DNA from: Pyrofollis japonicus
GTDB taxonomy: Archaea > Thermoproteota > Thermoprotei_A > Sulfolobales > Pyrodictiaceae
DNA length: 64,000 bases
Assembly: GCF_033097485.1 (NCBI RefSeq)
Contig: NZ_AP028634.1
Coordinates: 558,001-622,000, forward strand
Reading direction: 5' to 3'
Shown: positions 1-64,000 of the stretch, piece by piece
Layout: each line of letters opens with the position of its first letter
How positions within the stretch are numbered: position 1 is the first letter of the stretch
Made by a program: the position numbers and the translations under genes
Notes under the pieces: model-generated
What the model was told of the DNA's origin: nothing
Database searches by the model: none
The model's input: only the letters and a program-made list of their open reading frames with translations

Positions 1-974
1 TTATTGCACGCTAGGAGTGATGCAGCTCTCAGCGAGGCGTGTAGCTTAAGCCACACGTAGTACGGGTTAAGCGTCTTCGCTGCCTCCTCGTAGCTGAGTG
101 ATAGCTTGTAAAGTGTGGCATTGCACTGCCTTAGGGCAAGCAGGGAGAGAAGCTCGGCAGCACCCTCAGTGAGACTAGGATCCCCCCTGAGCTGGCCTTT
201 CCCTATCCAGCTATGGACAACCTCGTGCGAAACTATGTGAACTGCGGCACTCCTATCATTACCCGGTTTTATGTAGACGACGCCCCCGAGGCTATACCCT
301 GTCCCAGTAAGTACTAAGGGGTGCTCGCTCGGAGGCACCAATACAAGTACTACGGGGCTTCGATTACTAGGCCCGAAAACCTCGCTCATGTACTCCTTTG
401 CACAGATAAGTGCATTAATAATGTCGCTCCCTATTGCCTTGCCCAGTGGCTCAACGACAAAAACACCGCCAAGACTCTCGACACCATACTTGTTCTTCGA
501 CGCTATTACCACACCGTCATAGATGTAGTCCGAAACGAGGCCTTGGAGAGGCAGGATATAGGAGCCGTTAGCACCATATCCTCTCCTATCCATAGAACTA
601 AGCACAGTATAGTTCTCTGGCACCTCTATCCCAATCAATATACGATCGCTTGTCCCCGGACTCAGTGTCGCTATTAGATAAGTCAGCCTCGGGCAGACAT
701 TGTCAACAACATAGTAGAGGGGAAGCACAATAAGGTCTTGGGAAACAGCACGGGTCTCCCTAAAATAGGGATTAGGGCTCAATATCCCCTTGCATCGAAA
801 CGAGTTACCATATATTGACCCGTTTATAGAGACAAGCCACGAGTGATTGGCACGCGAGAACTCCAAGAAGAGGTAGTTAGAAGGCTTACCACCCTCGCTC
901 AGCGAAGAGGACGCCAGCACAAATAATGAGGCTAAGGCCGCTAAGATCAACGTTATTCGTGTGAGTCGCGACAC
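1..974 (-). CDS. Secreted HExxH metallopeptidase-like protein, 3' end beyond window
   Basis: The minus frame is open from a GTG at 974 to the left edge, so the C-terminus lies outside the window. The start is a GTG preceded by an AAGGGG-type ribosome site and followed by a short basic and then hydrophobic signal peptide ending near an S/G-rich cleavage region. Around residue 275 there is HEVVHSW followed 15 residues later by LTEGAAEL. This resembles the gluzincin zinc site HExxH...(N/T)EG(F/A)AE of M1/M61-type peptidases, with a shorter spacing than classical M1. The middle region (an N-rich extracellular domain) is not recognised. It is likely an extracytoplasmic protease. The exact family cannot be named without the missing part. 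Confidence 0.72.
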   Translation of the reverse strand, partial: MSRLTRITLILAALASLFVLASSSLSEGGKPSNYLFLEFSRANHSWLVSINGSIYGNSFRCKGILSPNPYFRETRAVSQDLIVLPLYYVVDNVCPRLTYLIATLSPGTSDRILIGIEVPENYTVLSSMDRRGYGANGSYILPLQGLVSDYIYDGVVIASKNKYGVESLGGVFVVEPLGKAIGSDIINALICAKEYMSEVFGPSNRSPVVLVLVPPSEHPLVLTGTGYSLGGVVYIKPGNDRSAAVHIVSHEVVHSWIGKGQLRGDPSLTEGAAELLSLLALRQCNATLYKLSLSYEEAAKTLNPYYVWLKLHASLRAASLLACN

Positions 975-1127
975 TCTGCTATCCCCTTATAGATCCTTGT
1001 CTGAGCCATGGCTTGTCTAAGAAAGTGGTCCTCCGTATCACTTAGAACTAGCTTGAGAAGAAGAGGGGTTATGAATTGTAAAAAAGGGTATTTGGCCTTG
1101 CTTTCAAAACGGTGCTTGTTTGCCTCG

Positions 1128-3734
1128 TTACTTCCTCTTATACATCACTGCGACTACTGCCGCTGCTAGCGCTATCACGATCGCTATTACTCCTAGCGTG
1201 AACGCTGCCTTGGCCATGCCTTCTACGCTGCTCCTTAGGTCCTTGACCTCCTTGCTTAGCTCTGTTGCCTTCTCGTGTGCCGCGCTCGCGGTCTCCTTGG
1301 CCTCCTCTGCTGCCTTCTTAGCCTCCTCGGCGGAGGAGGCTGCCTTCTGTACCTGTGCTTGTAGTGCTTGTATCTTGTTGAGTGTCTGCTCTATGTCGGC
1401 GAGCATCTTCTGTATGGCCTCCTTCTGTGGCCCGGCTGGTAGCTGCTCTGCTAGCTGCTTGATCTCTGCTAGTAGCTGCTGTACGCTCTCCTTTACCTCT
1501 GCTATGCTCTCCTGGGTCTGCATTGCGCTCTGGCTGAAGTCTGTCTCAAGCTTGCTTAGCTTCTCAGCTAGTGCTGGCACCTGTGCTTGTAGCGCCTCTA
1601 GCTGTGCTTGTAGTGCCTGCAGCTGCTGCTGTAGCTGTGCGATCTGTGTCGCTAGGCCTGGCTGATATGGTGCTCCGCCTGCCTGGCCCTTGAGGGCAGC
1701 TATCTCCATCTTTAGCGCCTTAACCTTTAGCGCCATGTCGAAGTACTCTACCATCTTCATTAGCGCGTCCATTGTATCTACTATACCGAACCAGTGAGCG
1801 TAGTCTGGGCCCATCATGAAGGCGCCGTTTCTCCATCTCCTACCCTGGTGGTGCCAGATGTAGTACCACTGGAACTCCATGTACTCGTCTATGATGTTCT
1901 TCTTGTCTTGTATGCCGAGCTTCCAGGCCAGCTGTAGTATGTTGAACGCGAAGTGTGCCACTATGTCGTAGTCTATCATGTTCTGGTCAGCTGTCCTGAA
2001 GTAGTTGTCGGTCCACTGTGCGCTGTGGCATAGCTCACAGACCTTCTTCATCTCCTCGCGGTGCTGTGCTAGCTCGCCAGTGAACTTGATGTTGAGCATT
2101 CTTGGGAAGCCGAACTCGCCTGGCTTATAGCCCTCGCTTATCTCTAGGCCCCAGAAGACTGGCCACTTTACCGGTGCACCTTCCTTCTCTAGCTGCTGGT
2201 GTGCCTTCATTACTGCAGCCATGTCGCCCTTAAGCACGTTGTAGTGTAGGAATAGGCCTTCCTGTGGCTTGTCCGGTATTATCGGCTTTGGTGTAGCGAA
2301 GAAGTGCATCTCGTTCCATACTAGCCTGTTGAGGAAGTCGTGTGTACCCTCTACTACTATCTTCTCGTTGCCGTTCTGGTCTACTACTGATATAGTGCTC
2401 ATGTGGCATGTTGCGCATGTTGGTGCGTTGAAGTCAACGCCTACACGCCATGGTAGGCGCTCCCAGTTCCAGTGCTCGCCATAAGCGTTCTCTATGTTAC
2501 CGTGAGCGCTCTCCTCGTAGATCTCTATGTGTGGGTGGTCATAACCTAGGTGGCAGCGGCCACATGTCCATGGCTTGCGCGCCTGCTTGAGGCTGAACTG
2601 GTGTCTGTCGTGGCATGCTGTACATGTACCAATGCTGCCGTCGGGGTCTACGCGTGCTGCGCCGTTGCTTGGCCAGCCCCAGTAGTGCATCCTGGTTACC
2701 TGTAGGCCCTTGACGTTGACGGTCTCGGCCTTGTATGGCATTACTAGGCTACCGTGGCACTCGAGGCATGCGTGGTAGATGTAGGCATTTCTGAACCAAG
2801 AGTGACTCATCGGGTTGTAGACGGTTTCTGTCTTCTGGCCCATTGTTGTGACTACTATTGATATGTTGTTGTGTAGGAGCACGGTGGTGTTTAGCTCACC
2901 GCTGGCAGGCCATAGTGGGCTTATCCACTTCTTGAAGTCTAGGTCGTAGGGTGTTATCATGCCGGTTGCTTCTTTGAGCATGTTTATAACTTTCATGTCC
3001 TCGTCCGTGGCCTTGCCGTTGAAGTAGTCGTAGACAGCCTTTGCTATCTTCTCATAGAAGTTCCAGTACACGGGCTCTTTGTCTCTCTGCTTGGTGAGGT
3101 ATGGCGGGAAGTACTCCTCGTATAGCTTCTTTGCGTTCTCGTCGCCAAACGGGTTGGCTCCTAGCTTCTTGGCTGCATAGGTTAGTATGCCCTTGTACCA
3201 TGGCAGGAAGGGTGCGTGTAGAGCACCAGTTGCGTGCCAGGTCCAGCTTATCTCAGCGTTCTCCTTGGGGTGGCACTGGCCACAGTCCTTCCTAGTCACG
3301 ACTGTTACTATGTTGAAGCCGAAGTGGTTGACAACGTCCGGCCTATTCTTGTCAGCGTACATGCCGTGGCACTCGTAGCAGCCTACTACCTTGTCGTAGT
3401 CCTTGAACTTGGGGCTTATCTTGTCAATCCATTCCTCGGCGCCTATTGCCTTGTAGAGCTCGGCTGCGTCCTTTGCTGGGTGCTGTGCGTGGGCGCTGTT
3501 GAGCCACTGGTATACGATGCCAGGGGTGTACTGTATGTGGCAGCTTAGACATGTCTTGGTCTGCTGGCTTATCTTGTTACTGTTCATTATCTCGTTGAGC
3601 TTCTGTACCGCTTCCTCGCCCATTGCCGGTTCTGGGCCCTGGTAGGGCTCCTCTGCGTGTGCCATCATGCCTAGGTAGGGGAGGACGAGTAGCGCTATTA
3701 TCCACGCGGCTAGAAATAGGTGCCTCGCGTTCAT
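1128..3734 (-). CDS. Membrane-anchored octaheme c-type cytochrome (HAO/OCC-like) with coiled-coil stalk
   Basis: An 868-aa protein is read from the ATG at 3734, which begins a clear signal peptide (basic start, then AAWIIALLVLPYLGMMAHA). A TTG further upstream would bury it. Eight CxxCH heme motifs are visible (about residues 62, 119, 151, 323, 371, 391, 440 and 566), the count and order of the hydroxylamine oxidoreductase/octaheme cytochrome family known from Ignicoccus and other hyperthermophiles. After the heme domain comes a long Q/A/E-rich coiled coil (about 680-825), then one transmembrane helix and a basic YKRK tail, so the enzyme is tethered outside the cell. Such enzymes act on nitrite, hydroxylamine or similar nitrogen or sulfur substrates. 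The actual substrate and direction here are inferred only. No cytochrome maturation genes are adjacent. Confidence 0.88.
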   Translation of the reverse strand: MNARHLFLAAWIIALLVLPYLGMMAHAEEPYQGPEPAMGEEAVQKLNEIMNSNKISQQTKTCLSCHIQYTPGIVYQWLNSAHAQHPAKDAAELYKAIGAEEWIDKISPKFKDYDKVVGCYECHGMYADKNRPDVVNHFGFNIVTVVTRKDCGQCHPKENAEISWTWHATGALHAPFLPWYKGILTYAAKKLGANPFGDENAKKLYEEYFPPYLTKQRDKEPVYWNFYEKIAKAVYDYFNGKATDEDMKVINMLKEATGMITPYDLDFKKWISPLWPASGELNTTVLLHNNISIVVTTMGQKTETVYNPMSHSWFRNAYIYHACLECHGSLVMPYKAETVNVKGLQVTRMHYWGWPSNGAARVDPDGSIGTCTACHDRHQFSLKQARKPWTCGRCHLGYDHPHIEIYEESAHGNIENAYGEHWNWERLPWRVGVDFNAPTCATCHMSTISVVDQNGNEKIVVEGTHDFLNRLVWNEMHFFATPKPIIPDKPQEGLFLHYNVLKGDMAAVMKAHQQLEKEGAPVKWPVFWGLEISEGYKPGEFGFPRMLNIKFTGELAQHREEMKKVCELCHSAQWTDNYFRTADQNMIDYDIVAHFAFNILQLAWKLGIQDKKNIIDEYMEFQWYYIWHHQGRRWRNGAFMMGPDYAHWFGIVDTMDALMKMVEYFDMALKVKALKMEIAALKGQAGGAPYQPGLATQIAQLQQQLQALQAQLEALQAQVPALAEKLSKLETDFSQSAMQTQESIAEVKESVQQLLAEIKQLAEQLPAGPQKEAIQKMLADIEQTLNKIQALQAQVQKAASSAEEAKKAAEEAKETASAAHEKATELSKEVKDLRSSVEGMAKAAFTLGVIAIVIALAAAVVAVMYKRK

Positions 3735-3944
3735 GGGACGGAAACCCCCTGGTTGCCCTACCTTTCTGTCCAATCTAGGTTAGGATAGTTTGTTGCGCAT
3801 TGGTTTTAGCGTTGCAACCTTAACTTTTCGGAGCAGAGCAAACCGTTAACAAGCGTTAAATAACGGGTATGGGAGGAGTTATCAGACGCTAACCGCTTTT
3901 CCCACGGCCTGGAAAGGATGCTGTGAAGCAGGTAGAGGAGAGCA

Positions 3945-5915
3945 TTGGTTAAGCGAATCAAAGGTGAGGCCGCCCTACGCATATTCCGCCGCTACGTGCC
4001 TAGACTGCGCTGGTGCCCACGCTGCGGCGCACCAGTACTTGGGAGCGAGAAGTGCCCAAAATGCGGCGGCCCGACCCTCGAGGTCAAGATGGCTCCTCCC
4101 GGCGACGCTAGGCCAGCGTGGCCCAAGGAGCGGAGGGAGCTCTACGAGGCAGCTAGGCGAGAACTGGGCAGCGAAGCCGCTAAGAGGCTGCTCGGTTCAA
4201 CAAGCACGTTCATCCTCTTTAACCCGGTTCAGGGCGTTGACGCAGCCTACGAGGTTATAGTCGATGGTCATACTATTGGGCTGTTCTACTACGAGCCCTT
4301 CGAGGAAGAGTGGCGCTTCCGCCCAGACAGAGTGGGCGCAGAGATCCTGGCTAACGAGGAGCTAGCATTCGTGCTTGAAACGAATACTGTTCTGAGGAGC
4401 GGCCAGGTTCTCCGCAGCGGACTCCGGGGAGACAAGCCCGGGCCCGGAGGCTACGTCGTCCTCGTGGGGCGCGGGCCCAGCTACGGGGTAGGCAGAGTAC
4501 TAGATAATGGCGCTGTCCGGGTGGTCAAGGCCTGGAGGCGGCGGCGAAGAGTAGAGTGGAGGCACAACCCGAGACCTCTGAGCATAGAGGAGGCCGCGGA
4601 GATGAACAAGGAGTGGCTCATAGGCCTCGAAGAGGAGGCGGCGAAGTGGCTAGAAGAGACTATTAGGAGGCATGGCTTCTGGGCTGTGGCTGCGATAAGC
4701 GGGGGTAAGGACAGCACGGTCGCGGCCAAGATAGCTCAGCTCGCGGGGGTTGAGCACAGCTACAGTATTGACACCGGTATAGAGCACCCTGAGAGCCTCG
4801 AGACAATAGACAAGGTTGTCAAGGGGCTCGGATTCGTTCATCACACCGGGTCTCCCGGCAGAGACGCCTTCTGGAAGGCGGCGGAGCTCTACGGGCCACC
4901 CGCGAGAGATTATCGCTGGTGTACAAAGTACCTCAAAATGGCTGTCCTCCCAAAGGTGTTCGCCGAGTTTCCCCGCGGCAAGGAAATACTCGTCGTCACT
5001 GGGCAGCGAGGGGCAGAGAGCACTCAGAGAGCACTCTCACCGAGACTAGCGGAGAGCGGCACTGCGGCTCACGGCAAGCACTACGTAGCGCTACCTATCC
5101 AGCGGTGGAGCAGCCTAGAAGTCTTCCTCTACATCGTTCTCCGACGCCTACCAATGCACCCCCTCTACATGGAGGGCTTTGACAGAATAGGCTGCTACAT
5201 GTGCCCTGTCAGCAGGCTAGCAGAGCTAAAGATAGTTGAGAAGCGCCACCCGGACCTCTGGTCAAAGTGGATAGGGTTCCTCAGGCGCTTCGCCCGGAGC
5301 CGCGGCCTCCCAGATGAATGGATAAGGCTTGGGCTCTGGAGATGGAGGTTCAGCTATCCCTCAGAAGCACAGCTCCTCGCAAGAAGGGCAGGCCTAGACC
5401 CCGACAGGCTGCTGGAGCGGCTCAACAGCGGGGTCGGAGCAGCAATCGAGTACGGGAGGAGGGGCAAGAGCCTCCTCATAACCATAGGTCTCCACGACCC
5501 TGTGGATCCCGGGCTCCTGCCGGGGCTCGTCAAGGCCACAGGGCTCGAGGCGGCGAGGATTAGCGACGGGGAGGCAGTGCTCCGGGACCCCGGCTCCGGG
5601 GCAGAGATGAGGCTCAGCACTGATGGCAGGATAGAACTGACTAATGCTGAATCATTGCGCGATATCCGTGGAGCAGCTAAGGCCGTAAGGGCAGCCATTG
5701 CAACCATCTACATGGCGTCCTATTGCCTCGGCTGCGGCCTCTGCGAGGCAAGCTGCCCCTACAACGCGGTCACAAAACCATATCCAGCGATCAACGCGGA
5801 GCGCTGCACGGGTTGCAGAAGGTGCATAAACGCTTGCCCAGCTACAAACCAGGCGGACTACGTTGAGGGAGTTGTGTTCAGGCTTTTAAAGCAGCTAAAA
5901 ACAGCTAGGAGATAG
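3945..5915 (+). CDS. PAPS-reductase-family PP-loop protein with zinc ribbon, PUA-like domain and C-terminal 2x[4Fe-4S] ferredoxin
   Basis: 656 aa from a TTG at 3945, 4 nt after a GGTAGAGGAG ribosome site. Domains in order: zinc ribbon CPRCG...CPKCGG (about 24-41), a PUA-like beta domain (about 130-200), the PP-loop SGGKDS (252-257) with a phosphoadenylylsulfate-reductase-type core, a CYMCP cysteine motif (about 424), and two ferredoxin clusters CLGCGLCEASCP and CTGCRRCINACP (about 593-635). This fusion is a known archaeal member of the PAPS reductase superfamily. The family can reduce sulfonucleotides, but the PUA domain suggests RNA binding and a possible sulfur-transfer (RNA thiolation) role. 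Convergent with the amidohydrolase downstream. Confidence 0.88.
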   Translation: MVKRIKGEAALRIFRRYVPRLRWCPRCGAPVLGSEKCPKCGGPTLEVKMAPPGDARPAWPKERRELYEAARRELGSEAAKRLLGSTSTFILFNPVQGVDAAYEVIVDGHTIGLFYYEPFEEEWRFRPDRVGAEILANEELAFVLETNTVLRSGQVLRSGLRGDKPGPGGYVVLVGRGPSYGVGRVLDNGAVRVVKAWRRRRRVEWRHNPRPLSIEEAAEMNKEWLIGLEEEAAKWLEETIRRHGFWAVAAISGGKDSTVAAKIAQLAGVEHSYSIDTGIEHPESLETIDKVVKGLGFVHHTGSPGRDAFWKAAELYGPPARDYRWCTKYLKMAVLPKVFAEFPRGKEILVVTGQRGAESTQRALSPRLAESGTAAHGKHYVALPIQRWSSLEVFLYIVLRRLPMHPLYMEGFDRIGCYMCPVSRLAELKIVEKRHPDLWSKWIGFLRRFARSRGLPDEWIRLGLWRWRFSYPSEAQLLARRAGLDPDRLLERLNSGVGAAIEYGRRGKSLLITIGLHDPVDPGLLPGLVKATGLEAARISDGEAVLRDPGSGAEMRLSTDGRIELTNAESLRDIRGAAKAVRAAIATIYMASYCLGCGLCEASCPYNAVTKPYPAINAERCTGCRRCINACPATNQADYVEGVVFRLLKQLKTARR

Positions 5916-5944
5916 TGGTAATTCGCGTCTTTGTCTTCTCGGGC

Positions 5945-7246
5945 CTACTTCTTATCCGGGCCCCCTACAAGGTTCTTAACAATCTTGCCCTCCTTTATGA
6001 CGAGGCCGATGTTTTGCTCGCATAGAAGCGTCTTCGGGTCCTGGTCGGGGCTGCCCTTCACGGCTATGAGGTCGGCCACGTATCCAGGCTTCAGCTCGCC
6101 AACCCTGCCCTCCAGGCCAGCAATATATGCAGCATTCTTCGTGGCGGCTACCAAGGCCTCGGCCGGTGTCATGCCTACCTCGTTCACGAGGAGCACCAGC
6201 TCTAGCGCATTGAGGCCATAGAACTTCGTGCCCGGCGGCTCGAAGAAGAAGTCCGTCCCCGTGGCGATCCTTACGCCGGCCCGGTACGCCCTCCTAATGT
6301 TCTCCACGTGTATCTTGTAGACCTCTCGCGCCTTCTCCAACGCCCAGTCAGGTACACCAGCCTTCTCACCGTGCTCTACGAGGAGCTTTACCACGCTAAG
6401 CGTCGGTATTATCACCGCGTTCTTCTCGAGCGCGAGGCTTATCCCCTCATCGTCTATGAATATGGCGTGCGCGATTCTCGTAACACCTGCCCGCAGCGCG
6501 TTAACTATGCCCTCAGCACCCTCTGCATGAGCGTGGACGAAGCGCCTAGCCCTCCTAGCTTCCTCAACTATAGCCTTAATCTCCTCGATCGTGAACTGTG
6601 GGTACTCTGGCCGGTCGCGCTGAGAAGCGACACCACCCGTCGCGAATATCTTGATGAAGTCTGCGCCCTCGCGGAGAGCGTACCGCGCAGCCTTGCGGCA
6701 CTCATCGGCACCGTCGCATATAAGGGGCATGAATGGCTGGAACAGCTTAGACGTGCGTACATCAACGTACTCTATGGGCAAGAAGTGTACGTCGCCGTGG
6801 CCAAAAGTCTGGCTTACAGGGTAGCCAGCAGCAACTATTCGCGGCCCGCGAATCGTTCCCTCGGCGACGGCGTCGCGCAAGTGGAGCCCGATCACGCCGC
6901 CAGCGTCAACAATCGTCGTGAAGCCAGCATCAAGTATGCGCTCTAGAACCCTTGCCCCACGGACAAAGAGCACACCGATAGGCGTGGTCAAGGCTTCTCG
7001 CACATAGTCTCCGCTCTGCAAGCCAGTAACATGGACGTGCGCGTCTATGAGGCCAGGCATAATCGTGTACCCGTTGAGCCTATACGTCTCAGCGTTCTCC
7101 GGTATCTCGATGCTTCCCTCAGACCCCGTGTCACGAATAACACCGTTCTCGATAACAACACAGCCGCGCTCAAGGACACGGTTTTCCGAGGGGTCAAAGA
7201 GGCGGCCACAGAGAACAAGGGAATCGGTGTGGTTGGACCGAATAAT
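5945..7246 (-). CDS. Metal-dependent amidohydrolase (imidazolonepropionase/prolidase-like)
   Basis: The catalytic core begins with MPGLIDAHVH, the first metal-binding HxH, and later has HAHAEG, an IAHAI stretch and ATGTDFF, as in the cyclic amidohydrolase superfamily. A start at the ATG at 7060 would cut off the N-terminal beta-sandwich. The same frame continues upstream for about 60 codons with a typical beginning (LCGRLFDPSEN...VIENGVI) but contains no ATG, GTG or TTG before an in-frame TGA at 7250-7252. The start is therefore taken as ATT at 7244-7246 (or 7241-7243), a few nt after GGTGAT. This is an unusual start or a sequence error. The substrate is unknown. Confidence 0.8.
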   Translation of the reverse strand: MIRSNHTDSLVLCGRLFDPSENRVLERGCVVIENGVIRDTGSEGSIEIPENAETYRLNGYTIMPGLIDAHVHVTGLQSGDYVREALTTPIGVLFVRGARVLERILDAGFTTIVDAGGVIGLHLRDAVAEGTIRGPRIVAAGYPVSQTFGHGDVHFLPIEYVDVRTSKLFQPFMPLICDGADECRKAARYALREGADFIKIFATGGVASQRDRPEYPQFTIEEIKAIVEEARRARRFVHAHAEGAEGIVNALRAGVTRIAHAIFIDDEGISLALEKNAVIIPTLSVVKLLVEHGEKAGVPDWALEKAREVYKIHVENIRRAYRAGVRIATGTDFFFEPPGTKFYGLNALELVLLVNEVGMTPAEALVAATKNAAYIAGLEGRVGELKPGYVADLIAVKGSPDQDPKTLLCEQNIGLVIKEGKIVKNLVGGPDKK

Positions 7247-7376
7247 TAATCACCAGTAACGTGGTCTAAGACCAAGCGCTATAAGCACTACACTCGGATA
7301 ATGAAGCAAGCAGTACACCGCGCAAAACCATGGTCAGGCATTGCCCCGTACAAGCAGCGGGCGAGAATGGAGGGAG

Positions 7377-8126
7377 TTAGCAAGGCTCAGCAGCAAGCCT
7401 GCTCAGAGTCCTAGCAACCATCGCTACGGCCTCGCCTACTCGGCTCCAAGGCCTACCCGGCCCCCGGGCAAGCGCCTTGTAGAATGCAACTATGTCGCCT
7501 ACTGTTTCCCCGCAGCACGTGCTGAGCGGCGGCTCATCGCCAAGAACTATCCATATAGTTGCAGCCCGCAACACGTCGCTCAGCTCCTCTGGGCTGCTGC
7601 AGCGCCACTCGCCGCCCAATACCTGGCCCCAATAACCCCTCTCAGCCAGTAGTTCCTCTCCGAACCCGTGCTTCTCCATAGCCAGGTGCACCTCGAGGTC
7701 CTTAACGCTCGTCGCAGCAATGTACGCCGCCGTCCATGAATCAACCGTGGTTTCGCCGGAGGGCAATGCAACGATGTAATATTCTAGTGAGCCGTGTAGC
7801 ACGCTGTGAAAGGCCTCGTGAACCAGGAACGCCTTCCCGACACGGCCGAGCCCCTCAAGCTCTCTCGGAACTAGGTGGATACGCGGCGTCCCCGTCCAAG
7901 CCTCATGCATAATGGGGAAGGACGCGTCAACAACCACTCCTACCCTTGCGGCTTCTCTACGGAGAAACGCCTCCATCTCCTCCCTAGACTCATAGAATAT
8001 TATCTCAACAAAGCCCTCGCCTCCAACACGCTCATAGACCCGCTTAAGGACGCTGAGAACGCCTTCCGCGTTAGCGGTGCCGCCTCTCACCGCGAGAACC
8101 CATCCACCTACACGGAGAACCGGCAT
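7377..8126 (-). CDS. Uncharacterised HExxH zinc-protein (possible metallopeptidase)
   Basis: 249 aa with no signal peptide or membrane helix. The centre has FLVHEAFHSVLHG, an HExxH zinc motif, with several acidic residues 20-40 positions further (DSWTAAYIAA...DLEVH) that could supply a third ligand. The N-terminal part (about 1-90) is an alpha/beta segment without a recognised motif, and the C-terminal part has CC and several alanine-rich helices. It is probably a cytosolic minigluzincin-like protein restricted to related crenarchaea. The function is not recognised. Separated by 66 bp from the HAD phosphatase upstream on the same strand, so the two may be cotranscribed. Confidence 0.65.
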   Translation of the reverse strand: MPVLRVGGWVLAVRGGTANAEGVLSVLKRVYERVGGEGFVEIIFYESREEMEAFLRREAARVGVVVDASFPIMHEAWTGTPRIHLVPRELEGLGRVGKAFLVHEAFHSVLHGSLEYYIVALPSGETTVDSWTAAYIAATSVKDLEVHLAMEKHGFGEELLAERGYWGQVLGGEWRCSSPEELSDVLRAATIWIVLGDEPPLSTCCGETVGDIVAFYKALARGPGRPWSRVGEAVAMVARTLSRLAAEPC

Positions 8127-8192
8127 AGCAGCGCCACCCCACCTAGCTCAACGCTCTTTGTTCTGGCGGCGGCTCCCTGAACCACCCGTAAC

Positions 8193-9014
8193 CTAGTTGC
8201 AGGGAGGTAGCGAGGCATACTCCTTAACCGTCTTAGCGACGTATATGGGCTTGTAGCTGGCCGACTTGCTGGTCCCGGGTGACGTTACCCCGGTGAGTAC
8301 TAGGAGGCTATCTGCCCCTATCTTGGCGGCAAGCTCTATATCGGTGTCAAGCCGGTCACCAATAACAAGCGCACCGCGGGGATTACCGCCAATAATACTG
8401 GCCACCGTCTCCGCCATAGTGGTGCTCGGCTTCCCGGCCACGAGGTCCGGGCTCCTACCCGTAGCAGTAACTATTGAGGCGAGGATCGCCCCCGCGCCCG
8501 GCTCAACACCGTCCTCCACGGGTATAGTCTTGTCAGTGTTAGCGACGAGGAGCAACGCATTACACTTCGTCAGCGCCTCCACAGCCGCTGAGAGCTTAGA
8601 GTAGGTTATGTCTGTGTCAAGCGCCACGGCGACCGCGTCGAGGAAGCACTTCTCAGCCTCGCTCCGGGTAACAACCACGTGCCCCTGCCCCGCCAGCTCC
8701 TCAACGAGGCCAGGCTCCCCGACGACATAGATGCGCAGCGGGCCATAGCGCCTAGCCGCCTCCCTAGCCAACACATAGCCGCTAGTGATAACGTCCCTGG
8801 GCTCCACCTTCCAGCCAACGATATCTGATAATAGGAGCGAGTAGAGCCTCCTACCCCTCGTAGCATTATTAGTCAGGAAGACTATCCTAGAACCCTCCTT
8901 CCTAAGCGTATGGAGACCCTCAATGTTCTCCGCCAAGGGGGCTCCACGCCTCCACACAACACCATCAATATCCGTAAGCACCACGCGATATCGCTTCCTA
9001 CACTTGGGCGACAT
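8193..9014 (-). CDS. HAD-superfamily class IIA phosphatase (NagD / 4-nitrophenylphosphatase type)
   Basis: 273 aa. HAD motif I is DIDGVVW (D15, D17), motif II FLTNNAT (about 47-53), the class IIA cap follows, then GKPS with motif III lysine (about residue 195) and motif IV VIGDRLDTDIELA. It would dephosphorylate small phosphate esters such as phosphoglycolate or p-nitrophenyl phosphate in the cytosol. The physiological substrate cannot be read from sequence. Length and motif order match the family, with no sign of damage. Confidence 0.86.
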   Translation of the reverse strand: MSPKCRKRYRVVLTDIDGVVWRRGAPLAENIEGLHTLRKEGSRIVFLTNNATRGRRLYSLLLSDIVGWKVEPRDVITSGYVLAREAARRYGPLRIYVVGEPGLVEELAGQGHVVVTRSEAEKCFLDAVAVALDTDITYSKLSAAVEALTKCNALLLVANTDKTIPVEDGVEPGAGAILASIVTATGRSPDLVAGKPSTTMAETVASIIGGNPRGALVIGDRLDTDIELAAKIGADSLLVLTGVTSPGTSKSASYKPIYVAKTVKEYASLPPCN

Positions 9015-9087
9015 GCTGGCCTAACCTCTACCAGCCATCAATCCCTACTCTTAGTCAAGCCTTGTTCTCGCCATCCATGTTATCGAG

Positions 9088-9558
9088 TCAAGGTATAATT
9101 CGTAGCCACGGTATTCTCTTGAAGTCTTCGTCAAATGTTGCTATGGTGCCTATGTCGTAGTATTTGCATGTTGCCGCTATCAGCGAATCATTAGGTAATA
9201 ATCCATACTTGGTAGCGATTTTGCCGGCTTCTCTTACTATTTCCATTGTTATTGGCAGGAATATTAGCTTCCCGTCACTGTAGAGTTCGTCTAGGAATGA
9301 ATGTAGAACTCCGTATCCTCTTAGTATGTCGTGGTCTAAGCGGGATAGAGATAGCTTCATATCGTAGAACTTATATTCTTTATGCTTCTCCATGTAGAGG
9401 AGCTTTAACAAGTTAAATGCTACCTCACTATAGACTATGGAGTTAATGACAAACTTGTATGCCCCCTCTACGACATCCTTAGCAGCTGAATCTCCTGTAA
9501 AGTAGCGGAGTATCACACTACTGTCCAGGAATACTGCCTCTCTCGGAGACATGCTCAT
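9088..9558 (-). CDS. vapC: PIN-domain ribonuclease toxin VapC, copy 1
   Basis: 156 aa. The first acidic residue lies in FLDSSVILRYF, a conserved Glu in NSIVYSEVAFNLL, and the C-terminal acidic pair in LPNDSLIAATCKYYDIGTIATFDEDF, all features of VapC PIN nucleases. It overlaps the DUF104-type antitoxin gene by about 40 nt, so the two are translationally coupled. Its last about 18 codons are nearly identical in DNA to those of the second PIN gene at 9974-10405, indicating a tandem duplication. Toxicity and RNA target are inferred from family. Confidence 0.88.
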   Translation of the reverse strand: MSMSPREAVFLDSSVILRYFTGDSAAKDVVEGAYKFVINSIVYSEVAFNLLKLLYMEKHKEYKFYDMKLSLSRLDHDILRGYGVLHSFLDELYSDGKLIFLPITMEIVREAGKIATKYGLLPNDSLIAATCKYYDIGTIATFDEDFKRIPWLRIIP

Positions 9559-9742
9559 AATAGTCCTCCTCTTTTTTGGCCCTTTCCCCGCTCACCTTCA
9601 CTATGCCGAAGAAGCGTTTAACGCCCTCCGGACGGTGTCTCTCCTTTATTTCGAGAACGAGCTCTTCTCCCTCTTCGAAGTCAATAATATCTAGTGGCTT
9701 TAGTACTCCTTTCTCGTATCTTACTCGAATAACCTTTGACAC
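9518..9742 (-). CDS. vapB: VapB-type antitoxin, DUF104 (AF2212-like), copy 1
   Basis: About 74 aa from a GTG at 9742, following a CCGGGGA-type ribosome site. The longer frame to 9775 lacks homology to copy 2 and is not used. It starts SKVIRVRYEKGVLKPL, the hallmark of archaeal DUF104 antitoxins, then an acidic EEGEELVLEI strand and a charged tail that would contact the PIN toxin. The first 40 or so bases are almost identical to those of the second antitoxin at 10389-10607, while the tails differ, which would let each antitoxin recognise its own toxin. Confidence 0.85.
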   Translation of the reverse strand: MSKVIRVRYEKGVLKPLDIIDFEEGEELVLEIKERHRPEGVKRFFGIVKVSGERAKKEEDYYEHVSERGSIPGQ

Positions 9743-9973
9743 CGCCTGGTTCCCCGGGTAACCATTTAAGTGCAAAACGCTTAATAATACAGCAGCCTAG
9801 TTTTTAGCCAAGTATCTCTTAAATTCCAGAAGTATAATGATAGTCTATTGTAAGCGGTAATCGCGTGCCATCAAGAATGTAATGATTATCGAGGCCGTGA
9901 TGGGTATAGTATTGGTCTTAGGTTTATGTCGTTATTTGCTGTTATTGGGTAGCAGGATTTAATTGATAATGTT

Positions 9974-10405
9974 TTAAGGTATAACTTTTAGCCACGGTAT
10001 TCTCTTGAAGTCTTCGTCGAGCGTTGCGATAGTTTCTATGCCGTAGTGCTTGCACGTTAGTGCTATTAGCGCGTCTGCTGGCATTAGGCCGTAATCTTTG
10101 ATAATGTTGATAACCTCATGTGGCTCAGACATGATAGGTAGGGTCACAAATAGTTCTAGCACGGGTTTAACTTCTTCGACAAGCTTTATTAAATTCTCGT
10201 CCTTTTTGGATAAGAGTTGTCGTATTCTCCTCGAGCTTAGCCCAGTTACAAGCCTTAGGTAGCCATGTATTACCTCGTCGATTACTATTGCATTGATATA
10301 GCCTGTAAGGTTACGATTTTCTACTTCGTCTATCATATCGTAGGCTCTTTCATCTTGGCCTGCAAGGAAGGCCAGTATTATGCTAGAGTCAACGAATATC
10401 TTCAT
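9974..10405 (-). CDS. vapC: PIN-domain ribonuclease toxin VapC, copy 2
   Basis: 143 aa with IFVDSSIILAFLAGQ (first Asp), DEVIHGYL (Glu) and LMPADALIALTCKHYGIETIATLDEDF (C-terminal acidic residues), a complete PIN active site. It overlaps the antitoxin gene by 17 nt. The C-terminal region (ATxDEDFKRIPWLKVIP) matches copy 1 nearly residue for residue and in DNA, whereas the middle has diverged strongly. The surroundings (9776-9973) are AT-rich and hold no gene. Confidence 0.88.
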   Translation of the reverse strand: MKIFVDSSIILAFLAGQDERAYDMIDEVENRNLTGYINAIVIDEVIHGYLRLVTGLSSRRIRQLLSKKDENLIKLVEEVKPVLELFVTLPIMSEPHEVINIIKDYGLMPADALIALTCKHYGIETIATLDEDFKRIPWLKVIP

Positions 10406-10607
10406 CTTCTATCTCCTCGATGGCCTCGGCAAAGTCTTTCTTGCTTAGCTCTGGCCGATGCTTTCTTGCAATACCATAAAATTTCCGCGCAACCGATTCC
10501 TTTTTTACAATAACTATGTAAGCCTCTTCGCCCTCAGCTATATCAATGGGCTCCAACGGTTTTAGTACTCCTTTCTCGTATCTTACTCGAATAACCTTTG
10601 ACAACAC
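10389..10607 (-). CDS. vapB: VapB-type antitoxin, DUF104, copy 2
   Basis: 72 aa. It begins LSKVIRVRYEKGVLKPLEPID, the DUF104 signature shared with copy 1, followed by an acidic strand and a C-terminal Glu/Asp-rich tail ending EIEDEDI. It overlaps the downstream PIN gene, so the pair forms an antitoxin-first operon. The start could be the first Met or the Ser preceded by TTG two codons on. Binding of DNA and toxin is known for the family, not shown here. Confidence 0.85.
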   Translation of the reverse strand: MLSKVIRVRYEKGVLKPLEPIDIAEGEEAYIVIVKKESVARKFYGIARKHRPELSKKDFAEAIEEIEDEDIR

Positions 10608-10864
10608 TCCATCCCCTGAGTAATAATTATGCGTCCGCGTTCATAAATCGTCGGGTACGCTATACAAGAGGAATCTATGATGCAAAATGTGTACTTGTTT
10701 TATAAAACGTCTTCTTATCAAGCTATGTACTTAACATGGTTAGGGTCTTTGCAAATGCTGCACTGAAACTTTACATAAGTAGTGAGCACAAGATAATTAC
10801 TAGGCGATCGCGAATTGTGCTGGATCATGCCCAGTAGTCGATGAAGTGTTCTTGGGGGACAATA

Positions 10865-11791
10865 TTGGTTGATGTAGTGATTGTTGGTTGTGGTGCTGTT
10901 GGCTCTGTTGTCTCTCTGGCTCTGAGCCTTGGAGGGCTCAGTGTTGCGGTCGTCGCTAGGAGTAGAGGTGGCGACAAGGTCTATGTAGAGGGGCTCGGCG
11001 AGACACATGTCCCCGTGCTTGTGTGGAGCGAGGCCGCCTCTATAAGTCCGAGGATAGTTGTGTATGCTACCAAGGCCTATGACTTGCTTGGCGCAGTAGA
11101 GTCTTCTCTCCGCGCCGGGTGGGGTCCTTCAGCCGTGGTTTCTCTCCAGAATGGGCTCGGCAGCCTAGAGTTGCTGGAGTCAAGGTTTCCTGGAAGGGCT
11201 CTTGGAGCGGTCGTGACGTTTGGAGCCACGAGGCTGGGGCCTTGTAGGGCGAGGCTTGCTGGTAGGGGCGAGGTCCTCCTGGGATGGAGGAGGGATGTGG
11301 TGAGCGATGCCCGTGAGGCATGTGGTTTGCTCTCTGAGGCTCTGAGGCGCGGGGGGATAAGCGCTCACTGCGTTGGGGATGAGTTGGAGCCGTGGAGGTG
11401 GCTCAAGCTAGCCGTGAACTCGGCCATTAACCCTGTTACGGTTCTCGCGTGGAGCCGTAACAGGGTAGTGGTTGAGGACCCGTTTGCGAGGGAACTTGCG
11501 GAGGCCCTTGCTGCTGAGACGGGTAGGGTGGCGGAGGCCAAGGGGATAAGGCTTCCCAGGGACCCTGTCGAGGAGGCGCTGCGCGTTGCGAGGCTCACCG
11601 GGGACAACTGCTCCTCCATGGTCCAGGACATAGCTATGGGTAGGCGGACCGAGATAGACTATATTTGTAAAGCAGTCGCCGACGAGGCTTGGAGACGGGG
11701 GCTCAGCGCCCCTCATAACTGGTTTGCTTATCGCGCGGTGAGGCTGCTCGAGAAATGGCTGGCCGGGAAAAAGTCACCGTGCGAGACATAG
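10865..11791 (+). CDS. panE: 2-dehydropantoate 2-reductase (ketopantoate reductase)
   Basis: 308 aa from a TTG at 10865, spaced correctly from GGGGGA at about 10854. The ATG at 10841 would add a non-homologous extension. The N-terminal Rossmann motif is VDVVIVGCGAVGSVVSLALS, with YATKAYDL and SLQNGLGSLE further on and a helical C-terminal domain containing KLAVNSAINPVTVL with the conserved Lys/Asn of the family. It reduces ketopantoate to pantoate with NADPH, the second step of pantoate synthesis for CoA. Its 3' end overlaps panB by 37 nt, so the two enzymes of consecutive steps are coupled. Confidence 0.9.
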   Translation: MVDVVIVGCGAVGSVVSLALSLGGLSVAVVARSRGGDKVYVEGLGETHVPVLVWSEAASISPRIVVYATKAYDLLGAVESSLRAGWGPSAVVSLQNGLGSLELLESRFPGRALGAVVTFGATRLGPCRARLAGRGEVLLGWRRDVVSDAREACGLLSEALRRGGISAHCVGDELEPWRWLKLAVNSAINPVTVLAWSRNRVVVEDPFARELAEALAAETGRVAEAKGIRLPRDPVEEALRVARLTGDNCSSMVQDIAMGRRTEIDYICKAVADEAWRRGLSAPHNWFAYRAVRLLEKWLAGKKSPCET

Positions 11792-12609
11792 TCCGCGCGA
11801 AGAAAACTGGTAGGAAAATCGTAATGGTTACCGCCTACGACTACCCCACCGCCCGCGTGGTTGACTCGGCTGGGGTGGACTCGATCCTGGTAGGCGATAG
11901 TGTCGGGATGGTTGTCCACGGCCTCGAGTCCACGCTACAGGTAACAATGGACATGATGCTCCTCCACGTAGCCGCGGTGGCGAGGGCAAGGCCCCGCGCA
12001 CTTGTGGTCGGAGACATGCCCTTCATGAGCTACGAGGCAAGCGTGTCGGAAGCGGTGAGGAACGCTGGCAAAATGCTCTCCGCGGGCGCTGACGCGGTAA
12101 AGCTGGAGGGAGGAGCACTCTACACCGACGTCGTGAAGGCGCTCACGAGGGCAGGCATACCCGTAATGGGCCACGTAGGCCTAACGCCGCAGAAGCATAA
12201 GCTCCTCGGAGGCTACCGCCTAGCAGGAAAAACGGCGCAGGAAGCCCTCGAGATAATACACGACGCAGAAGCCCTAGAGGATGCAGGCGCCTTCGCAGTA
12301 ATCATAGAGTTCACAGCCCACGAGGTAGCCAAGAAGATAACAGAGCGCCTCAACATACCAACAATATGCATAGGAAGCGGCCCCTACTGCGACGGCCAAG
12401 TCCTAGTACTCCACGACCTAGTAGGACTAACCCCCCAGCCACCGCCCTTCGCAAAACAATACACGAACATAGCCGAAGAGATAAGGAGAGCCGTAGAAGC
12501 CTTCGCCGAGGAAGTACGTAGCGCAAAGTTCCCAGGCAGAGAAATGTACTGGGGAATGAAGCAAGGAGAATACGAGAAACTAGAAAAACAACTAAAAGAA
12601 CACCAATGA
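11755..12609 (+). CDS. panB: 3-methyl-2-oxobutanoate hydroxymethyltransferase (ketopantoate hydroxymethyltransferase)
   Basis: 284 aa, a TIM-barrel enzyme of the PanB family. VTAYDYPTARVVDSAG, the metal site GDSVGMVVHG, VGDMPFMSYE, DAVKLEGG, MGHVGLTPQ and IGSGPYCDGQVLV are all in the expected order. It transfers a hydroxymethyl group from a tetrahydropterin to 2-oxoisovalerate, giving ketopantoate for PanE. It starts with ATG inside the end of panE (37-nt overlap), which is diagnostic of an operon. Length and motifs are typical. Confidence 0.95.
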   Translation: MAGREKVTVRDIVRAKKTGRKIVMVTAYDYPTARVVDSAGVDSILVGDSVGMVVHGLESTLQVTMDMMLLHVAAVARARPRALVVGDMPFMSYEASVSEAVRNAGKMLSAGADAVKLEGGALYTDVVKALTRAGIPVMGHVGLTPQKHKLLGGYRLAGKTAQEALEIIHDAEALEDAGAFAVIIEFTAHEVAKKITERLNIPTICIGSGPYCDGQVLVLHDLVGLTPQPPPFAKQYTNIAEEIRRAVEAFAEEVRSAKFPGREMYWGMKQGEYEKLEKQLKEHQ

Positions 12610-12677
12610 CTGCGACAATGCAGGCAGCATGGCCCGGGAAAAGACCTTATCAGACACTAAGCACTAGCTAATTCCTC

Positions 12678-12756
12678 GGGCTGTGAGGAGGGACGCCCTT
12701 TCTCGGACAACGCGTAATGACGAGGGGGTCCTCGGCGGAACCGAGCCCCATAGCCC
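12678..12756 (+). ncRNA. Candidate structured RNA / cloverleaf-like element
   Basis: In the 213-bp space between panB and the convergent gene, GGGCTGTG (12678-12685) can pair with CATAGCCC (12749-12756). Inside lies a hairpin GGGG-tc-CTCGG/CCGAG-CCCC (12725-12749) and a smaller GAGGAGGG/CCCTTTCTC arm (12685-12704). ATAGCC (12750-12755) could instead pair with GGCTAT (12771-12776), giving a mutually exclusive fold. There is no T-loop, anticodon arm or C/D box, so it is not a tRNA or C/D sRNA. It may be a small RNA or simply convergent 3' UTR structure. Strand is uncertain. Confidence 0.3.
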
Positions 12757-12822
12757 ATCAACCCGGTCATGGCTATAGAGTGTTCCCAGTGCGCCGGTCT
12801 ACGCAGCTGTGCTTCAACCCGA

Positions 12823-14247
12823 TCAACGAGTGTTTAGTCGGGTCTTGCGCATCGCAACCACTATTGTCGTAGCAACTATTGCTACAACAGTTATCGCTGC
12901 CGCAACTGCTAAGCCAGTACTCCTACCATTGCCTCTTGGTTTCGGCGACGTATTCGTACTGTTCTGAGCCTGCGATGATTTCTCTGCACCAGTGGCTGCA
13001 GAAGCGCTTGTAGCACTATGCTTGTTTATGGGGCTCACTGCACTTAGTTCCACATTGACTGACCCGAGCAACGGTAATTCAACCTCTTGTTTATCAATGA
13101 CTATAGTGGGTGATGCAGGTCTTAGAGCCACCTTGTCCGGGATTAGTTCGGCGGCTCCACTCCTAGCTAGCTCCGATTTGAGCGCCATCAGTGCATTTGA
13201 CAGCGCTTCAAGCGTTATCTTGGCGGCTTCGCTGAACGGCCTCCCTTTAGCGGTTCTGGCGATATACCTGTGCTCGGCGATAGTAGAGTTGCCTACTAGC
13301 TTATCCTTCTCATTAACAAGTACTACGTTAACGGTTCTTGTTGATGGTGCTAATATTTCTAGCCCCGTGTCAAGAGGCACTGTTAACGGCTCCATCCGGC
13401 TGATGATTGTGCCGTATTTCGTTATTTCCGCGAATCTCTGTATGAATTCATGTATCTTTGCTGCGTCGCCCACGCCCGTCACGTTTAGGGATATGCGGCG
13501 CTTGTAGCGGTAAGCATCTTGGCTAATATGGGCCATGTAGACGATCTTTGCTTTAAATTTTGCCTCCTCGGTGAGGACGCTAAGCGTTTTATCTATGAGC
13601 TGTGGCGGCGCATTCCTGCTTCCTCCATAGCCGCGCAGCATCTTCTCGATATCGGCAACGCCCTCGGCGGTGATCCTATAGGCGCCTAACTCCTCCTTCA
13701 CATCGTACCTCGTGAACTTAATGGACGGTATTCTTGGCTCCATCGCGGGGTTGCCGAATACACTGCCCAACAAGTATATCTTAGCATTGAAGTCCGCCTT
13801 ACTGCCTATTATTTTTGCACTAAACCTTATCTCCAGCCGTGCTCTAGGAATAGAGCGCCAGAGCTTATAGTAACCAACTATGGTATTAGACCTCTTGTCA
13901 ATTGTCACGTTGAAATACTCCTCGGTCTCCATCGGCATATTCGCAGGTACTCCGCTGCTACTCGTAGTTGCTTCATTTCTAGCAACCGATTCAGCATAGA
14001 CATAGGTCGCCGAATAGTTACTTCCACCAACATGCTCCACTACCCTATAATAAACATTGACACGAGCCCCCGGACTCGAGAACGGCAGAACAATAGACGC
14101 ATTGTACAACGGCTTAACAGACCCATCAGAATAAATCAGTACTTCTAGACTAGCACGATTCACGCTAATTGCACTGATAGCTTCAACTCCAATAAATACC
14201 AGCAGTACCAATATGATAAAAAGCGAGAATCTGTACCTCAATCTCAC
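12823..14247 (-). CDS. Secreted, C-terminally membrane-anchored protein of unknown function
   Basis: 474 aa. An N-terminal signal peptide (RYRFSLFIILVLLVFIGVEAISA) leads into a long extracellular region rich in beta strands with several N-x-S/T sites. A Ser/Thr/Asn-rich linker (about 410-440) precedes one transmembrane helix (GLAVAAAITVVAIVATTIVVAM) and a short basic tail. This stalk-and-anchor design is common in crenarchaeal surface proteins. No enzymatic motif is recognised. It lies between the convergent panB and the trailer end of CRISPR array 1, and its promoter must sit within about 60 bp. Confidence 0.7.
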   Translation of the reverse strand: MRLRYRFSLFIILVLLVFIGVEAISAISVNRASLEVLIYSDGSVKPLYNASIVLPFSSPGARVNVYYRVVEHVGGSNYSATYVYAESVARNEATTSSSGVPANMPMETEEYFNVTIDKRSNTIVGYYKLWRSIPRARLEIRFSAKIIGSKADFNAKIYLLGSVFGNPAMEPRIPSIKFTRYDVKEELGAYRITAEGVADIEKMLRGYGGSRNAPPQLIDKTLSVLTEEAKFKAKIVYMAHISQDAYRYKRRISLNVTGVGDAAKIHEFIQRFAEITKYGTIISRMEPLTVPLDTGLEILAPSTRTVNVVLVNEKDKLVGNSTIAEHRYIARTAKGRPFSEAAKITLEALSNALMALKSELARSGAAELIPDKVALRPASPTIVIDKQEVELPLLGSVNVELSAVSPINKHSATSASAATGAEKSSQAQNSTNTSPKPRGNGRSTGLAVAAAITVVAIVATTIVVAMRKTRLNTR

Positions 14248-14306
14248 GACTCATCGAGATAATGAGTAAGACGTAACAAACTATCCATATATACTTACAG
14301 CTATCT

Positions 14307-14932
14307 CTTACAATTCTCTTTTGAGTTTAGCTTTATTAGCGGGAAGTCAACGTTGAAGATGTGGCTACGTCTAATCTTACAATTCTCTTTTGAGTTTAGC
14401 CTCAAAGAGGTGGGGAGAGCGATAGCCTACGTGGCAAGGACTTACAATTCTCTTTTGAGTTATGGCAGGGACTCGAAGACGGTATTCCTGAAGATAGGTG
14501 AACTCTTACAATTCTCTTTTGAGTTATGGAGCCGTTCTAGCTGCTCAAAAAACTTGTTCACTCGTTCTACACTTACAATTCTCTTTTGAGTTATGGTCAA
14601 GATACGCCTAGTTTTACTCGGTGAGGTGCCGGCTTCATGCTTACAATTCTCTTTTGAGTTATGGTTACATATAAACTAGTTCACTTGATGCAGCTGCTTC
14701 AGCCCACTTACAATTCTCTTTTGAGTTATGGAGACGGGCGAGATCAACGACAACACGTTGAGGATACTGACTTACAATTCTCTTTTGAGTTATGGCTGCT
14801 GTGAGGCGCATCCAGCAGTACGCGTTATCAGCGTTCGGCCTTACAATTCTCTTTTGAGTTATGGTTCACAACATCTTTGGATATTGGCCGCTTAGTGCAC
14901 ACGCGTACTTACAATTCTCTTTTGAGTTATGG
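14307..14932 (-). CRISPR. CRISPR array 1: 10 repeats, 9 spacers
   Basis: Repeats of 25 nt start at 14307, 14376, 14441, 14505, 14572, 14640, 14707, 14771, 14840 and 14908. Spacers are 39-44 nt. Read on the minus strand each repeat ends in CTCAAAAGAGAATTGTAAG, so the crRNA 5' handle would be ATTGTAAG, a variant of the crenarchaeal ATTGAAAG handle. The leader is on the right, so transcription runs leftwards. The eight leader-side repeats begin CCAT, while the two oldest (14307, 14376) begin GCTA like array 3. No cas gene is adjacent. The Cas locus is about 39 kb away. Confidence 0.97.
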
Positions 14933-15160
14933 TGGTTTGTTCCCCATTGGGATCCGAAAGAATAGTGCTATGGTGGAAGTATTTATTGGTTGTGGGCTTC
15001 TTGTGCACGTCTTCAAATCCGGGAACATTAGGTCCTCGTTGTAAATGGGACAGGTGCTCATGGATTTGAGAGGAGTCTAAAGAATGTGCTCAAGGATCAT
15101 CGCGGAACTTGAAAGAAAGTGTGCCCAAGGGAACCACAAGAGGAATTTAAAGGTTAAGAA
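14933..15160 (-). promoter_or_regulatory. Leader of CRISPR array 1
   Basis: The first 25 nt outside the array (TGTTCCCCATTGGGATCCGAA region) match the leaders of arrays 2 and 3, keeping the TCCC/GGGA inverted arms with a changed loop. TATTTAT at 14980-14986 (ATAAATA on the minus strand) lies 48 nt from the repeat, exactly as in the other two leaders. The central part has diverged, and AGGAATTTAAAG (15141-15152) recurs as in the other leaders. The rest up to 15295 holds no gene. Confidence 0.8.
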
Positions 15161-15295
15161 GTTTAGCCTAATTAGATCATCGGAGAGAATGGTGATTTGT
15201 TTCCTGAGTCATGCTTAGGGTTGCTATTGTATTTTCTTCTTGGCGTCGCCTAGTTTTTCGCGAGGAGTAGTTTACTCTACGTCTTGGGGTAAGCA

Positions 15296-16705
15296 TTGAG
15301 TAGGCAGCGTCATCCGCTTGACCCGCTTTTCATGCCTCGTAGTATTGCCGTTATTGGTGCTTCTAGGCATCCCGGCAAGATCGGCTATACTATTGTGCGT
15401 AACCTGCTTGAGTCTGGCTACAAGGGCCGTGTTTACCCGGTTAACCCCTCTGCTAAGGAGATTCTCGGGCTCAAGGCTTATCCTAGCGTACTGGATATTC
15501 CTGACGAGGTTGATATGGCTGTTATAGCTGTCCCGGTTGGGCTTGTGAACAGGGTTGCTAGGGAGGCTGGCGAGAAGGGTGTCAAGGTCCTGGTCGTGAT
15601 TACTGCCGGGTTCTCGGAGGTTGGTAACAAGGAGGCCGAGGAGGAGCTGGTGCGCATAGCTAGGCAGTATGGTATGCGCGTGCTCGGCCCCAACATCTTC
15701 GGCATAGCATATACCCCGATAGGGATGAACGCGACCTTCGGCCCCAGCAGGATAAGGGAGGGTAATATCGCGTTTATAACGCAGAGTGGCGCCTTGGGTA
15801 TAGCGCTGATGGGCTGGACTGCTATGAACGAGCTAGGTATGAGCGCTGTTGTCAGCGTGGGCAACATGGCTGACATTGATGTTGTCGAGTTGTCGGAGTG
15901 GCTGGCTGATGACCCGCATACCAGGGTTATAGCGATCTATCTTGAGGGCTTGAAGCCGGGTACCGGTAAGCGCTTCATGGAGAGGATGAGAGAGGTTACG
16001 CGGAAGAAGCCGGTAATAGTGATCAAGGCTGGGCGTACGCGGCGGGGAGCAGCAGCCGTCGCGAGCCATACGGGGAGCCTTGCCGGGGCCGACACTCTTT
16101 ACTCGGCGGCGTTCAAGCAGTCCGGGATACTGAGGGCGAACACCGTCGAGGAGATGTTTGACTGGGCGAGGGCCTTTGCGACGCAGCCTCTTCCAAGGGG
16201 CAGGAACACAGTCATAATAACGAATGGCGGCGGGGTCGGAGTGCTCGCCACGGACGCGGCAGAAACCCACGGTGTGCCCCTCCTACAGCCGGACGAGGAC
16301 CTAGTAGCGAGGTTTAGGAGGGTGATGCCGTGGTTCGGTAGCCCCAAGAACCCTGTGGACCTCTCGGGCCAAGCAGGGGTAGACAACTATGTGGGAGCAC
16401 TCCGCGTCGCATACGAGTCGGACAAGGTGGACAACATAATAGTGCTGTATTGCCAGACAGCAGTTCTCGACCCCATTGACTTGGCGAAAGCGATAACCGA
16501 TGTAGCCGAAGAGTACCGGGATAAGCAGAAGCCACTGCTCGTCGCCATGGTGGGAGGCATAGAGACCTTTGAGGCAATGAAGATACTGAACAGGAAGAAC
16601 ATACCAGCATACCCTAGCCCCGAGAGAGCAGTGTCCAGCCTAGCAGCGATGCTGCGCTACACATGGTACCGTGAGAAAACAACAAGGGGTACAAGAACGG
16701 ACTAG
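15296..16705 (+). CDS. acdA: ADP-forming acetyl/acyl-CoA synthetase, alpha subunit
   Basis: 469 aa from TTG at 15296 after a GGGG ribosome site. A CoA-binding domain (PRSIAVIGASRHPGKIG, about 14-30) and two succinyl-CoA-ligase-like domains follow. AAVASHTGSLAG carries the phospho-accepting histidine (H258) of the alpha subunit, and TNGGGVGV a ligase loop. The enzyme converts acyl-CoA, ADP and phosphate to acid, CoA and ATP in archaeal peptide or sugar fermentation. The ATP-grasp beta subunit is not fused and not adjacent, so it must be encoded elsewhere. The length fits a stand-alone alpha subunit. Confidence 0.9.
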   Translation: MSRQRHPLDPLFMPRSIAVIGASRHPGKIGYTIVRNLLESGYKGRVYPVNPSAKEILGLKAYPSVLDIPDEVDMAVIAVPVGLVNRVAREAGEKGVKVLVVITAGFSEVGNKEAEEELVRIARQYGMRVLGPNIFGIAYTPIGMNATFGPSRIREGNIAFITQSGALGIALMGWTAMNELGMSAVVSVGNMADIDVVELSEWLADDPHTRVIAIYLEGLKPGTGKRFMERMREVTRKKPVIVIKAGRTRRGAAAVASHTGSLAGADTLYSAAFKQSGILRANTVEEMFDWARAFATQPLPRGRNTVIITNGGGVGVLATDAAETHGVPLLQPDEDLVARFRRVMPWFGSPKNPVDLSGQAGVDNYVGALRVAYESDKVDNIIVLYCQTAVLDPIDLAKAITDVAEEYRDKQKPLLVAMVGGIETFEAMKILNRKNIPAYPSPERAVSSLAAMLRYTWYREKTTRGTRTD

Positions 16706-16849
16706 GGGTGGCAGGTACAGCACCAACGTTTTTGCCCCCCTTGCCCGCCATGTTCCACCCTTATGGTTCTCGCCTATCCTTTGTTTTTCTGGGCGCAACC
16801 CTATACTAGGGTCCTTCACCTCTCCTAGGATATAGGGGGCTCGTAGACA

Positions 16850-17983
16850 ATGACCATTAGCACCCACAAGGAGAGGAAGAAGAACGAAGAGGAGCTTCTC
16901 AAGAAGCCGTATGTGCGAGAGGCCATGCTCTGGGAGCCAGTAGAGTACCACGGTAAGAAAGGCTATGTGAAGTGCAACCTGTGCGCCAGGCGCTGCATCA
17001 TAGCTCCTGGGCGCTACGGTGTATGCGGGGTAAGGAAGAACATCAATGGTAAGCTCTACACGCTTGTCTACGGCCTATTAACTGCCATGAATATTGACCC
17101 TATCGAGAAGAAGCCCCTCTTCCACTTCGAGCCGGGCAGTGGCGTGCTCTCAATAAGCACTGTTGGCTGTAACTTCTTCTGCCAGTTCTGCCAGAACTGG
17201 GAGATAAGCCAGTCTAGGCTCGAGAAGGGCCTCTATGGCCGCTACGTGCCGCCCGAGAAGGTTGTAGAGGCGGCGCTCGAGTACGGCGCCGACGGCATAG
17301 CCTACACCTACAACGAGCCAACGATATTCTTCGAGTACATGTACGATGTAGCAAGGCTTGCTAAACAGAAAGGCCTCTTCAACGTCATGGTCACGAATGG
17401 CTACATGACACCGGAGGCTATAAGGACCCTCGGGAACAACATGGATGGGGTAACGGTTGACTTCAAGGGAGGCGGTAACCCAGAGTTCTACCGGAAATTC
17501 ATGGGCGTCCCCGACCCCTCTCCCATATACGAGGCGTTGCTAGAGATGAAGAAGCAGGGATGGTTCATAGAGATAACCAATCTGGTTGTACCGAAGTATG
17601 GTGACAAAGAGGAGGATGTCCGAAAGCTGGCCCGCTGGATAGTAGAGAACCTCGGCCCCGAGACGCCTTTCCACCTTCTACGCTTCCACCCAGATTACCG
17701 GCTCATGAATCTCCCGCCGACGCCGGTCGAGACGCTTGAGAAGCTTGCCAAGGTTGCTAAGGAGGAGGGGCTACACTATGTCTACATAGGCAATGTCTGG
17801 GGCCATCCCTTGGAGAACACGTATTGCCCTAAGTGCGGATACCCTGTGATAGAGCGTAGGGGCTTCGCGATAGTAGCCTGGAGGCTTACGAAGGATAATC
17901 GTTGCCCGCGGTGCGGCCACAAGATAAACATAAGGGGCAGATTCCACGGCGGAGTAGCAGATATAATGCCGATAATATTCTAG
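16850..17983 (+). CDS. amrS: AmmeMemoRadiSam-system radical SAM enzyme (COG1180)
   Basis: 377 aa. The radical SAM cluster is C107-x3-C-x2-C (CNFFCQFC) after an N-terminal cysteine set CNLCARRC...GVCG (42-59) typical of this subfamily. A C-terminal zinc ribbon (YCPKCG...RCPRCG, about 325-355) follows the TIM-like core. The family is related to pyruvate formate-lyase activases and is usually found with AMMECR1 and Memo, neither of which is next to it here. Its substrate remains unproven. Start ATG at 16850 is preceded by a G-rich stretch. Confidence 0.88.
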   Translation: MTISTHKERKKNEEELLKKPYVREAMLWEPVEYHGKKGYVKCNLCARRCIIAPGRYGVCGVRKNINGKLYTLVYGLLTAMNIDPIEKKPLFHFEPGSGVLSISTVGCNFFCQFCQNWEISQSRLEKGLYGRYVPPEKVVEAALEYGADGIAYTYNEPTIFFEYMYDVARLAKQKGLFNVMVTNGYMTPEAIRTLGNNMDGVTVDFKGGGNPEFYRKFMGVPDPSPIYEALLEMKKQGWFIEITNLVVPKYGDKEEDVRKLARWIVENLGPETPFHLLRFHPDYRLMNLPPTPVETLEKLAKVAKEEGLHYVYIGNVWGHPLENTYCPKCGYPVIERRGFAIVAWRLTKDNRCPRCGHKINIRGRFHGGVADIMPIIF

Positions 17984-18056
17984 GCGAAGCATGCTCGGCG
18001 AGAAAAAGGGGACGCTAAGCTAGAGACTTGAAAAGGAGTATCCGTGCATGGATATG

Positions 18057-19283
18057 TTATTCTTTTTCTCCTTCGCCGGTGTATTGTTGCTTAAGCCAGT
18101 GAATAATGCTTGACAAGGGGACGTGGACTGGGCACACCTCGTCGCAGCGGCCGCAGCCTAGGCAGAGCATGCTGAGCTCGGCTGCCTCCTTTATTCCGAG
18201 CGTTATCGCTGTCCACCCCATCCCCATTGGACCGCCATAGACTGGGCCTCCCCACAGGTTGGCTGTCTGTTGCCACACGGGGCACTCCCACTGGCACCTG
18301 CCACACTTAATGCACTTGAGCTGGCCGGAGAGAACTGGGTGCTTAGAGGCAGCTACTCTGCCGTTATCGACTAGGACTACGTGTACCTCTTGGGGGCCGT
18401 GTGCGCCGTAGACACGCTTCCTCTCGATATCCGAGGTAGAGCTTGGCCCACTTATCACGTTGAGATAGGTTGGCGGGTAGAGGCCTGCCCACGCGGCCTG
18501 CACTATTGCGGCTGCGAGTGCTATCTGGAGGCTCGGGAACAGCTTCTCAACACTAATGACCGCGATGTGTACGGGCGGGTACCCTGTCACGAGGCGTATG
18601 TTGCCCTCGTTCTCAACCAGCACGATTGACCCAGTGTCGGCTGCGAGCGCGTTGCCTCCACTGATACCGATGTCCGCCTTCGCGAACTTCTCTCGTAGGA
18701 ACCTCCTTATCGCGCCAACTATCTCCTCGTGCATAGCGTTGTCTGGGAGCTTTATCCCGAGCTTCTTCCTCAGCAGCTCTATCGCCTTCTGCCTAGACAA
18801 GTGTATTGCCGGCGCAGTGGTGTGCATGGGCTTGCTTCCTGCAAGCCTTATGAGGAACTCACCGGTATCGGTCTCCCATACCTCGTTACCACTCTCCTCT
18901 AGGAAGTGCTGTAGCCCTATCTCCTCGGCAACCATGCTCTTCGAGAAGACGATCGTTTTACCCCTGCCCACGATCTTCAGCACTATCTCCCTGGCTTCCT
19001 CCGCGGTGTGGGCGAAGTAGGGTTTAGCGTGAACCTTTCTCAGAGACTCCATAGCCATATCGATGTAGTGCTCGAGGTTGGCGATAACCTTCTTCTTAGC
19101 GTCCTCCACTAGGGCAGCCAGCTCCCGTAGCTCAGGATGAGCCTCTAGGATCTTGAGGAACTTCCCCTCAGCGTTTCCAACGCCTATGCGCAGCCCGCGC
19201 TGGAACTCCTCGTCGCTGAGTCCTCGGTAAATCTCCTCAAGTGCCTCCTTGTACGTGATCTGCTTAACTCCCATGAGTCTCAA
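18057..19283 (-). CDS. LutB-like LUD-domain iron-sulfur protein
   Basis: 408 aa. An N-terminal LUD domain (about 60-250, with AEEAREIVLKIVGRGKTIVFSKSM and the glycine-rich ISGGNALAADTGSI) is followed by two [4Fe-4S] motifs, CIKCGRCQWECPVW (about 315) and CLGCGRCDEVCPVH (about 375). LutB proteins form lactate-oxidising complexes with LutA (CCG protein). The gene overlaps the upstream CCG-domain gene by 20 nt, supporting a complex. The electron donor could be lactate, glycolate or another hydroxy acid. That is inference. Confidence 0.86.
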   Translation of the reverse strand: MRLMGVKQITYKEALEEIYRGLSDEEFQRGLRIGVGNAEGKFLKILEAHPELRELAALVEDAKKKVIANLEHYIDMAMESLRKVHAKPYFAHTAEEAREIVLKIVGRGKTIVFSKSMVAEEIGLQHFLEESGNEVWETDTGEFLIRLAGSKPMHTTAPAIHLSRQKAIELLRKKLGIKLPDNAMHEEIVGAIRRFLREKFAKADIGISGGNALAADTGSIVLVENEGNIRLVTGYPPVHIAVISVEKLFPSLQIALAAAIVQAAWAGLYPPTYLNVISGPSSTSDIERKRVYGAHGPQEVHVVLVDNGRVAASKHPVLSGQLKCIKCGRCQWECPVWQQTANLWGGPVYGGPMGMGWTAITLGIKEAAELSMLCLGCGRCDEVCPVHVPLSSIIHWLKQQYTGEGEKE

Positions 19284-20241
19284 GCCTCTCTACTAGGAGG
19301 ATTGATATATCGACTACGCGTACATTGCTGGGAGCTACGCGGTGAAGATTCGCAAAACAAATGGGGCAAAGAGTTGCAACAGTACTAGCATATTCTTTGA
19401 GTTCCTCTATGCGGTTACTGGCTATCTTCTTGGAGAGAGTCGGCGCGAGGGACTCCACGGGGCCCCCGCAGCAATAAGTCAGCTTCCCGCTCCTCCTGGG
19501 CTCTCTTACCTCGTAGCCAGCGGCGCTGAGCAGCTTCCTAGGCTCTTCTAGGACGTTCTCGAAGCGCGCATAGAGGCATGGATCGTGGATCACTACTGGA
19601 CCGGCACTCCCGCCGCGGAATCTTAGCGAATCAGTCCTCTCGGCTAGAAGCTCGAGGTAGGATTTGACCTCAAGGTTGTAACCGGGAACAACTTTGGGGT
19701 AGACACTTCTCAGCATATGGGTTGTGTGCGGATCGATAGTGATTACTCTTTTCACGCCTTTCTCGTTGAGGAGCCTGTACACGTTCTCGGCGTGACGCTT
19801 AAAGCTCTTCACGAGACCCATGTCGTAGAGAAGGGCACCGCTATACCCGTCGAGCTCCGGATCATAGTAGAAGCTTATGCCAGCCTCCTTCAACAATATA
19901 GTGATGCTCTTGAGGACCTTGTCAGCGTATTCTTTGACCTCCTTATCCGGCTTACTAACAAGCTTCGATACATCAACTATCTTCATAACCTTCTTGGCGA
20001 AGCGTAGGGCGAGGCCACCAGCCTTGCTCTTCTCAACCTTTTCGAGCTGGTTGACAAGGCTCTCGATGTATGGCAGGAGCTGGTAAAGACCACCAGTATA
20101 GAGGAGATAGTCACCGCTCTTGGGGAGGTCAAGCCCCTTAGACCATTCGTAGATAACGCTCTTGTCGATGGGTAGTGGGAGCCCCTTCTCCTCCATGTTG
20201 GACTTAATCATGCTGATTACGTCTCTCGCGTCAAGAACCAA
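19264..20241 (-). CDS. LutA/HdrD-like CCG-domain Fe-S protein
   Basis: 325 aa from TTG. The C-terminal half carries one CCG domain: HDPCLYARF, then TYCCGGPVES and LCPICFANL, which would bind a non-cubane or [4Fe-4S] cluster as in heterodisulfide reductase D/B and LutA. The N-terminal half keeps the fold (ITIDPHTTHMLRSVYP) but lacks cysteines, so the usual first CCG motif is degenerate. First gene of the two-gene operon with the LutB-like protein. Likely soluble redox partner in hydroxy-acid oxidation. Confidence 0.83.
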   Translation of the reverse strand: MVLDARDVISMIKSNMEEKGLPLPIDKSVIYEWSKGLDLPKSGDYLLYTGGLYQLLPYIESLVNQLEKVEKSKAGGLALRFAKKVMKIVDVSKLVSKPDKEVKEYADKVLKSITILLKEAGISFYYDPELDGYSGALLYDMGLVKSFKRHAENVYRLLNEKGVKRVITIDPHTTHMLRSVYPKVVPGYNLEVKSYLELLAERTDSLRFRGGSAGPVVIHDPCLYARFENVLEEPRKLLSAAGYEVREPRRSGKLTYCCGGPVESLAPTLSKKIASNRIEELKEYASTVATLCPICFANLHRVAPSNVRVVDISILLVERLETHGS

Positions 20242-20354
20242 ACGGTAAGCACACCGCTTAGAAGAACGACCTTATCGTGACTAGATAAATTCTGCTACGC
20301 TGAAGTAAACCAGGCCTTCCCGCCCCCTTTCCCCTTAACCGGGCCCAGGGAAAC

Positions 20355-21308
20355 CTATGGCACTGGGACCCTTACTCTTGACAATACGTTTTCAATGACT
20401 CTCTCGGGTGTAAGCCCCTCTGCCTCTGCCTCTGGCCTCAGTATGACTCTATGCGGTAAAACATAGCGAGCAGCGTACTTCACGTCGTCGGGGATAACGT
20501 AGTCGCGGCCATCCATTGCTGCCAGCACTCTCGCAAGCTGCTGGAGAGCTATGGCTGCACGTGGGCTCGCTCCGAGCTCTACTCCCTGCTCCTCGTGAGT
20601 AGCCTCAACGAGGTCTACGATATAGTCGAGAACGGGTTCAGAGACCTCCACGCTCCAGACGGCCTCGCGGGCAGCCAAGACATCCCTTGCGCCAGCCACG
20701 GGCTTAACGGGCCACTCCTCTATTACACGTACACTGCGCAGCACTTGCTTAAGCACGTCTCGCGGAGGCCTATGTATTACGACCTTGACTAGGAACCTGT
20801 CAAGCTGTGCTTCAGGTAGAGGAAATGTTCCCTCAAGCTCAATAGGGTTCTGCGTCGCAATAACCATGAAGGGTTCTGGTAGCTTCAACGTATTGCCCTC
20901 AATGCTTACCTGCTTCTCCTGCATCGCCTCTAAGAGGGCTGACTGGGTTCTAGGAGAAGCACGGTTAATCTCGTCAGCCAGCACGATGTTTGCGAAAATA
21001 GGGCCCTTCCGGAGCCTGAACTCGCCGCTCCTCTGGTCAAACACCATTGTACCTATTATGTCGCTTGGGAGGAGGTCCGGGGTGAACTGTATACGCTTAA
21101 AGCTGAGATCAAGGGAGGACGCGATAGCCTTTGCGAGCGTCGTCTTAGCAACACCGGGCACGCCCTCAACTAGTACGTGGCCGCCAACTATGAGCGACGC
21201 CACTATGATCTTAGCCTGCTCCCCGAGGCCGTAGACGACCTTCGATACCTCGGCGAGGACGGTGTTACTTAGCCTCTTTACAGCCGCAAGGCTACTCCTC
21301 TCTGTCAT
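20355..21308 (-). CDS. MoxR-family AAA+ ATPase
   Basis: 317 aa. Walker A GVPGVAKT (49-56), Walker B LADEINRA (about 110-117), then [22 protein letters not shown], the MoxR signature with sensor 1, and an arginine-rich lid domain with VELGASPRA (sensor 2 region). MoxR ATPases act as chaperones that help mature or regulate protein complexes, usually with VWA-domain partners. No VWA gene is next to it. Divergently oriented from queF-L with 134 bp between. Confidence 0.9.
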
Positions 21309-21442
21309 CTACTTGTCTCCTGCAGGAATGCATGCAGCCTCCTCCTTATTTGTCTCCAGCGGCTTCTGAGACAAATGCTCCCCCGAGAAGCTAAGAGTAA
21401 TAGGGGCAGGGCTCGCTGCTTGGCCGTGGAGAGTGGAGGACT

Positions 21443-21781
21443 ATGACTCCTTTGAAGACTGTTAAACTCGAGAACGCTGCTGGAAAGGCCATTCTGAGGA
21501 GCAACTTTGACGCAGTCTGCCCCATAACGGGGCTGGTGGATCGGTACGAGCTGCTCGTAGAGTACGAGCCAGGCCCCGAGAACCTCTACATAGAGGCCTA
21601 CGGGTTCAAGGAGTATCTTGAGGGATTCCGCGAGCATCGAGCCTACCAAGAAGAAATCACGATGAAGATAGCAAGGGATATCTGCGAGGCAGCGAAGCCC
21701 CGCTGGGTAAGAGTCGTGCTACGCGGCGTCCATGGCTCAGTAGAGATAGAGTCTGAGGCGCGCCTCGAGTGCAACAAGTAG
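21443..21781 (+). CDS. QueF-like amidinotransferase (QueF-L) for archaeosine synthesis
   Basis: 112 aa with a GGAGG ribosome site before the ATG. The protein matches the short T-fold family related to nitrile reductase QueF: SNFDAVCPITGLVDRYELLVEYEPGP contains the catalytic cysteine (C26), and LYIEAYGFKEYL with a later EE carries substrate-site residues. In crenarchaea lacking ArcS, QueF-L converts preQ0 at position 15 of tRNA to archaeosine. The gene therefore points to that route here. Its length is typical of the family, shorter than bacterial QueF. Confidence 0.85.
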   Translation: MTPLKTVKLENAAGKAILRSNFDAVCPITGLVDRYELLVEYEPGPENLYIEAYGFKEYLEGFREHRAYQEEITMKIARDICEAAKPRWVRVVLRGVHGSVEIESEARLECNK

Positions 21782-21825
21782 TATCATGAACAATGCTGTG
21801 CGTTTTTCTCGCCTCCGGCTACTCC

Positions 21826-22068
21826 TTATTCCTCTGCGGTAGCTGCTTTCTCTGCTATTATCCAGTCCCGTAACAATGTCACGGCGGCCGCGACAAATGT
21901 GAAGCCAGCGAGCCCTGCCATGAGCCCTGCGGTGACACGCGGCGGATCCTGCGACAAGAACCCAATGCTGTACATGAAGAACTGGTACCCGAGGTAAAGC
22001 GTGATGAGGCCGACCAAGAGTGAGACGAGTGAGCGCAGCCACTCTGACCTAGACCTCTCATCCGCCAA
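21826..22068 (-). CDS. Small two-helix membrane protein
   Basis: 80 aa from TTG at 22068 with GGGAGGAG upstream. Two hydrophobic helices (about 12-33 and 43-66) are joined by a short SQDPPR loop, with charged ends. It starts 20 nt after the helicase stop codon, so it is the last gene of that transcript. No family is recognised. It could be an accessory membrane protein of the lineage. Confidence 0.62.
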   Translation of the reverse strand: MADERSRSEWLRSLVSLLVGLITLYLGYQFFMYSIGFLSQDPPRVTAGLMAGLAGFTFVAAAVTLLRDWIIAEKAATAEE

Positions 22069-22088
22069 GATACTCCTCCCTCTCCCTG

Positions 22089-23927
22089 CTATGCAGGTAT
22101 GGTGCCAAGTTCTTTCACTATTTTTGGCGCGGCCAGCGCGTTGCGGAGCACAAGCCTAAGCTTATCCTCGTTATCTATAAGGAAGTTGTATTGTAGGTTT
22201 ACCAGCTTAACGAGCCCGCTCGGCAACCGGACCTCGAGGCTTATTATCAGTCTCTGCAAGGGCTTCTCCTCTACTATTCTTGAGAGCCTCTGGTAGAGGC
22301 GTGCATAGTCTCCGCTTACTGCTCGGCTCCACGTCTTGGAGCCTAGTGCTAGGTATTTTGCCTTAGCTTTTACTCCTTCCTCGGGCTCAAGGTACTCCTT
22401 GAACCTCTCCTCGAGGATCTCTATGTCGCCGCTATACGCGTATATCTTGCCTATGCCAGTGTAGATGTATAGTACTTCGCCGTGCTGCATTAGCCTCTGC
22501 AGATCCCTCTCGAGCCGGTCCCGGGGCATCCCAGTAGCCTCGGCCAATAGCTCCAGAGGCATAGGGTTGCCCTCGAGAACAGATACTATCCTGCTCCTCG
22601 TGGTCCTGCGCCAAAGCGACTCAACGGTCTCCTCATCCACGGGTATGTCGATGCCTATCTTCTTCGCAGTCTCTATGGCGTCGACAAAGCTATCGACATC
22701 AATAGTGTCTAGCGTGACTATGTACACGACTATTCTAGGCTTCCGAGGGGACTCTTCTCGAGCCCTCAGAACCCTTCCATGCCTCTGGATAAAGCGTAGA
22801 GGAGAGGCAGTTATACTCCACATGACGAGGAGGTCTGCCTCCGGAAGGTCAACCCCCTCCTCGCCCGCCGACGTGGATACCACTACCCTCGTCTCCGGCG
22901 CAGCAGCCCTCTCCAAGGCTTCTCGGAGCTCTGTGCCCCTCATCCTGCCACGTATCAGGACACAGCCATACCCTAGCTCCTGGGCGACGCTGCACGCATA
23001 CTCAGCGACCACAACGCGGTCTATGAAGACTATTGTCTTCGAGAAGTATCCCTCATGGTCTCTAAGCACTCTGCGAAACGGCTCCGCCTTATGGCTGGGC
23101 CTCACTCCGGGGTCAAAGATAAGGTCCCGTACCTTGTCCAGCATTCTCGCCAGTAGCGTCTCCTTTGACGCGCTCTCCCGGAGCGCGAGTGCACCGTCCC
23201 TAACGAACCAGCGTAGAGCGTTCCTTACGAGGCCGCGAAGCCTGCCAGCAACAGTGTTCCCTAGCTCCTCTAACGCATCGTACAGCTTCTTCTCGGCCTC
23301 GTTGAGAAAGGCCTCGTATACCTCGCCTATCCATGGCGGTATATAGGGGGCTACTTCGGGGCTACTCCAGCTCCACTCCCTTATCTCCCCAATCGTCTCC
23401 TCTATTTCTCGGCGACGGTGCCTAGGTATGAACGCGGAGAGCCCAAGACGGTACTCTGTACTGGAGAGCCTCTGCATAACCTCCTTGTACGCATCCTTGC
23501 CCGTCGTGTGGTGACATTCATCAACTACTACAGCGTCAACCCTGTTCTTCTCTACGAGTTCCCAGTCACTGATAACAATCTCCGGCGTCGCTACAACAAC
23601 GCTACTCCTCCACCTACGCTCCCTCTCGTGCCTCGGAACAGCGCCGTGAACGGGCTCAGCAGGCAGATCCGAGACCCAGCGAACATACCTCGCAACCTGC
23701 TCCACGAGGAACCGAGTAGGCTCGAGGAAGAGGACACGCCTAGCCTTGCCCTCCTCTATAAGCCTCTTAGCCCACATCACGGCGACAAGGGTCTTCCCAG
23801 TACCCGTAGGCAGTACAACGACCCCGCGACGAACCCGGTAGGCCCACTCATACGCCTCTAGCTGGTACTTCCTAGGCTTCTGGCGAACCCTTGGAGCCCT
23901 GGCCAAAACACGGTGCCCCCACGGCAA
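22089..23927 (-). CDS. SF2 DNA/RNA helicase with DECH box (XPB/Hef-like)
   Basis: 612 aa. Q-like motif KYQLEAYEWAYR, Walker A LPTGTGKT (about 39-46), DECHH (136-140), motif III region LGLSAFIPR, then a C-terminal RecA domain with VVSTSAGEEGVDLPEADLLV and QRHGRVLRAR (motifs V and VI). After the core there is a winged-helix-like segment (LELLAEATGMPRDRLERDLQRLMQHGEV) and a basic tail. The layout is close to Hef/XPB-type repair helicases without a nuclease domain. The precise role is not known. The start is a TTG; an internal TTG eight codons later is an alternative. Confidence 0.83.
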   Translation of the reverse strand: MPWGHRVLARAPRVRQKPRKYQLEAYEWAYRVRRGVVVLPTGTGKTLVAVMWAKRLIEEGKARRVLFLEPTRFLVEQVARYVRWVSDLPAEPVHGAVPRHERERRWRSSVVVATPEIVISDWELVEKNRVDAVVVDECHHTTGKDAYKEVMQRLSSTEYRLGLSAFIPRHRRREIEETIGEIREWSWSSPEVAPYIPPWIGEVYEAFLNEAEKKLYDALEELGNTVAGRLRGLVRNALRWFVRDGALALRESASKETLLARMLDKVRDLIFDPGVRPSHKAEPFRRVLRDHEGYFSKTIVFIDRVVVAEYACSVAQELGYGCVLIRGRMRGTELREALERAAAPETRVVVSTSAGEEGVDLPEADLLVMWSITASPLRFIQRHGRVLRAREESPRKPRIVVYIVTLDTIDVDSFVDAIETAKKIGIDIPVDEETVESLWRRTTRSRIVSVLEGNPMPLELLAEATGMPRDRLERDLQRLMQHGEVLYIYTGIGKIYAYSGDIEILEERFKEYLEPEEGVKAKAKYLALGSKTWSRAVSGDYARLYQRLSRIVEEKPLQRLIISLEVRLPSGLVKLVNLQYNFLIDNEDKLRLVLRNALAAPKIVKELGTIPA

Positions 23928-24093
23928 AACAGCATAGGGATTCCCTTATGCAACCTGCGATGCAAGGTAGCGTACTCGTGCTCAGCACATATAGCCAGAA
24001 ATCAGTGCATCAATGAACTAGTGCCGGACCTCTCCGTGCTGCGGAGAAAGCTACGGCTAAAGATCAGGCTAAGAAAAAGGGAACTGGTTGTCC

Positions 24094-24987
24094 TCAGTGT
24101 AGGTGAGGAACAACTTCGCTCATAACCCTCGCGTAGAGCATTATGGTGTCGCGGTACTTGGTTTCAGGGGGACCCGTGTATATTAGATGCATCCTTAGCT
24201 CTAGCTGCTTCTCGTGAACCTCGTGGACCATGAACTCTGCCAGCGCCTTCGCCAAGGGGTCGAGGTCTGGGTAGCCCTTCCCCAGCGGCACACGCTTCTT
24301 TAGAACTCTGCGGCCTAGTGCGAAGCCCACTACCTGGGAGAACCTAAGCGACAAGTACTTGGTGCTCAGCTGCAATGTTTTCTCCAATACTTTCCTCCAG
24401 AATGCTGTATCGACTGAGCGGTTAGCAGCCTCAAAGTTGCCGTGCTCAGAAGCCCCGGTCTCAAGCATGAATACGTTCTCTAGCTGCGTGGATACCTGCA
24501 CTCTGTCGCTGCCAACAGCCTCCATTATCGCCTTTATGTCCTCGAAAGTGCCGAGCATCCTCCTCGAATACATGGTCTCCAGTGTCACAACTATGTCGGG
24601 GACCTCGGTGAGGATAGCCTTAACGACCTCTGCCGCCTGCTCGATGTCGCGGTGATCCATCCACGCCCTCCAGCCAAGGTGGAGGTTGAATATCTCGGCC
24701 CCGGCCTCCCGGGCCTTCTTGGCAGCGGCTACGAGGGCCTTCTTGCTCCTCTCATACACCTCTGGCACGGTTGACACAACGTTATAATATGGTGCGTGTG
24801 CCGTTATCGTGGTGAACGCCTTGGAGGCTATCTCTCTATACTGCTGGAAGTATTCCAGCCTCCTGCTCTTACGGGAGAAGTCGTAGGGAGGTATCTCTGT
24901 CAGCTTCATTCCCAGCGTAGCGGCCTTCACGAGTGTTGAGAGAGCGTTATACGTACCCCAGTCAAATAGTATCATTGCTCTAGCCAC
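24094..24987 (-). CDS. Xylose-isomerase/endonuclease IV-like TIM-barrel protein
   Basis: 297 aa with the AP-endonuclease-2/xylose isomerase barrel order: TAHAPYYN, FNLHLGWRAW, VTLETMYSRR, and the C-terminal MHLIYTGP. Histidine and glutamate residues that bind metals in this fold are present, but spacing differs from classical endonuclease IV. It could be a DNA-repair nuclease or a sugar isomerase. The sequence alone does not decide. A TATA element at 25014-25024 sits so that transcription would begin at or near the ATG, suggesting a leaderless mRNA. Confidence 0.7.
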   Translation of the reverse strand: MARAMILFDWGTYNALSTLVKAATLGMKLTEIPPYDFSRKSRRLEYFQQYREIASKAFTTITAHAPYYNVVSTVPEVYERSKKALVAAAKKAREAGAEIFNLHLGWRAWMDHRDIEQAAEVVKAILTEVPDIVVTLETMYSRRMLGTFEDIKAIMEAVGSDRVQVSTQLENVFMLETGASEHGNFEAANRSVDTAFWRKVLEKTLQLSTKYLSLRFSQVVGFALGRRVLKKRVPLGKGYPDLDPLAKALAEFMVHEVHEKQLELRMHLIYTGPPETKYRDTIMLYARVMSEVVPHLH

Positions 24988-25013
24988 CGTATAATAGATA
25001 CTGTGCTAGGCCA

Positions 25014-25024
25014 CGTATAATAAT
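25014..25024 (-). promoter_or_regulatory. TATA element for the TIM-barrel gene
   Basis: Minus-strand ATTATTATACG lies 27-37 nt upstream of the ATG at 24987, the spacing expected for a leaderless archaeal transcript. A second weaker TATA-like ATTATAC lies closer to the gene. Confidence 0.5.
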
Positions 25025-25090
25025 CTGCTCCAGCACGGCAAGGAGGCTCGGCTTAGCAGAAGCTGGGAGGAGAGGTGTTCCGGCGCGCAG

Positions 25091-25143
25091 CCGGGGCTCA
25101 TCCAAGCATCCTTGGCGCCGTTACGCGGCGCTGTCGGCCCCGG
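25091..25143. ncRNA. Candidate three-way-junction RNA element
   Basis: In the 213-bp gap between the ABC permease stop and the TIM-barrel gene, CCGGGGC (25091-25097) pairs perfectly with GCCCCGG (25137-25143). Inside are two adjacent hairpins, CCAAG-catc-CTTGG (25102-25115) and CGCCG-ttacg-CGGCG (25116-25130). The element lies upstream of the TATA box of the minus-strand gene and downstream of the ABC operon, so it could be the 3' UTR of that operon or an independent small RNA. No known RNA family was recognised. Confidence 0.35.
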
Positions 25144-25200
25144 CGAGGAGGCTCCACTAGTATTCCCTTTCCCTGGCTCCTCTTATGCCCTATCCCTTGC

Positions 25201-26013
25201 CTACATTCTTCCTAGGCCCCGGACCCCGTAGCGCCTTATGTACCTGTCCTCAACGAGCCTGTAGACAATGATCCCGGTGGTGAGCAAGGCTGCGGCTAGG
25301 ACACCGGACACAACTATTTCCACCCATAGCCCGAGGTACGGCCTCGTACCGGTGGCCGCGTACCTCACGACCTCGGCTGCATGGGAGTACGGAGTCAGTA
25401 TCGCCACTATTCGGAGGGGTTCTGGTAGCCGTACTATCGGGGCAGCTATGCCGCCTATAATGAAGAGCAGGAAGTTGACGACGTCGAGCAGGGTTCCTGG
25501 AATGTTTAGGCGTAGGCCCAGCGCGGATATGGTGAGGGCGTAGCCCAGTGCCATTGCCTCTGCCGCGGCTGCGCCGTAGACGAGTAGCAAGGGGTTCGTG
25601 ATGAGGTGCTGGTGCCCCGCTATGGATCCCAGTACTGCGTAGACTAGTGGCACTGCTATGGCTAGCTCTGCTGCCACAGTTATCAGGCGGCCCATAAGGA
25701 GCATAGATAGCCGTGTGTTGTGGAGGATGTGTTCCTCTATGAGGCCTGTGGCTACGAGGAACCACGTGGTCCATCCCGCAACGTATATCACTGTGTAGCT
25801 TATCATGTTCCAGACCACTATTCCCCAGAACAGGTTGGGGACGACGCTGCCAAGTTCCTCGCTCGGCACGAACATTATGACGCCTAGGATTAGTATGGTT
25901 ATCCAGAGAAGCATGTTTATCGACGAGTTTATGAAGCTGTACTTGTAGCGCCAGGTCCTCAACGCGTGGAGGTATAATATGGCTTTGAGCCTCGCCAGCC
26001 TAGTCGATGCCAC
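25201..26013 (-). CDS. ABC-2 type transporter permease, second subunit
   Basis: 270 aa with about six hydrophobic helices, a long periplasmic-type loop between helices, and the ABC-2 core near ALGLRLNIPGTLLDVVNFLLFIIGGIAAPI. Third gene of a compact operon: it overlaps the preceding permease by 14 nt. With that subunit it would form a heterodimeric channel for an exporter driven by the ATPase encoded first. Cargo unknown; such systems export drugs, lipids or polysaccharides. Confidence 0.85.
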   Translation of the reverse strand: MASTRLARLKAILYLHALRTWRYKYSFINSSINMLLWITILILGVIMFVPSEELGSVVPNLFWGIVVWNMISYTVIYVAGWTTWFLVATGLIEEHILHNTRLSMLLMGRLITVAAELAIAVPLVYAVLGSIAGHQHLITNPLLLVYGAAAAEAMALGYALTISALGLRLNIPGTLLDVVNFLLFIIGGIAAPIVRLPEPLRIVAILTPYSHAAEVVRYAATGTRPYLGLWVEIVVSGVLAAALLTTGIIVYRLVEDRYIRRYGVRGLGRM

Positions 26014-26806
26014 GCTGCTTCACCTTCTCCTCTATCCTTGAAAGCATTGGAGCAGCTACAATGTTGTAGGCAAAAGCCATGAGTGTTAAGACGTATACAG
26101 CGTAGAAGAGGCTTGATGCAGCCCCGTGGGAGGCCAGCGCTCTCGCAAACTCTACAACGTATCTCAGCGGCACAGCCTCCGAGACAACCTGCAGTATCTC
26201 TGGAAGCACGGTTACGGGGTAGAATATGCCGGAGACAAGTAGTAGGAACGGCGAGAGACTGCTAGCAATATTGCTCTCCTCCCTCACGATCAGCACGAGG
26301 CCGGCTATGAGGACAGCCAGCCCTGCCAGAGGAAGCATACCAAGCACGATGACGCCGTAGAGTGAGGCCACTATTGCTGCGCCCCGAAGGCCCTCGTAGT
26401 AGACGGCTACGGGCAGTATCGCTGTCAGCGTCACCGCGGGGGAGAGGAGTGTTGAGGGGAGGCTTGCAGCAAGCAACTGCTTAGCCATAGTGGTTGGGGT
26501 GAGGAGTATGTAGGGCAGGGTCCCGTTCCACCTATTATAGATGGTGTAGCCAGCCACGTCTTCTACTATTATGAGTGAGCTCATAGCAACGCTGCTCGCA
26601 GAGGCTATGAAGAAGACTGGGTTTCTGACACCCATTCTCCGAGCATAGATCTCGGGGCTCCCGAAGAGATAGCCGAGTCCGAGCAAGACCAGGACTAGTA
26701 GATAAGGCCAGACAAACGCCATGAACAAGAATACGCGGTTATTCTTGTAGAACCTCGTATAGGCATAGAACTCCGCCCTCACAAGGTCCGCGAATCCAGG
26801 CTTCAC
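26000..26806 (-). CDS. ABC-2 type transporter permease, first subunit
   Basis: 268 aa with six predicted membrane helices and the ABC-2 family segment SNIASSLSPFLLLVSGIFYPVTVLPEILQ near the C-terminal half. It overlaps the ATPase gene by 4 nt and the next permease by 14 nt, so the three are cotranslated. Cytosolic N-terminal helix FADLVRAEFYAYTRFYKN resembles the coupling helix of the family. Confidence 0.86.
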   Translation of the reverse strand: MKPGFADLVRAEFYAYTRFYKNNRVFLFMAFVWPYLLVLVLLGLGYLFGSPEIYARRMGVRNPVFFIASASSVAMSSLIIVEDVAGYTIYNRWNGTLPYILLTPTTMAKQLLAASLPSTLLSPAVTLTAILPVAVYYEGLRGAAIVASLYGVIVLGMLPLAGLAVLIAGLVLIVREESNIASSLSPFLLLVSGIFYPVTVLPEILQVVSEAVPLRYVVEFARALASHGAASSLFYAVYVLTLMAFAYNIVAAPMLSRIEEKVKQRGID

Positions 26807-27828
26807 TTCTCCTCCCCGCCCGTAAGCGCTATGAACACGTCCTCGAGGCTTGGCTTAGAGACCTCAACGCCGACCACCACGTAGCCGAGACTGCTTAGGA
26901 TGCTTATCGAGCGTGAGAGCACCTCTTCCTCCTCACCACTATGTGCAAGAATCCTTGCGACAAAGCGCCCATCACCCTCCTCCGTAACGTTGACCCCTCT
27001 AACGCCTAGCTTACTCGACAAGAGGGCTGCTAGCTCCCCTGCTTCCCTGCCCGTGGCCCTCTGCTCCCGGAACTTGACCACAATAGGGACTTCTTTAGCA
27101 ACCAGCGCCTTCAGCTCCTCCGGAGAGCCCTGCGCGACAATCCTGCCACGCGAAATTATCGCAACAGTATCACACACTATCTCTGCCTCAAACATGTTAT
27201 GCGTCGTAAGCAGCACGGCCTTCCCCTGCTCCCTTGCAAGGCTCTGAACTAGGCGCCTAATCCTCCTAGCAGAGGGCGGGTCGAGGCCAAGGGTTGGCTC
27301 ATCAAGAATAAGCACTGGGGGATCATGTACAAGCGCCCTTGCAAGAGAGAGCCTAGCCTTCATGCCCAGCGAGTACTCCTCATAGAGCTTATCAGCAGCA
27401 CCTAGCTCGGTCAAACCAACAAGCCTTAGAACATGCTCAACCCTCTCCTCAAGCTCGCGGCCCTTCAGGCCACGAAGCATAGCGAAGTAGCGAAGGTTCT
27501 CCCGCCCAGTAAGCTTCCAGAAGAAGCCCCGCTCAACACTGAGAACAACACCTATGTGTTTACGAACCTCAACAGCCTCCTCAATAACATTGTAGCCAGC
27601 GACGAACGCTTCCCCCTCGTCTGGCAGCAACAAGGTAGTAAGTATCTTCACAGTCGTGGTCTTGCCGGCACCATTGGGTCCCAACAACCCGAAGACACGG
27701 CCCCATGGAGCCCGGAAGCTGACGCCACGGAGAGCCTCAACAACCCTACGCTTACGTCTAAGGAAGCCGCGCCTCTCAGAAGTATAGTAGCGCTTAACGA
27801 GCCCCTTTGCCTCAATCGCCCACTCCAT
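26803..27828 (-). CDS. ABC exporter ATP-binding protein
   Basis: 341 aa from the ATG at 27828, preceded by GAGGG. An ATG at 27948 would add 40 residues and sits 26 nt after a TATA-like CATAAATAG, so a leaderless longer form remains possible. Walker A is GPNGAGKTT, the signature is YSLGMKARLSLARAL (a DrrA/CcmA-like variant of LSGGQ), Walker B is VLILDEPTLGLDP, and the switch His is in LTTHN. A C-terminal DUF4162-like region follows. It powers the two permeases encoded after it. Confidence 0.9.
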   Translation of the reverse strand: MEWAIEAKGLVKRYYTSERRGFLRRKRRVVEALRGVSFRAPWGRVFGLLGPNGAGKTTTVKILTTLLLPDEGEAFVAGYNVIEEAVEVRKHIGVVLSVERGFFWKLTGRENLRYFAMLRGLKGRELEERVEHVLRLVGLTELGAADKLYEEYSLGMKARLSLARALVHDPPVLILDEPTLGLDPPSARRIRRLVQSLAREQGKAVLLTTHNMFEAEIVCDTVAIISRGRIVAQGSPEELKALVAKEVPIVVKFREQRATGREAGELAALLSSKLGVRGVNVTEEGDGRFVARILAHSGEEEEVLSRSISILSSLGYVVVGVEVSKPSLEDVFIALTGGEEK

Positions 27829-28077
27829 GAGCACGCCCTCTTGGATACCAAGGCAACGCGCTTGGAAGAAATCGTGCACAGCCCGTACGAGGCCTTCCTC
27901 GGTCTCGGCGGGCCTGCAGGGCGCCAATATTGCTGTCTCTGCGCGCATTATTAGCGATATATGCGCTTCGAAAACTATTTATGCTTATACCCTCTGTGGG
28001 CGCCCCTAGTCCTGCCTAGATAACGTAAAACCAATACTTGTGCCTCTCCTTTCGCCTTAGTAAAGGGTGTAGCCTTT

Positions 28078-28617
28078 TTGACGAGCCTGGGAAAGCTTGT
28101 CGTGCCGCTTCTAGTGCTCAGTGCACTGGCAATCACCTCCGTCAATACAGCCCTGGTTGCGTATCCCGAGGATGTGAGCCAGGATTACCACCTGCTACTA
28201 GTGGTGGGAATCAATTCTACGAGTATAGAGCCGGGTGAAATGGGTAACCCACTCATCCCGCTGACCAAGGTCGGCTGCGGCTCCGCGGTAGCAATAGTCT
28301 ATGGTTATCGCAGCGGCGAGCCACTAATCGTAGCGATATATGGGGCCAACGAGTCTAGCCTCATGGATGCCTCTGGCTGCGTTAACGCGCTGCGCCCGTG
28401 CCTCAGCTCTGCCGGAGTCGGATGGGTAGCTGACGAGATCCTAGAGAAGATACGTGCAGCGGGAAAACCCGTGGAAGCAAACACGACTACGAGCCATGCA
28501 ACACTATCGATAAAGGAGAGCGGCATTAGTAAAAACGCGTGCCTAGCCACTATATCAGTGCTCGTTTTGCTGCTTACCGCTAGTATTGTAGCTTTATTGA
28601 GGCGGCGGACTTCTTGA
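28078..28617 (+). CDS. Small secreted or cell-surface protein with C-terminal membrane anchor
   Basis: 179 aa from a TTG. N-terminal signal peptide (KLVVPLLVLSALAITSVNTALVA), an extracellular domain of about 120 residues with four cysteines (possible disulfides) and N-x-S/T sites, then a helix (ACLATISVLVLLLTASIVALL) and an RRR tail. No family recognised. Its last 38 nt overlap, tail to tail, the end of the K+ channel gene on the other strand. Confidence 0.62.
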   Translation: MTSLGKLVVPLLVLSALAITSVNTALVAYPEDVSQDYHLLLVVGINSTSIEPGEMGNPLIPLTKVGCGSAVAIVYGYRSGEPLIVAIYGANESSLMDASGCVNALRPCLSSAGVGWVADEILEKIRAAGKPVEANTTTSHATLSIKESGISKNACLATISVLVLLLTASIVALLRRRTS

Positions 28618-29620
28618 CACGGAGAACTAGGAGCCGGTCGCCTTCCCTGATTTTCTCCCCGGGATCCGGTGCAAGTATGAGATCGTTGCCTCGGACTATA
28701 CCCAGTACTTGGTAGCGGTACTCCTTGTCTACTTCGCTTAGCCTCTTCTGCGCCTCGGCAAGGCTCATACCGACGAAGCCTCTGGCTTCCACCTCGGTTA
28801 CATCAGCAGCTCCCTTAACCGATACTGCTTCATCGATAAAGTATACCACGCTGGGCTCGAAGATCGCGGATGCAATCGCCCTACCCAGAACTCTTACCGA
28901 GAGGACGGTTGAGACGCCAGCCTCCTTCAGCAGCTCAGCCGTCTCAGAGCTACGTACTATGGCGTGTATCTTTGCAGTCTTGTTCAGCTTTTTCACCAAG
29001 AGTGCAGTGTGCAGAACCTTAGCGTCATCGATTAGGCAGAGAATTACGTGGTTTGCATCCTTTATCCCGGCTTTTGATAGATCTTGCGGGCTCAGCGGAT
29101 CTCCAACCATGAAGTCTACCGGGGGCTGTGTCTTCGGCTGGTTCGGCGTCATCCAGCCAACTACGTCGCCGAGCCCATTAGCTATAAGCTCGTCTATGAG
29201 GTCGAGGCAAGTCTCATCGTCACCTATTACGAGTACTTGCTTCTTCTTTAGAGGCGCCAATCCCATCGCCTTCCTCATACTTCTCTCAAGGAATGCATCA
29301 GCTATAACTGATACCGTTAACGTGTAAGCCACTATTCCTAGAACCGCGGTAGCCCCAGCGACTATGCGTCCAAGACCCGTCGATGGCACGACGTCGCCGT
29401 AGCCCACCGTCGCCATTGTTATGAGGCTCCAGTAGAGAGAAGTAGGGAAATCGACCGGCTTCTTGCCTACAACGTGTTCGGCGTAGTAGAAGAGTACGGC
29501 AGAGAGCAGCCACATGGAGATAAAGAACAAGGCGACTAGGAGAAACCGGTTACGGCTCAGGCGGCGGCCAAGGATTCTTCGAAGCCTCTCCAGCGTCTCA
29601 AATATTATCGGGATAACCAT
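28580..29620 (-). CDS. Potassium channel with RCK/TrkA regulatory domain (MthK-like)
   Basis: 346 aa. Two transmembrane helices (about 26-48 and 84-106) flank a pore loop with the selectivity filter TVGYGD (71-76). A Rossmann-type RCK domain begins at KKQVLVIGDDETCLDLIDEL (about 127) and continues with a TrkA-C-like domain (about 265-335). Such channels open upon ligand binding (Ca2+, nucleotides) to the RCK ring. The gene is monocistronic on the minus strand and separated from pyrD by 12 bp. Confidence 0.93.
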   Translation of the reverse strand: MVIPIIFETLERLRRILGRRLSRNRFLLVALFFISMWLLSAVLFYYAEHVVGKKPVDFPTSLYWSLITMATVGYGDVVPSTGLGRIVAGATAVLGIVAYTLTVSVIADAFLERSMRKAMGLAPLKKKQVLVIGDDETCLDLIDELIANGLGDVVGWMTPNQPKTQPPVDFMVGDPLSPQDLSKAGIKDANHVILCLIDDAKVLHTALLVKKLNKTAKIHAIVRSSETAELLKEAGVSTVLSVRVLGRAIASAIFEPSVVYFIDEAVSVKGAADVTEVEARGFVGMSLAEAQKRLSEVDKEYRYQVLGIVRGNDLILAPDPGEKIREGDRLLVLRVKKSAASIKLQY

Positions 29621-29632
29621 TGCACGCCTCCC

Positions 29633-30544
29633 TTAGCGGCGATGAGCGGCACCAACGATCTCACTGATACCCTGTGCCCCGATCACTTTTAGGTACCTTC
29701 GTAGGCCATCAACTATCTCGCTGATAACCTGCTCCCCCTTCGCGATTATAGCCGTTCCTACTTGTACGGCCCTCGCGCCCGCCAAGATGAGTTCGACCGC
29801 TGTCTCCCAGTCATAGACTCCTCCAACGCCTACTATGTCTGCGCCATGCTCAGCGTACACCTCGTAGACGACACGCACCGCGATAGGATGTATGGCTGGG
29901 CCCGAGAGCCCGCCAACAATGTTGCCGAGTATCGGCGTCTTCGCCCAGACATCGATCCTCATAGCCCGTATAGTGTTTATGAGTACGAGCCCCCTTGCCC
30001 CCGCCTCTAGCGCAGCACCAGCCGATTCAAGGATACGGTCGCTCAGACCCAGCTTAGCGAGAACCGGCACCCTCACCGTGGACGAAACAGCGCCAACTAT
30101 CCTCCTAACCATTGCCGGGTCCATGCCCAGTTCGAGTCCCCTGCCCTCAGCGTGGGGGCAGCTAAGGTTCAGCTCAACAGCGTCCGCCCCAGCCTCCTCA
30201 GCGATTCCTGCAACCTCTACGAACTCGTCAACACCGCCGCCAGCAATGCTCACAACGACCGGTACTCCGTGCTTCTTGGCCTCCGCCACGAGCCCCGGCA
30301 ACGCCTCTGCGCCCGGGTTGCTCAGCCCAACAGCATTGAGCAGTCCATACTCCAGGGGCACAGCTATGGGCGTAGGATAGCCTCGGCGAGACTCACGGGT
30401 AAACGACTTAGTCACTATAGCCGCCACGCCGGCCGAAGCCAGCCGGGCAAAGCCCTCTCTACTCGAGCCGAGAATGCCGCTAGCATTCATGACGGGGTGC
30501 TGGAGCCTTAGGCCAGCCACGCTCACAGCTAATGGGCTCTCCAA
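29633..30544 (-). CDS. pyrD: Dihydroorotate dehydrogenase, class 1B-type catalytic subunit
   Basis: 303 aa from TTG. FMN-barrel motifs are VMNASGILGSS, VTKSFTRESRRG, GLLNAVGLSNPG and NLSCPHAEGRG, whose cysteine (C129) is the catalytic base of class 1 enzymes and the NLSCP context typical of class 1B. IVGGLSGPAIHPIAVR and GVGGVYDWETAVE bind the FMN phosphate. It oxidises dihydroorotate to orotate in pyrimidine synthesis. It is divergent from pyrF, the last-step enzyme, so the two share a short promoter region. Confidence 0.93.
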   Translation of the reverse strand: MESPLAVSVAGLRLQHPVMNASGILGSSREGFARLASAGVAAIVTKSFTRESRRGYPTPIAVPLEYGLLNAVGLSNPGAEALPGLVAEAKKHGVPVVVSIAGGGVDEFVEVAGIAEEAGADAVELNLSCPHAEGRGLELGMDPAMVRRIVGAVSSTVRVPVLAKLGLSDRILESAGAALEAGARGLVLINTIRAMRIDVWAKTPILGNIVGGLSGPAIHPIAVRVVYEVYAEHGADIVGVGGVYDWETAVELILAGARAVQVGTAIIAKGEQVISEIVDGLRRYLKVIGAQGISEIVGAAHRR

Positions 30545-30675
30545 GCCGCTATGCCCGGAGCAAGGGATGGCGTAGCCCCCTTATAGAGTGGCTCGGTCAT
30601 GACGCCTGGCTAAGGCCTTATAACACCGTGATAGCGGGGCTGAATAGTCCCGAGCAAGCTCTCAGCAGTAAAGTG

Positions 30676-31368
30676 ATGGTGTATCACGGTATGGGCTTGA
30701 TAGTCGCCTTTGATAAAGGGGGAGTAGACGAGGCAGCAGCTCTTGTTGGGAAACTATGCGGCGTGGTCGACGGCTTCAAGGTCGGGGTTCCCTTTCTCCT
30801 AGCCAACGGCGCCGCGTCTGCAGGGGCTCTAAGAGAGAAGTGTCCTAGTGCGCTATGGGTCGCTGACTTGAAGCTCGCAGACATAGGCTACGTGATGGGG
30901 CTCACTGCTAGCATCGTTGCCCCCTTCTTCGACGCAGTGATAGCTCACGGCTTTGTTGGCTACGAGGGAGGCCTCGACGAGCTCAAAAGGCTTCTCGACG
31001 AGAAGGATAGGAAACTAATAGTAGTTGCGTCGATGAGCCACCCAGGCGCAGCTAAGACGTACGACAAGGTCCTCGGCGAGGTACTTGAAGCCATAGAGGC
31101 TGCTAAGCCCTGGGGCGTAGTGGCCCCGGCTACGCGGCCAAGCATCATACGCCTCGTGAGGGAGAGGCTAGGGAATACAGTGAAGATACTTGCTCCGGGC
31201 GTTGGGGCGCAGGGGGCTAGGCCTGGCGAAGCCCTCTGCGCTGGAGCAGACTACGAGATCGTTGGGAGAGCGATAACCGGCTCAGAGAACCCCGTGGAGG
31301 CGGCTCGGAGGATAATCGAGGAGCAGAGGAAAACGCTTAGTAGCTGCAGAGGAGCCGGCCAACCATAG
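30676..31368 (+). CDS. pyrF: Orotidine 5'-phosphate decarboxylase
   Basis: About 230 aa from ATG 30676 (an ATG at 30691, giving MGLIVAFDKGG, is nearly as likely). A reading frame from 30532 would overlap the start of pyrD and lacks homology. The catalytic block is LWVADLKLADIGYV (Asp-x-Lys-x2-Asp), preceded by DGFKVGVPFLL and followed by ILAPGVGAQGARPGEAL, the phosphate-binding loop. TTATAA near 30619-30624 is a plausible TATA box. It makes UMP, completing the pathway represented by the divergent pyrD. Confidence 0.9.
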   Translation: MVYHGMGLIVAFDKGGVDEAAALVGKLCGVVDGFKVGVPFLLANGAASAGALREKCPSALWVADLKLADIGYVMGLTASIVAPFFDAVIAHGFVGYEGGLDELKRLLDEKDRKLIVVASMSHPGAAKTYDKVLGEVLEAIEAAKPWGVVAPATRPSIIRLVRERLGNTVKILAPGVGAQGARPGEALCAGADYEIVGRAITGSENPVEAARRIIEEQRKTLSSCRGAGQP

Positions 31369-31380
31369 GTTGATGCATTA

Positions 31381-32886
31381 TTGCTCATCGGGAGAGCGTA
31401 TGGAGTACTTCTCCATGTAACCTCTCTTCCATCACCATACGGTGTTGGTGATTTCGGTCCCGAGGCGTACCGGTTCGTAGACTTTCTCGTAGAGGCGGGT
31501 AGCGGGTACTGGCAAGTACTCCCCCTGGTCCCCACGAGCGAGGCCTATGGCAACTCGCCCTATGCGAGCGACTCCTCTTTCGCACTCAACCCTCTCCTCG
31601 TTAGCCCAGACCTCCTCGTAGAGGAGGGTCTCCTCCCCAAAGCCTTCCCCGAGCAGATAAGGCTCCCTCCCCACACCAGGGCTGATTACCCGAAGGCCTA
31701 CGGTGTTAAGGAGAAGGCTCTGCGCAAAGCCTACGAGTCCTTCCTCGAGAAAAGAGACGAGTATAGGAGATGCCTAGAGGAGTTCGTCGCGCGTAACGAG
31801 TACTGGCTAAGAGACTACGCATTGTTCGTGGCGCTCCGAGAGAAATACGGGTCGCCGTGGACCAGGTGGCCAAGGGAGCTAAGGGAGAGGAGGCCAAGCG
31901 CCCTCCGGGAAGCAGAGAAAGAGCTAGCAGGCATAGTGGACTATGTTGTTTTCCAGCAGTTCGTTGCCGAGAAGCAGTGGATGAGGCTCAAGGCCTACGC
32001 GGGCCAGAGAGGGGTCAAGATAATAGGCGATATACCGTACTACGTTATGCACGACAGCGCCGACGTCTGGGCAAACCAGGAGCTCTTCAAGCTTGACGAG
32101 AAGGGCGAACCGCTCTACGTTAGCGGGGTCCCGCCCGACTATTTCAGCAAGACCGGGCAGCTGTGGGGGACGCCCGTCTACAACTGGGAGAAGCACAGAG
32201 AGCAGGGCTTCAAGTGGTGGCTGAGCCGGATAGGCAGGAGCCTCGAGCTATACGACTTAGTGAGGCTCGACCATTTCCGCGGCTTCCTCGCCTACTGGGA
32301 GGTACTTGCGGGCAGCAAGACGGCCGCCAAGGGGCGATGGGTTAGGACGCCCTACGAGGACTTCTTCAGAGCAGTGGTGTCGCGGTATCCTACGCTGCCC
32401 TTCATAGCAGAGGACCTTGGCTTCATAACCCCCGACGTCAGGGAGGTTATGAGGCGTCTCGGCCTCCCCGGAATGAGGGTCCTCGTCTTCGCCTTCGGGG
32501 GCAGCCCGTTCAACGAGCACCTTCCCCACAACTATGAGCAAAACCTAGCAGTATACACCAGTACTCATGACACGAACACGGCTAAGGGCTGGTACACCGA
32601 GGAGGCGAGGCCCGTCAATAAGCTGTTCCTGCGCCGCTACGCGGGCGTGAGGGTTACCCGGGAGAACGTGCACCGCATCCTCATAAGGATGGCCATGTCG
32701 TCTATCGCGGCACTTGCTGTCATCCCTGTCCAAGACGTGCTGGGGCTAGGCAAGGAGGCCAGGATGAACCGCCCAGGCACTGCTAGGGGTAACTGGGAGT
32801 GGAGGCTCCTACCCAACCAGCTCAAAGAAGAGCACGCGAAGTGGCTGAGGGAACTAGCCTCCCTCTACGCCAGGACGGGTGCGTAG
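31381..32886 (+). CDS. malQ: 4-alpha-glucanotransferase (GH77, amylomaltase type)
   Basis: 501 aa. Signature blocks VTSLPSPYGVGDFG, WQVLPLVPTSEAYGNSPYAS, KIIGDIPYYVMHDSADVWAN, VRLDHFRGF (nucleophile Asp), IAEDLGFITPDVRE (acid/base Glu) and STHDTNT are all present in GH77 order. It transfers maltooligosaccharide segments in cytosolic glucan metabolism. TTG start at 31381 after GGTTGATG. First gene of a glucan cluster with the phosphorylase and GH57 enzyme downstream; starts 12 nt after pyrF. Confidence 0.95.
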   Translation: MLIGRAYGVLLHVTSLPSPYGVGDFGPEAYRFVDFLVEAGSGYWQVLPLVPTSEAYGNSPYASDSSFALNPLLVSPDLLVEEGLLPKAFPEQIRLPPHTRADYPKAYGVKEKALRKAYESFLEKRDEYRRCLEEFVARNEYWLRDYALFVALREKYGSPWTRWPRELRERRPSALREAEKELAGIVDYVVFQQFVAEKQWMRLKAYAGQRGVKIIGDIPYYVMHDSADVWANQELFKLDEKGEPLYVSGVPPDYFSKTGQLWGTPVYNWEKHREQGFKWWLSRIGRSLELYDLVRLDHFRGFLAYWEVLAGSKTAAKGRWVRTPYEDFFRAVVSRYPTLPFIAEDLGFITPDVREVMRRLGLPGMRVLVFAFGGSPFNEHLPHNYEQNLAVYTSTHDTNTAKGWYTEEARPVNKLFLRRYAGVRVTRENVHRILIRMAMSSIAALAVIPVQDVLGLGKEARMNRPGTARGNWEWRLLPNQLKEEHAKWLRELASLYARTGA

Positions 32887-32973
32887 CAGACTACCTTGCG
32901 CGGCGGCGTAGAACTATTATAGCCCCTTAAGACCCAAGAGCCATGCACCAATCTATGCCTCGGAGCCGCATCG

Positions 32974-34539
32974 GTGACCAGCGCCTTGGTCATAGTATCG
33001 GTTACGCCCGAGATAGGGCTGGAAGAGCTCTACACGTATGCTGGCGGCCTAGGAGTCCTCGAGGGGGACAAGTTCCTCGCAGCCGGGCTAAGAGGCCTCG
33101 ACTACGTTGTGCTTACTCTCTTCTACAGGAAAGGCTACGTAGACTACCCGCTGAGCACCGACCCCGTGCCCATGGAGCAGCAGCACCCCGTTGACCCCGG
33201 TCGTGTTTTGAAGAGGGAACAGGAGCTTGTAGTCACTCTCCGCGGGGAAGAGGTCGTAGTAGAGCCTCTCGTCTACGAGAAGGGGCGAGCACACACAGTA
33301 TTCTTCAACGCAGTGCACCCTGATTGGGCGGCTCGTCTCACTGAGCGAGTATACATAGAGGGGTCCGAAGAGGAGCGCCTCTACAAGTACGTGTTGCTCG
33401 CAAAGGCCTCGGCCAAGTACATCGAGGAGAGAATCGGCCTCGGCAACGTAGAGGTTGTCGACCTACAGGAGGCCTATAGCGTCCTCGTAATGTTCGCGCT
33501 CGGCGACCAGGCCAGGTACAGGTTCATAACGCATACCCCGGGGCCCTGGGGGCACCCCGTCTTCCCGACCAGTATTCTCCGGGAAGAGTTCGGCGCCGAG
33601 CTGGAAGGCGACAAGGTGGTATTGACGCTGATCGGGTTCCAGCGGGCAGAGAAATCATTCACAGTCTCAAAGAAGCACTTGGAGATAACTAGGAAGATAT
33701 TCCCAGAACACGCAGACAAGCTAGACTACATCACAAACGGCGTCTGTGTTGAACGGTGGATGGCAAAGCCCCTCAAGGACCTCCTAGGAAACAAGAAGCC
33801 CGAGGAAACAACCATTGACGAGCTCAGGGAGAAGCACGAGACCTTGCGCAGGGCACTGGTCTCACTAGTAGCTAGGCATAAGCCCGACATAGAGCAGTGG
33901 CGCGACAAGCCGATACTTGTATGGGCTAGGAGAATAACCAGGTACAAGAGACCATACTTTGTTACCCGCTTGCTACGAGAAAACCCCGATGCAGCCAACA
34001 AGGCGTTCTTCGTCCTAGCAGGGAAGCCGCACCCCGCCGACAAGGAGGGCCAGGCCTTCCTGAGGGAATTCATAGCGCTCTCCCAGAAAGAGGCTAATGT
34101 CGCCTACATACCCGGATACGACATAGAAAAGGCGAAGACACTGCTCAGTGGAGGCGACTACCTCCTCTTCACGCCCTTCTCCGGCTGGGAGGCTTGCGGC
34201 ACAAGCTACATGAAATCAATGATCAACGCTGTTCCACCGATAAGCTCGCGGGACGGCGGAGCCCTAGAACTCGTTGAGCACAGGGTAACCGGATGGCTCT
34301 TCGGCCACGACAACCACGACTTCATAGACCTCGGCTCCGAGGAGGCGAAGAGGATAGACGAGGAAGACTTCCAGGACTTCTCCACCACGGTCTCAGAAGC
34401 CTTGGGTGCCTGGAGGAGCGACGAGTACTGGAAAATAGGGCTAAACGCGTTGAAGAAGGCGCTCCGAGAGGCGAGCGCGCTGAGAATGCTCAGACAATAC
34501 TATCCATGGCGCAGAGAGCTACAAGGTTGTCAGAGGTAG
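32974..34539 (+). CDS. glgP: Alpha-glucan (glycogen) phosphorylase, GT35 family
   Basis: 521 aa from a GTG. TYAGGLGVLEGDKFLAAGLRGLD matches the AGGLGVLAGDHLKSASDLG block of GT35, and WEACGTSYMKSMINAV (about 405-420) corresponds to the EASGTGNMKFMLNG motif whose lysine binds pyridoxal phosphate. The protein is much shorter than classical phosphorylases (about 800 aa), as in archaeal forms. It would release glucose 1-phosphate from the glucan trimmed by MalQ. Overlap-free but only 24 nt before the GH57 start. Confidence 0.88.
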   Translation: MTSALVIVSVTPEIGLEELYTYAGGLGVLEGDKFLAAGLRGLDYVVLTLFYRKGYVDYPLSTDPVPMEQQHPVDPGRVLKREQELVVTLRGEEVVVEPLVYEKGRAHTVFFNAVHPDWAARLTERVYIEGSEEERLYKYVLLAKASAKYIEERIGLGNVEVVDLQEAYSVLVMFALGDQARYRFITHTPGPWGHPVFPTSILREEFGAELEGDKVVLTLIGFQRAEKSFTVSKKHLEITRKIFPEHADKLDYITNGVCVERWMAKPLKDLLGNKKPEETTIDELREKHETLRRALVSLVARHKPDIEQWRDKPILVWARRITRYKRPYFVTRLLRENPDAANKAFFVLAGKPHPADKEGQAFLREFIALSQKEANVAYIPGYDIEKAKTLLSGGDYLLFTPFSGWEACGTSYMKSMINAVPPISSRDGGALELVEHRVTGWLFGHDNHDFIDLGSEEAKRIDEEDFQDFSTTVSEALGAWRSDEYWKIGLNALKKALREASALRMLRQYYPWRRELQGCQR

Positions 34540-34562
34540 TGAAGCCTATAGTGGTGACGCCA

Positions 34563-36881
34563 ATGACGTCTCGGAAGGGGCTCAGCCTCGTACTGGTGTG
34601 GCATTTTCATCAGCCCTGGTACCTTGTTGGAGACGAGCTCCTGCTTCCCTGGACAAGGCTACACACTACAGCTAACTACTATAAGATGGCGTATATTCTA
34701 TCAAGGCACCCGGAAATACGTGTCGCATTTACTTTCAGTGGTTCACTCCTCGCACAGCTTGAAATCTATAGTGAGAAGGGGTTAGTGGATAGGCATGCCA
34801 AGATCACGAAAAAGCTTGCAGAAGGCTACGAGCTTACAGCTGAAGAGAAAAAAGCAATGCTGAGCATTCCTGGCGGCTTCTTTGATATAAACCAGGACAG
34901 GATAGTTTCCAAGGTACCGAGGTACCGTGAGTTAAAAGACAAACTAACAAGGATATCTCAAGAATATGATCTCCTCACTGATAGAGACTATGAGGAAAAG
35001 CTAACTTCTTCATTCACGGATCAAGACCTCATAGATATAGCCTTTTTGTTTAACCTGTTCTGGACAGACCCGCTCATACTTCGAGAGGAATGCCCAACTC
35101 TTTACGAAGTGCGGGAAAACGCCGTCCGAGGCAACATTGCTCGCTTTGAAAGAGAACAGCTCAGCATACTCCTTAACTTCCACGAAAAAATTATGAAAAA
35201 GACAATAGGGTTTTTCCGAGAACTTGCCCATAGCAAACAAGCAGAGCTAATTCTAGTCCCATATAGTCATCCACTTTCCCCCATTCTTGCAGACTTGGGC
35301 TGGTTAGAAGACTTAGAGATACATATAGAGAAAAGTATAGACTTGTTTCTAAGACTCTTCGGGCTAAGGCCAAAAACGATATGGCCCCCAGAACTGGCGG
35401 TTAATAATGACGTACTTGAGCTATATTCAAGGTTCTTTGACTCCGCTATAACCGATAAATCCCTGCTTGCTAAAAGCGGGATAGACATATCTACGCCGAG
35501 AAACACGCTAAGGCCATGGCTATTCAAAACAGAGAGCGGTCATAAACTATACGTGTACTTTAGAGATACCGGGCTCAGTGACCTAATAAGCTTCGTATAC
35601 CACACCATGGATGCCAAGACAGCTGTAAATGATTTTATCAATAGGCTTCGTAGCATAAAGAATACGCTAGAAACCTCCGTGGATGCAGTCACAGTCGTGG
35701 CACTCGATGGCGAAAACCCGTGGGAATGGTATGAGGCTTTCGGCGATACATTTCTTGACACGTTGTACTCGGAGCTTGCTGCTATGCAAAGCCAGGGAGA
35801 AATGTCTATGACAATAATTACTGATATTACTGAAAAACTTAGCTCTATCGATTTAAGCGAACTCCCGCTAACTAGGCAAAAGTACTTGGACATAGCCGGG
35901 AAAAACATAGCAGATATACCGATGAGCTTCGAAAGGGACGGCTACAATGAGATACCGCGCCGTACGGTATATGCAAGGATAGCTGAAGGGTCTTGGGCTG
36001 GCGGCGAGCTAGCTAAATGGATAGGTAGGCGGCAGAAGAATGCTGCATGGGCAATACTAGCACAAACAAGAAACGATGTCCTTAAGGCACTCAATACAAC
36101 GAGCATCAAAGACGCTTACCGAAGAAGTCCAAGAGCAGTTGAGAACCTGCTAAGAGCCGAGGCGAGCGACTGGTTCTGGTGGTACGGTGATAGCCCTGAA
36201 TTCCCTGTCAACAAGCTCTTTAAACACTACTTGGCAGAAGCCTATAAGTCCATAGGGTTCAGCCTACCTAAGTACTTGGCCGCCTCATTTAACCTCGATG
36301 GAACACCCGCTGGTGTACTGAATACGGAGGCTCCTAAGCCAGCGGCTAATCCTCCAGTAATAGACGGCGTCTTAGACGATGAAATATGGTTACACCCTCT
36401 TAAGCTACCGATAAGGAGTGACGTTATCGATGAAGTCCTCCTAGCAGTAGACAAGGATAATCTATATTTAGCAATTGTTCCTGGACCCCGCCAGTCGTTG
36501 AAGAGTATTAGAGAAGTCACTGCATCCATATACGTGGCTAGTCCTTGGAGAAGCGTGGATCCACGACACCCCGGATATAATGTTTATCCGCGCGGTGCCA
36601 GCAACGATATTGGAATGGGGCTTTTCTTCGAAATAGAGGTCACTATTCCGAATTTAGATGCAGCGGTAAACGCGGCAGATGGTTCAGAGGGATGGGTAAA
36701 ACTCTATAGAGTTCCACAACTAGCATTGAAAGATGTTGTTGAACTGGCCGTCCCCTGGTTCATGATAGGCTTAGATAAAGGCGATGCTGCTTTCGTCACT
36801 GCAGCAATATATAGGCATGGGCGGCTCATAGGCTCTGCTACTAGACGCGGTAAAGTATATAAGATACGTGTACCGAAGTAG
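34563..36881 (+). CDS. GH57 family alpha-glucan hydrolase/transferase with C-terminal domain
   Basis: 772 aa from ATG at 34563, 6 nt after GGTGA. A reading frame from 34293 would start inside the phosphorylase gene. GH57 motif 1 is WHFHQPWY (about 13-20), motif 3 contains IWPPELAVNND with the catalytic Glu (about 277), and motif 4 VVALDGENPWEWYE with the catalytic Asp (about 382). A C-terminal beta domain (about 590-770) resembles a glucan-binding or DOMON-like module. There is no signal peptide, so it acts inside the cell. The gene is visibly more AT-rich than malQ and glgP, hinting at transfer. Confidence 0.88.
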   Translation: MTSRKGLSLVLVWHFHQPWYLVGDELLLPWTRLHTTANYYKMAYILSRHPEIRVAFTFSGSLLAQLEIYSEKGLVDRHAKITKKLAEGYELTAEEKKAMLSIPGGFFDINQDRIVSKVPRYRELKDKLTRISQEYDLLTDRDYEEKLTSSFTDQDLIDIAFLFNLFWTDPLILREECPTLYEVRENAVRGNIARFEREQLSILLNFHEKIMKKTIGFFRELAHSKQAELILVPYSHPLSPILADLGWLEDLEIHIEKSIDLFLRLFGLRPKTIWPPELAVNNDVLELYSRFFDSAITDKSLLAKSGIDISTPRNTLRPWLFKTESGHKLYVYFRDTGLSDLISFVYHTMDAKTAVNDFINRLRSIKNTLETSVDAVTVVALDGENPWEWYEAFGDTFLDTLYSELAAMQSQGEMSMTIITDITEKLSSIDLSELPLTRQKYLDIAGKNIADIPMSFERDGYNEIPRRTVYARIAEGSWAGGELAKWIGRRQKNAAWAILAQTRNDVLKALNTTSIKDAYRRSPRAVENLLRAEASDWFWWYGDSPEFPVNKLFKHYLAEAYKSIGFSLPKYLAASFNLDGTPAGVLNTEAPKPAANPPVIDGVLDDEIWLHPLKLPIRSDVIDEVLLAVDKDNLYLAIVPGPRQSLKSIREVTASIYVASPWRSVDPRHPGYNVYPRGASNDIGMGLFFEIEVTIPNLDAAVNAADGSEGWVKLYRVPQLALKDVVELAVPWFMIGLDKGDAAFVTAAIYRHGRLIGSATRRGKVYKIRVPK

Positions 36882-36921
36882 CCTCTGCTTCAGATACGCT
36901 GGGAAGAGTAGGAAACAAGGC

Positions 36922-37515
36922 ATGGGAGCCATAGCTGGTCCTGGAAAACATGTAGAGCTTGCAAAGTTCAAGCCCTTCTACATCGGCCTCCTCTTATCCA
37001 TAGCTATTCTGATCGCTTCGCCACTGCTCTTCGCTACAAGGTGCAGCTATGCTCCATGTAGATCGTCTAGCGCGGTACTCGGGTTGCTCGGCGCCATAGG
37101 GGCTGCACTGCTCCTTGTAGCGATCCACGAGTCGGCCCACTATACTGCTGCCAGGCTCCTACACGTTCCGGGAGCAAGGCTGGTGTTTAACCGGAGGCTT
37201 GGCGCAGTAATGCTCGACTACAACTACATGACCCCGAAGCAATACGTCGTGGTTGCCCTAGCCCCGCAGCTCCTCACGCCTATCCTGCTGTGGGCTGCTA
37301 TACTCACAAGTGGCTTCGCAGCATTGGCGCTCTGCATCATGGGTGCAGCAAACCTCGCTGGCGGGGCACCAGACATAGTCAATGCGCTCTACTTCGGCCT
37401 AGTACACGGCAGTGCTGAGCGCTTCCACCTCCTCTATCGCTGGGATGGTAGCGTTGAGGGAGGAGTAGTAGAGTACAGAGACAAGCTAGTAGTATACGTG
37501 ATGAGAACTGCGTAA
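36922..37515 (+). CDS. Membrane zinc metalloprotease-like protein (M50/DUF3267 type)
   Basis: 197 aa from ATG 36922 (an upstream ATG at 36868 would overlap the GH57 gene). Four to five hydrophobic helices, with LLLVAIHESAHYTAARLLHVPGA placing HExxH in the second membrane segment and GGAPDIVNALY in a later helix as the likely third zinc ligand (Asp). This is the arrangement of site-2 protease-like intramembrane enzymes. Substrate unknown. Confidence 0.72.
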   Translation: MGAIAGPGKHVELAKFKPFYIGLLLSIAILIASPLLFATRCSYAPCRSSSAVLGLLGAIGAALLLVAIHESAHYTAARLLHVPGARLVFNRRLGAVMLDYNYMTPKQYVVVALAPQLLTPILLWAAILTSGFAALALCIMGAANLAGGAPDIVNALYFGLVHGSAERFHLLYRWDGSVEGGVVEYRDKLVVYVMRTA

Positions 37516-37531
37516 GCGCTTATCTCTACGC

Positions 37532-38026
37532 CTAACTAGCTTGGTTTCCCTGCTTTATGAGGGATGCGACCTCTTTTACCAGCTTCTCAATCCTCTTATA
37601 AGCATCCTCTACGTCTCTCTCGGCACACCAGCCCTCATAGAAACAAACATGCATTGAGTTACCGGCAAACCATGCATCACTAACCCATTCTCCAAGCTCT
37701 TCCTCGAGCCTCCTCTTATACTCCCATAGCTCTCCATGGCTTGTCAACCTCCTACCCTCCCTCCAGTAAGCATAGGCCTTGACGGCTAGAGCAACGGCTC
37801 CCCAAAGCTTCTCGGCGGCTTGTCTAACATTGCCTCTGCTGAGCTCCTCCTTGGCCTCTTTTAGCAAGTCCATGGCGGCTTCTACATACTCCCTAGCCCT
37901 GTCCCGTGGATCCATGTTCTGGCTAAGAAGCTCTACTAGATACTCGTCAACGCTGAAGCCAAGTTTCTTGGCTTCCTCCCTGATACGCCTAGCAAGCCTA
38001 CCACGAAGGACCACGGCTTCATTCAA
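37532..38026 (-). CDS. PaREP1 / HEPN-like domain protein
   Basis: 164 aa. DPRDRAREYVEAAMDLLKEAKEELSRGNVRQAAEKLWGAVALAVKAYAYW is the characteristic PaREP1 core, an alpha-helical HEPN-fold module widespread in crenarchaea. The N-terminal 35 residues resemble an AbrB/RHH-like or helical antitoxin segment. A partner nucleotidyltransferase is not adjacent. Function unproven; may belong to a toxin-antitoxin or nucleotide-binding system. A TATA-like GATATAACC lies just upstream (38050). Confidence 0.75.
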   Translation of the reverse strand: MNEAVVLRGRLARRIREEAKKLGFSVDEYLVELLSQNMDPRDRAREYVEAAMDLLKEAKEELSRGNVRQAAEKLWGAVALAVKAYAYWREGRRLTSHGELWEYKRRLEEELGEWVSDAWFAGNSMHVCFYEGWCAERDVEDAYKRIEKLVKEVASLIKQGNQAS

Positions 38027-38304
38027 GAATTCGGCACCTCATTATAGCGATATAACCTCGGGACCCCTAAAAGACCTGGTTAAGCATCTAGAATCGCAGA
38101 ATAAGAGCTAGCTGTAACAATCTTATGGCATTACCTAGGTACTTTTGGTAATTTACTGTTAGTACTAGGGCAACGCCATTATAATGTTTATTCTTCTCCG
38201 AGCCTTGTTTCTATCGGAACATTGTTTAGCTAGCCCGGTTCTAGTCTCTGGCCTCGGAGCATCCTTCGGCTAGGAGGGCTTGAACAGAGTTGCAGCCGGT
38301 GAAG

Positions 38305-39405
38305 ATGGTTCATCGTAGCAGTGCCTTCGGCGTCTATGTGAGCCTTGTGCTCCTCGTGGAGGCTTTGTGGGCTGCGGCTACTAGTCGGTACCCTGGTCAT
38401 GCCTACTTGATGGCATCGGTTGTTCTCCCCGTCTTTGTCGCCTCTATTGCTGCCAGCTATGCGGTCTCGGGTGCAAGGCGGCATCCCCGGGCAGGGAGGA
38501 TTTCCCTACTCCTCTCCTTCGGCGTACTCGTTGTCGCCTTGGCGGGTCTCGTTGCAGGCGTCCTCGTGGTCTCCAGCAATTTCTTCGAGCTATGGGGGCT
38601 CGGTATAGCATACCTTGTCTTCTCGTTAGCGCTGTGGGCTGCGGCGGCTGCTACGCCCCCAGGCACTGTTAGGCTTAGCGTAGCAGGCCTCGCCTATGCA
38701 TTCAGCCTTGCAGCCGTCTACACCTTTATCCCGGCGAGCAATAGGGGGTTCTTCGAGGACCTCTTCGGCCTCGTGCACGCGGTAGCTGTTACCTCTATCT
38801 ACGCGGTAACGATACACTCCTTCCCCTCAACATACGGTGATAAGCCCCGGCTCCTACTAGTCTACGTGCTCTACGCCTTACAGGGAGCCGGGCTGGCAAC
38901 GTACATGGCGGAGCCGCCCATAGGGGCTCTCGTGCTTAGCACCGTTATGCTCCTCTACCCCCTGGCGATAGGGCTTGATCGCTCGCCTAGATACCTAGCG
39001 AAGATAAGGTCAATGCCGCCGGGACCTGCAAGGAGTAGCCACATGTACTTTCTTCTAGGCCACTGGTTCGCAGCAGCATACAGCCTAATGGCCTTCGGAA
39101 CAGCCTTAATGTACTGGGGCGCCCCTCTCCAAGCACTAACACTGTTCACTCACATACACACAGTAACAATAGGCTTCGTCACCCAGCACATACTAATACA
39201 CGCCCCAATGATGGTGCCCATAATTCTCGGCATCGCGACTGCGAGGCGATACACAGCACTAGGCTACATACTATTATTCATAGCCACGATAGCGTTCCCC
39301 ATAAGCCTAACAACCGCGCTAATAACCTACATACTAGCACTTGTAGCAATGACGCTAATAGTATGGCCGAGAAAAGGCCCCAAAACAATACCCCCAGCAA
39401 TCTAG
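38305..39405 (+). CDS. Multi-pass membrane protein with histidine clusters, NnrS/heme-copper-oxidase-like
   Basis: 366 aa from ATG 38305, 8 nt after GGTG. About eleven hydrophobic helices. Histidines fall in membrane segments: FGLVHAVAVTS, FLLGHWFAAAY, FTHIHTVTIGF and QHILIHAPMM, a pattern seen in NnrS-like and cytochrome oxidase subunit I-like proteins that bind heme or copper. It may serve nitric oxide handling or respiration, which would fit the octaheme cytochrome at the left end. This is inference. Family assignment is tentative. Confidence 0.6.
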   Translation: MVHRSSAFGVYVSLVLLVEALWAAATSRYPGHAYLMASVVLPVFVASIAASYAVSGARRHPRAGRISLLLSFGVLVVALAGLVAGVLVVSSNFFELWGLGIAYLVFSLALWAAAAATPPGTVRLSVAGLAYAFSLAAVYTFIPASNRGFFEDLFGLVHAVAVTSIYAVTIHSFPSTYGDKPRLLLVYVLYALQGAGLATYMAEPPIGALVLSTVMLLYPLAIGLDRSPRYLAKIRSMPPGPARSSHMYFLLGHWFAAAYSLMAFGTALMYWGAPLQALTLFTHIHTVTIGFVTQHILIHAPMMVPIILGIATARRYTALGYILLFIATIAFPISLTTALITYILALVAMTLIVWPRKGPKTIPPAI

Positions 39406-39495
39406 GTATTAACTGAAAATAGTCAAGGTGTTTAATGAGAGCATCGTAAAGGTTTACTACATTGCCTTGAAATAGAACGGAGGTGCTACTATGAA

Positions 39496-39930
39496 ATGAC
39501 AAGGGTGAGTCGCGAACAACTGGAGATGTTCCTACGAGAAGCTAGTGAAGCCATTAGCGAGGCGAAGAGACTCGTGCGTAGGGATTTTGAGACATTTATG
39601 GCAAGTCTTGAGGCGCGCTATGCTCTTCGCTATGCCCTTATAGCGTTTGTTGAGGCTGTAACCGATGCTATAACCCTAGTATTGGAAGCAGATCATGGAG
39701 TAGCTCCCGACTCTTATCGCGAAGCTGTACTCTTAGCCGCCGAAAAGGGCATAATACCCTATTCTCTTGCAGAAAGGCTAGTAAAGCTGGTTTCGCTTCG
39801 AAATATGCTTGTGCACCGCTACTGGCGCATAGATGATGCAAGACTATATAGGGAAACACGTGAAAACGTAACATATGCGAAGAGTATACTAGAGGCTTTG
39901 AAGAAGTATGTCGAGACTATCGATCCGTGA
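39496..39930 (+). CDS. hepT: HepT-type HEPN toxin
   Basis: 144 aa, all-alpha. The segment LVSLRNMLVHRYWRIDDARLYRE contains the RxxxxHxYW motif of HEPN ribonucleases of the HepT/MntA system. It ends YVETIDP and overlaps the following nucleotidyltransferase gene by 23 nt. The toxin cleaves RNA and is silenced by modification of its motif tyrosine by the partner. Confidence 0.86.
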   Translation: MTRVSREQLEMFLREASEAISEAKRLVRRDFETFMASLEARYALRYALIAFVEAVTDAITLVLEADHGVAPDSYREAVLLAAEKGIIPYSLAERLVKLVSLRNMLVHRYWRIDDARLYRETRENVTYAKSILEALKKYVETIDP

Positions 39931-40378
39931 GGACATAAAGAAGCGTAGTATAAGATTTAATGAGAAACAACTAGAGGCTATTAAGAACCTGTTAGCTAGT
40001 GCTTTGCAACAACGCGATGAAGTAGTATTAGCGATTCTCTTCGGGGGCTTATTGATACGCGGCAAACCCGTTAGAGATATCGATGTAGCAGTCTATACTG
40101 ACTATAGGGTTGGGTCTGAAGAGTGGCCTGTCTATGTAGACGAGTTGCGTCATAATCTTGAGAAGCTCCTGCGCATTGAGCTTGGTATCGAGAAGGCAGT
40201 AGACGTAGTGCTCTTAGAATACGCTCCTCCAAAGCTAAGGGCAGAAATCCTCTCTAAGGGCTTAATCCTCGTAGATAAGGTGCCCGGAATTAGGAGTGTG
40301 CTTCTCCTGCATGCGAGAGACGAGCTTGCAAGGTTTACTCGCCGTTTATCACGGGAAACTGCGCAGCTAGCGGTTTAA
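39908..40378 (+). CDS. mntA: MNT-domain nucleotidyltransferase antitoxin
   Basis: 156 aa. VLAILFGGLLIRGKPVRDIDVAVYTD is the minimal nucleotidyltransferase motif (G-G/S...DxD), and VDVVLLEYAPPKL carries the third acidic residue. The glycine loop is one residue longer than the common GSxARG form. Overlaps hepT, so the pair is cotranslated. In characterised systems MntA transfers AMP to HepT and neutralises it. Confidence 0.86.
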   Translation: MSRLSIREDIKKRSIRFNEKQLEAIKNLLASALQQRDEVVLAILFGGLLIRGKPVRDIDVAVYTDYRVGSEEWPVYVDELRHNLEKLLRIELGIEKAVDVVLLEYAPPKLRAEILSKGLILVDKVPGIRSVLLLHARDELARFTRRLSRETAQLAV

Positions 40379-40437
40379 CCGATCTTTAGCTATAATAGGG
40401 CCAGCTTCTACAGCATTGTAGGGCCTGGATAGTAACG

Positions 40438-40445
40438 CTTTTATA
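40438..40445 (+). promoter_or_regulatory. TATA box of proC
   Basis: CTTTTATA lies 42 nt upstream of the ATG at 40487, placing the transcription start around 40468 and giving a short untranslated leader. This supports 40487 as the intended proC start. Confidence 0.45.
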
Positions 40446-40486
40446 GTGTGGGTTTGTTGTCTCACTGGTGCTCGGTGTATGTAGGG

Positions 40487-41315
40487 ATGAGTCTTCCAGG
40501 GGCTTAGTGTAGCTGTTATCGGTGGAGGGAAGGTTGGTTCCTCTATAGCTCTCTCGCTCCGAGACTGCGGCGCAAGGGTCATTGTGACTGCTAGGAGCAG
40601 GGAGACGGTTGAGAAGCTCCGCCTCCTGGGCCTCGAGTCGACTAATTGTAATCGGTGCGCAGTGGAGAAGGCGAGAGTAGTCTTCATAGCTGTTAAGCCT
40701 TACCAGTTCCCCGTGGTCGCCAGGGAGATAAGCAGCGTGGTTAAGGGCAGGATAGTTGTCTCCGTGATGGCTGCTATACCTCACCGGCTCCTCTCTAGAG
40801 CCCTGCCCGGTGCAGAGATCTATCGGACTATGCCTAACCTGAATATCCGTATAAGGCGTAGCCTCACAGCCCTCTATGCCCCCGAGGATGCTGCTAACAA
40901 GGAGCTGGTAAAGCGGCTTCTCGAATGCTTTGGCAGTGTCTACGAGATACCCGAGGAGCTTATGGACGCGTGGACAGCAGTGGCTGGCTCCGGGCCAGCG
41001 CTCGTAGCAGAGTTCCTGGACGCCATCGTACTAGCCTCCCTATCCGTCGGGCTCCCCCGCGACGTTGCTAGGAGGGTTGCGGCAGAGCTCCTAGAATCCA
41101 CTGCCCACTACCTGCTCGAGCACCCTGATGTGCACCCGAGCGAGCTGAGAGACGAGGTGACGACCCCGGCGGGCACGACTATTGCGGCTATAAGGATTCT
41201 TGAGAGCAAGGGCTTCAAGTCAGCGGTCATAGACGCCGTAAGGGATGCGACGAAGAGAGCAGTAGACTTGGCCAAGGAGATAGAGGAGAAGGTGAGGCAG
41301 GCGGGAGGCTTCTAA
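40487..41315 (+). CDS. proC: Pyrroline-5-carboxylate reductase, frameshifted at its 5' end
   Basis: The main frame (from CTT at 40503) begins LSVAVIGGGKVGSSIALSLRD, the Rossmann loop of ProC, and ends with ELLESTAHYLLEHPDVHPSELRDEVTTPAGTT, its C-terminal signature. This frame has no ATG, GTG or TTG after an upstream TGA. ATG at 40487 (MSLPG) leads into the right sequence only if one G of the GGGG run at 40499-40502 is skipped. Either a sequencing/assembly slip, a pseudogene-making mutation, or programmed +1 frameshifting explains this. The enzyme reduces pyrroline-5-carboxylate to proline. Confidence 0.82.
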
Positions 41316-41320
41316 AAATC

Positions 41321-43330
41321 TCACCGTGTGTCCTCTTTCCTCTCCTGCTCCTCCTTCTTTTCGCCGGCCAGGTGCTTGTCAAGCCACTCTAGTATCAGCT
41401 GGAGCCTCTTCACCCTGTGCTTTGGCTTGCCGCTCCTCGACAGGTCGTGGCTCTCTCCAGGGAATATTGCTAGCCTCGTTGGGACGTGGTGGAGCTTGAG
41501 CGCCGTGTATAGCTGAAGGGCTTGGTCTAGCCAGCACCTGTAGTCCTGGTCGCTGTGAATTATCAGCGTAGGCGTCTTTACGCGGTCCGCGTACTTTAGC
41601 GGGCTCTTCTCCCAGCACTTCTCGGCGTCCCTCCACGGTGTGCAGCATATCTGGTCTTCTACGAAGTACCATCCTATGTCCGTGGTGCCGTACATGCTTA
41701 TCCAGTTAGATATGCTTCTCATCGTGACAGCTGCCCGGAAGAAGTCGGTGTGCCCTATGACCCAGTTTGTCATGAAGCCTCCGTAGCTCCCGCCCATGAC
41801 TGCTGCCTTGTCCTTGGGGAGTCCCAGCTTCTCTACGGCGTACTGGGCGGCTTCCATTAGGTCTTGGTAGTCTCTTTCGCCGTACTTGCACCTTATGTCT
41901 GCGAACTCCTCGCTATACCCGTCGCTGCCCCTCGGGTTGACATAGACCACTGTGTAGCCGTGGCTTGCTAGCACGTGGAACTCGTGTATGAAGCCGTAGC
42001 CCCACATGGTCTTGGGGCCACCGTGGATGTAGAGCACCCATCCCTTCTCCTCGACGCCCCTCGGCGGGCGGAGCACCCATCCCTCTATAGGCTCGCCGTC
42101 ACTCGCCACGAACTCTATGCGCTGTGGCTCGCTGAGCAAGTGCCTCCTAGTCCACGCCTCTGTGTGCCTCGTCACCTTCTTGGCGACGCCGTCCCGGTAG
42201 ATGTAGAGCTCCTTGGGGCTCGTAGGCGTCATGAGAGTGTAGGCTACTAGTTCTCCGCTCCTCGTCGCCGAGAACTCGTCGACCACGGCACCGCTAGGAG
42301 CCACTAGGGGCCTCGGCTCCCCTCCCTCGTCCACCGCGTAGAGCTTCACCTCTCCATGATCGCTCACGAGGAACACTATGCCCCTCCTAGTCCATAGGAG
42401 GCGGCGGGTACAGCTAGGCCCCCTCACATCACTGTTCACGGTATTGGAGGCGTTGCGGCCCAGGCCGCAGGTTAGGCACTCCTCCGACCCATCGAGCCCG
42501 AACACTATTACCTTGTTGTGGGTCGCGAAGCCATGCTCCCTGCGATGCCCCAGATAGGCCAGCTTCTTGGAGTCAGGGGACCAGGCTACCTCTCCGTAGC
42601 CGCTCAGCCCGTCTGCTAGAACCCAGTGCTCTCCCCTAACAGTGTCGTAGATGTAGATCCTCGTGAGGTAGGGCTTCTCCTCGTCATAGGACACTGCCAT
42701 GGCAATGTATCTCCCGTCCGGGCTCCAGTCAACGCTACCCACTTGCACCCATTCCAGCCCTAGGTCAATCTCCTCCATTGCCCCAGAGTCAGCGTCTATT
42801 ATGAAGGGCTTAACCCTGGTATTGTAGACGTAGCCCTTGCCGTTAAACCAGACAGGTAGGTGCTCAACTATCTTGACGTCCTCATCGGGCCTACCAGTAG
42901 CTATGGCTACTACTAGTCGCCGGGAGCCAGGAGCCCACGAGGCAGAGGCCAGCCCCTGTATCCTTGCGAGGAGCATGCTGCCCGTGGAGTCGGGGGTTGC
43001 GAGCCTCAGCTCCAAGCCGGGCAGCTTAGAGCCCTTCTGCTGCCTCTGGCCCTGCTCCGCTCGGTGTACGAAGACGTATCGCGACCCGTCGGGCGAGGGG
43101 AGTGGGCAGGTGTCGCTGGGCCCGCTCTGCAGCACGCGGGCCGAGCCATGCACGGCATCGTACAGCATTATGGTTGACTCGTAGCGGTCGGTCTCCAGCG
43201 ATATCTTCGTGGCCACGTAGAAGACCTTGCCCGGGTCCTCTGCGGGGACACTAGGGCTCGAGACAAGGACGAGTCCGTCCAGGCTCTCGGGCCTAACTTT
43301 CTTCTCCGGCAAAACGGCTAACCCGGGCAC
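41321..43330 (-). CDS. Prolyl-oligopeptidase-family (S9) peptidase / acylaminoacyl-peptidase
   Basis: 669 aa from GTG 43330 after GGGAGG. The longer frame to 43411 would start upstream of a good TATA element (about 43384-43393) and is not used. N-terminal beta-propeller repeats (SPDGRYIAMA, SPDSKKLAYLG) cover residues 1-410. The alpha/beta-hydrolase domain carries the nucleophile GGSYGG (about S514), HSDQDYRC (Asp) and GESHDLS (His). Cytosolic oligopeptide or N-acyl-peptide cleavage is expected. Convergent with proC. Confidence 0.9.
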   Translation of the reverse strand: MPGLAVLPEKKVRPESLDGLVLVSSPSVPAEDPGKVFYVATKISLETDRYESTIMLYDAVHGSARVLQSGPSDTCPLPSPDGSRYVFVHRAEQGQRQQKGSKLPGLELRLATPDSTGSMLLARIQGLASASWAPGSRRLVVAIATGRPDEDVKIVEHLPVWFNGKGYVYNTRVKPFIIDADSGAMEEIDLGLEWVQVGSVDWSPDGRYIAMAVSYDEEKPYLTRIYIYDTVRGEHWVLADGLSGYGEVAWSPDSKKLAYLGHRREHGFATHNKVIVFGLDGSEECLTCGLGRNASNTVNSDVRGPSCTRRLLWTRRGIVFLVSDHGEVKLYAVDEGGEPRPLVAPSGAVVDEFSATRSGELVAYTLMTPTSPKELYIYRDGVAKKVTRHTEAWTRRHLLSEPQRIEFVASDGEPIEGWVLRPPRGVEEKGWVLYIHGGPKTMWGYGFIHEFHVLASHGYTVVYVNPRGSDGYSEEFADIRCKYGERDYQDLMEAAQYAVEKLGLPKDKAAVMGGSYGGFMTNWVIGHTDFFRAAVTMRSISNWISMYGTTDIGWYFVEDQICCTPWRDAEKCWEKSPLKYADRVKTPTLIIHSDQDYRCWLDQALQLYTALKLHHVPTRLAIFPGESHDLSRSGKPKHRVKRLQLILEWLDKHLAGEKKEEQERKEDTR

Positions 43331-43383
43331 AGCGATATAGCCTCCCAGCCCGTATATAGGGGGTTCGCCGCCCACGATAAAGC

Positions 43384-43393
43384 CATAAATATT
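43384..43393 (-). promoter_or_regulatory. TATA element of the S9 peptidase gene
   Basis: Minus-strand TTAATATTTATGG centred here would start transcription near 43360, about 30 nt before the GTG at 43330. It rules out the longer reading-frame start at 43411. Confidence 0.45.
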
Positions 43394-43549
43394 AACGCGG
43401 CCCAGAAACACGGACGGTATTGTCGCAACGCGTTTATCCCGTAGAAGCGTGGAGAAAGCTCTGGCTCCTCAAGAGAAAAACGCTAGGGGCCTAGAAGCTT
43501 ATCCCGAGTATTGAGTATTCCGCTCACATGTGCGGGGTAGCGAGGCTCC

Positions 43550-45076
43550 TTGGAGACTATTGGCCCGCGGGAGGCCCGTGCACTTGCAGAAAGGAGGGCG
43601 GCACGAGTATTCTATGTGCACCCGCTCCTCCGCCACAGCATGGTGTCGTTGGCGGCGGCGGGGATAACGCACCTGCTCTCAGCCGTGACCGGGTTCTTCT
43701 CCGGGGACGTTGCCTACTCTCTCCCAGTACTCACATGGGCTGTGCTCTACCTGGGCATCTCTGGTGTCTGGTTCGCCTGGACGAGGCCCTCCCGCAGCCT
43801 CACCAAGACAGAGGCCTTCATACTGGTAGCATTGGCCTGGATCTTCACCCCACTGTTCTCCGCCATACCGGTTACCGCTGTGCTCCACATACCGTTGATA
43901 GACTCGTGGTTCGAGTCTATAAGCGGCTACACGACGACGGGCCTAACGACGTTCACCGGTGGCGTGGACCCCTACTTCCACAAATACATACCGAGCGTGG
44001 AGGAGGCTCCTCCAACAATCCTCTGGTGGAGGGCCTACTGCCAGTGGCTCGGAGGCTTCGGCATAGTAGTGATGTTCTTCGTGTTCGCCAGGCTAGGCGG
44101 GCTCCCAGCCCACTTGGTCGGCCTAGCCGAGGGGAGGTATCAGAGACTCGAGCCAAGCATCGCTAAGAGCCTCAGAGCACTCATGGGCACATACTTCTTC
44201 CTAACCCTTGTAGAAGTGCTCCTCCTCTACGAGGCGGGCATGACGCTCAGCGATGCAATATATCACTCGATGACTGCTCTCGCGACCGGAGGCTTCTCGA
44301 CTCACAGCTCTAGCATAGGCTTCTACCACTCGGTGAAAGTAGAGCTAGCAGCCATAGCTGGCATGATTGTTGGTGCGTCGAACTTCGCCGACATCTACGC
44401 CATTCTCATGGGTAAGAGGAGGAGGCTCAGCGGCGAAATAAACTCCCTACTAATAGTCATAGCGGTCTCAGTCTCTGCTTCAACTCTTATCCTCTGGCGC
44501 GTAGGAGTAACATGGGCGCCCTATCACCCGCTACGAGAGGCAGCGTTCCACGCGATAAGCGCTATCACGGGCACGGGTTTCGGCATAAGCGATCTCTCCA
44601 AGGCGCACGACGTCTGGAAGCTCATCCTCTCGCTCCTAATGCTGATAGGCGGCTCAGTGTTATCGACGACTGGTGGCATAAAGCAGTACCGCCTCATGAT
44701 AATGTTCAAGAACCTCTGGTGGGCGGTGAAGGAGACCGTTTACAGCGGCATAATGGTTACGAGGAGAGTCGGGGGCTACAGGGCAAACCCCGAGGAGCTA
44801 CTGAACGCGTTCGCCGTGATAACCTACTTCTTCCTAACCTGGATGATAGGGACGATAGCCCTCATAGCGTTCAACCCGGAGTACAGCGCTATAGACGCGG
44901 CATTCGAGGCGGCAAGCGCCCTCGGCACAGTCGGGCTAAGCGTGGGAATAGCCTCGGCCACCGCCTCGTTCTCGGCAAAAGTCATAATGATGATACTTAT
45001 GCTGCTCGGCAGGCTCGAGGTGATAGGCTTCTTCTACGCACTCGAAGCAGCCAGAAGGAAGCTAAGGTACCGCTAA
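43550..45076 (+). CDS. trkH: TrkH/KtrB-type potassium transporter membrane subunit
   Basis: 508 aa with about ten membrane helices arranged as repeated M1-P-M2 units. Filter-like segments are SGYTTTGLTTF, TALATGGFST, SAITGTGFGIS and ASALGTVGLSVG, each with the central Gly of K+ filters. It is a K+ (or Na+) uptake subunit. The cytosolic TrkA partner is not next to it, although the RCK channel lies at 28.6 kb. TTG start. An internal ATG at MVSLAAAG is an alternative. Confidence 0.92.
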   Translation: METIGPREARALAERRAARVFYVHPLLRHSMVSLAAAGITHLLSAVTGFFSGDVAYSLPVLTWAVLYLGISGVWFAWTRPSRSLTKTEAFILVALAWIFTPLFSAIPVTAVLHIPLIDSWFESISGYTTTGLTTFTGGVDPYFHKYIPSVEEAPPTILWWRAYCQWLGGFGIVVMFFVFARLGGLPAHLVGLAEGRYQRLEPSIAKSLRALMGTYFFLTLVEVLLLYEAGMTLSDAIYHSMTALATGGFSTHSSSIGFYHSVKVELAAIAGMIVGASNFADIYAILMGKRRRLSGEINSLLIVIAVSVSASTLILWRVGVTWAPYHPLREAAFHAISAITGTGFGISDLSKAHDVWKLILSLLMLIGGSVLSTTGGIKQYRLMIMFKNLWWAVKETVYSGIMVTRRVGGYRANPEELLNAFAVITYFFLTWMIGTIALIAFNPEYSAIDAAFEAASALGTVGLSVGIASATASFSAKVIMMILMLLGRLEVIGFFYALEAARRKLRYR

Positions 45077-45167
45077 CAACCATATCCTCCGGAAGAGAGG
45101 TGTTACTGCGCCACCCCCGCTATAGGGAGCCCCGCACAAGATACACTACTCCTCCGGGGATGCATAC

Positions 45168-45494
45168 TTGGCCCAAGAGAGTAGGGAGAGGCTAAGAGAA
45201 ATACTCGAGGCAATCGTCTCCAAGGACCTTGTTTCCCCCGGAGACGTGGTCGTCGAGACCGGGCTGCCCCGCTACCTCGTGCTCGCAGCCTTCCAGTGCC
45301 TAGAAGCCCTCGGAATAGTTGAGCCAGTGTTCACCAAGGGCAGCTACAAGGTATACACGTCAACCATCTACGCCAAGAAGCTCCTCAAAGCACTACAAGC
45401 GGGCGAGGAGAAACCAGTACTAGCACTACTATCAGAGCCCAGCATATCGCCGATAAACCAAGTAGGCGGTGAGGCAGCCACACAATCAACATAA
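45168..45494 (+). CDS. Small winged-helix DNA-binding protein
   Basis: 108 aa from a TTG. RLREILEAIVSKDLVSPGDVVVETGLPRYLVLAAFQCLEALGIVEPVFTKGSYKVYTST reads as helix-turn-helix followed by a beta-wing. It lies 91 bp after trkH on the same strand and may regulate it or be cotranscribed. The tail is low-complexity. A regulator role is inferred from fold only. Confidence 0.65.
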   Translation: MAQESRERLREILEAIVSKDLVSPGDVVVETGLPRYLVLAAFQCLEALGIVEPVFTKGSYKVYTSTIYAKKLLKALQAGEEKPVLALLSEPSISPINQVGGEAATQST

Positions 45495-45561
45495 GACCCT
45501 ACAAGATGGGCCCGGGGCACTCCTCGTCTCCGGGGACGCGTGTCAAGCACCTCTGGAGGCT

Positions 45562-46248
45562 TTACGCGTAGAGCACTTTCTCAATCCCGCGTATCTCCAC
45601 GCGGACAGTGCCGGATACCGGCCTCAGCCTGGCCACCACGTGGTCCCCGCAATTCCTCCTATCGGTCTCCCTGGTAAGCTCTGCGACCACTCCTCTACCG
45701 AGATGCGTTATGCATAGCCTCGTCCTACCCGAAGCGGCTAGAGCCATGTAGGCGCGCCTCTCCCTCGCCTCCTCCGATACTAGGACGAGGGCTCCAAGCC
45801 CCCCAGCGCTCTCCGCGAGCTTGGCCGCCAAGTACTCGGGAGAGGCGCCGTCGCGTAGCAGCCTCGCAACATAAGCGTACAGCACGGCCTCCGGCCTCCT
45901 CCTGGCAGGGAGAGGCGGATTACCAGTAACCACCGCCCTCCTAGACAACGGGGACAGTGTGCACACGTGGAGCCACGCATATCGCCCATTCTTCAAGAAG
46001 AACGAGGAGGCGACGCAAAGAGAACCAGTAGAGACAGCTCCCACGACCCAGCTAGACGAGGCCAAGCCGAGAACCATGTCCCGGAACATGTTAGGCGATA
46101 CACGTTCCACGTGTACAATAGACTTGGCTGAAGCAGTAGCCCCAGTAACCTCTCCCACTAGGCCTTGAAGAGCCTCAAGCACAGCATCATACTCATTGGC
46201 GATAGCCGTAAAACCCTTCAGCAACCCCTGCGCCAAGCCTTCTCCCAA
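45562..46248 (-). CDS. Hypothetical protein
   Basis: 228 aa, rich in alanine, with no signal peptide and only one moderately hydrophobic segment. N-terminal helix MGEGLAQGLLKGFTAIANEYDAVLEAL, a mid region with VVGAVSTGSLCVASSFF and a C-terminal beta-rich stretch with paired cysteines. Codon use is like its neighbours, arguing that it is a real gene. No recognisable family. Confidence 0.5.
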   Translation of the reverse strand: MGEGLAQGLLKGFTAIANEYDAVLEALQGLVGEVTGATASAKSIVHVERVSPNMFRDMVLGLASSSWVVGAVSTGSLCVASSFFLKNGRYAWLHVCTLSPLSRRAVVTGNPPLPARRRPEAVLYAYVARLLRDGASPEYLAAKLAESAGGLGALVLVSEEARERRAYMALAASGRTRLCITHLGRGVVAELTRETDRRNCGDHVVARLRPVSGTVRVEIRGIEKVLYA

Positions 46249-46401
46249 AACGTATCTAGCGGCCCAACGAATAATTAACGTGAACTCTATACTTGCATTG
46301 GCATATTTTAGCTCATTTTCTACCCCGGTAAGCTAGCTTGCTGAGAACCTGGTTACTTATTAGAGACATTTATGGCATGTTTATGACTTAGGGACAGGAC
46401 A

Positions 46402-46608
46402 GTGTCAAGGGTGATTGAAGCTGTTTATGAAAAAGGTGTGCTTAAGCCGTTGGGGAAGATTGAGTTAAAAGATGGCGAAAGAGTAAAGATTATTGTTCTC
46501 ACCAATCGAGATTTTTATGATCTCGTCGAGAAACTTGAGCTTGAGGCGAAGGAGGACATAGACAAGACTATGGCTGAGATACGTGAGCGCAGTAGAGAGA
46601 GCACCTAG
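46402..46608 (+). CDS. vapB: VapB-type antitoxin, DUF104, third system
   Basis: 68 aa from GTG. It begins SRVIEAVYEKGVLKPLGKIELKDGERVKIIVL, the DUF104 core, and ends in a charged helix. It overlaps the PIN gene by 26 nt. It is related to, but clearly divergent from, the two copies near 10 kb. Confidence 0.85.
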   Translation: MSRVIEAVYEKGVLKPLGKIELKDGERVKIIVLTNRDFYDLVEKLELEAKEDIDKTMAEIRERSREST

Positions 46609-47089
46609 CGTGGTTCTAGATACATCGGTTATCATAAAGAGTTTGCTAAAGCCGCCTAAGCACCTGCCACGCCACATCTATGAACGAGAGCTAAAAACTC
46701 ATAGAAAATGCAAGGCAATCATGAGGCAGCTTAAGGAGAAAGACTACCTAGTATACTTTCCAAGGGCTGGACTCGTCGAGACTGCTGCAGTTCTGAGAAG
46801 GAATAGTATAGAACCGGGCATCGTCAAGGACATACTGGAGGCTATGGAGAAGACCTTTATCATAGTCCGCGAGGAGCAAATATTTGACAAGGCAATCGAA
46901 GTAGCAATGACAGAGGCGCCCTCCGGGTTCGATACATACTTCATAGCACTGGCACTAAAGACTAGAGCCTTGCTTGTAACAGATGATGAAGCCATGGCTA
47001 TTCACGCGAGGCGTCTGAATATTGACACTCTTCTCGTGAGGTCTACAGAAGACGAGGAGATTAAAGAGAAACTAGACTCTCTTACGTAA
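46583..47089 (+). CDS. vapC: PIN-domain ribonuclease toxin VapC, third system
   Basis: 168 aa. VVLDTSVIIKSLL (first Asp), GLVETAAVL (Glu) and APSGFDTYFIALALKTRALLVTDDEAM (C-terminal acidic residues) complete the PIN active site. The gene is cotranslated with its DUF104 antitoxin. The insert KPPKHLPRHIYERELKTHRK between first and second motif is longer than in the other two copies. Confidence 0.86.
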   Translation: MSAVERAPSVVLDTSVIIKSLLKPPKHLPRHIYERELKTHRKCKAIMRQLKEKDYLVYFPRAGLVETAAVLRRNSIEPGIVKDILEAMEKTFIIVREEQIFDKAIEVAMTEAPSGFDTYFIALALKTRALLVTDDEAMAIHARRLNIDTLLVRSTEDEEIKEKLDSLT

Positions 47090-47095
47090 AATGAT

Positions 47096-47109
47096 TTGAT
47101 CCGGATCAA
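47096..47109. repeat. 14-bp perfect palindrome
   Basis: TTGATCCGGATCAA sits 7 nt after the VapC stop codon. It could be a regulator-binding site or part of a transcription-termination structure. The surrounding 240 bp up to the next gene hold no other feature I can name. Confidence 0.4.
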
Positions 47110-47333
47110 TAAAGAGTAATATCATGCCCTTGTCGCTTAACAAGCCGGTTTACGCGGCTAACTATCTAGCCTTGGATCCGAGAAAGTCTCCAAAATACTA
47201 TTCTCCGAGTCTCTAAACCATTTTCCAAAGCAATGTATAAAGGCTTTTCCTAAGGCAATTAGCCTGAGGATTGAGAATAAAGCTTAATCCGCGACAAACT
47301 GTTGTCAAATAACGTGCTTACGGTGAAGCAGCA

Positions 47334-48480
47334 CTGACCAAGAAATCCCTGTATACTGCAATGTTGCTGGTCATGATTCTCCTCGTGGCTGGCGGTCTTG
47401 TAGCGTTTTCGCTTCAGAAGCCGTCGCGTTGGCAGCGACGATCGCGTTGTAACGGCTATGGATTTTCTGGAAAAGGTTGTTGGGCTTGATATGAGGAAGT
47501 ACAGGGCTGTATCAATAGATGTTAGGCAGTCTTCAACTCAAGCCCCCTACACATATGTTGATATAGTTCTCAGTTCTAATGGCACGAGGATCCGTGCCAT
47601 TATATCGTTCTTCGGGGACAAGTTCCTCGGCTGCAAGATAGTTCCCGAGAATGTGTATGTGAACACGAGCACGAATATTACGAGGCTTTTGATCATCATA
47701 CTGGGGGTTGTTGAAAGATATCAGGCGTTTTTCAATGCTAGTAGCTGGGGTCGCTTCTCAGAGATGCTTTCCGAGGCCCTCGCTACTGACAAGGCAGTTG
47801 TCACTGACGGGAGATACTTGCTCCGTATAACGATAAGCCCGAGCGATGTGTGCGCCTCGTTGACTGTGGATCGGGGGCTCCGCGTAGACTATGATCCAGG
47901 GAAAGCGATGGTTTGTGTGCACCGGAATGGACTAGTGCTAGGAGTCTACGACGGCATAGACGTATACTACGTCGCGTCGACAGAGGTCAAGGTCTCCAGG
48001 GAGGAGGCGATAAGGATTGCGAAGAGCCTAGTAGAAGAGAAAATGAGCCGCGTGCTTGCAGAGCAGAGCGTCAACATAGCAAGCATTAACGCGAGCCTAG
48101 TGCTCTCGCCCGATACGAGCGGAGCCCGCGGCGATCTGCGCGCCCTTTACCCCAAGTGGATTGTAAGAATAGAGTTCAGTAAGCCGGTCAACGGGAAACC
48201 CATAGGCTTCAACGGAGTGATCTACGGCTACGAGGTCGCCATATGGGCCGACACTGGGGAGGTGGCCGAGGCGTCTCCAAGAGGTATCGAATACCACTAC
48301 CTTGGCAAGCCAAGCCGCCATAGGCTAAGCACAAAGACGCAAGAGTTATTGATTCTCATAGTGGTGCTCATGCTGCTAGCTATAGCGGTGAAGATACTTA
48401 GGAGCCATCGGCTCGCAGCAGCTACGAGGAATCATAGACCAGCGTCGTGTAGCAGGGCACTGCTCCTGTCTCTGCATTAG
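47334..48480 (+). CDS. Secreted membrane-anchored protein, signal peptide in a different frame (frameshift)
   Basis: The main frame 47458-48480 (340 aa) ends with a helix (LLILIVVLMLLAIAVKIL) and basic tail but lacks a signal peptide, and its sequence upstream of its first ATG (RVGSDDRVVTA) looks coding until a TAG. The missing signal peptide, TKKSLYTAMLLVMILLVAG, lies just upstream in another frame, from a CTG at 47334 (7 nt after GGTGAAG) or the ATG at 47361, and runs to a stop near 47487. One indel around 47415-47445 would join them. The extracellular domain is unrecognised, with N-x-S/T sites and a PepSY-like EEAIRIAKSLVEE segment. Confidence 0.6.
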
Positions 48481-48533
48481 TGACTGCTCTGCCGCGCCGA
48501 CAGCCCTAGCCCTATGCCGCTCTTTTGCCCCTT

Positions 48534-49964
48534 TTACCTTCTGTCTTCCTTCTCTAGGAGTGCGTAGAAGAAGCCTATTGTGTTGTGGCGGTGTGGCCAG
48601 GCCCTCATCGCGCCGGGCAGCCACGGTGATGGATCGTAGGGGGTTGTTAGCTCTACTAGGCGGAACTCTGGGTGCTTCTCTAGGAACCATTTCACGTTCT
48701 CCTCGTTCTCTTCGGGTAGGAGGCTGCAGGTCGAGTAGAGCATTCTCCCGCCTGGCTTCAGCAGCCGCGCCGCTGCCTCCATCATTTCCCGCTGTAGCTT
48801 GATTATCTCCTCTAGCCCCTCTTCTCTCACCCTCCAGCGGAGCTCCGGGTTCTTAGCAATGGTGCCAGTGCTCGTGCACGGAGCGTCAAGCATCACTCGG
48901 TCGGCTACCTCTTCCCCGAGTATCTTTGGGGCCTTCCTGGCGTCCTCCTCGTATATCCTGACTATCTTTATCCCCATGCGCTTTATCAGCATCTTCATCC
49001 TCTTTATCCGGGCCCGGTCTACGTCGAACGCGTAAATGACGCCACGGTTCCTCATGAGCTCAGCCATGTGCGTGGTCTTCCCGCCGGGCGCAGCAGCCAA
49101 GTCGACCACAGTCATGCCTGGCCTTGGTGCTAGTACCAGGGAGGCGGCAGCGCTGGCCTCCTCCTGGATAATTATCTTGCCCTCCCTGTACAGCCTACTC
49201 CCATCGAAGTCGTAGGGGCCCTCAAACCTTATCACCACAGGCACTCTCTCGCTGACAACCGGGTCCTTGCCCTCCCTCCTCAGCTCCTCAACAACCTCCT
49301 CAACCCTCGCCTTAAGCGTGTTAACCCTCACACTTATCAGCGGCTTCCTGTTCAGAGCCTTAAAGAGCTCCTCCGCCTCCTCGGGGCCGAGCAGCTGCCT
49401 CATCCTACGGATAAACCATGCCAGCAAGAGATACTTCCACTCAAGCGCCTCCTCTATGCTCCTCGGCCTAGGACGGTACCCGAGCACCTTGTCGAACAGC
49501 TTCCAGTAGTACATTCCGACGTAGGGGTGCGTCTTAGCGGAGAGGTAGTCCGCTATACTCCAGCGAAGCCTGCGAAGAGTCTCCTGGTCAGGACGATAGA
49601 AGAGGACAATATCCACCGCTACCCGGAGGGCGGCGCGCAGCCAAGGGTCAAGCACAAGGCTGCTCTCAACACCCGTGAGCTCCGCTATGACGCGGTCCAG
49701 GAGCCCCTGCTTCTTCAAAACATCGTAGAACACGGAGGTCAGTAGCCGATCCAACCCGGTGCCGAGGACACCGTGCCTGCTAAACACTACGCGCTTAGCG
49801 TGCTGACTAGGCTTAAACTCCTCAGCCAGCTTAACAGCCTCCACGAGAATCTTAAGCCCCTTAGCAGGAACAACCAGCTTCGGCCTAGAACTCCTCTCAG
49901 CCTCAATAACCCTCCACACCATCTCCCCAAGCTCATCGAGCCCAGCCCCTCCTCGCTGCAACAT
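48534..49964 (-). CDS. NSUN/RsmB-family RNA 5-methylcytosine methyltransferase
   Basis: 476 aa from ATG 49964, preceded by GAGGGAG. A TTG-type start upstream (50021) is less likely. An N-terminal NusB-like helical domain leads to SVRVNTLKARVEE, then motif I VDLAAAPGGKTTHMAEL, the DAPCTSTG motif with one catalytic cysteine, and YSTCSLLPEENEENV with the second. It methylates tRNA or rRNA cytosines with SAM. The exact site is not predictable here. Confidence 0.92.
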   Translation of the reverse strand: MLQRGGAGLDELGEMVWRVIEAERSSRPKLVVPAKGLKILVEAVKLAEEFKPSQHAKRVVFSRHGVLGTGLDRLLTSVFYDVLKKQGLLDRVIAELTGVESSLVLDPWLRAALRVAVDIVLFYRPDQETLRRLRWSIADYLSAKTHPYVGMYYWKLFDKVLGYRPRPRSIEEALEWKYLLLAWFIRRMRQLLGPEEAEELFKALNRKPLISVRVNTLKARVEEVVEELRREGKDPVVSERVPVVIRFEGPYDFDGSRLYREGKIIIQEEASAAASLVLAPRPGMTVVDLAAAPGGKTTHMAELMRNRGVIYAFDVDRARIKRMKMLIKRMGIKIVRIYEEDARKAPKILGEEVADRVMLDAPCTSTGTIAKNPELRWRVREEGLEEIIKLQREMMEAAARLLKPGGRMLYSTCSLLPEENEENVKWFLEKHPEFRLVELTTPYDPSPWLPGAMRAWPHRHNTIGFFYALLEKEDRR

Positions 49965-50021
49965 GGCTCCCTCGCTTCTCCCTGGTTCCGCGTCTTCGCA
50001 GAACCCCTTGTCTAGATACAT

Positions 50022-50435
50022 TAGGGTTCTCGGGAAGCCCCTAATCTAGTATCCAGACGCGTTGCCTAATGCTCCTCTGTGCTGTAGTTAAGCGTTGTAG
50101 CGAACTTATAGCATGTGTTGCGGCTCATGGAGAATCGTCTTGGAGAGTCAGCATAGAAGAGAAGAATGATGCGAATAAGTGACAGCCACTATGGTTGCAG
50201 CGAGAATAGCATGTCTTCGATAATTCTTTTGGGCGATAATGGCCCAGAGGGGCCCGGCTGGTACACTTGATATAGTGTATTATGTAGAATGGCTTCGGCG
50301 CCGCGGGGCACTTGCAGCGACCGAGCCCTAGGCATGCGCGCTTTTGGGGCTGTGTATCAGGTTTTGGCTGGAACAGTTCGGCATGCTTTGGATTTTGTTG
50401 ACAGGTTTTTACTAATTGTGTTTATGAAATAAACT
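50022..50435. other. Long intergenic region without recognised gene
   Basis: About 410 bp between the divergent methylase and membrane-protein genes. It contains no open frame with coding character and no tRNA or C/D-box pattern I could support. The right end runs into the promoter of the next gene. Confidence 0.4.
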
Positions 50436-50447
50436 CATTTATATATC
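50436..50447 (+). promoter_or_regulatory. TATA box upstream of the 244-aa membrane protein
   Basis: CATTTATATATC ends 37 nt before the TTG start at 50484, good spacing for an archaeal promoter with a very short leader. Confidence 0.5.
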
Positions 50448-50483
50448 AGGTATAAACTAGTGGTAATCGGATGGGTGTGATAG

Positions 50484-51218
50484 TTGAGTAGCCAGCTAAG
50501 TGAATCATATATTGCTCAAATAAAGCAGCTGGTCAGTGATGCGGAGAGAACCGATTACATCATGCCGTTGTGGTTGCCCTACTTCGGCGCAATCCTCACA
50601 GTGATAGGCGTACTGGCTATTCTGATAGGGTTCGCCTTGGGATCCGAAGCGGCCGGTGTCACGGCCCTCGCCACGTTTATTATCCTATTGATTATCGCGG
50701 ACATTATTCAGCTGTACGTGATATACAAGTGGATTGCTAGGAGGAACGACCATTTCGAGAGATCGCAGCGGCTGCGCTCGCTCATACTGGACTATCTCCG
50801 AGTTAAGGGGCTACAAGACCCAGAGTTGACCACGATGACGAACATATTGGAGGAGGTTAGGTTCAAGGAGCAGCGCAGGGGTGCAGGACTCTGGCTAATA
50901 CTCTACATACTGCTCGGCTTCATAGCCTGGGCGTACATAATGCACTTCCTTACAAGGGACTTCGTCGAGCACGAGCACCGCGAACACATGTTCTACAGAA
51001 ACCTGGCAGACATGCTGACTAGGAGGAATATAGCCCTAATGCTCCCCGAGAAACGGATACCCGACAGAAACACCATACTATACGTGATACTAACGATAAT
51101 AACGCTGGGTCTCTTCGGCCTCTACTGGATATACGTGGTCACCAAGGATCCCAACGAGCACTTCCTGGAGCACAGGAGGTTCGAGCCACAGCTAGTAGAC
51201 GCGCTCGCCAAGCTCTAA
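50484..51218 (+). CDS. Membrane protein with three to four helices (DUF4234-like C-terminus)
   Basis: 244 aa from TTG. Helices at about 33-53, 57-80, 130-152 and 195-218, separated by charged cytosolic segments. The last part, RNTILYVILTIITLGLFGLYWIYVVTKDPNEHF, resembles DUF4234-type two-helix modules. Many His, Arg and Glu lie in the loops (EHEHREHMFYR). No function assigned. Alone between two intergenic regions with its own promoter. Confidence 0.68.
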   Translation: MSSQLSESYIAQIKQLVSDAERTDYIMPLWLPYFGAILTVIGVLAILIGFALGSEAAGVTALATFIILLIIADIIQLYVIYKWIARRNDHFERSQRLRSLILDYLRVKGLQDPELTTMTNILEEVRFKEQRRGAGLWLILYILLGFIAWAYIMHFLTRDFVEHEHREHMFYRNLADMLTRRNIALMLPEKRIPDRNTILYVILTIITLGLFGLYWIYVVTKDPNEHFLEHRRFEPQLVDALAKL

Positions 51219-51281
51219 GACCTCCTTGGCCCACGGAGGGCCCCGCTAATCAATGTTTTTCATAAGGGCCGTCGAATCCTC

Positions 51282-52451
51282 CTAGCCCTCTTCCAGCCGC
51301 GGAGCTGTGGATAACCGGTTCTTTTCAAGCCTAAGAACCAGGACTATTACCGCCAGCGCCGCTGCGGCGAGGACAAGGGATATCAGCTTACGAGTATCGA
51401 CTCCTCTGTCATGTTTTTGCACACAGCTAGTAATGTTCACGATGCACTCGGCTACCCCGGGGATAGAGGTGTTTACAGCCGTTATCGTCACCGTCATCGC
51501 TCCCTCCTTTCCCGCTATTTTCTCTGATTCCTCGACGAGTACGCCGCTGACGTACAGTTGCCAGCCCTGAATGTGTGCCCCATTCTCCCAGTAGTCTATT
51601 GACTTGTTTCCGCTCGCTCCAGGCGCTATGAAGAACCATGCTTTCTTCGCGCCACCGGGCCCCTCCCTGGCGTCAAGCACCCTGGTCGCGTTAGCCACGA
51701 GTACTGTCTCCTCACAGCCCTTCTCCGGCCACGCCCTCGTCTCGACCGCTACGAGCGGCCCCTTCACTGCGACAACTGTTGCGACGAGCCTCGCCCTACA
51801 CTCCGCCTGCCCAGACATGTCAACCCGGTACTCGATGAAGTCGCCCACCCTGTATGGTAGTTTAACAGCACCACGGGCCTCCGGCATAGCCTCGGAGAGC
51901 ACTCGGGTAAGGTTGAGCCCCTCTCCGGGCCTACCGCCTACCTCTAGGTTTAGGAACGGGTTCGAGGAGTACAGCAGCCTAAGCTCCTCGACCCCGAAGC
52001 CGTAGCGTATGGTCGCGCGGCTCAGCACGCCGCCCACGTAGCAGAGAGTACCAGTCCCCGACACCCCGCCGACAACCACGTCCTTCTCTATACAGGAGGT
52101 GCCAGCTGGCCAGAGAAACACTGTGGGCACCTCCCTGCCCTCCACTACTGAGGCGGAACGCTTACCAAGGTCTAGGAGGACGCGTGAATAGTCCCGGCCA
52201 GCAACAAGGCAGCAATCACCAAGGCTCTTAACACCATACTCCACGCCTGCATTGCTCCTAGAAAAGACCCAGACAACAACTAACGAGCTACAAGCACCGC
52301 CGCCGGCACTGGTTCTCGTGCAATTATATACCAGGAAGTCGTTAGCGTGAAGAGAGTAGAGAAAACGGTCACCCTGCGCAGGAACCACGCGCGGCACATA
52401 AGCCCCAGCCAGGAACAGAGAGACAAGCAAGACGACAAACAACCGCTCCAA
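51282..52451 (-). CDS. Secreted protein with C-terminal membrane anchor, unknown function
   Basis: 389 aa. Signal peptide RLFVVLLVSLFLAGAYVPRVVPAQ, then a long beta-rich ectodomain with about ten cysteines (disulfides) and N-x-S/T sites, and near the C-terminus a helix LISLVLAAAALAVIVLVL followed by LEKNR. Another member of the stalk/anchor surface protein type in this genome. No enzymatic motif. Confidence 0.68.
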   Translation of the reverse strand: MERLFVVLLVSLFLAGAYVPRVVPAQGDRFLYSLHANDFLVYNCTRTSAGGGACSSLVVVWVFSRSNAGVEYGVKSLGDCCLVAGRDYSRVLLDLGKRSASVVEGREVPTVFLWPAGTSCIEKDVVVGGVSGTGTLCYVGGVLSRATIRYGFGVEELRLLYSSNPFLNLEVGGRPGEGLNLTRVLSEAMPEARGAVKLPYRVGDFIEYRVDMSGQAECRARLVATVVAVKGPLVAVETRAWPEKGCEETVLVANATRVLDAREGPGGAKKAWFFIAPGASGNKSIDYWENGAHIQGWQLYVSGVLVEESEKIAGKEGAMTVTITAVNTSIPGVAECIVNITSCVQKHDRGVDTRKLISLVLAAAALAVIVLVLRLEKNRLSTAPRLEEG

Positions 52452-52531
52452 GCACTACAGCCCCTGCCCGGATTTATACCATCGTCTACTCTCACCGAAA
52501 CCCTCTGCTTAACAATCCTTCCCAGCAGCGC

Positions 52532-52822
52532 GTGACCGGATCACCTTCGAGTATTGCAGGCGCTAGACAGCAGCAACTGGCACCACGAAGAATGAAGAAA
52601 AGGGTGAGGCGCGGCTCGCTCCACTTCCCAATAGTCGCGCTAGCCACCGCCCTGGTCGCTATCGCCACTATTATCCAGATGTACGTCGACTATGAGCAGA
52701 GCGGCGCGAGAGGACTAGAGGCAATGAGCCTCAAGCTGAGGGTGGCGGTGATCCTCGCCGGCGTGCTCTCGCTCCTAGCAGCCCTGCTGGCTATAGCGGC
52801 GGGCAGCGGTGGGAGGCGGTAG
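52532..52822 (+). CDS. Small membrane protein, two helices
   Basis: 96 aa if the GTG at 52532 is used, or 76 aa from the ATG at 52592, which starts a basic MKKRVRRG segment before the first helix (FPIVALATALVAIATIIQMYV) and is preferred on sequence character. A second helix (VAVILAGVLSLLAALLAIAAG) ends the protein. Five bases separate it from the PIN gene, so the two are cotranscribed. Family unknown. Confidence 0.55.
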   Translation: MTGSPSSIAGARQQQLAPRRMKKRVRRGSLHFPIVALATALVAIATIIQMYVDYEQSGARGLEAMSLKLRVAVILAGVLSLLAALLAIAAGSGGRR

Positions 52823-52827
52823 CAAGG

Positions 52828-53265
52828 GTGACAGGGAAGAGGAGGAGGCGCTGCAAATACTACGTCAATACTAATTTTATCGTGGATCTAATGCGTAGCA
52901 ATGCTGCTGCCGTGGGTTTTGCTAAGAGGCGTCGGGGCGTAATGTGCTCATCGTCTCTCGTTGTCGCGGAGTTCCGGGAGATCGGGCGCAGCTCTGCCGC
53001 TAGGAGAGCTATGGCGGAGCACGGTGTCCGCCTAGTTAAGCTTAGGCGCCCTACTCTTCGGCGGCTCGCGAAGCGCGTTATCCTCGAGCATCCTGGGCTC
53101 TCAGTCAACTCTTTCCTAGATTATCTCCACGTCTACGCGGCTAGGCTGATGGGCGTGGAGTACTTTGTTACGAGCGACCGGGCTGCGTGCAATCGGGCTA
53201 TTAGGGCGGGTCTTTGCTGTATTAATTACCGGAGCGGTGAGGAAAGGTGCCCCTCAAGCCGGTGA
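52828..53265 (+). CDS. PIN-like domain protein with Asn at the first acidic position
   Basis: 145 aa. YVNTNFIVDLMRSN corresponds to the PIN start (usually D-T-N/S), but the first Asp is Asn, while a second Asp is present. SSSLVVAEFREIG supplies the Glu and SFLDYLHVYAARLMGVEYFVTSDRA the C-terminal Asp residues. The N-terminal KRRRRCK is strongly basic. It may be a weakly active or non-nuclease PIN. It overlaps the next, 59-aa gene by 19 nt. Confidence 0.72.
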   Translation: MTGKRRRRCKYYVNTNFIVDLMRSNAAAVGFAKRRRGVMCSSSLVVAEFREIGRSSAARRAMAEHGVRLVKLRRPTLRRLAKRVILEHPGLSVNSFLDYLHVYAARLMGVEYFVTSDRAACNRAIRAGLCCINYRSGEERCPSSR

Positions 53266-53426
53266 GGATTGCTAGGGAGAGGATGAAGCCGATAATAGTT
53301 AAGGCTATACGAGTATACAAAGAGAAGAGGGATGAGAGAGCCCTAGACGTCCTCGCAAGGTACCTGCTAGGCGAGATCAGCCGGGAAGAGGCGCTGGAGA
53401 AGCTTAGAAGGCTCGAAGCCCGGTGA
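53247..53426 (+). CDS. 59-aa basic helical protein, possible partner of the PIN gene
   Basis: GTG start after GAGGAAAG, inside the end of the PIN gene, and TGA overlapping the GTG of the following gene. The peptide MPLKPVRIARERMKPI... continues KAIRVYKEKRDERALDVLARYLLGEISREEALEKLRRLEAR, two charged helices with coiled-coil periodicity. The head-to-tail overlaps on both sides imply a cotranslated trio. Likely an antitoxin or regulatory partner. No family recognised. Confidence 0.6.
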   Translation: MPLKPVRIARERMKPIIVKAIRVYKEKRDERALDVLARYLLGEISREEALEKLRRLEAR

Positions 53427-53773
53427 TAGGCTCCTTGGCTTCTTCTTGGCTTCCTTGGAGCGTCATGGTTTTTGGCATGTTTCTTGTCTGGGGTCTTGTC
53501 TATTCAAGAACGGAGAGCATTCGCAGGGCCACGATGGTAGCGCTTATTGTTGGTAAGAGCTTCACGGTTGTCTATAAGCTGGCTGGCTTGGACCGCACTG
53601 TCTTGACTCTTTACCTTGTCAATCGCTATGGCTACGTGAGGGAGATACGTATAACGATGGTCATGGTTCTCTTGCTCGCGTTTCTCGCGAGCCTCTTGGC
53701 GGCTCTCTACTGGCCCGTGGTGTCGAGGTATCTTCCCCGCGAGGTGCGCGAGGCCCTCGAGGCCGAGCAGTAG
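53423..53773 (+). CDS. Small membrane protein downstream of the PIN operon
   Basis: 116 aa from GTG that overlaps the stop codon of the 59-aa gene. Hydrophobic helices at about 7-27 and 77-100, with a moderately hydrophobic stretch between, and a C-terminal acidic/basic tail. It ends 160 bp before CRISPR array 2. Unknown family. Confidence 0.55.
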   Translation: MIGSLASSWLPWSVMVFGMFLVWGLVYSRTESIRRATMVALIVGKSFTVVYKLAGLDRTVLTLYLVNRYGYVREIRITMVMVLLLAFLASLLAALYWPVVSRYLPREVREALEAEQ

Positions 53774-53779
53774 GCTGGC

Positions 53780-53933
53780 TTATCACGAAGACCCCGCTTA
53801 CTAGTACCGAGTCGTAGTTCTTCCTTATCCCTCCCAGGGCCTGGGGCTTATCCACGTCAACCAGAACCGTTATGGATAGGATCTTATTCCTATGCTTGCG
53901 GAGGAACCGTATAGCCTCTCTCACGTCCCAAAA
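53780..53933 (-). pseudogene. Coding-like fragment abutting CRISPR array 2
   Basis: The minus-strand stretch read in one frame gives VREAIRFLRKHRNKILSITV and then DVDKPQALGGIRKNYDSV..., which has natural amphipathic helix and strand pattern, but it has no stop codon until deep inside the antisense of the neighbouring membrane gene and is cut at its 5' side by the array. It may be the remnant of a gene split by the array. The open frame runs on antisense through the membrane gene and is not counted here. Confidence 0.3.
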
Positions 53934-54868
53934 CTTACAATTCTCTTTTGAGTTAGACCATGAGCTGGTAGCGAAGGAGGAGGAAGTGGAAGAGCTTTGG
54001 GCTTACAATTCTCTTTTGAGTTAGACCGAGCCCTGTTTCTAGGAGCCAGTTTACTAGGTCCTTCTGGGTCTCTTACAATTCTCTTTTGAGTTAGACTCTA
54101 TGAAGTAGCTTCCAGATACCGTGTAGCTTGCCCTCCCTTACAATTCTCTTTTGAGTTAGACTGGGGTGCCAGTAGCTGAGCCGCATGCTCCACATGGTTG
54201 GGGTCCCGTCCCTTCTGCTTACAATTCTCTTTTGAGTTAGACTGGGCATAACGTGGCGAAGCATGGAGTCTATGAATGTATTGACCACTTACAATTCTCT
54301 TTTGAGTTAGACGAGTACCGTGACCTTGGCGGAGCCATAGGTCATTGACAGTGCTAGCTTACAATTCTCTTTTGAGTTAGACTCACGCCTTCACCTCATT
54401 AACTCCATCTTTATTGCGAGCTGTTTGCTTACAATTCTCTTTTGAGTTAGACCCCGGCGCTAGCGTGAAGCGGCAACACGGCTAGCAGTAGCAGCACTAC
54501 TTACAATTCTCTTTTGAGTTAGACAGCTGCACGAGAGACTTGAGTCAGAGTTCCACAATATCGCTCTTACAATTCTCTTTTGAGTTAGACTCCCTTAGCT
54601 TGATGTACTCGCCAGCCTCGTAGGCCAGGAAGCTCACTTACAATTCTCTTTTGAGTTAGACCAGGGGCCAGGGCCGAGGAAGCAGAGCACTTGGTAAGGG
54701 TTGCAACTTACAATTCTCTTTTGAGTTAGACTGCTCAAAGAGAACATGGAGCTGCGGAGCCGCTACGTGAACCTCGCTTACAATTCTCTTTTGAGTTAGA
54801 CCTCGGTCAGCTACCGTCAGCACTACTTGGCATTGGGCAGCGACTTACAATTCTCTTTTGAGTTAGAC
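53934..54868 (-). CRISPR. CRISPR array 2: 14 repeats, 13 spacers
   Basis: Repeats start at 53934, 54002, 54072, 54137, 54218, 54288, 54358, 54428, 54500, 54566, 54637, 54707, 54777 and 54844. Spacers are 40-47 nt, except one of 56 nt (54162-54217). Each repeat read on the minus strand begins GTCT and ends CTCAAAAGAGAATTGTAAG. The leader is on the right, directly before cas2. Several spacers are open in one frame and look derived from coding sequence. Confidence 0.98.
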
Positions 54869-55112
54869 TGGTTTGTTCCCTTTTGGGATCCGAATAGTCT
54901 CTACTATCGTCCTGGTATTTATCTCCTTTGGAACAGTGTTGGCTTATAAGTTGTTAATGAATCATAATTGTTGGTGATCTTTCTTCCTATTCTACGCGAT
55001 AATGTTCTGATGGAAATGTATGGGTTTGAAACATTGTTCCCAAGAAGCCTTACAACTCCACCAAAGACAGGTTCCAATGAGAATTCAATAAGGAATTTAA
55101 AGATAAAGAGGG
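54869..55112 (-). promoter_or_regulatory. Leader of CRISPR array 2
   Basis: Next to the array: the inverted repeat TCCC-TTTT-GGGA (54877-54888), then TATTTAT at 54916-54922 (minus-strand ATAAATA, 48 nt from the last repeat) as the pre-crRNA TATA. A 73-bp block, 55010-55082, is identical but for one base to that of array 3 at the same distance. AGGAATTTAAAG at 55091-55102 ends the conserved region. No gene overlaps; cas2 begins about 115 bp further on. Confidence 0.85.
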
Positions 55113-55229
55113 TTGGGGCAAATACACAATGCGAGAAAATGGTTATGTTTTCTGCTTTTATTTAGTTTTGCTTGTGTTTTATGGTGGGATAAGGCTATAT
55201 GTTTCCTGGTAATACCTTTCTTAGTGGTG

Positions 55230-55526
55230 GTGTTTCTGCCGTATGTTGTTGTATTTTATGATATTAGCGATGATAGGCGTCGCTTCAAGGTGGCTAAGTT
55301 GTTGGAGTCGTTTGGGCTTGTAAGGGTTCAGCGCAGCGTTTTCATTGGTCGTGGCGGGTTTACGAAGGCGAAGGAGGTTGTTCGTGCTGCTCTCCGGTTA
55401 GTGGATAGGGGGAAGGATAGTGTGGCCGCTGTTGTTGTTCCCGAGGACTATGCTAGGAGGATATTGGTCGCGGGGCGCCTTATGAATAGTCCTGAGAAGG
55501 CTGAGGGCGTGGTTGTTGTCGTCTAG
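55230..55526 (+). CDS. cas2: CRISPR adaptation protein Cas2
   Basis: About 98 aa. The reading frame extends to 55113, but homology begins at [28 protein letters not shown]; three consecutive GTG codons (55224-55232) are the likely starts. The Asp in FYDISDD and the ferredoxin-like fold with [11 protein letters not shown] define Cas2. It supports spacer integration together with Cas1, which is absent from this window. It overlaps cas4 by 14 nt and lies directly behind the array 2 leader. Confidence 0.93.
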
Positions 55527-56121
55527 CCTTGTCGAAGACGTTTTGATCCCTATAGGGCTTGTTAAGGAGTATTATTGGTGCCCTATGGAGGCTTATTTCA
55601 AGCTTATGGCTTGGCGCGAGGCGCCTACGGAGAGTATGATGGCTGGTGCTGAGATTGTTCCGCGTGACCGTATAGTAGAGCTGCTGGAGGAGAGGCACAG
55701 AGTCCACGAGCTACTGTGGGAGCACCCGGTTGTTTCACGTAGGCTTAGACTTGGTGGACGCGTTGACCTCGTAGCTATAACCGTTAACGATGCCGTTGTT
55801 GTGGTTGAGGCTAAGCTCTCGAAGACTAGTAGAAGGGCTCTCCGGGGGAGAGATAAGAGGCTACTAATACAGCTGGCAGCCTATGCTATCGCCGCCGAGG
55901 AGGCGCTCCGCCTTCCCTTGGAGGCCGCCTATGTCTATAGCACGGAAGTTGATAAGCTAATTGAGGCCAAGATTACGCCGCTTCTCCGCCGCCTAGTAGA
56001 GCACGCAGCCAAAGAGCTTAGAAGAATGCTTCTCGAAGCTAAGCCGCCGGAAACAGTTAGAACTAATAGAAGGCGTTGCAGGGTCTGCAGCTATCGCCAC
56101 GTATGCCCCTTTGCGCGCTAA
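55513..56121 (+). CDS. cas4: CRISPR-associated RecB-like exonuclease Cas4
   Basis: 202 aa from [13 protein letters not shown] supplies the first cluster cysteine and [13 protein letters not shown] the last three, for a [4Fe-4S] cluster. The nuclease core has [24 protein letters not shown] and QLAAYAIAA (RecB motifs II, III and QxxxY). Cas4 trims prespacers and selects PAM ends during adaptation. It is transcribed with cas2 and its stop overlaps the end of csa3 on the other strand by 4 nt. Confidence 0.93.
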
Positions 56122-56825
56122 CCGAGAACGTGGTGCAAGGAAGCAGCCAGGAAGGCACGCTCGCTGGGATAGTAGCGGCCCTTCTCCTCATCGCGTACAG
56201 CTATCCCTTTCTCCGAGAGGGCGCTGAGCCTCCTATACACCGTAGACTTGGCTACGCCGAGGAGCCTAGCGGCCTCACTCACTCCCAGCCCAGTATCCAT
56301 CCTCTCAATGATTAGCGCTACAAGCCTCCTATCAAGAACATCTAGCTCCGGCACACGGAGATCGGCCAACAGCTCCTCAACGAGGGCGTTGAAACCCTCC
56401 CCCTCTACCCTAACGGTTATCTTCTTAGCATATTCTTCTGGGAGCATACTCAGCAAAATATAGAGGCCTAAGACTAGTAGGCGCGGACCTCCAGAGAGAA
56501 GCACTAGTAACTCACCTTGCTCAAGCGCCACGCGAATAAAGCCTCCAATCTTCCTAGCCAAGTTGTAAACCAGCCTAGAGAGCGACTCACCCCGATAAGG
56601 CACCGATACGAGCTCGCTCTCCACCCTTAGGCTGGAGGCAAAGACTCGTAGCTGGCTGAAAGCCCTCTCGACACGGCTCCACGCATCACTACCAGTATCA
56701 AGTGCCACAGCCACAACCTTGCATGGCTTATGATCGCTTATCGCCCTTATAGCGAACCTCTCGTCAAACCCGAAACTGGCTAGAAGAGTCTTACCACAAG
56801 TCCTCAAATGCATAAGGTAGCTCAT
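56118..56825 (-). CDS. csa3: CARF-HTH transcriptional regulator Csa3
   Basis: 235 aa. The N-terminal CARF-like half (about 1-140) includes VVAVALDTGSDAW, VSVPYRGESLSRLVYNLARK and the GELLVLLSGGPRLLV loop, which would bind cyclic oligoadenylate. The C-terminal winged helix is RLVALIIERMDTGLGVSEAARLLGVAKSTVYRRLSAL. Csa3 proteins control adaptation and interference operons in type I-A systems. It faces away from the csa5 operon with two inverted repeats between them. Confidence 0.92.
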   Translation of the reverse strand: MSYLMHLRTCGKTLLASFGFDERFAIRAISDHKPCKVVAVALDTGSDAWSRVERAFSQLRVFASSLRVESELVSVPYRGESLSRLVYNLARKIGGFIRVALEQGELLVLLSGGPRLLVLGLYILLSMLPEEYAKKITVRVEGEGFNALVEELLADLRVPELDVLDRRLVALIIERMDTGLGVSEAARLLGVAKSTVYRRLSALSEKGIAVRDEEKGRYYPSERAFLAASLHHVLG

Positions 56826-56855
56826 CTCCGAGGGACGCTAGGTACTTAGAGATTC

Positions 56856-56878
56856 AAGCAGAGCCTTGAGCTCTGCTT
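56856..56878. promoter_or_regulatory. Inverted repeat near the csa3 start (candidate operator)
   Basis: AAGCAGAGC-cttga-GCTCTGCTT is a perfect 9-bp inverted repeat 31 bp upstream of the csa3 ATG. It differs in sequence from the second one (56886-56907). It could be the autoregulatory site of Csa3 or of another repressor. Confidence 0.55.
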
Positions 56879-56885
56879 TGAGCAG

Positions 56886-56907
56886 GTGTTCCGCAGAGGT
56901 GGAACAC
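56886..56907. promoter_or_regulatory. Inverted repeat near the csa5 promoter (candidate operator)
   Basis: GTGTTCC-gcagaggt-GGAACAC, a perfect 7-bp inverted repeat, ends 13 bp before the TATA-like CATAAATATT of the csa5 operon. A dimeric winged-helix protein such as Csa3 bound here would be placed to contact or block the promoter. Confidence 0.6.
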
Positions 56908-56920
56908 AATACTGGGAACT

Positions 56921-56930
56921 CATAAATATT
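56921..56930 (+). promoter_or_regulatory. TATA element of the type I-A interference operon
   Basis: CATAAATATT ends 34 nt before the TTG of csa5 and 13 bp after the second inverted repeat. Transcription would begin near 56953. Confidence 0.55.
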
Positions 56931-56964
56931 ATTCCATTTGCTCTATATTGGCGGAGTAGACGCC

Positions 56965-57357
56965 TTGCCTACTCAACAAGCTCAGATCCTCCGACCCATA
57001 TGGCTTCCCGAGCTGCTAGCATACTTCGCCGAAACAAAGCAGTTCGGCGTTCTAGATCGCATAGCTAACGCGCTCGGCCCTGATCAAGCGCTCGCAGCCC
57101 TCTACGATGCTCTCAGAATATATCGCAGCAACTGCGTTAAGGAAGAGCCCGAGGAGAAGTGCCCACGCGTAAGGACGAAAGATGGCCAGACAATACCCCC
57201 GAAGGAGCTATTGGTAAGAGCTGAGTACGAGGTAAGCAAGCTGGCCGAGCTCCTCCTGGATCCAGCTAGGAGCGAGGAGGGACTACGAATAGCCCGAGCA
57301 GCAGCGCTCCTAGCCCTCGGGAAACACCATGGGACAGTTATGGAGGGAGGTGGGTAA
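56965..57357 (+). CDS. csa5: Type I-A Cascade small subunit Csa5 (Cas11)
   Basis: 130 aa from TTG 56965, 8 nt after GGCGGAG. A longer start at 56938 precedes the ribosome site. The mostly helical protein (LPELLAYFAETKQFGVLDRIANALG, ALAALYDALRIYRSN) fits the Csa5 family in length and position before cas7. In the complex it stabilises the R-loop. Cotranslated with cas7 only loosely: 4 nt separate its stop from the preferred cas7 start. Confidence 0.87.
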   Translation: MPTQQAQILRPIWLPELLAYFAETKQFGVLDRIANALGPDQALAALYDALRIYRSNCVKEEPEEKCPRVRTKDGQTIPPKELLVRAEYEVSKLAELLLDPARSEEGLRIARAAALLALGKHHGTVMEGGG

Positions 57358-57361
57358 GAAC

Positions 57362-58396
57362 ATGCCCCTATTCTTCTCCCTATCGGCTCGCATACTGGTT
57401 AACCTGGAAGCATTAAACATGGCTGAAAGCGTAGGCAACGTAGTACGTCATCGACGCGCACCAGTAATACTTCGGAGGAGTGATGGCTTCGCACTACGCT
57501 ATGTACCGGTCATAAGTGGTGAGAGCCTGGCCCACCACTATCAGCGCCTCTTAGCAGACATAGCGGCTTCTCGCGGCATACCGGTCTGCCCTGCCTGTAA
57601 GCAAGGTGTCTTCCTCAAACATGCGGACAGCAACGTGTTCAAAAAGTACGATGGAATAGATAAGCCGAAGAACGTGTTCAAAAACGCGGCTGAGGTCGAG
57701 AAATACGTTGTAGAGAACTGCGTAGTTGAAGACGTAGGCGGCTTCCTCTTCACAGACATGACTGTTAAGCGTACCTCCCGGTTCCGCGTCGGCTACATGA
57801 TACCAGCACTAGACGCGCTGGAAACCGGGGCAGCGGCTACCGAGGCACAGTTCCACGTCAGGTACTCACCAGGAGCCAAGGGCGGCGAACAAGCAATATA
57901 CTATGTCGAGGTCGGCAGCGCTGCATATGTCTTCACCTACGCGCTAGACGCCTCCGCTGTAGGAGCCTATAGCATGGAGAACGAGGGCGCCCCGCAAGAT
58001 AACCCGTATATCCTTGGCCTCGACGAGAGGAGGAAGAGAGTTGAGGCAGCACTAGATGCGCTAGCAGCACTACTCGGAGGAATGACGTGGGGGGCCAAGA
58101 CCACAAGGTTCCAGCCACACTGGAAGATACTCAGCCTAGTAGTAGCAGTAACAGAGCCAATACCATTCAACGTCTCGCCCGGGCACGATAAGGAGTACCT
58201 AGCGGAAACAGTAGCGAGGGCCTGCAAGCTATCAAACATGATAAAAGAGTTCGCAGCCAGCATCCACTACTACGACGGCGAAGGACTCCGAGAACCCAAG
58301 AAATGCGCCAGCAACACCGTAGGCTCCAGTACGCACGAAAGCTACCTCGACGCCATAGAAGCAGCAAAGAAGGAGATACTGGAGAAGCTAGCCTAA
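57362..58396 (+). CDS. cas7: Type I-A Cascade backbone Cas7 (Csa2)
   Basis: 344 aa from ATG 57362, 11-12 nt after GGAGGTG. The start at 57329 lies before that site. LFFSLSARILVNLEALNMAESVGNVVRHRRAPV, YVPVISGESLAHHYQR and the CPACKQG segment match Csa2/DevR-type Cas7. Multiple copies coat the crRNA. Order csa5-cas7-cas5 is standard for type I-A. Confidence 0.94.
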   Translation: MPLFFSLSARILVNLEALNMAESVGNVVRHRRAPVILRRSDGFALRYVPVISGESLAHHYQRLLADIAASRGIPVCPACKQGVFLKHADSNVFKKYDGIDKPKNVFKNAAEVEKYVVENCVVEDVGGFLFTDMTVKRTSRFRVGYMIPALDALETGAAATEAQFHVRYSPGAKGGEQAIYYVEVGSAAYVFTYALDASAVGAYSMENEGAPQDNPYILGLDERRKRVEAALDALAALLGGMTWGAKTTRFQPHWKILSLVVAVTEPIPFNVSPGHDKEYLAETVARACKLSNMIKEFAASIHYYDGEGLREPKKCASNTVGSSTHESYLDAIEAAKKEILEKLA

Positions 58397-58451
58397 GAAG
58401 ACGCTGCAAATGCATACCTATACACTCCCACTATTGTTTTTATCATAGCCT

Positions 58452-59339
58452 ATGTCACCCTGCCCAATGAACTACAGAGTGGTGAGACCAGTGACGGAGC
58501 CAGTAATGATTGTCAGCAGGGTTAGAACCGCTTGGGGGTTCAGCATACGCTATGCCGGGCTCTCCGCAGCGCAGCCAGCCCTACCACTGCCTCCGCCAAC
58601 AACAGTCATAGGGTTCTATGCCGAGCCCTTAGCAAGGCTACTAGGGCTTCCCGAGTACTTAGCTAAGAGCAAGTACTGTAGCCCAGCAGAACTCCTAGCA
58701 AACTATACACTTGCAGCAGCCGCTGGCCTAGAGCCAGGCAGCCCAGCTGGCATAGCACTTCACAGCGACGTTACCAGAGTGCTCTCACTAGTATATCAGC
58801 GTAAGAGGGCTAAATGGGAGCCATATGCTTGGAGCGTTCAAGCCCTCGGCGCCTCTTATGCACCTTCAACTCGCTTAGTTCTCGGAATAGTTATTGATGC
58901 TGAGGGGCTCGGCAAGGAGCTCGGCATAGGCATAGATAGCTTGGAGGACTTGCTGAAGAAAGTTGCGTGGAGCGGGTGGCGCCTAGGGTCCAAGGAAGGC
59001 CTAGCAATTGTAGAGGAGGCTAAGATAAGTAAAGCAGAGGAGGCTAAGGGAGACGCCGCGTTCGAGTCAGTATTTTACCAGGATTCGGAGACAACTGTAC
59101 CACTTGACCCAGAGAACATCGTTAAAGTGCATATGTGGAGACATAGACCGACCAAGCTTTTCTGCGGAGAACAAGTGGCTAGCCCCGCGGAGTTCCTTGT
59201 CCCCGTAAGCCCTGTCTCGACCCCGTCTTTTCTAGTTCCCCCCGAGGACCCGATACGCTTCAGGCTAAGGGAAGGAGCCAGAGCCTACTGCCTCAAGGGC
59301 TCCCAGAACCTATGCATAGCTACAAGTAAGGAGGCGTGA
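58452..59339 (+). CDS. cas5: Type I-A Cascade subunit Cas5
   Basis: 295 aa. The N-terminal RAMP fold with VVRPVTEPVMIVSRVRTAWGFSIRYAG and the LPPPTTVIGFYAEPLARLLG loop characteristic of Cas5a. It caps the crRNA 5' handle. An AT-rich stretch immediately before the ATG could hold a weak promoter. Ends with a 4-nt overlap with cas8a. Confidence 0.92.
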   Translation: MSPCPMNYRVVRPVTEPVMIVSRVRTAWGFSIRYAGLSAAQPALPLPPPTTVIGFYAEPLARLLGLPEYLAKSKYCSPAELLANYTLAAAAGLEPGSPAGIALHSDVTRVLSLVYQRKRAKWEPYAWSVQALGASYAPSTRLVLGIVIDAEGLGKELGIGIDSLEDLLKKVAWSGWRLGSKEGLAIVEEAKISKAEEAKGDAAFESVFYQDSETTVPLDPENIVKVHMWRHRPTKLFCGEQVASPAEFLVPVSPVSTPSFLVPPEDPIRFRLREGARAYCLKGSQNLCIATSKEA

Positions 59340-60478
59340 AAGTCCCCTTGTTCAGCGTGGAGCTCTTCCCGCCTGGCTGGATCGGTAGAGGGTTTCAGCT
59401 CCTAGCTCTCAGTATTGATCCTCACAGGGTTAGAGACATCACTGTGAGAGAGGCAGTGTTCGGCAGCAAGGACGACTATCTCGCGCTTCTCAACGAGGCG
59501 CTAGAGATTGCCAAGGGGTTTCTGAGCCAGGGGCTCTTGCAGAGGCCGAGGCTCTTCGGAAATGACCCCAAACCTGTCTCCAAGCTTGTGGGCACTAGGC
59601 TTAAGCAGTGGGATGAGGCCGCCGAGGTAGTTGTCGGTAGGCTCAGCAAGGGTGAGATCGATCTCAATGAGCCTAGGGTCAAGGCGCTAATGCTTATGAA
59701 GCTAAACATCTTCGAGTACTTGAGGAGCGTGAGGGGTGGTGTTAAGCCGGAGAGGGTGAAGCCGAACCCGACAGAGATTAGTCCTGCGTCTTTCGCGTTG
59801 GCCCTTGTAGGCGGTCTTTTATCGAAGGTTGGACGTGTGGGAGATAAGGGCGTATACTTGCTCCCAGCCCCTGAGGTAGGGCTCAACGACCTCTTTGAGA
59901 TAGCGCCGCACTATACTGTCACAGTTGTTGAAGGGGAATATCAGCTACCTCCTCTTGGACGCCTCTTGTCTCTGCCGAGGGTGCAGGAGCTCCCCGTTAG
60001 CCTCGACACCCTTGTGCTTGTGTATGGCTCGGCACTCCTAGCCACTGTCTTCGATGCCTCTCCGGGAGAGCTCTGCGGATCCGGCTCTGTCTTCGACCGC
60101 TTCCTCCTGGCATCGATAAGCGAGACGGGAAACCGGGCAATACTCAACGAGCTTACCCCAATGGTTTTCTCCGGGCTTCTCTGCCGCCTAGGAAGCAAGC
60201 CACTAACTGCTCTTGGGGAACTCCTGGGCCGAGGAGTACAGAGAGGTCTATGCCCTGGAGGTAGCCAGGACCCAGGCCTCGACGCGGTCGCTCAGTGCGT
60301 AGGCAAGCTCTACCTATACGCTGTTACCGGGAATAACATCTATCTCTATGACTGTACGAGGCTGCTGAGAGGCGCTGCGGAGTCGAAGCAGTGCCTGAGG
60401 ATGCGTGACTCTCTTCTATGGTGTGCCAGAAGCGTTGCTGAAGTGGCTAGTGCCGAGCAATGGATCCCGGTAGGGTAG
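59336..60478 (+). CDS. cas8a2: Type I-A Cascade large subunit Cas8a2 (Csa4)
   Basis: 380 aa; starts in a 4-nt overlap with cas5. Low-conservation Csa4 type, recognised by position, length and segments such as SVELFPPGWIGRGFQLLALSID, NPTEISPASFALALVGGLLSKVG and the cysteine-rich end (GLLCRLGS, GLCPGGSQDPGL, QCLRMRDSLLWC). It recognises PAM and recruits Cas3. Identity by context is firm, by motif less so. Confidence 0.85.
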   Translation: MKVPLFSVELFPPGWIGRGFQLLALSIDPHRVRDITVREAVFGSKDDYLALLNEALEIAKGFLSQGLLQRPRLFGNDPKPVSKLVGTRLKQWDEAAEVVVGRLSKGEIDLNEPRVKALMLMKLNIFEYLRSVRGGVKPERVKPNPTEISPASFALALVGGLLSKVGRVGDKGVYLLPAPEVGLNDLFEIAPHYTVTVVEGEYQLPPLGRLLSLPRVQELPVSLDTLVLVYGSALLATVFDASPGELCGSGSVFDRFLLASISETGNRAILNELTPMVFSGLLCRLGSKPLTALGELLGRGVQRGLCPGGSQDPGLDAVAQCVGKLYLYAVTGNNIYLYDCTRLLRGAAESKQCLRMRDSLLWCARSVAEVASAEQWIPVG

Positions 60479-60485
60479 CCGGGCC

Positions 60486-62249
60486 TTGCCGAGTCCCTGG
60501 GAGCGACCAGGCGTAGATGCTGTCGCCGAGCTCCTCGGCTCTGGAAAGAACGTGGTCTTCATCGCCCCAACTGGCTATGGGAAGAGCAAGGCTGTGCCAA
60601 GGCTGCTCCAAGAGGCCAGGGGGGAGGGGCTAGCGGCTAGAGTTATCCATGTTCTCCCCCTTAGGGCGCTGGTGAAGCAACAGTACTTCTTCATGCGAGA
60701 CTTCTTAGAGAAGAAGGGCTGCAGGGGTTGCGCTGGCTACCTTGCGGGAGGCCTTGGCCTGGGAAGGGAAGGGTTCAGCGGATATATGCTGAGGGCAGCA
60801 GTAGTCTCGACCCTTGACAGCTTCGCCCTCAACATTGCCAGGTTGCCAGTAGCAGAGCTCGAGAAGACACTGCGGGGCGTGTTCGAGGGCCACTACGAGC
60901 TCCCTAGAGCGGCCCTCGCATCCTCCCTAGTGGTGCTTGACGAGGCCCACCTCTACGCCGAGCCATGGGTGCTCGACGAAGAGCCCTTGTCTCGCCGATT
61001 CCTCTCCATCTCTCTGAGGTTCCTCTCAGAGGCCCGGATCCCATTAGTTGTTGAGACCGCTACCATGGCTACAAGGCTCGTCGAGGACATAGCTGGGAGG
61101 GCAATGGCACGTGTCATTGCTGTCTGCAAGGAGTGCGGGAAGAAGGAGTGGATGAGGGTTGTTGACCGCGACTACTTCTCTGAGCATATGTTCCGCTGGA
61201 GGACGAGGATAATGAGCAGGGAAGAGGCGCTGCGGGAGGCCATTAGCTTCGCAGAGACCAGGAGAAGAGTCCTCTTCACAGCCAACACGGTGGACTCTGC
61301 TCTTGATGCGTATCGCGTTCTCTCCGAGGGGCTCGGTGTGGACAAGGTGGTGCTTATCCATGGCAGGCTTTCCCACCGGGACCGCGAGGAGGCTCTAAAG
61401 AGGCTCAACAAGGCCTCCGCCATAGTCGCTACTCAAGTAATAGAGGCGGGAGTGGATGTTGACGCCGAGGTATTGGTGTCCGAGGCTGCTGCTCCGAGCA
61501 GCCTGGCCCAGAGGGCTGGCAGACTATGCAGGAGCAGAGAGGTGGCCGAGAAGTGCAAGGGAGAGCCCCCCGAGGTAATACTCTACGAGCCGGAGACCAG
61601 CCACCCCTACGGGGACGCCATCCCCGAGACCATTAAGACGGTGCACAAGGTCCTCGCCTCCGGGAAGAGCATTGAGTGGAGGCTTCTGGACAACACCCGT
61701 GCCGACGGCTACGACGCAGTATCCTTCCATATGCTGGTTGAAACTGTTGAGAACCAAGGCCTAGAGGGGGAGGCTTCTGCGGCCTCAGCCGCTTACCGGA
61801 ACCTGTTGTGGGCGAGCATGGCCCTACCCCTAGGTGATCCGGGGTTCGCGAAAAGGCTTCTAGAGAGCTATTGTAGCCTGGTCCGCGGCTCCGCGCTGGT
61901 AACGCTTGCAATACCCATGGAGGATGAGGAGAGCGAGGGCTTCGATACCCTGGAGGTGAGCCTAGAGTATTTGTCGAAGCACAGCGAGAAGGTGCTAGAC
62001 TGCGACGCCTCTGGATGCACGGTAGTGGTACTGGCTTACGGCAATGAAGACACAGCCTACAAGGTAATGAAGCTTGAAAAGAACTTAGTCAGAAATATGC
62101 TCAAGAAGTGTAGGAACTACGCCGAGGCTTATCCACGACTACTAGCAAGGGCCGCCAAGGCACTTGGCGATAAGGGGCTTCGCGCCGCACAGCTCTATCT
62201 CGCCGCGAGGAGGGGGGCATACAAGAGAGGGCTGGGGTTAACGCCGTGA
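60486..62249 (+). CDS. cas3': CRISPR helicase Cas3'
   Basis: 587 aa. Walker A APTGYGKSK (about 27-35), motif Ia LPLRALVKQQY, DEAH box VVLDEAHLYAEPW, motif III TATMATRL, motif IV VLFTANTVDSALD, motif V ATQVIEAGVDVDAEV and motif VI QRAGRLCRS. The HD nuclease is split off into the next gene, as is typical for type I-A. It unwinds target DNA after Cascade binding. It overlaps cas3'' by 4 nt. Confidence 0.93.
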   Translation: MPSPWERPGVDAVAELLGSGKNVVFIAPTGYGKSKAVPRLLQEARGEGLAARVIHVLPLRALVKQQYFFMRDFLEKKGCRGCAGYLAGGLGLGREGFSGYMLRAAVVSTLDSFALNIARLPVAELEKTLRGVFEGHYELPRAALASSLVVLDEAHLYAEPWVLDEEPLSRRFLSISLRFLSEARIPLVVETATMATRLVEDIAGRAMARVIAVCKECGKKEWMRVVDRDYFSEHMFRWRTRIMSREEALREAISFAETRRRVLFTANTVDSALDAYRVLSEGLGVDKVVLIHGRLSHRDREEALKRLNKASAIVATQVIEAGVDVDAEVLVSEAAAPSSLAQRAGRLCRSREVAEKCKGEPPEVILYEPETSHPYGDAIPETIKTVHKVLASGKSIEWRLLDNTRADGYDAVSFHMLVETVENQGLEGEASAASAAYRNLLWASMALPLGDPGFAKRLLESYCSLVRGSALVTLAIPMEDEESEGFDTLEVSLEYLSKHSEKVLDCDASGCTVVVLAYGNEDTAYKVMKLEKNLVRNMLKKCRNYAEAYPRLLARAAKALGDKGLRAAQLYLAARRGAYKRGLGLTP

Positions 62250-63073
62250 CGCTCTACGCGTGGACCGGTGTACGCCTCGGGCTCCATAGCGTAAACGTGG
62301 CAGCTCTCCTCCTAGGCCTCTTCGGAGACGAGCTGCACGTTACAGCAAAGCGGCTTCAGCTCCCAGAGCACACGGTCCTAGAGGCGGCTGTGCTGGCAGC
62401 TCTCCTCCACGACGCGGGTAAGGCTGCGAAAAAGTTCCAAAAGACAATACTGTCCGGGAGCCCTTCCTTTGTTTGTCACGAAGTCCTCTCCGCCGGGCTA
62501 GTTCATCACGTTGCCAAGAGGCTCTTAGCCCGTGAGACGAGAGAACAAGAGAAGATACTTGTCATAGCAGCCTCTATCGCGGTTCTCCGACACCATCACG
62601 GGCTAAGGAACATAGCCTGGTGTAGTGAAGCTATAAGCAAAGGCCTAGTGCCAGCCCTCACGCCAGAGGAAATACAAATGATTGCAAAAGAACTAGAAGC
62701 GTGTTTGCCCAGCAACAGGGTCTCAGCAACGCTATGCCAGCTCGCAGAAAAGCACACCGAGATACGCCCCCTCACGGCGCTGAGAACGGTCAAGCAGGCA
62801 GCGAGAGCGATAAGCAGCCCCCTACTAACGATAACATCGTCCCAGCTAACCGGCGCACTAAGCCTAGCAGACTACCTAGCAGCATCGCTCCTAGACGGGA
62901 GAAGAGGGGACCAGGAGCACCTAAGAAGCTACGCTGGGCAAGCACTGAGAGAACTAGAATGGAAACTAGAGGGAGACAGAGACGCGGCAGAAGCCCTCCG
63001 AGAACTAGCTACGAGGGAAAAGGAGACACTACGAGTCCTACTAGGGCTGCAGCACCGAGAACAACTCTTATAG
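62246..63073 (+). CDS. cas3'': CRISPR HD nuclease Cas3''
   Basis: 275 aa. HD motif AALLHDAGKAAKKFQK (His-Asp), then FVCHEVLSAGLVHH, LRHHHGLRN and LSLADYLAASLLDGRRG supply further metal ligands in the order of the Cas3'' HD family. It cuts target DNA with Cas3'. The end of the operon; the next gene follows after 40 bp. Confidence 0.92.
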   Translation: MTLYAWTGVRLGLHSVNVAALLLGLFGDELHVTAKRLQLPEHTVLEAAVLAALLHDAGKAAKKFQKTILSGSPSFVCHEVLSAGLVHHVAKRLLARETREQEKILVIAASIAVLRHHHGLRNIAWCSEAISKGLVPALTPEEIQMIAKELEACLPSNRVSATLCQLAEKHTEIRPLTALRTVKQAARAISSPLLTITSSQLTGALSLADYLAASLLDGRRGDQEHLRSYAGQALRELEWKLEGDRDAAEALRELATREKETLRVLLGLQHREQLL

Positions 63074-63113
63074 CATAATAAGATAAGCTCTCTACTTTTC
63101 TGGGACGTCACGG

Positions 63114-63482
63114 TTGGCGGAAGAAGCAGTATTGTCTAGCGTTTTGTCACAGGTTTCTAAGAAGATATTGGAGAAGCTTGAGAAGGGCAAGAAGCTTAGC
63201 ACCGAGGACATCCTGCTACTATACCTCGACATGACTCACAAAGAGATAAGGGACCTACGCGAAGAGATAAGAGAGACAAAGAACGAGCTAAGAGACGAAA
63301 TAAAACGCGTCGAAGCCAGGCTATGGAGCGAAATGAAAGACACCAACAGAAGAATCGATGACCTCAACAAGACCATGAGCCAAAGAATAGACCAGCTACA
63401 CACAAACCTCCTAGGAAAAATAGAGGAGATAAACAAGAGGATAAACAAACTATACGAGACAAGGCAAGACGGCACAGCATAA
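63114..63482 (+). CDS. Coiled-coil protein next to the cas operon
   Basis: 122 aa from a TTG. A short N-terminal helical part with EDILLLYLDMTHKEIRDLREEIR and a heptad-rich coiled coil from about residue 45 to 115 (RIDDLNKTMSQRIDQLHTNLL and similar). No membrane segment. Such small coiled-coil proteins occur in several crenarchaea, often without known role. Its position between cas3'' and the leader of array 3 is notable but may be chance. Confidence 0.65.
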   Translation: MAEEAVLSSVLSQVSKKILEKLEKGKKLSTEDILLLYLDMTHKEIRDLREEIRETKNELRDEIKRVEARLWSEMKDTNRRIDDLNKTMSQRIDQLHTNLLGKIEEINKRINKLYETRQDGTA

Positions 63483-63679
63483 ACAATCCTAGAACACACC
63501 CACGAAATAGACACGTAGTTCTATCCAACCTTTGCCAAAACTACCACCAAATATCGCTAACCATAATAAGCCAACACCGTACCTCAGCTAACCCTTCTTC
63601 ATATAGAGAACATATGGCACAGTAGGTCACATATAATCATTGAAAACTATCGCTATTTTCTCGCATTGCGTGTTTGTCC

Positions 63680-63926
63680 TAGTCTTCTTCATCTTTAAAT
63701 TCCTCTTTCTTTTCTCATTGGAACCTGTCTTTGGTGGAGTTGTAAGGCTTCTTGGGAACAATGTTTCAAATCCATACATTTCCATGAGAACAATATGGGA
63801 TAGAGCAGAATGGAGGAGTATTGTAAATCAACATTCACTAGCCTTTTATAAGTAATCAATGTTCTAATAGAAATAAATACCCAGACCATAGCAAAGACTA
63901 TTCGGATCCCAAAAGGGAACATACCT
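63680..63926 (+). promoter_or_regulatory. Leader of CRISPR array 3
   Basis: Reading toward the array: CTTTAAATTCCT, then the 73-bp block 63713-63785 shared with leader 2 at the same distance to the repeat (one mismatch), ATAAATA at 63873-63879 (48 nt before the first repeat) and the inverted repeat TCCC-AAAA-GGGA about 10 bp from it. The upstream part from 63483 to 63680 shows no gene. Confidence 0.85.
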
Positions 63927-64000
63927 GCTAAACTCAAAAGAGAATTGTAAGTCCGGATCTCCTCTAGGTACTCCTTGAGCGACTCAGGCACCGCTAAACT
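63927..64000 (+). CRISPR. CRISPR array 3, start only (continues beyond window)
   Basis: A 25-nt repeat at 63927-63951 (beginning GCTA, ending CTCAAAAGAGAATTGTAAG), a 41-nt spacer 63952-63992, and the first 8 nt of the next repeat (GCTAAACT) at the edge. The repeat is the reverse complement orientation of arrays 1 and 2, so transcription runs to the right. The spacer, read on the other strand, is open in one frame (VPESLKEYLEEIR). Confidence 0.93.

Follow-up and report, generated by a model that had tools for sequence, protein, structure and literature searches.

A probable Csa3 operator and an unlike second palindrome between csa3 and the csa5 interference operon of Pyrofollis japonicus

We analyzed a 64,000-nucleotide stretch of the Pyrofollis japonicus genome (hereafter the window), in which csa3, encoding a regulator with a CARF domain and a winged HTH, lies divergent from csa5, the first gene of a type I-A interference operon that continues with csa2, a cas5a-like gene, cas3' and cas3'' (Table 1). 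The window Csa3 scores 53.7-54.2 bits against TIGR01884, under the curated cut-off of 60.2, and carries the CARF motifs GFDE and GGPR; its nearest solved sequences are the PDB Csa3 entries, which it matches weakly (E=0.017-0.026). No other protein of the genome matches TIGR01884 over its full length, and the csa3 gene adjoins the region studied here. The csa3 reading frame opens at ATG 56825, and the gene probably starts at ATG 56813, where we placed it because this codon aligns with the csa3 start of the relative L128. The csa5 reading frame opens at TTG 56938; alignment and context suggest that the gene probably starts at TTG 56965.

Table 1. Features of the csa3-csa5 locus and of the CRISPR arrays in and around the window
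Feature	Position	Strand	Remarks
csa3	56118..56813	minus	CARF + winged HTH regulator; TIGR01884; probable start
csa3 TATA-like candidate TCTAAGTA	56843..56850	minus	consensus match only; weak, not the best minus-strand score
IR1	56856..56878		perfect palindrome AAGCAGAGC-CTTGA-GCTCTGCTT; arms 56856-56864/56870-56878, 9 nt each, gap 5 nt; csa3-proximal
IR2	56886..56907		perfect dyad GTGTTCC-GCAGAGGT-GGAACAC (N8); arms 56886-56892/56901-56907, 7 nt each, gap 8 nt; csa5 promoter side
Third GGAAC half-site GGGAACTC	56914..56921	plus	abuts the csa5 TATA element; 14 bp from the right half of IR2
csa5 TATA-like element CATAAATA	56921..56928	plus	consensus match only
csa5	56965..57357	plus	heads the type I-A interference operon; TIGR01878, 26 bits, under curated cut-off; probable start
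GGAACAG half-site	54930..54936		by leader TATA of the 53.9-kb array; on the minus strand CTGTTCC-AAAGGAG-ATAAATA
Leader element GTTCCCTTTTGGGA	54875..54888		adjoins first repeat of the 53.9-kb array
CRISPR arrays	53938-54862; 14311-14926; 63933 to past window end		others in G000:C1 629.7-648.4 kb

Two perfect inverted repeats of unlike sequence, IR1 and IR2, lie between the two genes and are separated by 7 bp (56879-56885), with coordinates and arms exactly as the first-pass annotation had given them. The TATA-like element of csa5 begins 13 bp past the end of IR2; its score, the top one on the plus strand, is tied with that of a match at 56845-56852, which points into IR1. The first six nucleotides of the IR2 spacer (56893-56898, GCAGAG) are the same as the core of an IR1 arm (56858-56863), which may be coincidence.

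A single perfect inverted repeat of this size is no rarity. The 64-kb window holds 54 entries of perfect inverted repeats with arms of at least 7 bp, and about 8 are listed with arms of at least 9 bp; IR1 by itself is therefore unremarkable; what stands out is that two such repeats occur together at a divergent promoter. In dinucleotide shuffles of the 139-bp intergenic region, a single perfect repeat with arms of at least 7 bp arose with P=0.06, one with arms of at least 9 bp with P=0.0034, and two disjoint perfect repeats like IR1 and IR2 with P=0.00015 (20,000 shuffles), all of these values being uncorrected for the fact that the region was picked in a window scan for oddities. The 2.0-Mb genome contains a single copy of IR2 without its outermost base pair (TGTTCC-N8-GGAACA).

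The evidence on function centers on IR2. Of 229 genomes in the class, 48 yielded csa5 in a protein search and 59 matched the TIGR01878 family; profile searches using starting alignments located adjacent csa3 genes, yielding 27 divergent and 28 codirectional regions. A common dyad, TTYC-N8-GRAA, was first spotted by eye in the divergent regions; in the 25 of them used for the count it is present in 8, against 0.34 expected (0 of 200 shuffles reach this count). Because the pattern was widened after these 25 regions had been viewed, only the Sulfolobaceae set, which was held out, is a clean test: here 10 of the 13 csa5 promoters carry the dyad, against 0.34 expected and a maximum of 3 in 500 shuffles (CTTTCCGCTTATTCGGAAAG in L058 is an example). 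For TTYC/GRAA dyads, a spacing of 8 is the peak in both sets. A spacing of 9 is found in 6 of the 13 Sulfolobaceae promoters, a count that by eye consists partly of offset matches to the N8 sites and keeps the two together; other codirectional loci carry TTYC-N7-GRAA. Dyads counted without regard to motif do not peak at 8 bp in the divergent regions (11 versus 7.8 expected); the signal is therefore the motif and not symmetry alone. The core of IR2, TTCC-N8-GGAA, has the inverted half-sites and the 8-bp spacing of this pattern and lies directly upstream of the csa5 BRE/TATA (the TATA being a consensus match only), whereas IR1 does not fit the pattern. On these sequence comparisons, IR2 is very probably where Csa3 docks, an operator of the TTYC-N8-GRAA type. 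Elsewhere in the genome, the cmr promoters and, by eye, the csa1-cas1 promoter show no dyad of the IR2 type.

Csa3 proteins were further aligned and the type of their recognition helix tabulated against the type of dyad. The TTYC dyad is present at 14 of the 19 loci whose Csa3 has an xTx[WFHL] helix and at 4 of 33 others (Fisher p about 1e-5), and a GTCC-N9-GGAC-like dyad, in a pattern loosened to take in variants, at 7 of 11 loci with an STLY helix and at none of 41 others (Fisher p about 2e-6); both p-values are indicative only and overstated, because the loci are related and the helix classes were defined with the sequences already in view. The helix of the window Csa3, AKSTVYRRLSAL, appears to fall between the classes, as does its presumed half-site GTGTTCC. 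Other clades show further arrangements. One (L057, L093, L094, L102 and L103) combines a KQ..-type recognition helix with csa5 promoters free of the TTYC dyad, several of which have repeated GGATA-like words by the TATA box. Another (L037, L044, L049 and relatives) carries a GTCC-N9-GGAC dyad just behind the csa3 stop, and in several of its members GTCCA stands as a half-site at the BRE/TATA of csa5.

Csa3 as a query found no match in the genome contigs searched, and Cas7 led to one near relative, L128 (JALVYZ010000237.1; Cas7 78% identical), which has the same csa3-csa5 layout and a Csa3 49% identical to that of the window. Conservation of the palindromes, raised by the first-pass annotation, is partial; the loss of both in relatives, which that annotation had named as counting against its reading, does not apply to L128. 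L128 keeps both IR2 half-sites, GTGTTTC (1014-1020) and, after N18, GGAACGCAATATGCATAACGCTTAA (from 1039; GGAACGC), and also a promoter-side block of 33 bp that aligns gap-free with the window (shuffle P=0.004). Within the conserved TATA-side unit a GGAAC-like repeat occurs twice, the second copy lying 14 bp downstream of the other. At 1014-1045 of L128, the half-site spacing of 18 instead of 8 bp amounts to about one extra helical turn. A CAGAG...CTCTG dyad at 975-993 of L128 echoes the IR1 core (P=0.0044), with only 5-bp arms and a 9-nt loop. In G004, whose Csa3 is 45% identical, neither palindrome is present, and the promoter-side half-site block is recognizable, although the intergenic alignment with the window is not significant on its own. 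At the aligned position of the third half-site, AAC is kept in both L128 and G004.

IR2 can be set beside several published sites. Closest in context is the S. islandicus csa5 promoter, which shares with IR2 both the type I-A interference operon and the regulator family: according to papers that cite the primary work, Csa3b binds there, represses and helps Cascade to bind (PMC7480081, citing He et al. 2017; PMC8844856; PMC10013973). The first-pass annotation had stated correctly that Csa3b acts at this promoter. In place of TTTCC the half-site here is GTGTTCC; moreover, csa3 is divergent from csa5, and the unlike palindrome IR1 is present as well; the core and spacing of IR2 match the TTYC-N8-GRAA dyad of Sulfolobaceae csa5 promoters. 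The second comparison is CAPPa of the Sulfolobales, a Csa3a-associated palindrome, TCCC-N8-GGGA, located 12 bp upstream of BRE/TATA (PMC8699464). CAPPa and IR2 both have 4-bp half-sites, an 8-bp gap, a position directly upstream of BRE/TATA and related sequences in CRISPR leaders, but the half-sites differ (TCCC/GGGA versus TTCC/GGAA), IR2 lies at the interference operon, and the csa1-cas1 promoter here, 15 kb away, shows no CAPPa- or IR2-like dyad by eye. In gel shifts, DNA binding by S. solfataricus Csa3a was largely nonspecific (PMC8699464). Csa3a sites are also described at the S. islandicus csa1 and cas1 promoters, where the two cas1 elements are required together (PMC4333418). These resemble the present case in having an imperfect inverted repeat near BRE and TATA, and the cas1 pair is a precedent for paired sites, although its two elements are alike and IR1 and IR2 are not.

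IR2 is thus very probably another example of a known switch type found before the csa5 operon in many heat-loving archaea, with IR1 as an unlike second element beside it. Taking the evidence as a whole, we think it likely that the adjacent Csa3 binds the csa3-csa5 intergenic region, which would control transcription in both directions, with IR2 as the Csa3 operator. A Csa3 dimer would recognize IR2, possibly together with the extra GGAAC half-site abutting the TATA box, and would thereby control how the csa5-csa2-cas5-cas3 operon is started. If Csa3 behaves like Csa3b of Sulfolobus, repression is the more likely default, although a site upstream of BRE would also suit an activator. Cyclic tetra-adenylate (cA4) made by the type III-B system of the genome could, on binding to the CARF domain, lift or readjust this repression; alternatively, release might follow from Cascade leaving the promoter. 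IR1, by the weak csa3 promoter candidate, would be a second operator, for autoregulation by Csa3 or for a partner protein. The first-pass annotation had proposed that a dimeric Csa3 uses both palindromes. For IR2 this is supported by the N8 dyad, the helix covariation and the published N8 palindrome of Csa3a; for IR1, which differs in sequence and has its core kept in one relative, the support is weak. The layout is in keeping with the suggested coupling between Csa3 synthesis and expression of Cascade, because IR1 adjoins the weak csa3 TATA candidate and IR2 lies just upstream of the csa5 promoter.

IR1 is probably a csa3-side operator, our leading guess among several readings of its sequence. 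Among the 20 genomes searched in the family, no other match to IR1 with up to two mismatches was found; matches with three mismatches were slightly above a reversed-pattern control, and none lay at a csa3 locus other than that of the window. Nor does IR1 fit any TTYC/GRAA or GTCC/GGAC arrangement when it is read as a Csa3 site in a different register.

A different assignment, which we entertain tentatively, keeps IR2 as the Csa3 operator and takes IR1 for the site of a second transcription factor or for a hairpin that tunes csa3 translation from within a long 5' leader RNA. IR1 indeed has no half-site in common with IR2 or with the TTYC and GTCC operators, although its core recurs in L128 merely as the 5-bp-arm dyad. 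The csa3-sense RNA of 56843-56898 folds at -19.8 kcal/mol (z=-2.8; z=-3.1 for a 36-nt core), and the weakness of the csa3 TATA candidate means that transcription could start further upstream. However, IR2 folds as RNA equally strikingly (z=-3.8), so that the good folding of IR1 only restates the palindrome; Rfam gives no match at E<=1 in 53000-58000; and if TCTAAGTA is the csa3 TATA box, IR1 lies upstream of the transcription start and is never in the csa3 transcript. That IR1 is a chance palindrome and IR2 alone is functional strikes us as unlikely. Such a reading would accommodate the abundance of 9-bp-arm repeats in the window, the absence of IR1 from the other family genomes, its departure from the operator type and the mere 5-bp arms of the L128 match, but it sits poorly with the shuffle values for arms of at least 9 bp and for the pair, and with the recurrence of the same core in L128. 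It is very improbable that the palindromes are a Cascade landing site or a remnant or mimic of the CRISPR repeat, with autorepression via crRNA-like pairing instead of Csa3: Cascade is present with Csa3b at the Sulfolobus csa5 promoter (PMC8844856, PMC10013973), CTCAAAG..AGAG by IR1 looks by eye vaguely like the repeat core CTCAAAAGAG, and a spacer holds the IR1 arm AAGCAGAGC at 54680-54688, followed by ACTTGG (CTTGA in IR1), but the likeness to the repeat requires a 2-nt gap, the spacer match is mid-spacer without a seed and chance would give such a 9-mer about this often, and the Csa3 dyad code accounts for the half-site pattern of IR2.

The half-site of the proposed Csa3 operator IR2 recurs in the CRISPR leaders of the same genome. 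Six arrays of one repeat family span about 76 kb of the 94 kb examined (the window and 30 kb beyond), and the cas loci are split among them, with cas2-cas4 at 55.1-56.1 kb and csa1-cas1 together with a type III-B operon (Cmr1, Cmr4, Cmr5, a weak Cmr3 match and a Cas10-like palm domain) about 6-22 kb past the window end. Each of the six leaders contains 2-4 GTTCC/GGAAC sites, against 0.59 expected per 330 bp, and since the leaders are copies of one another they count as one observation. In three of them, GTGTTCC stands immediately before the leader TATA (GTGTTCCGAAGAAGATAAATAC or close). Given this excess and the one Csa3 of the genome, Cascade and the arrays may share a single regulator. Separately, GGATCCCAAAAGGGAACA or a close variant of it closes each of the six leaders at the first repeat (54869-54888, 14931-14955 and four further arrays, one of them cut by the window end and three beyond it). 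This element, a TCCC-N4-GGGA dyad resembling the repeat core, may be a repeat that has degenerated, or adaptation proteins or Csa3 may dock there.

A bolder proposal, which we offer as speculative and rather doubtful, is that the single Csa3 does the work of both Csa3a and Csa3b of Sulfolobus, reading GTTCC as the dyad IR2 at the Cascade promoter and as single sites by the leader TATA. IR1 would then bring in another partner, through which csa3 expression is linked to Cascade. On a broader scale, the recognition helices of Csa3 and the csa5 operators would have co-diverged across these archaea in a readable code of TTYC, GTCC and GTGTTCC types.

As far as we found in the literature, experimentally known Csa3 DNA sites come from Sulfolobus and its close kin only, and specific binding is disputed. 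The conserved N8 dyad before csa5 in several families, with a half-site that tracks the recognition helix, offers a testable operator code outside Sulfolobus, and the same half-site is found at the CRISPR leaders in a genome with one Csa3. It is through Csa3 that the second messengers of type III systems may reset type I CRISPR immunity in archaea.
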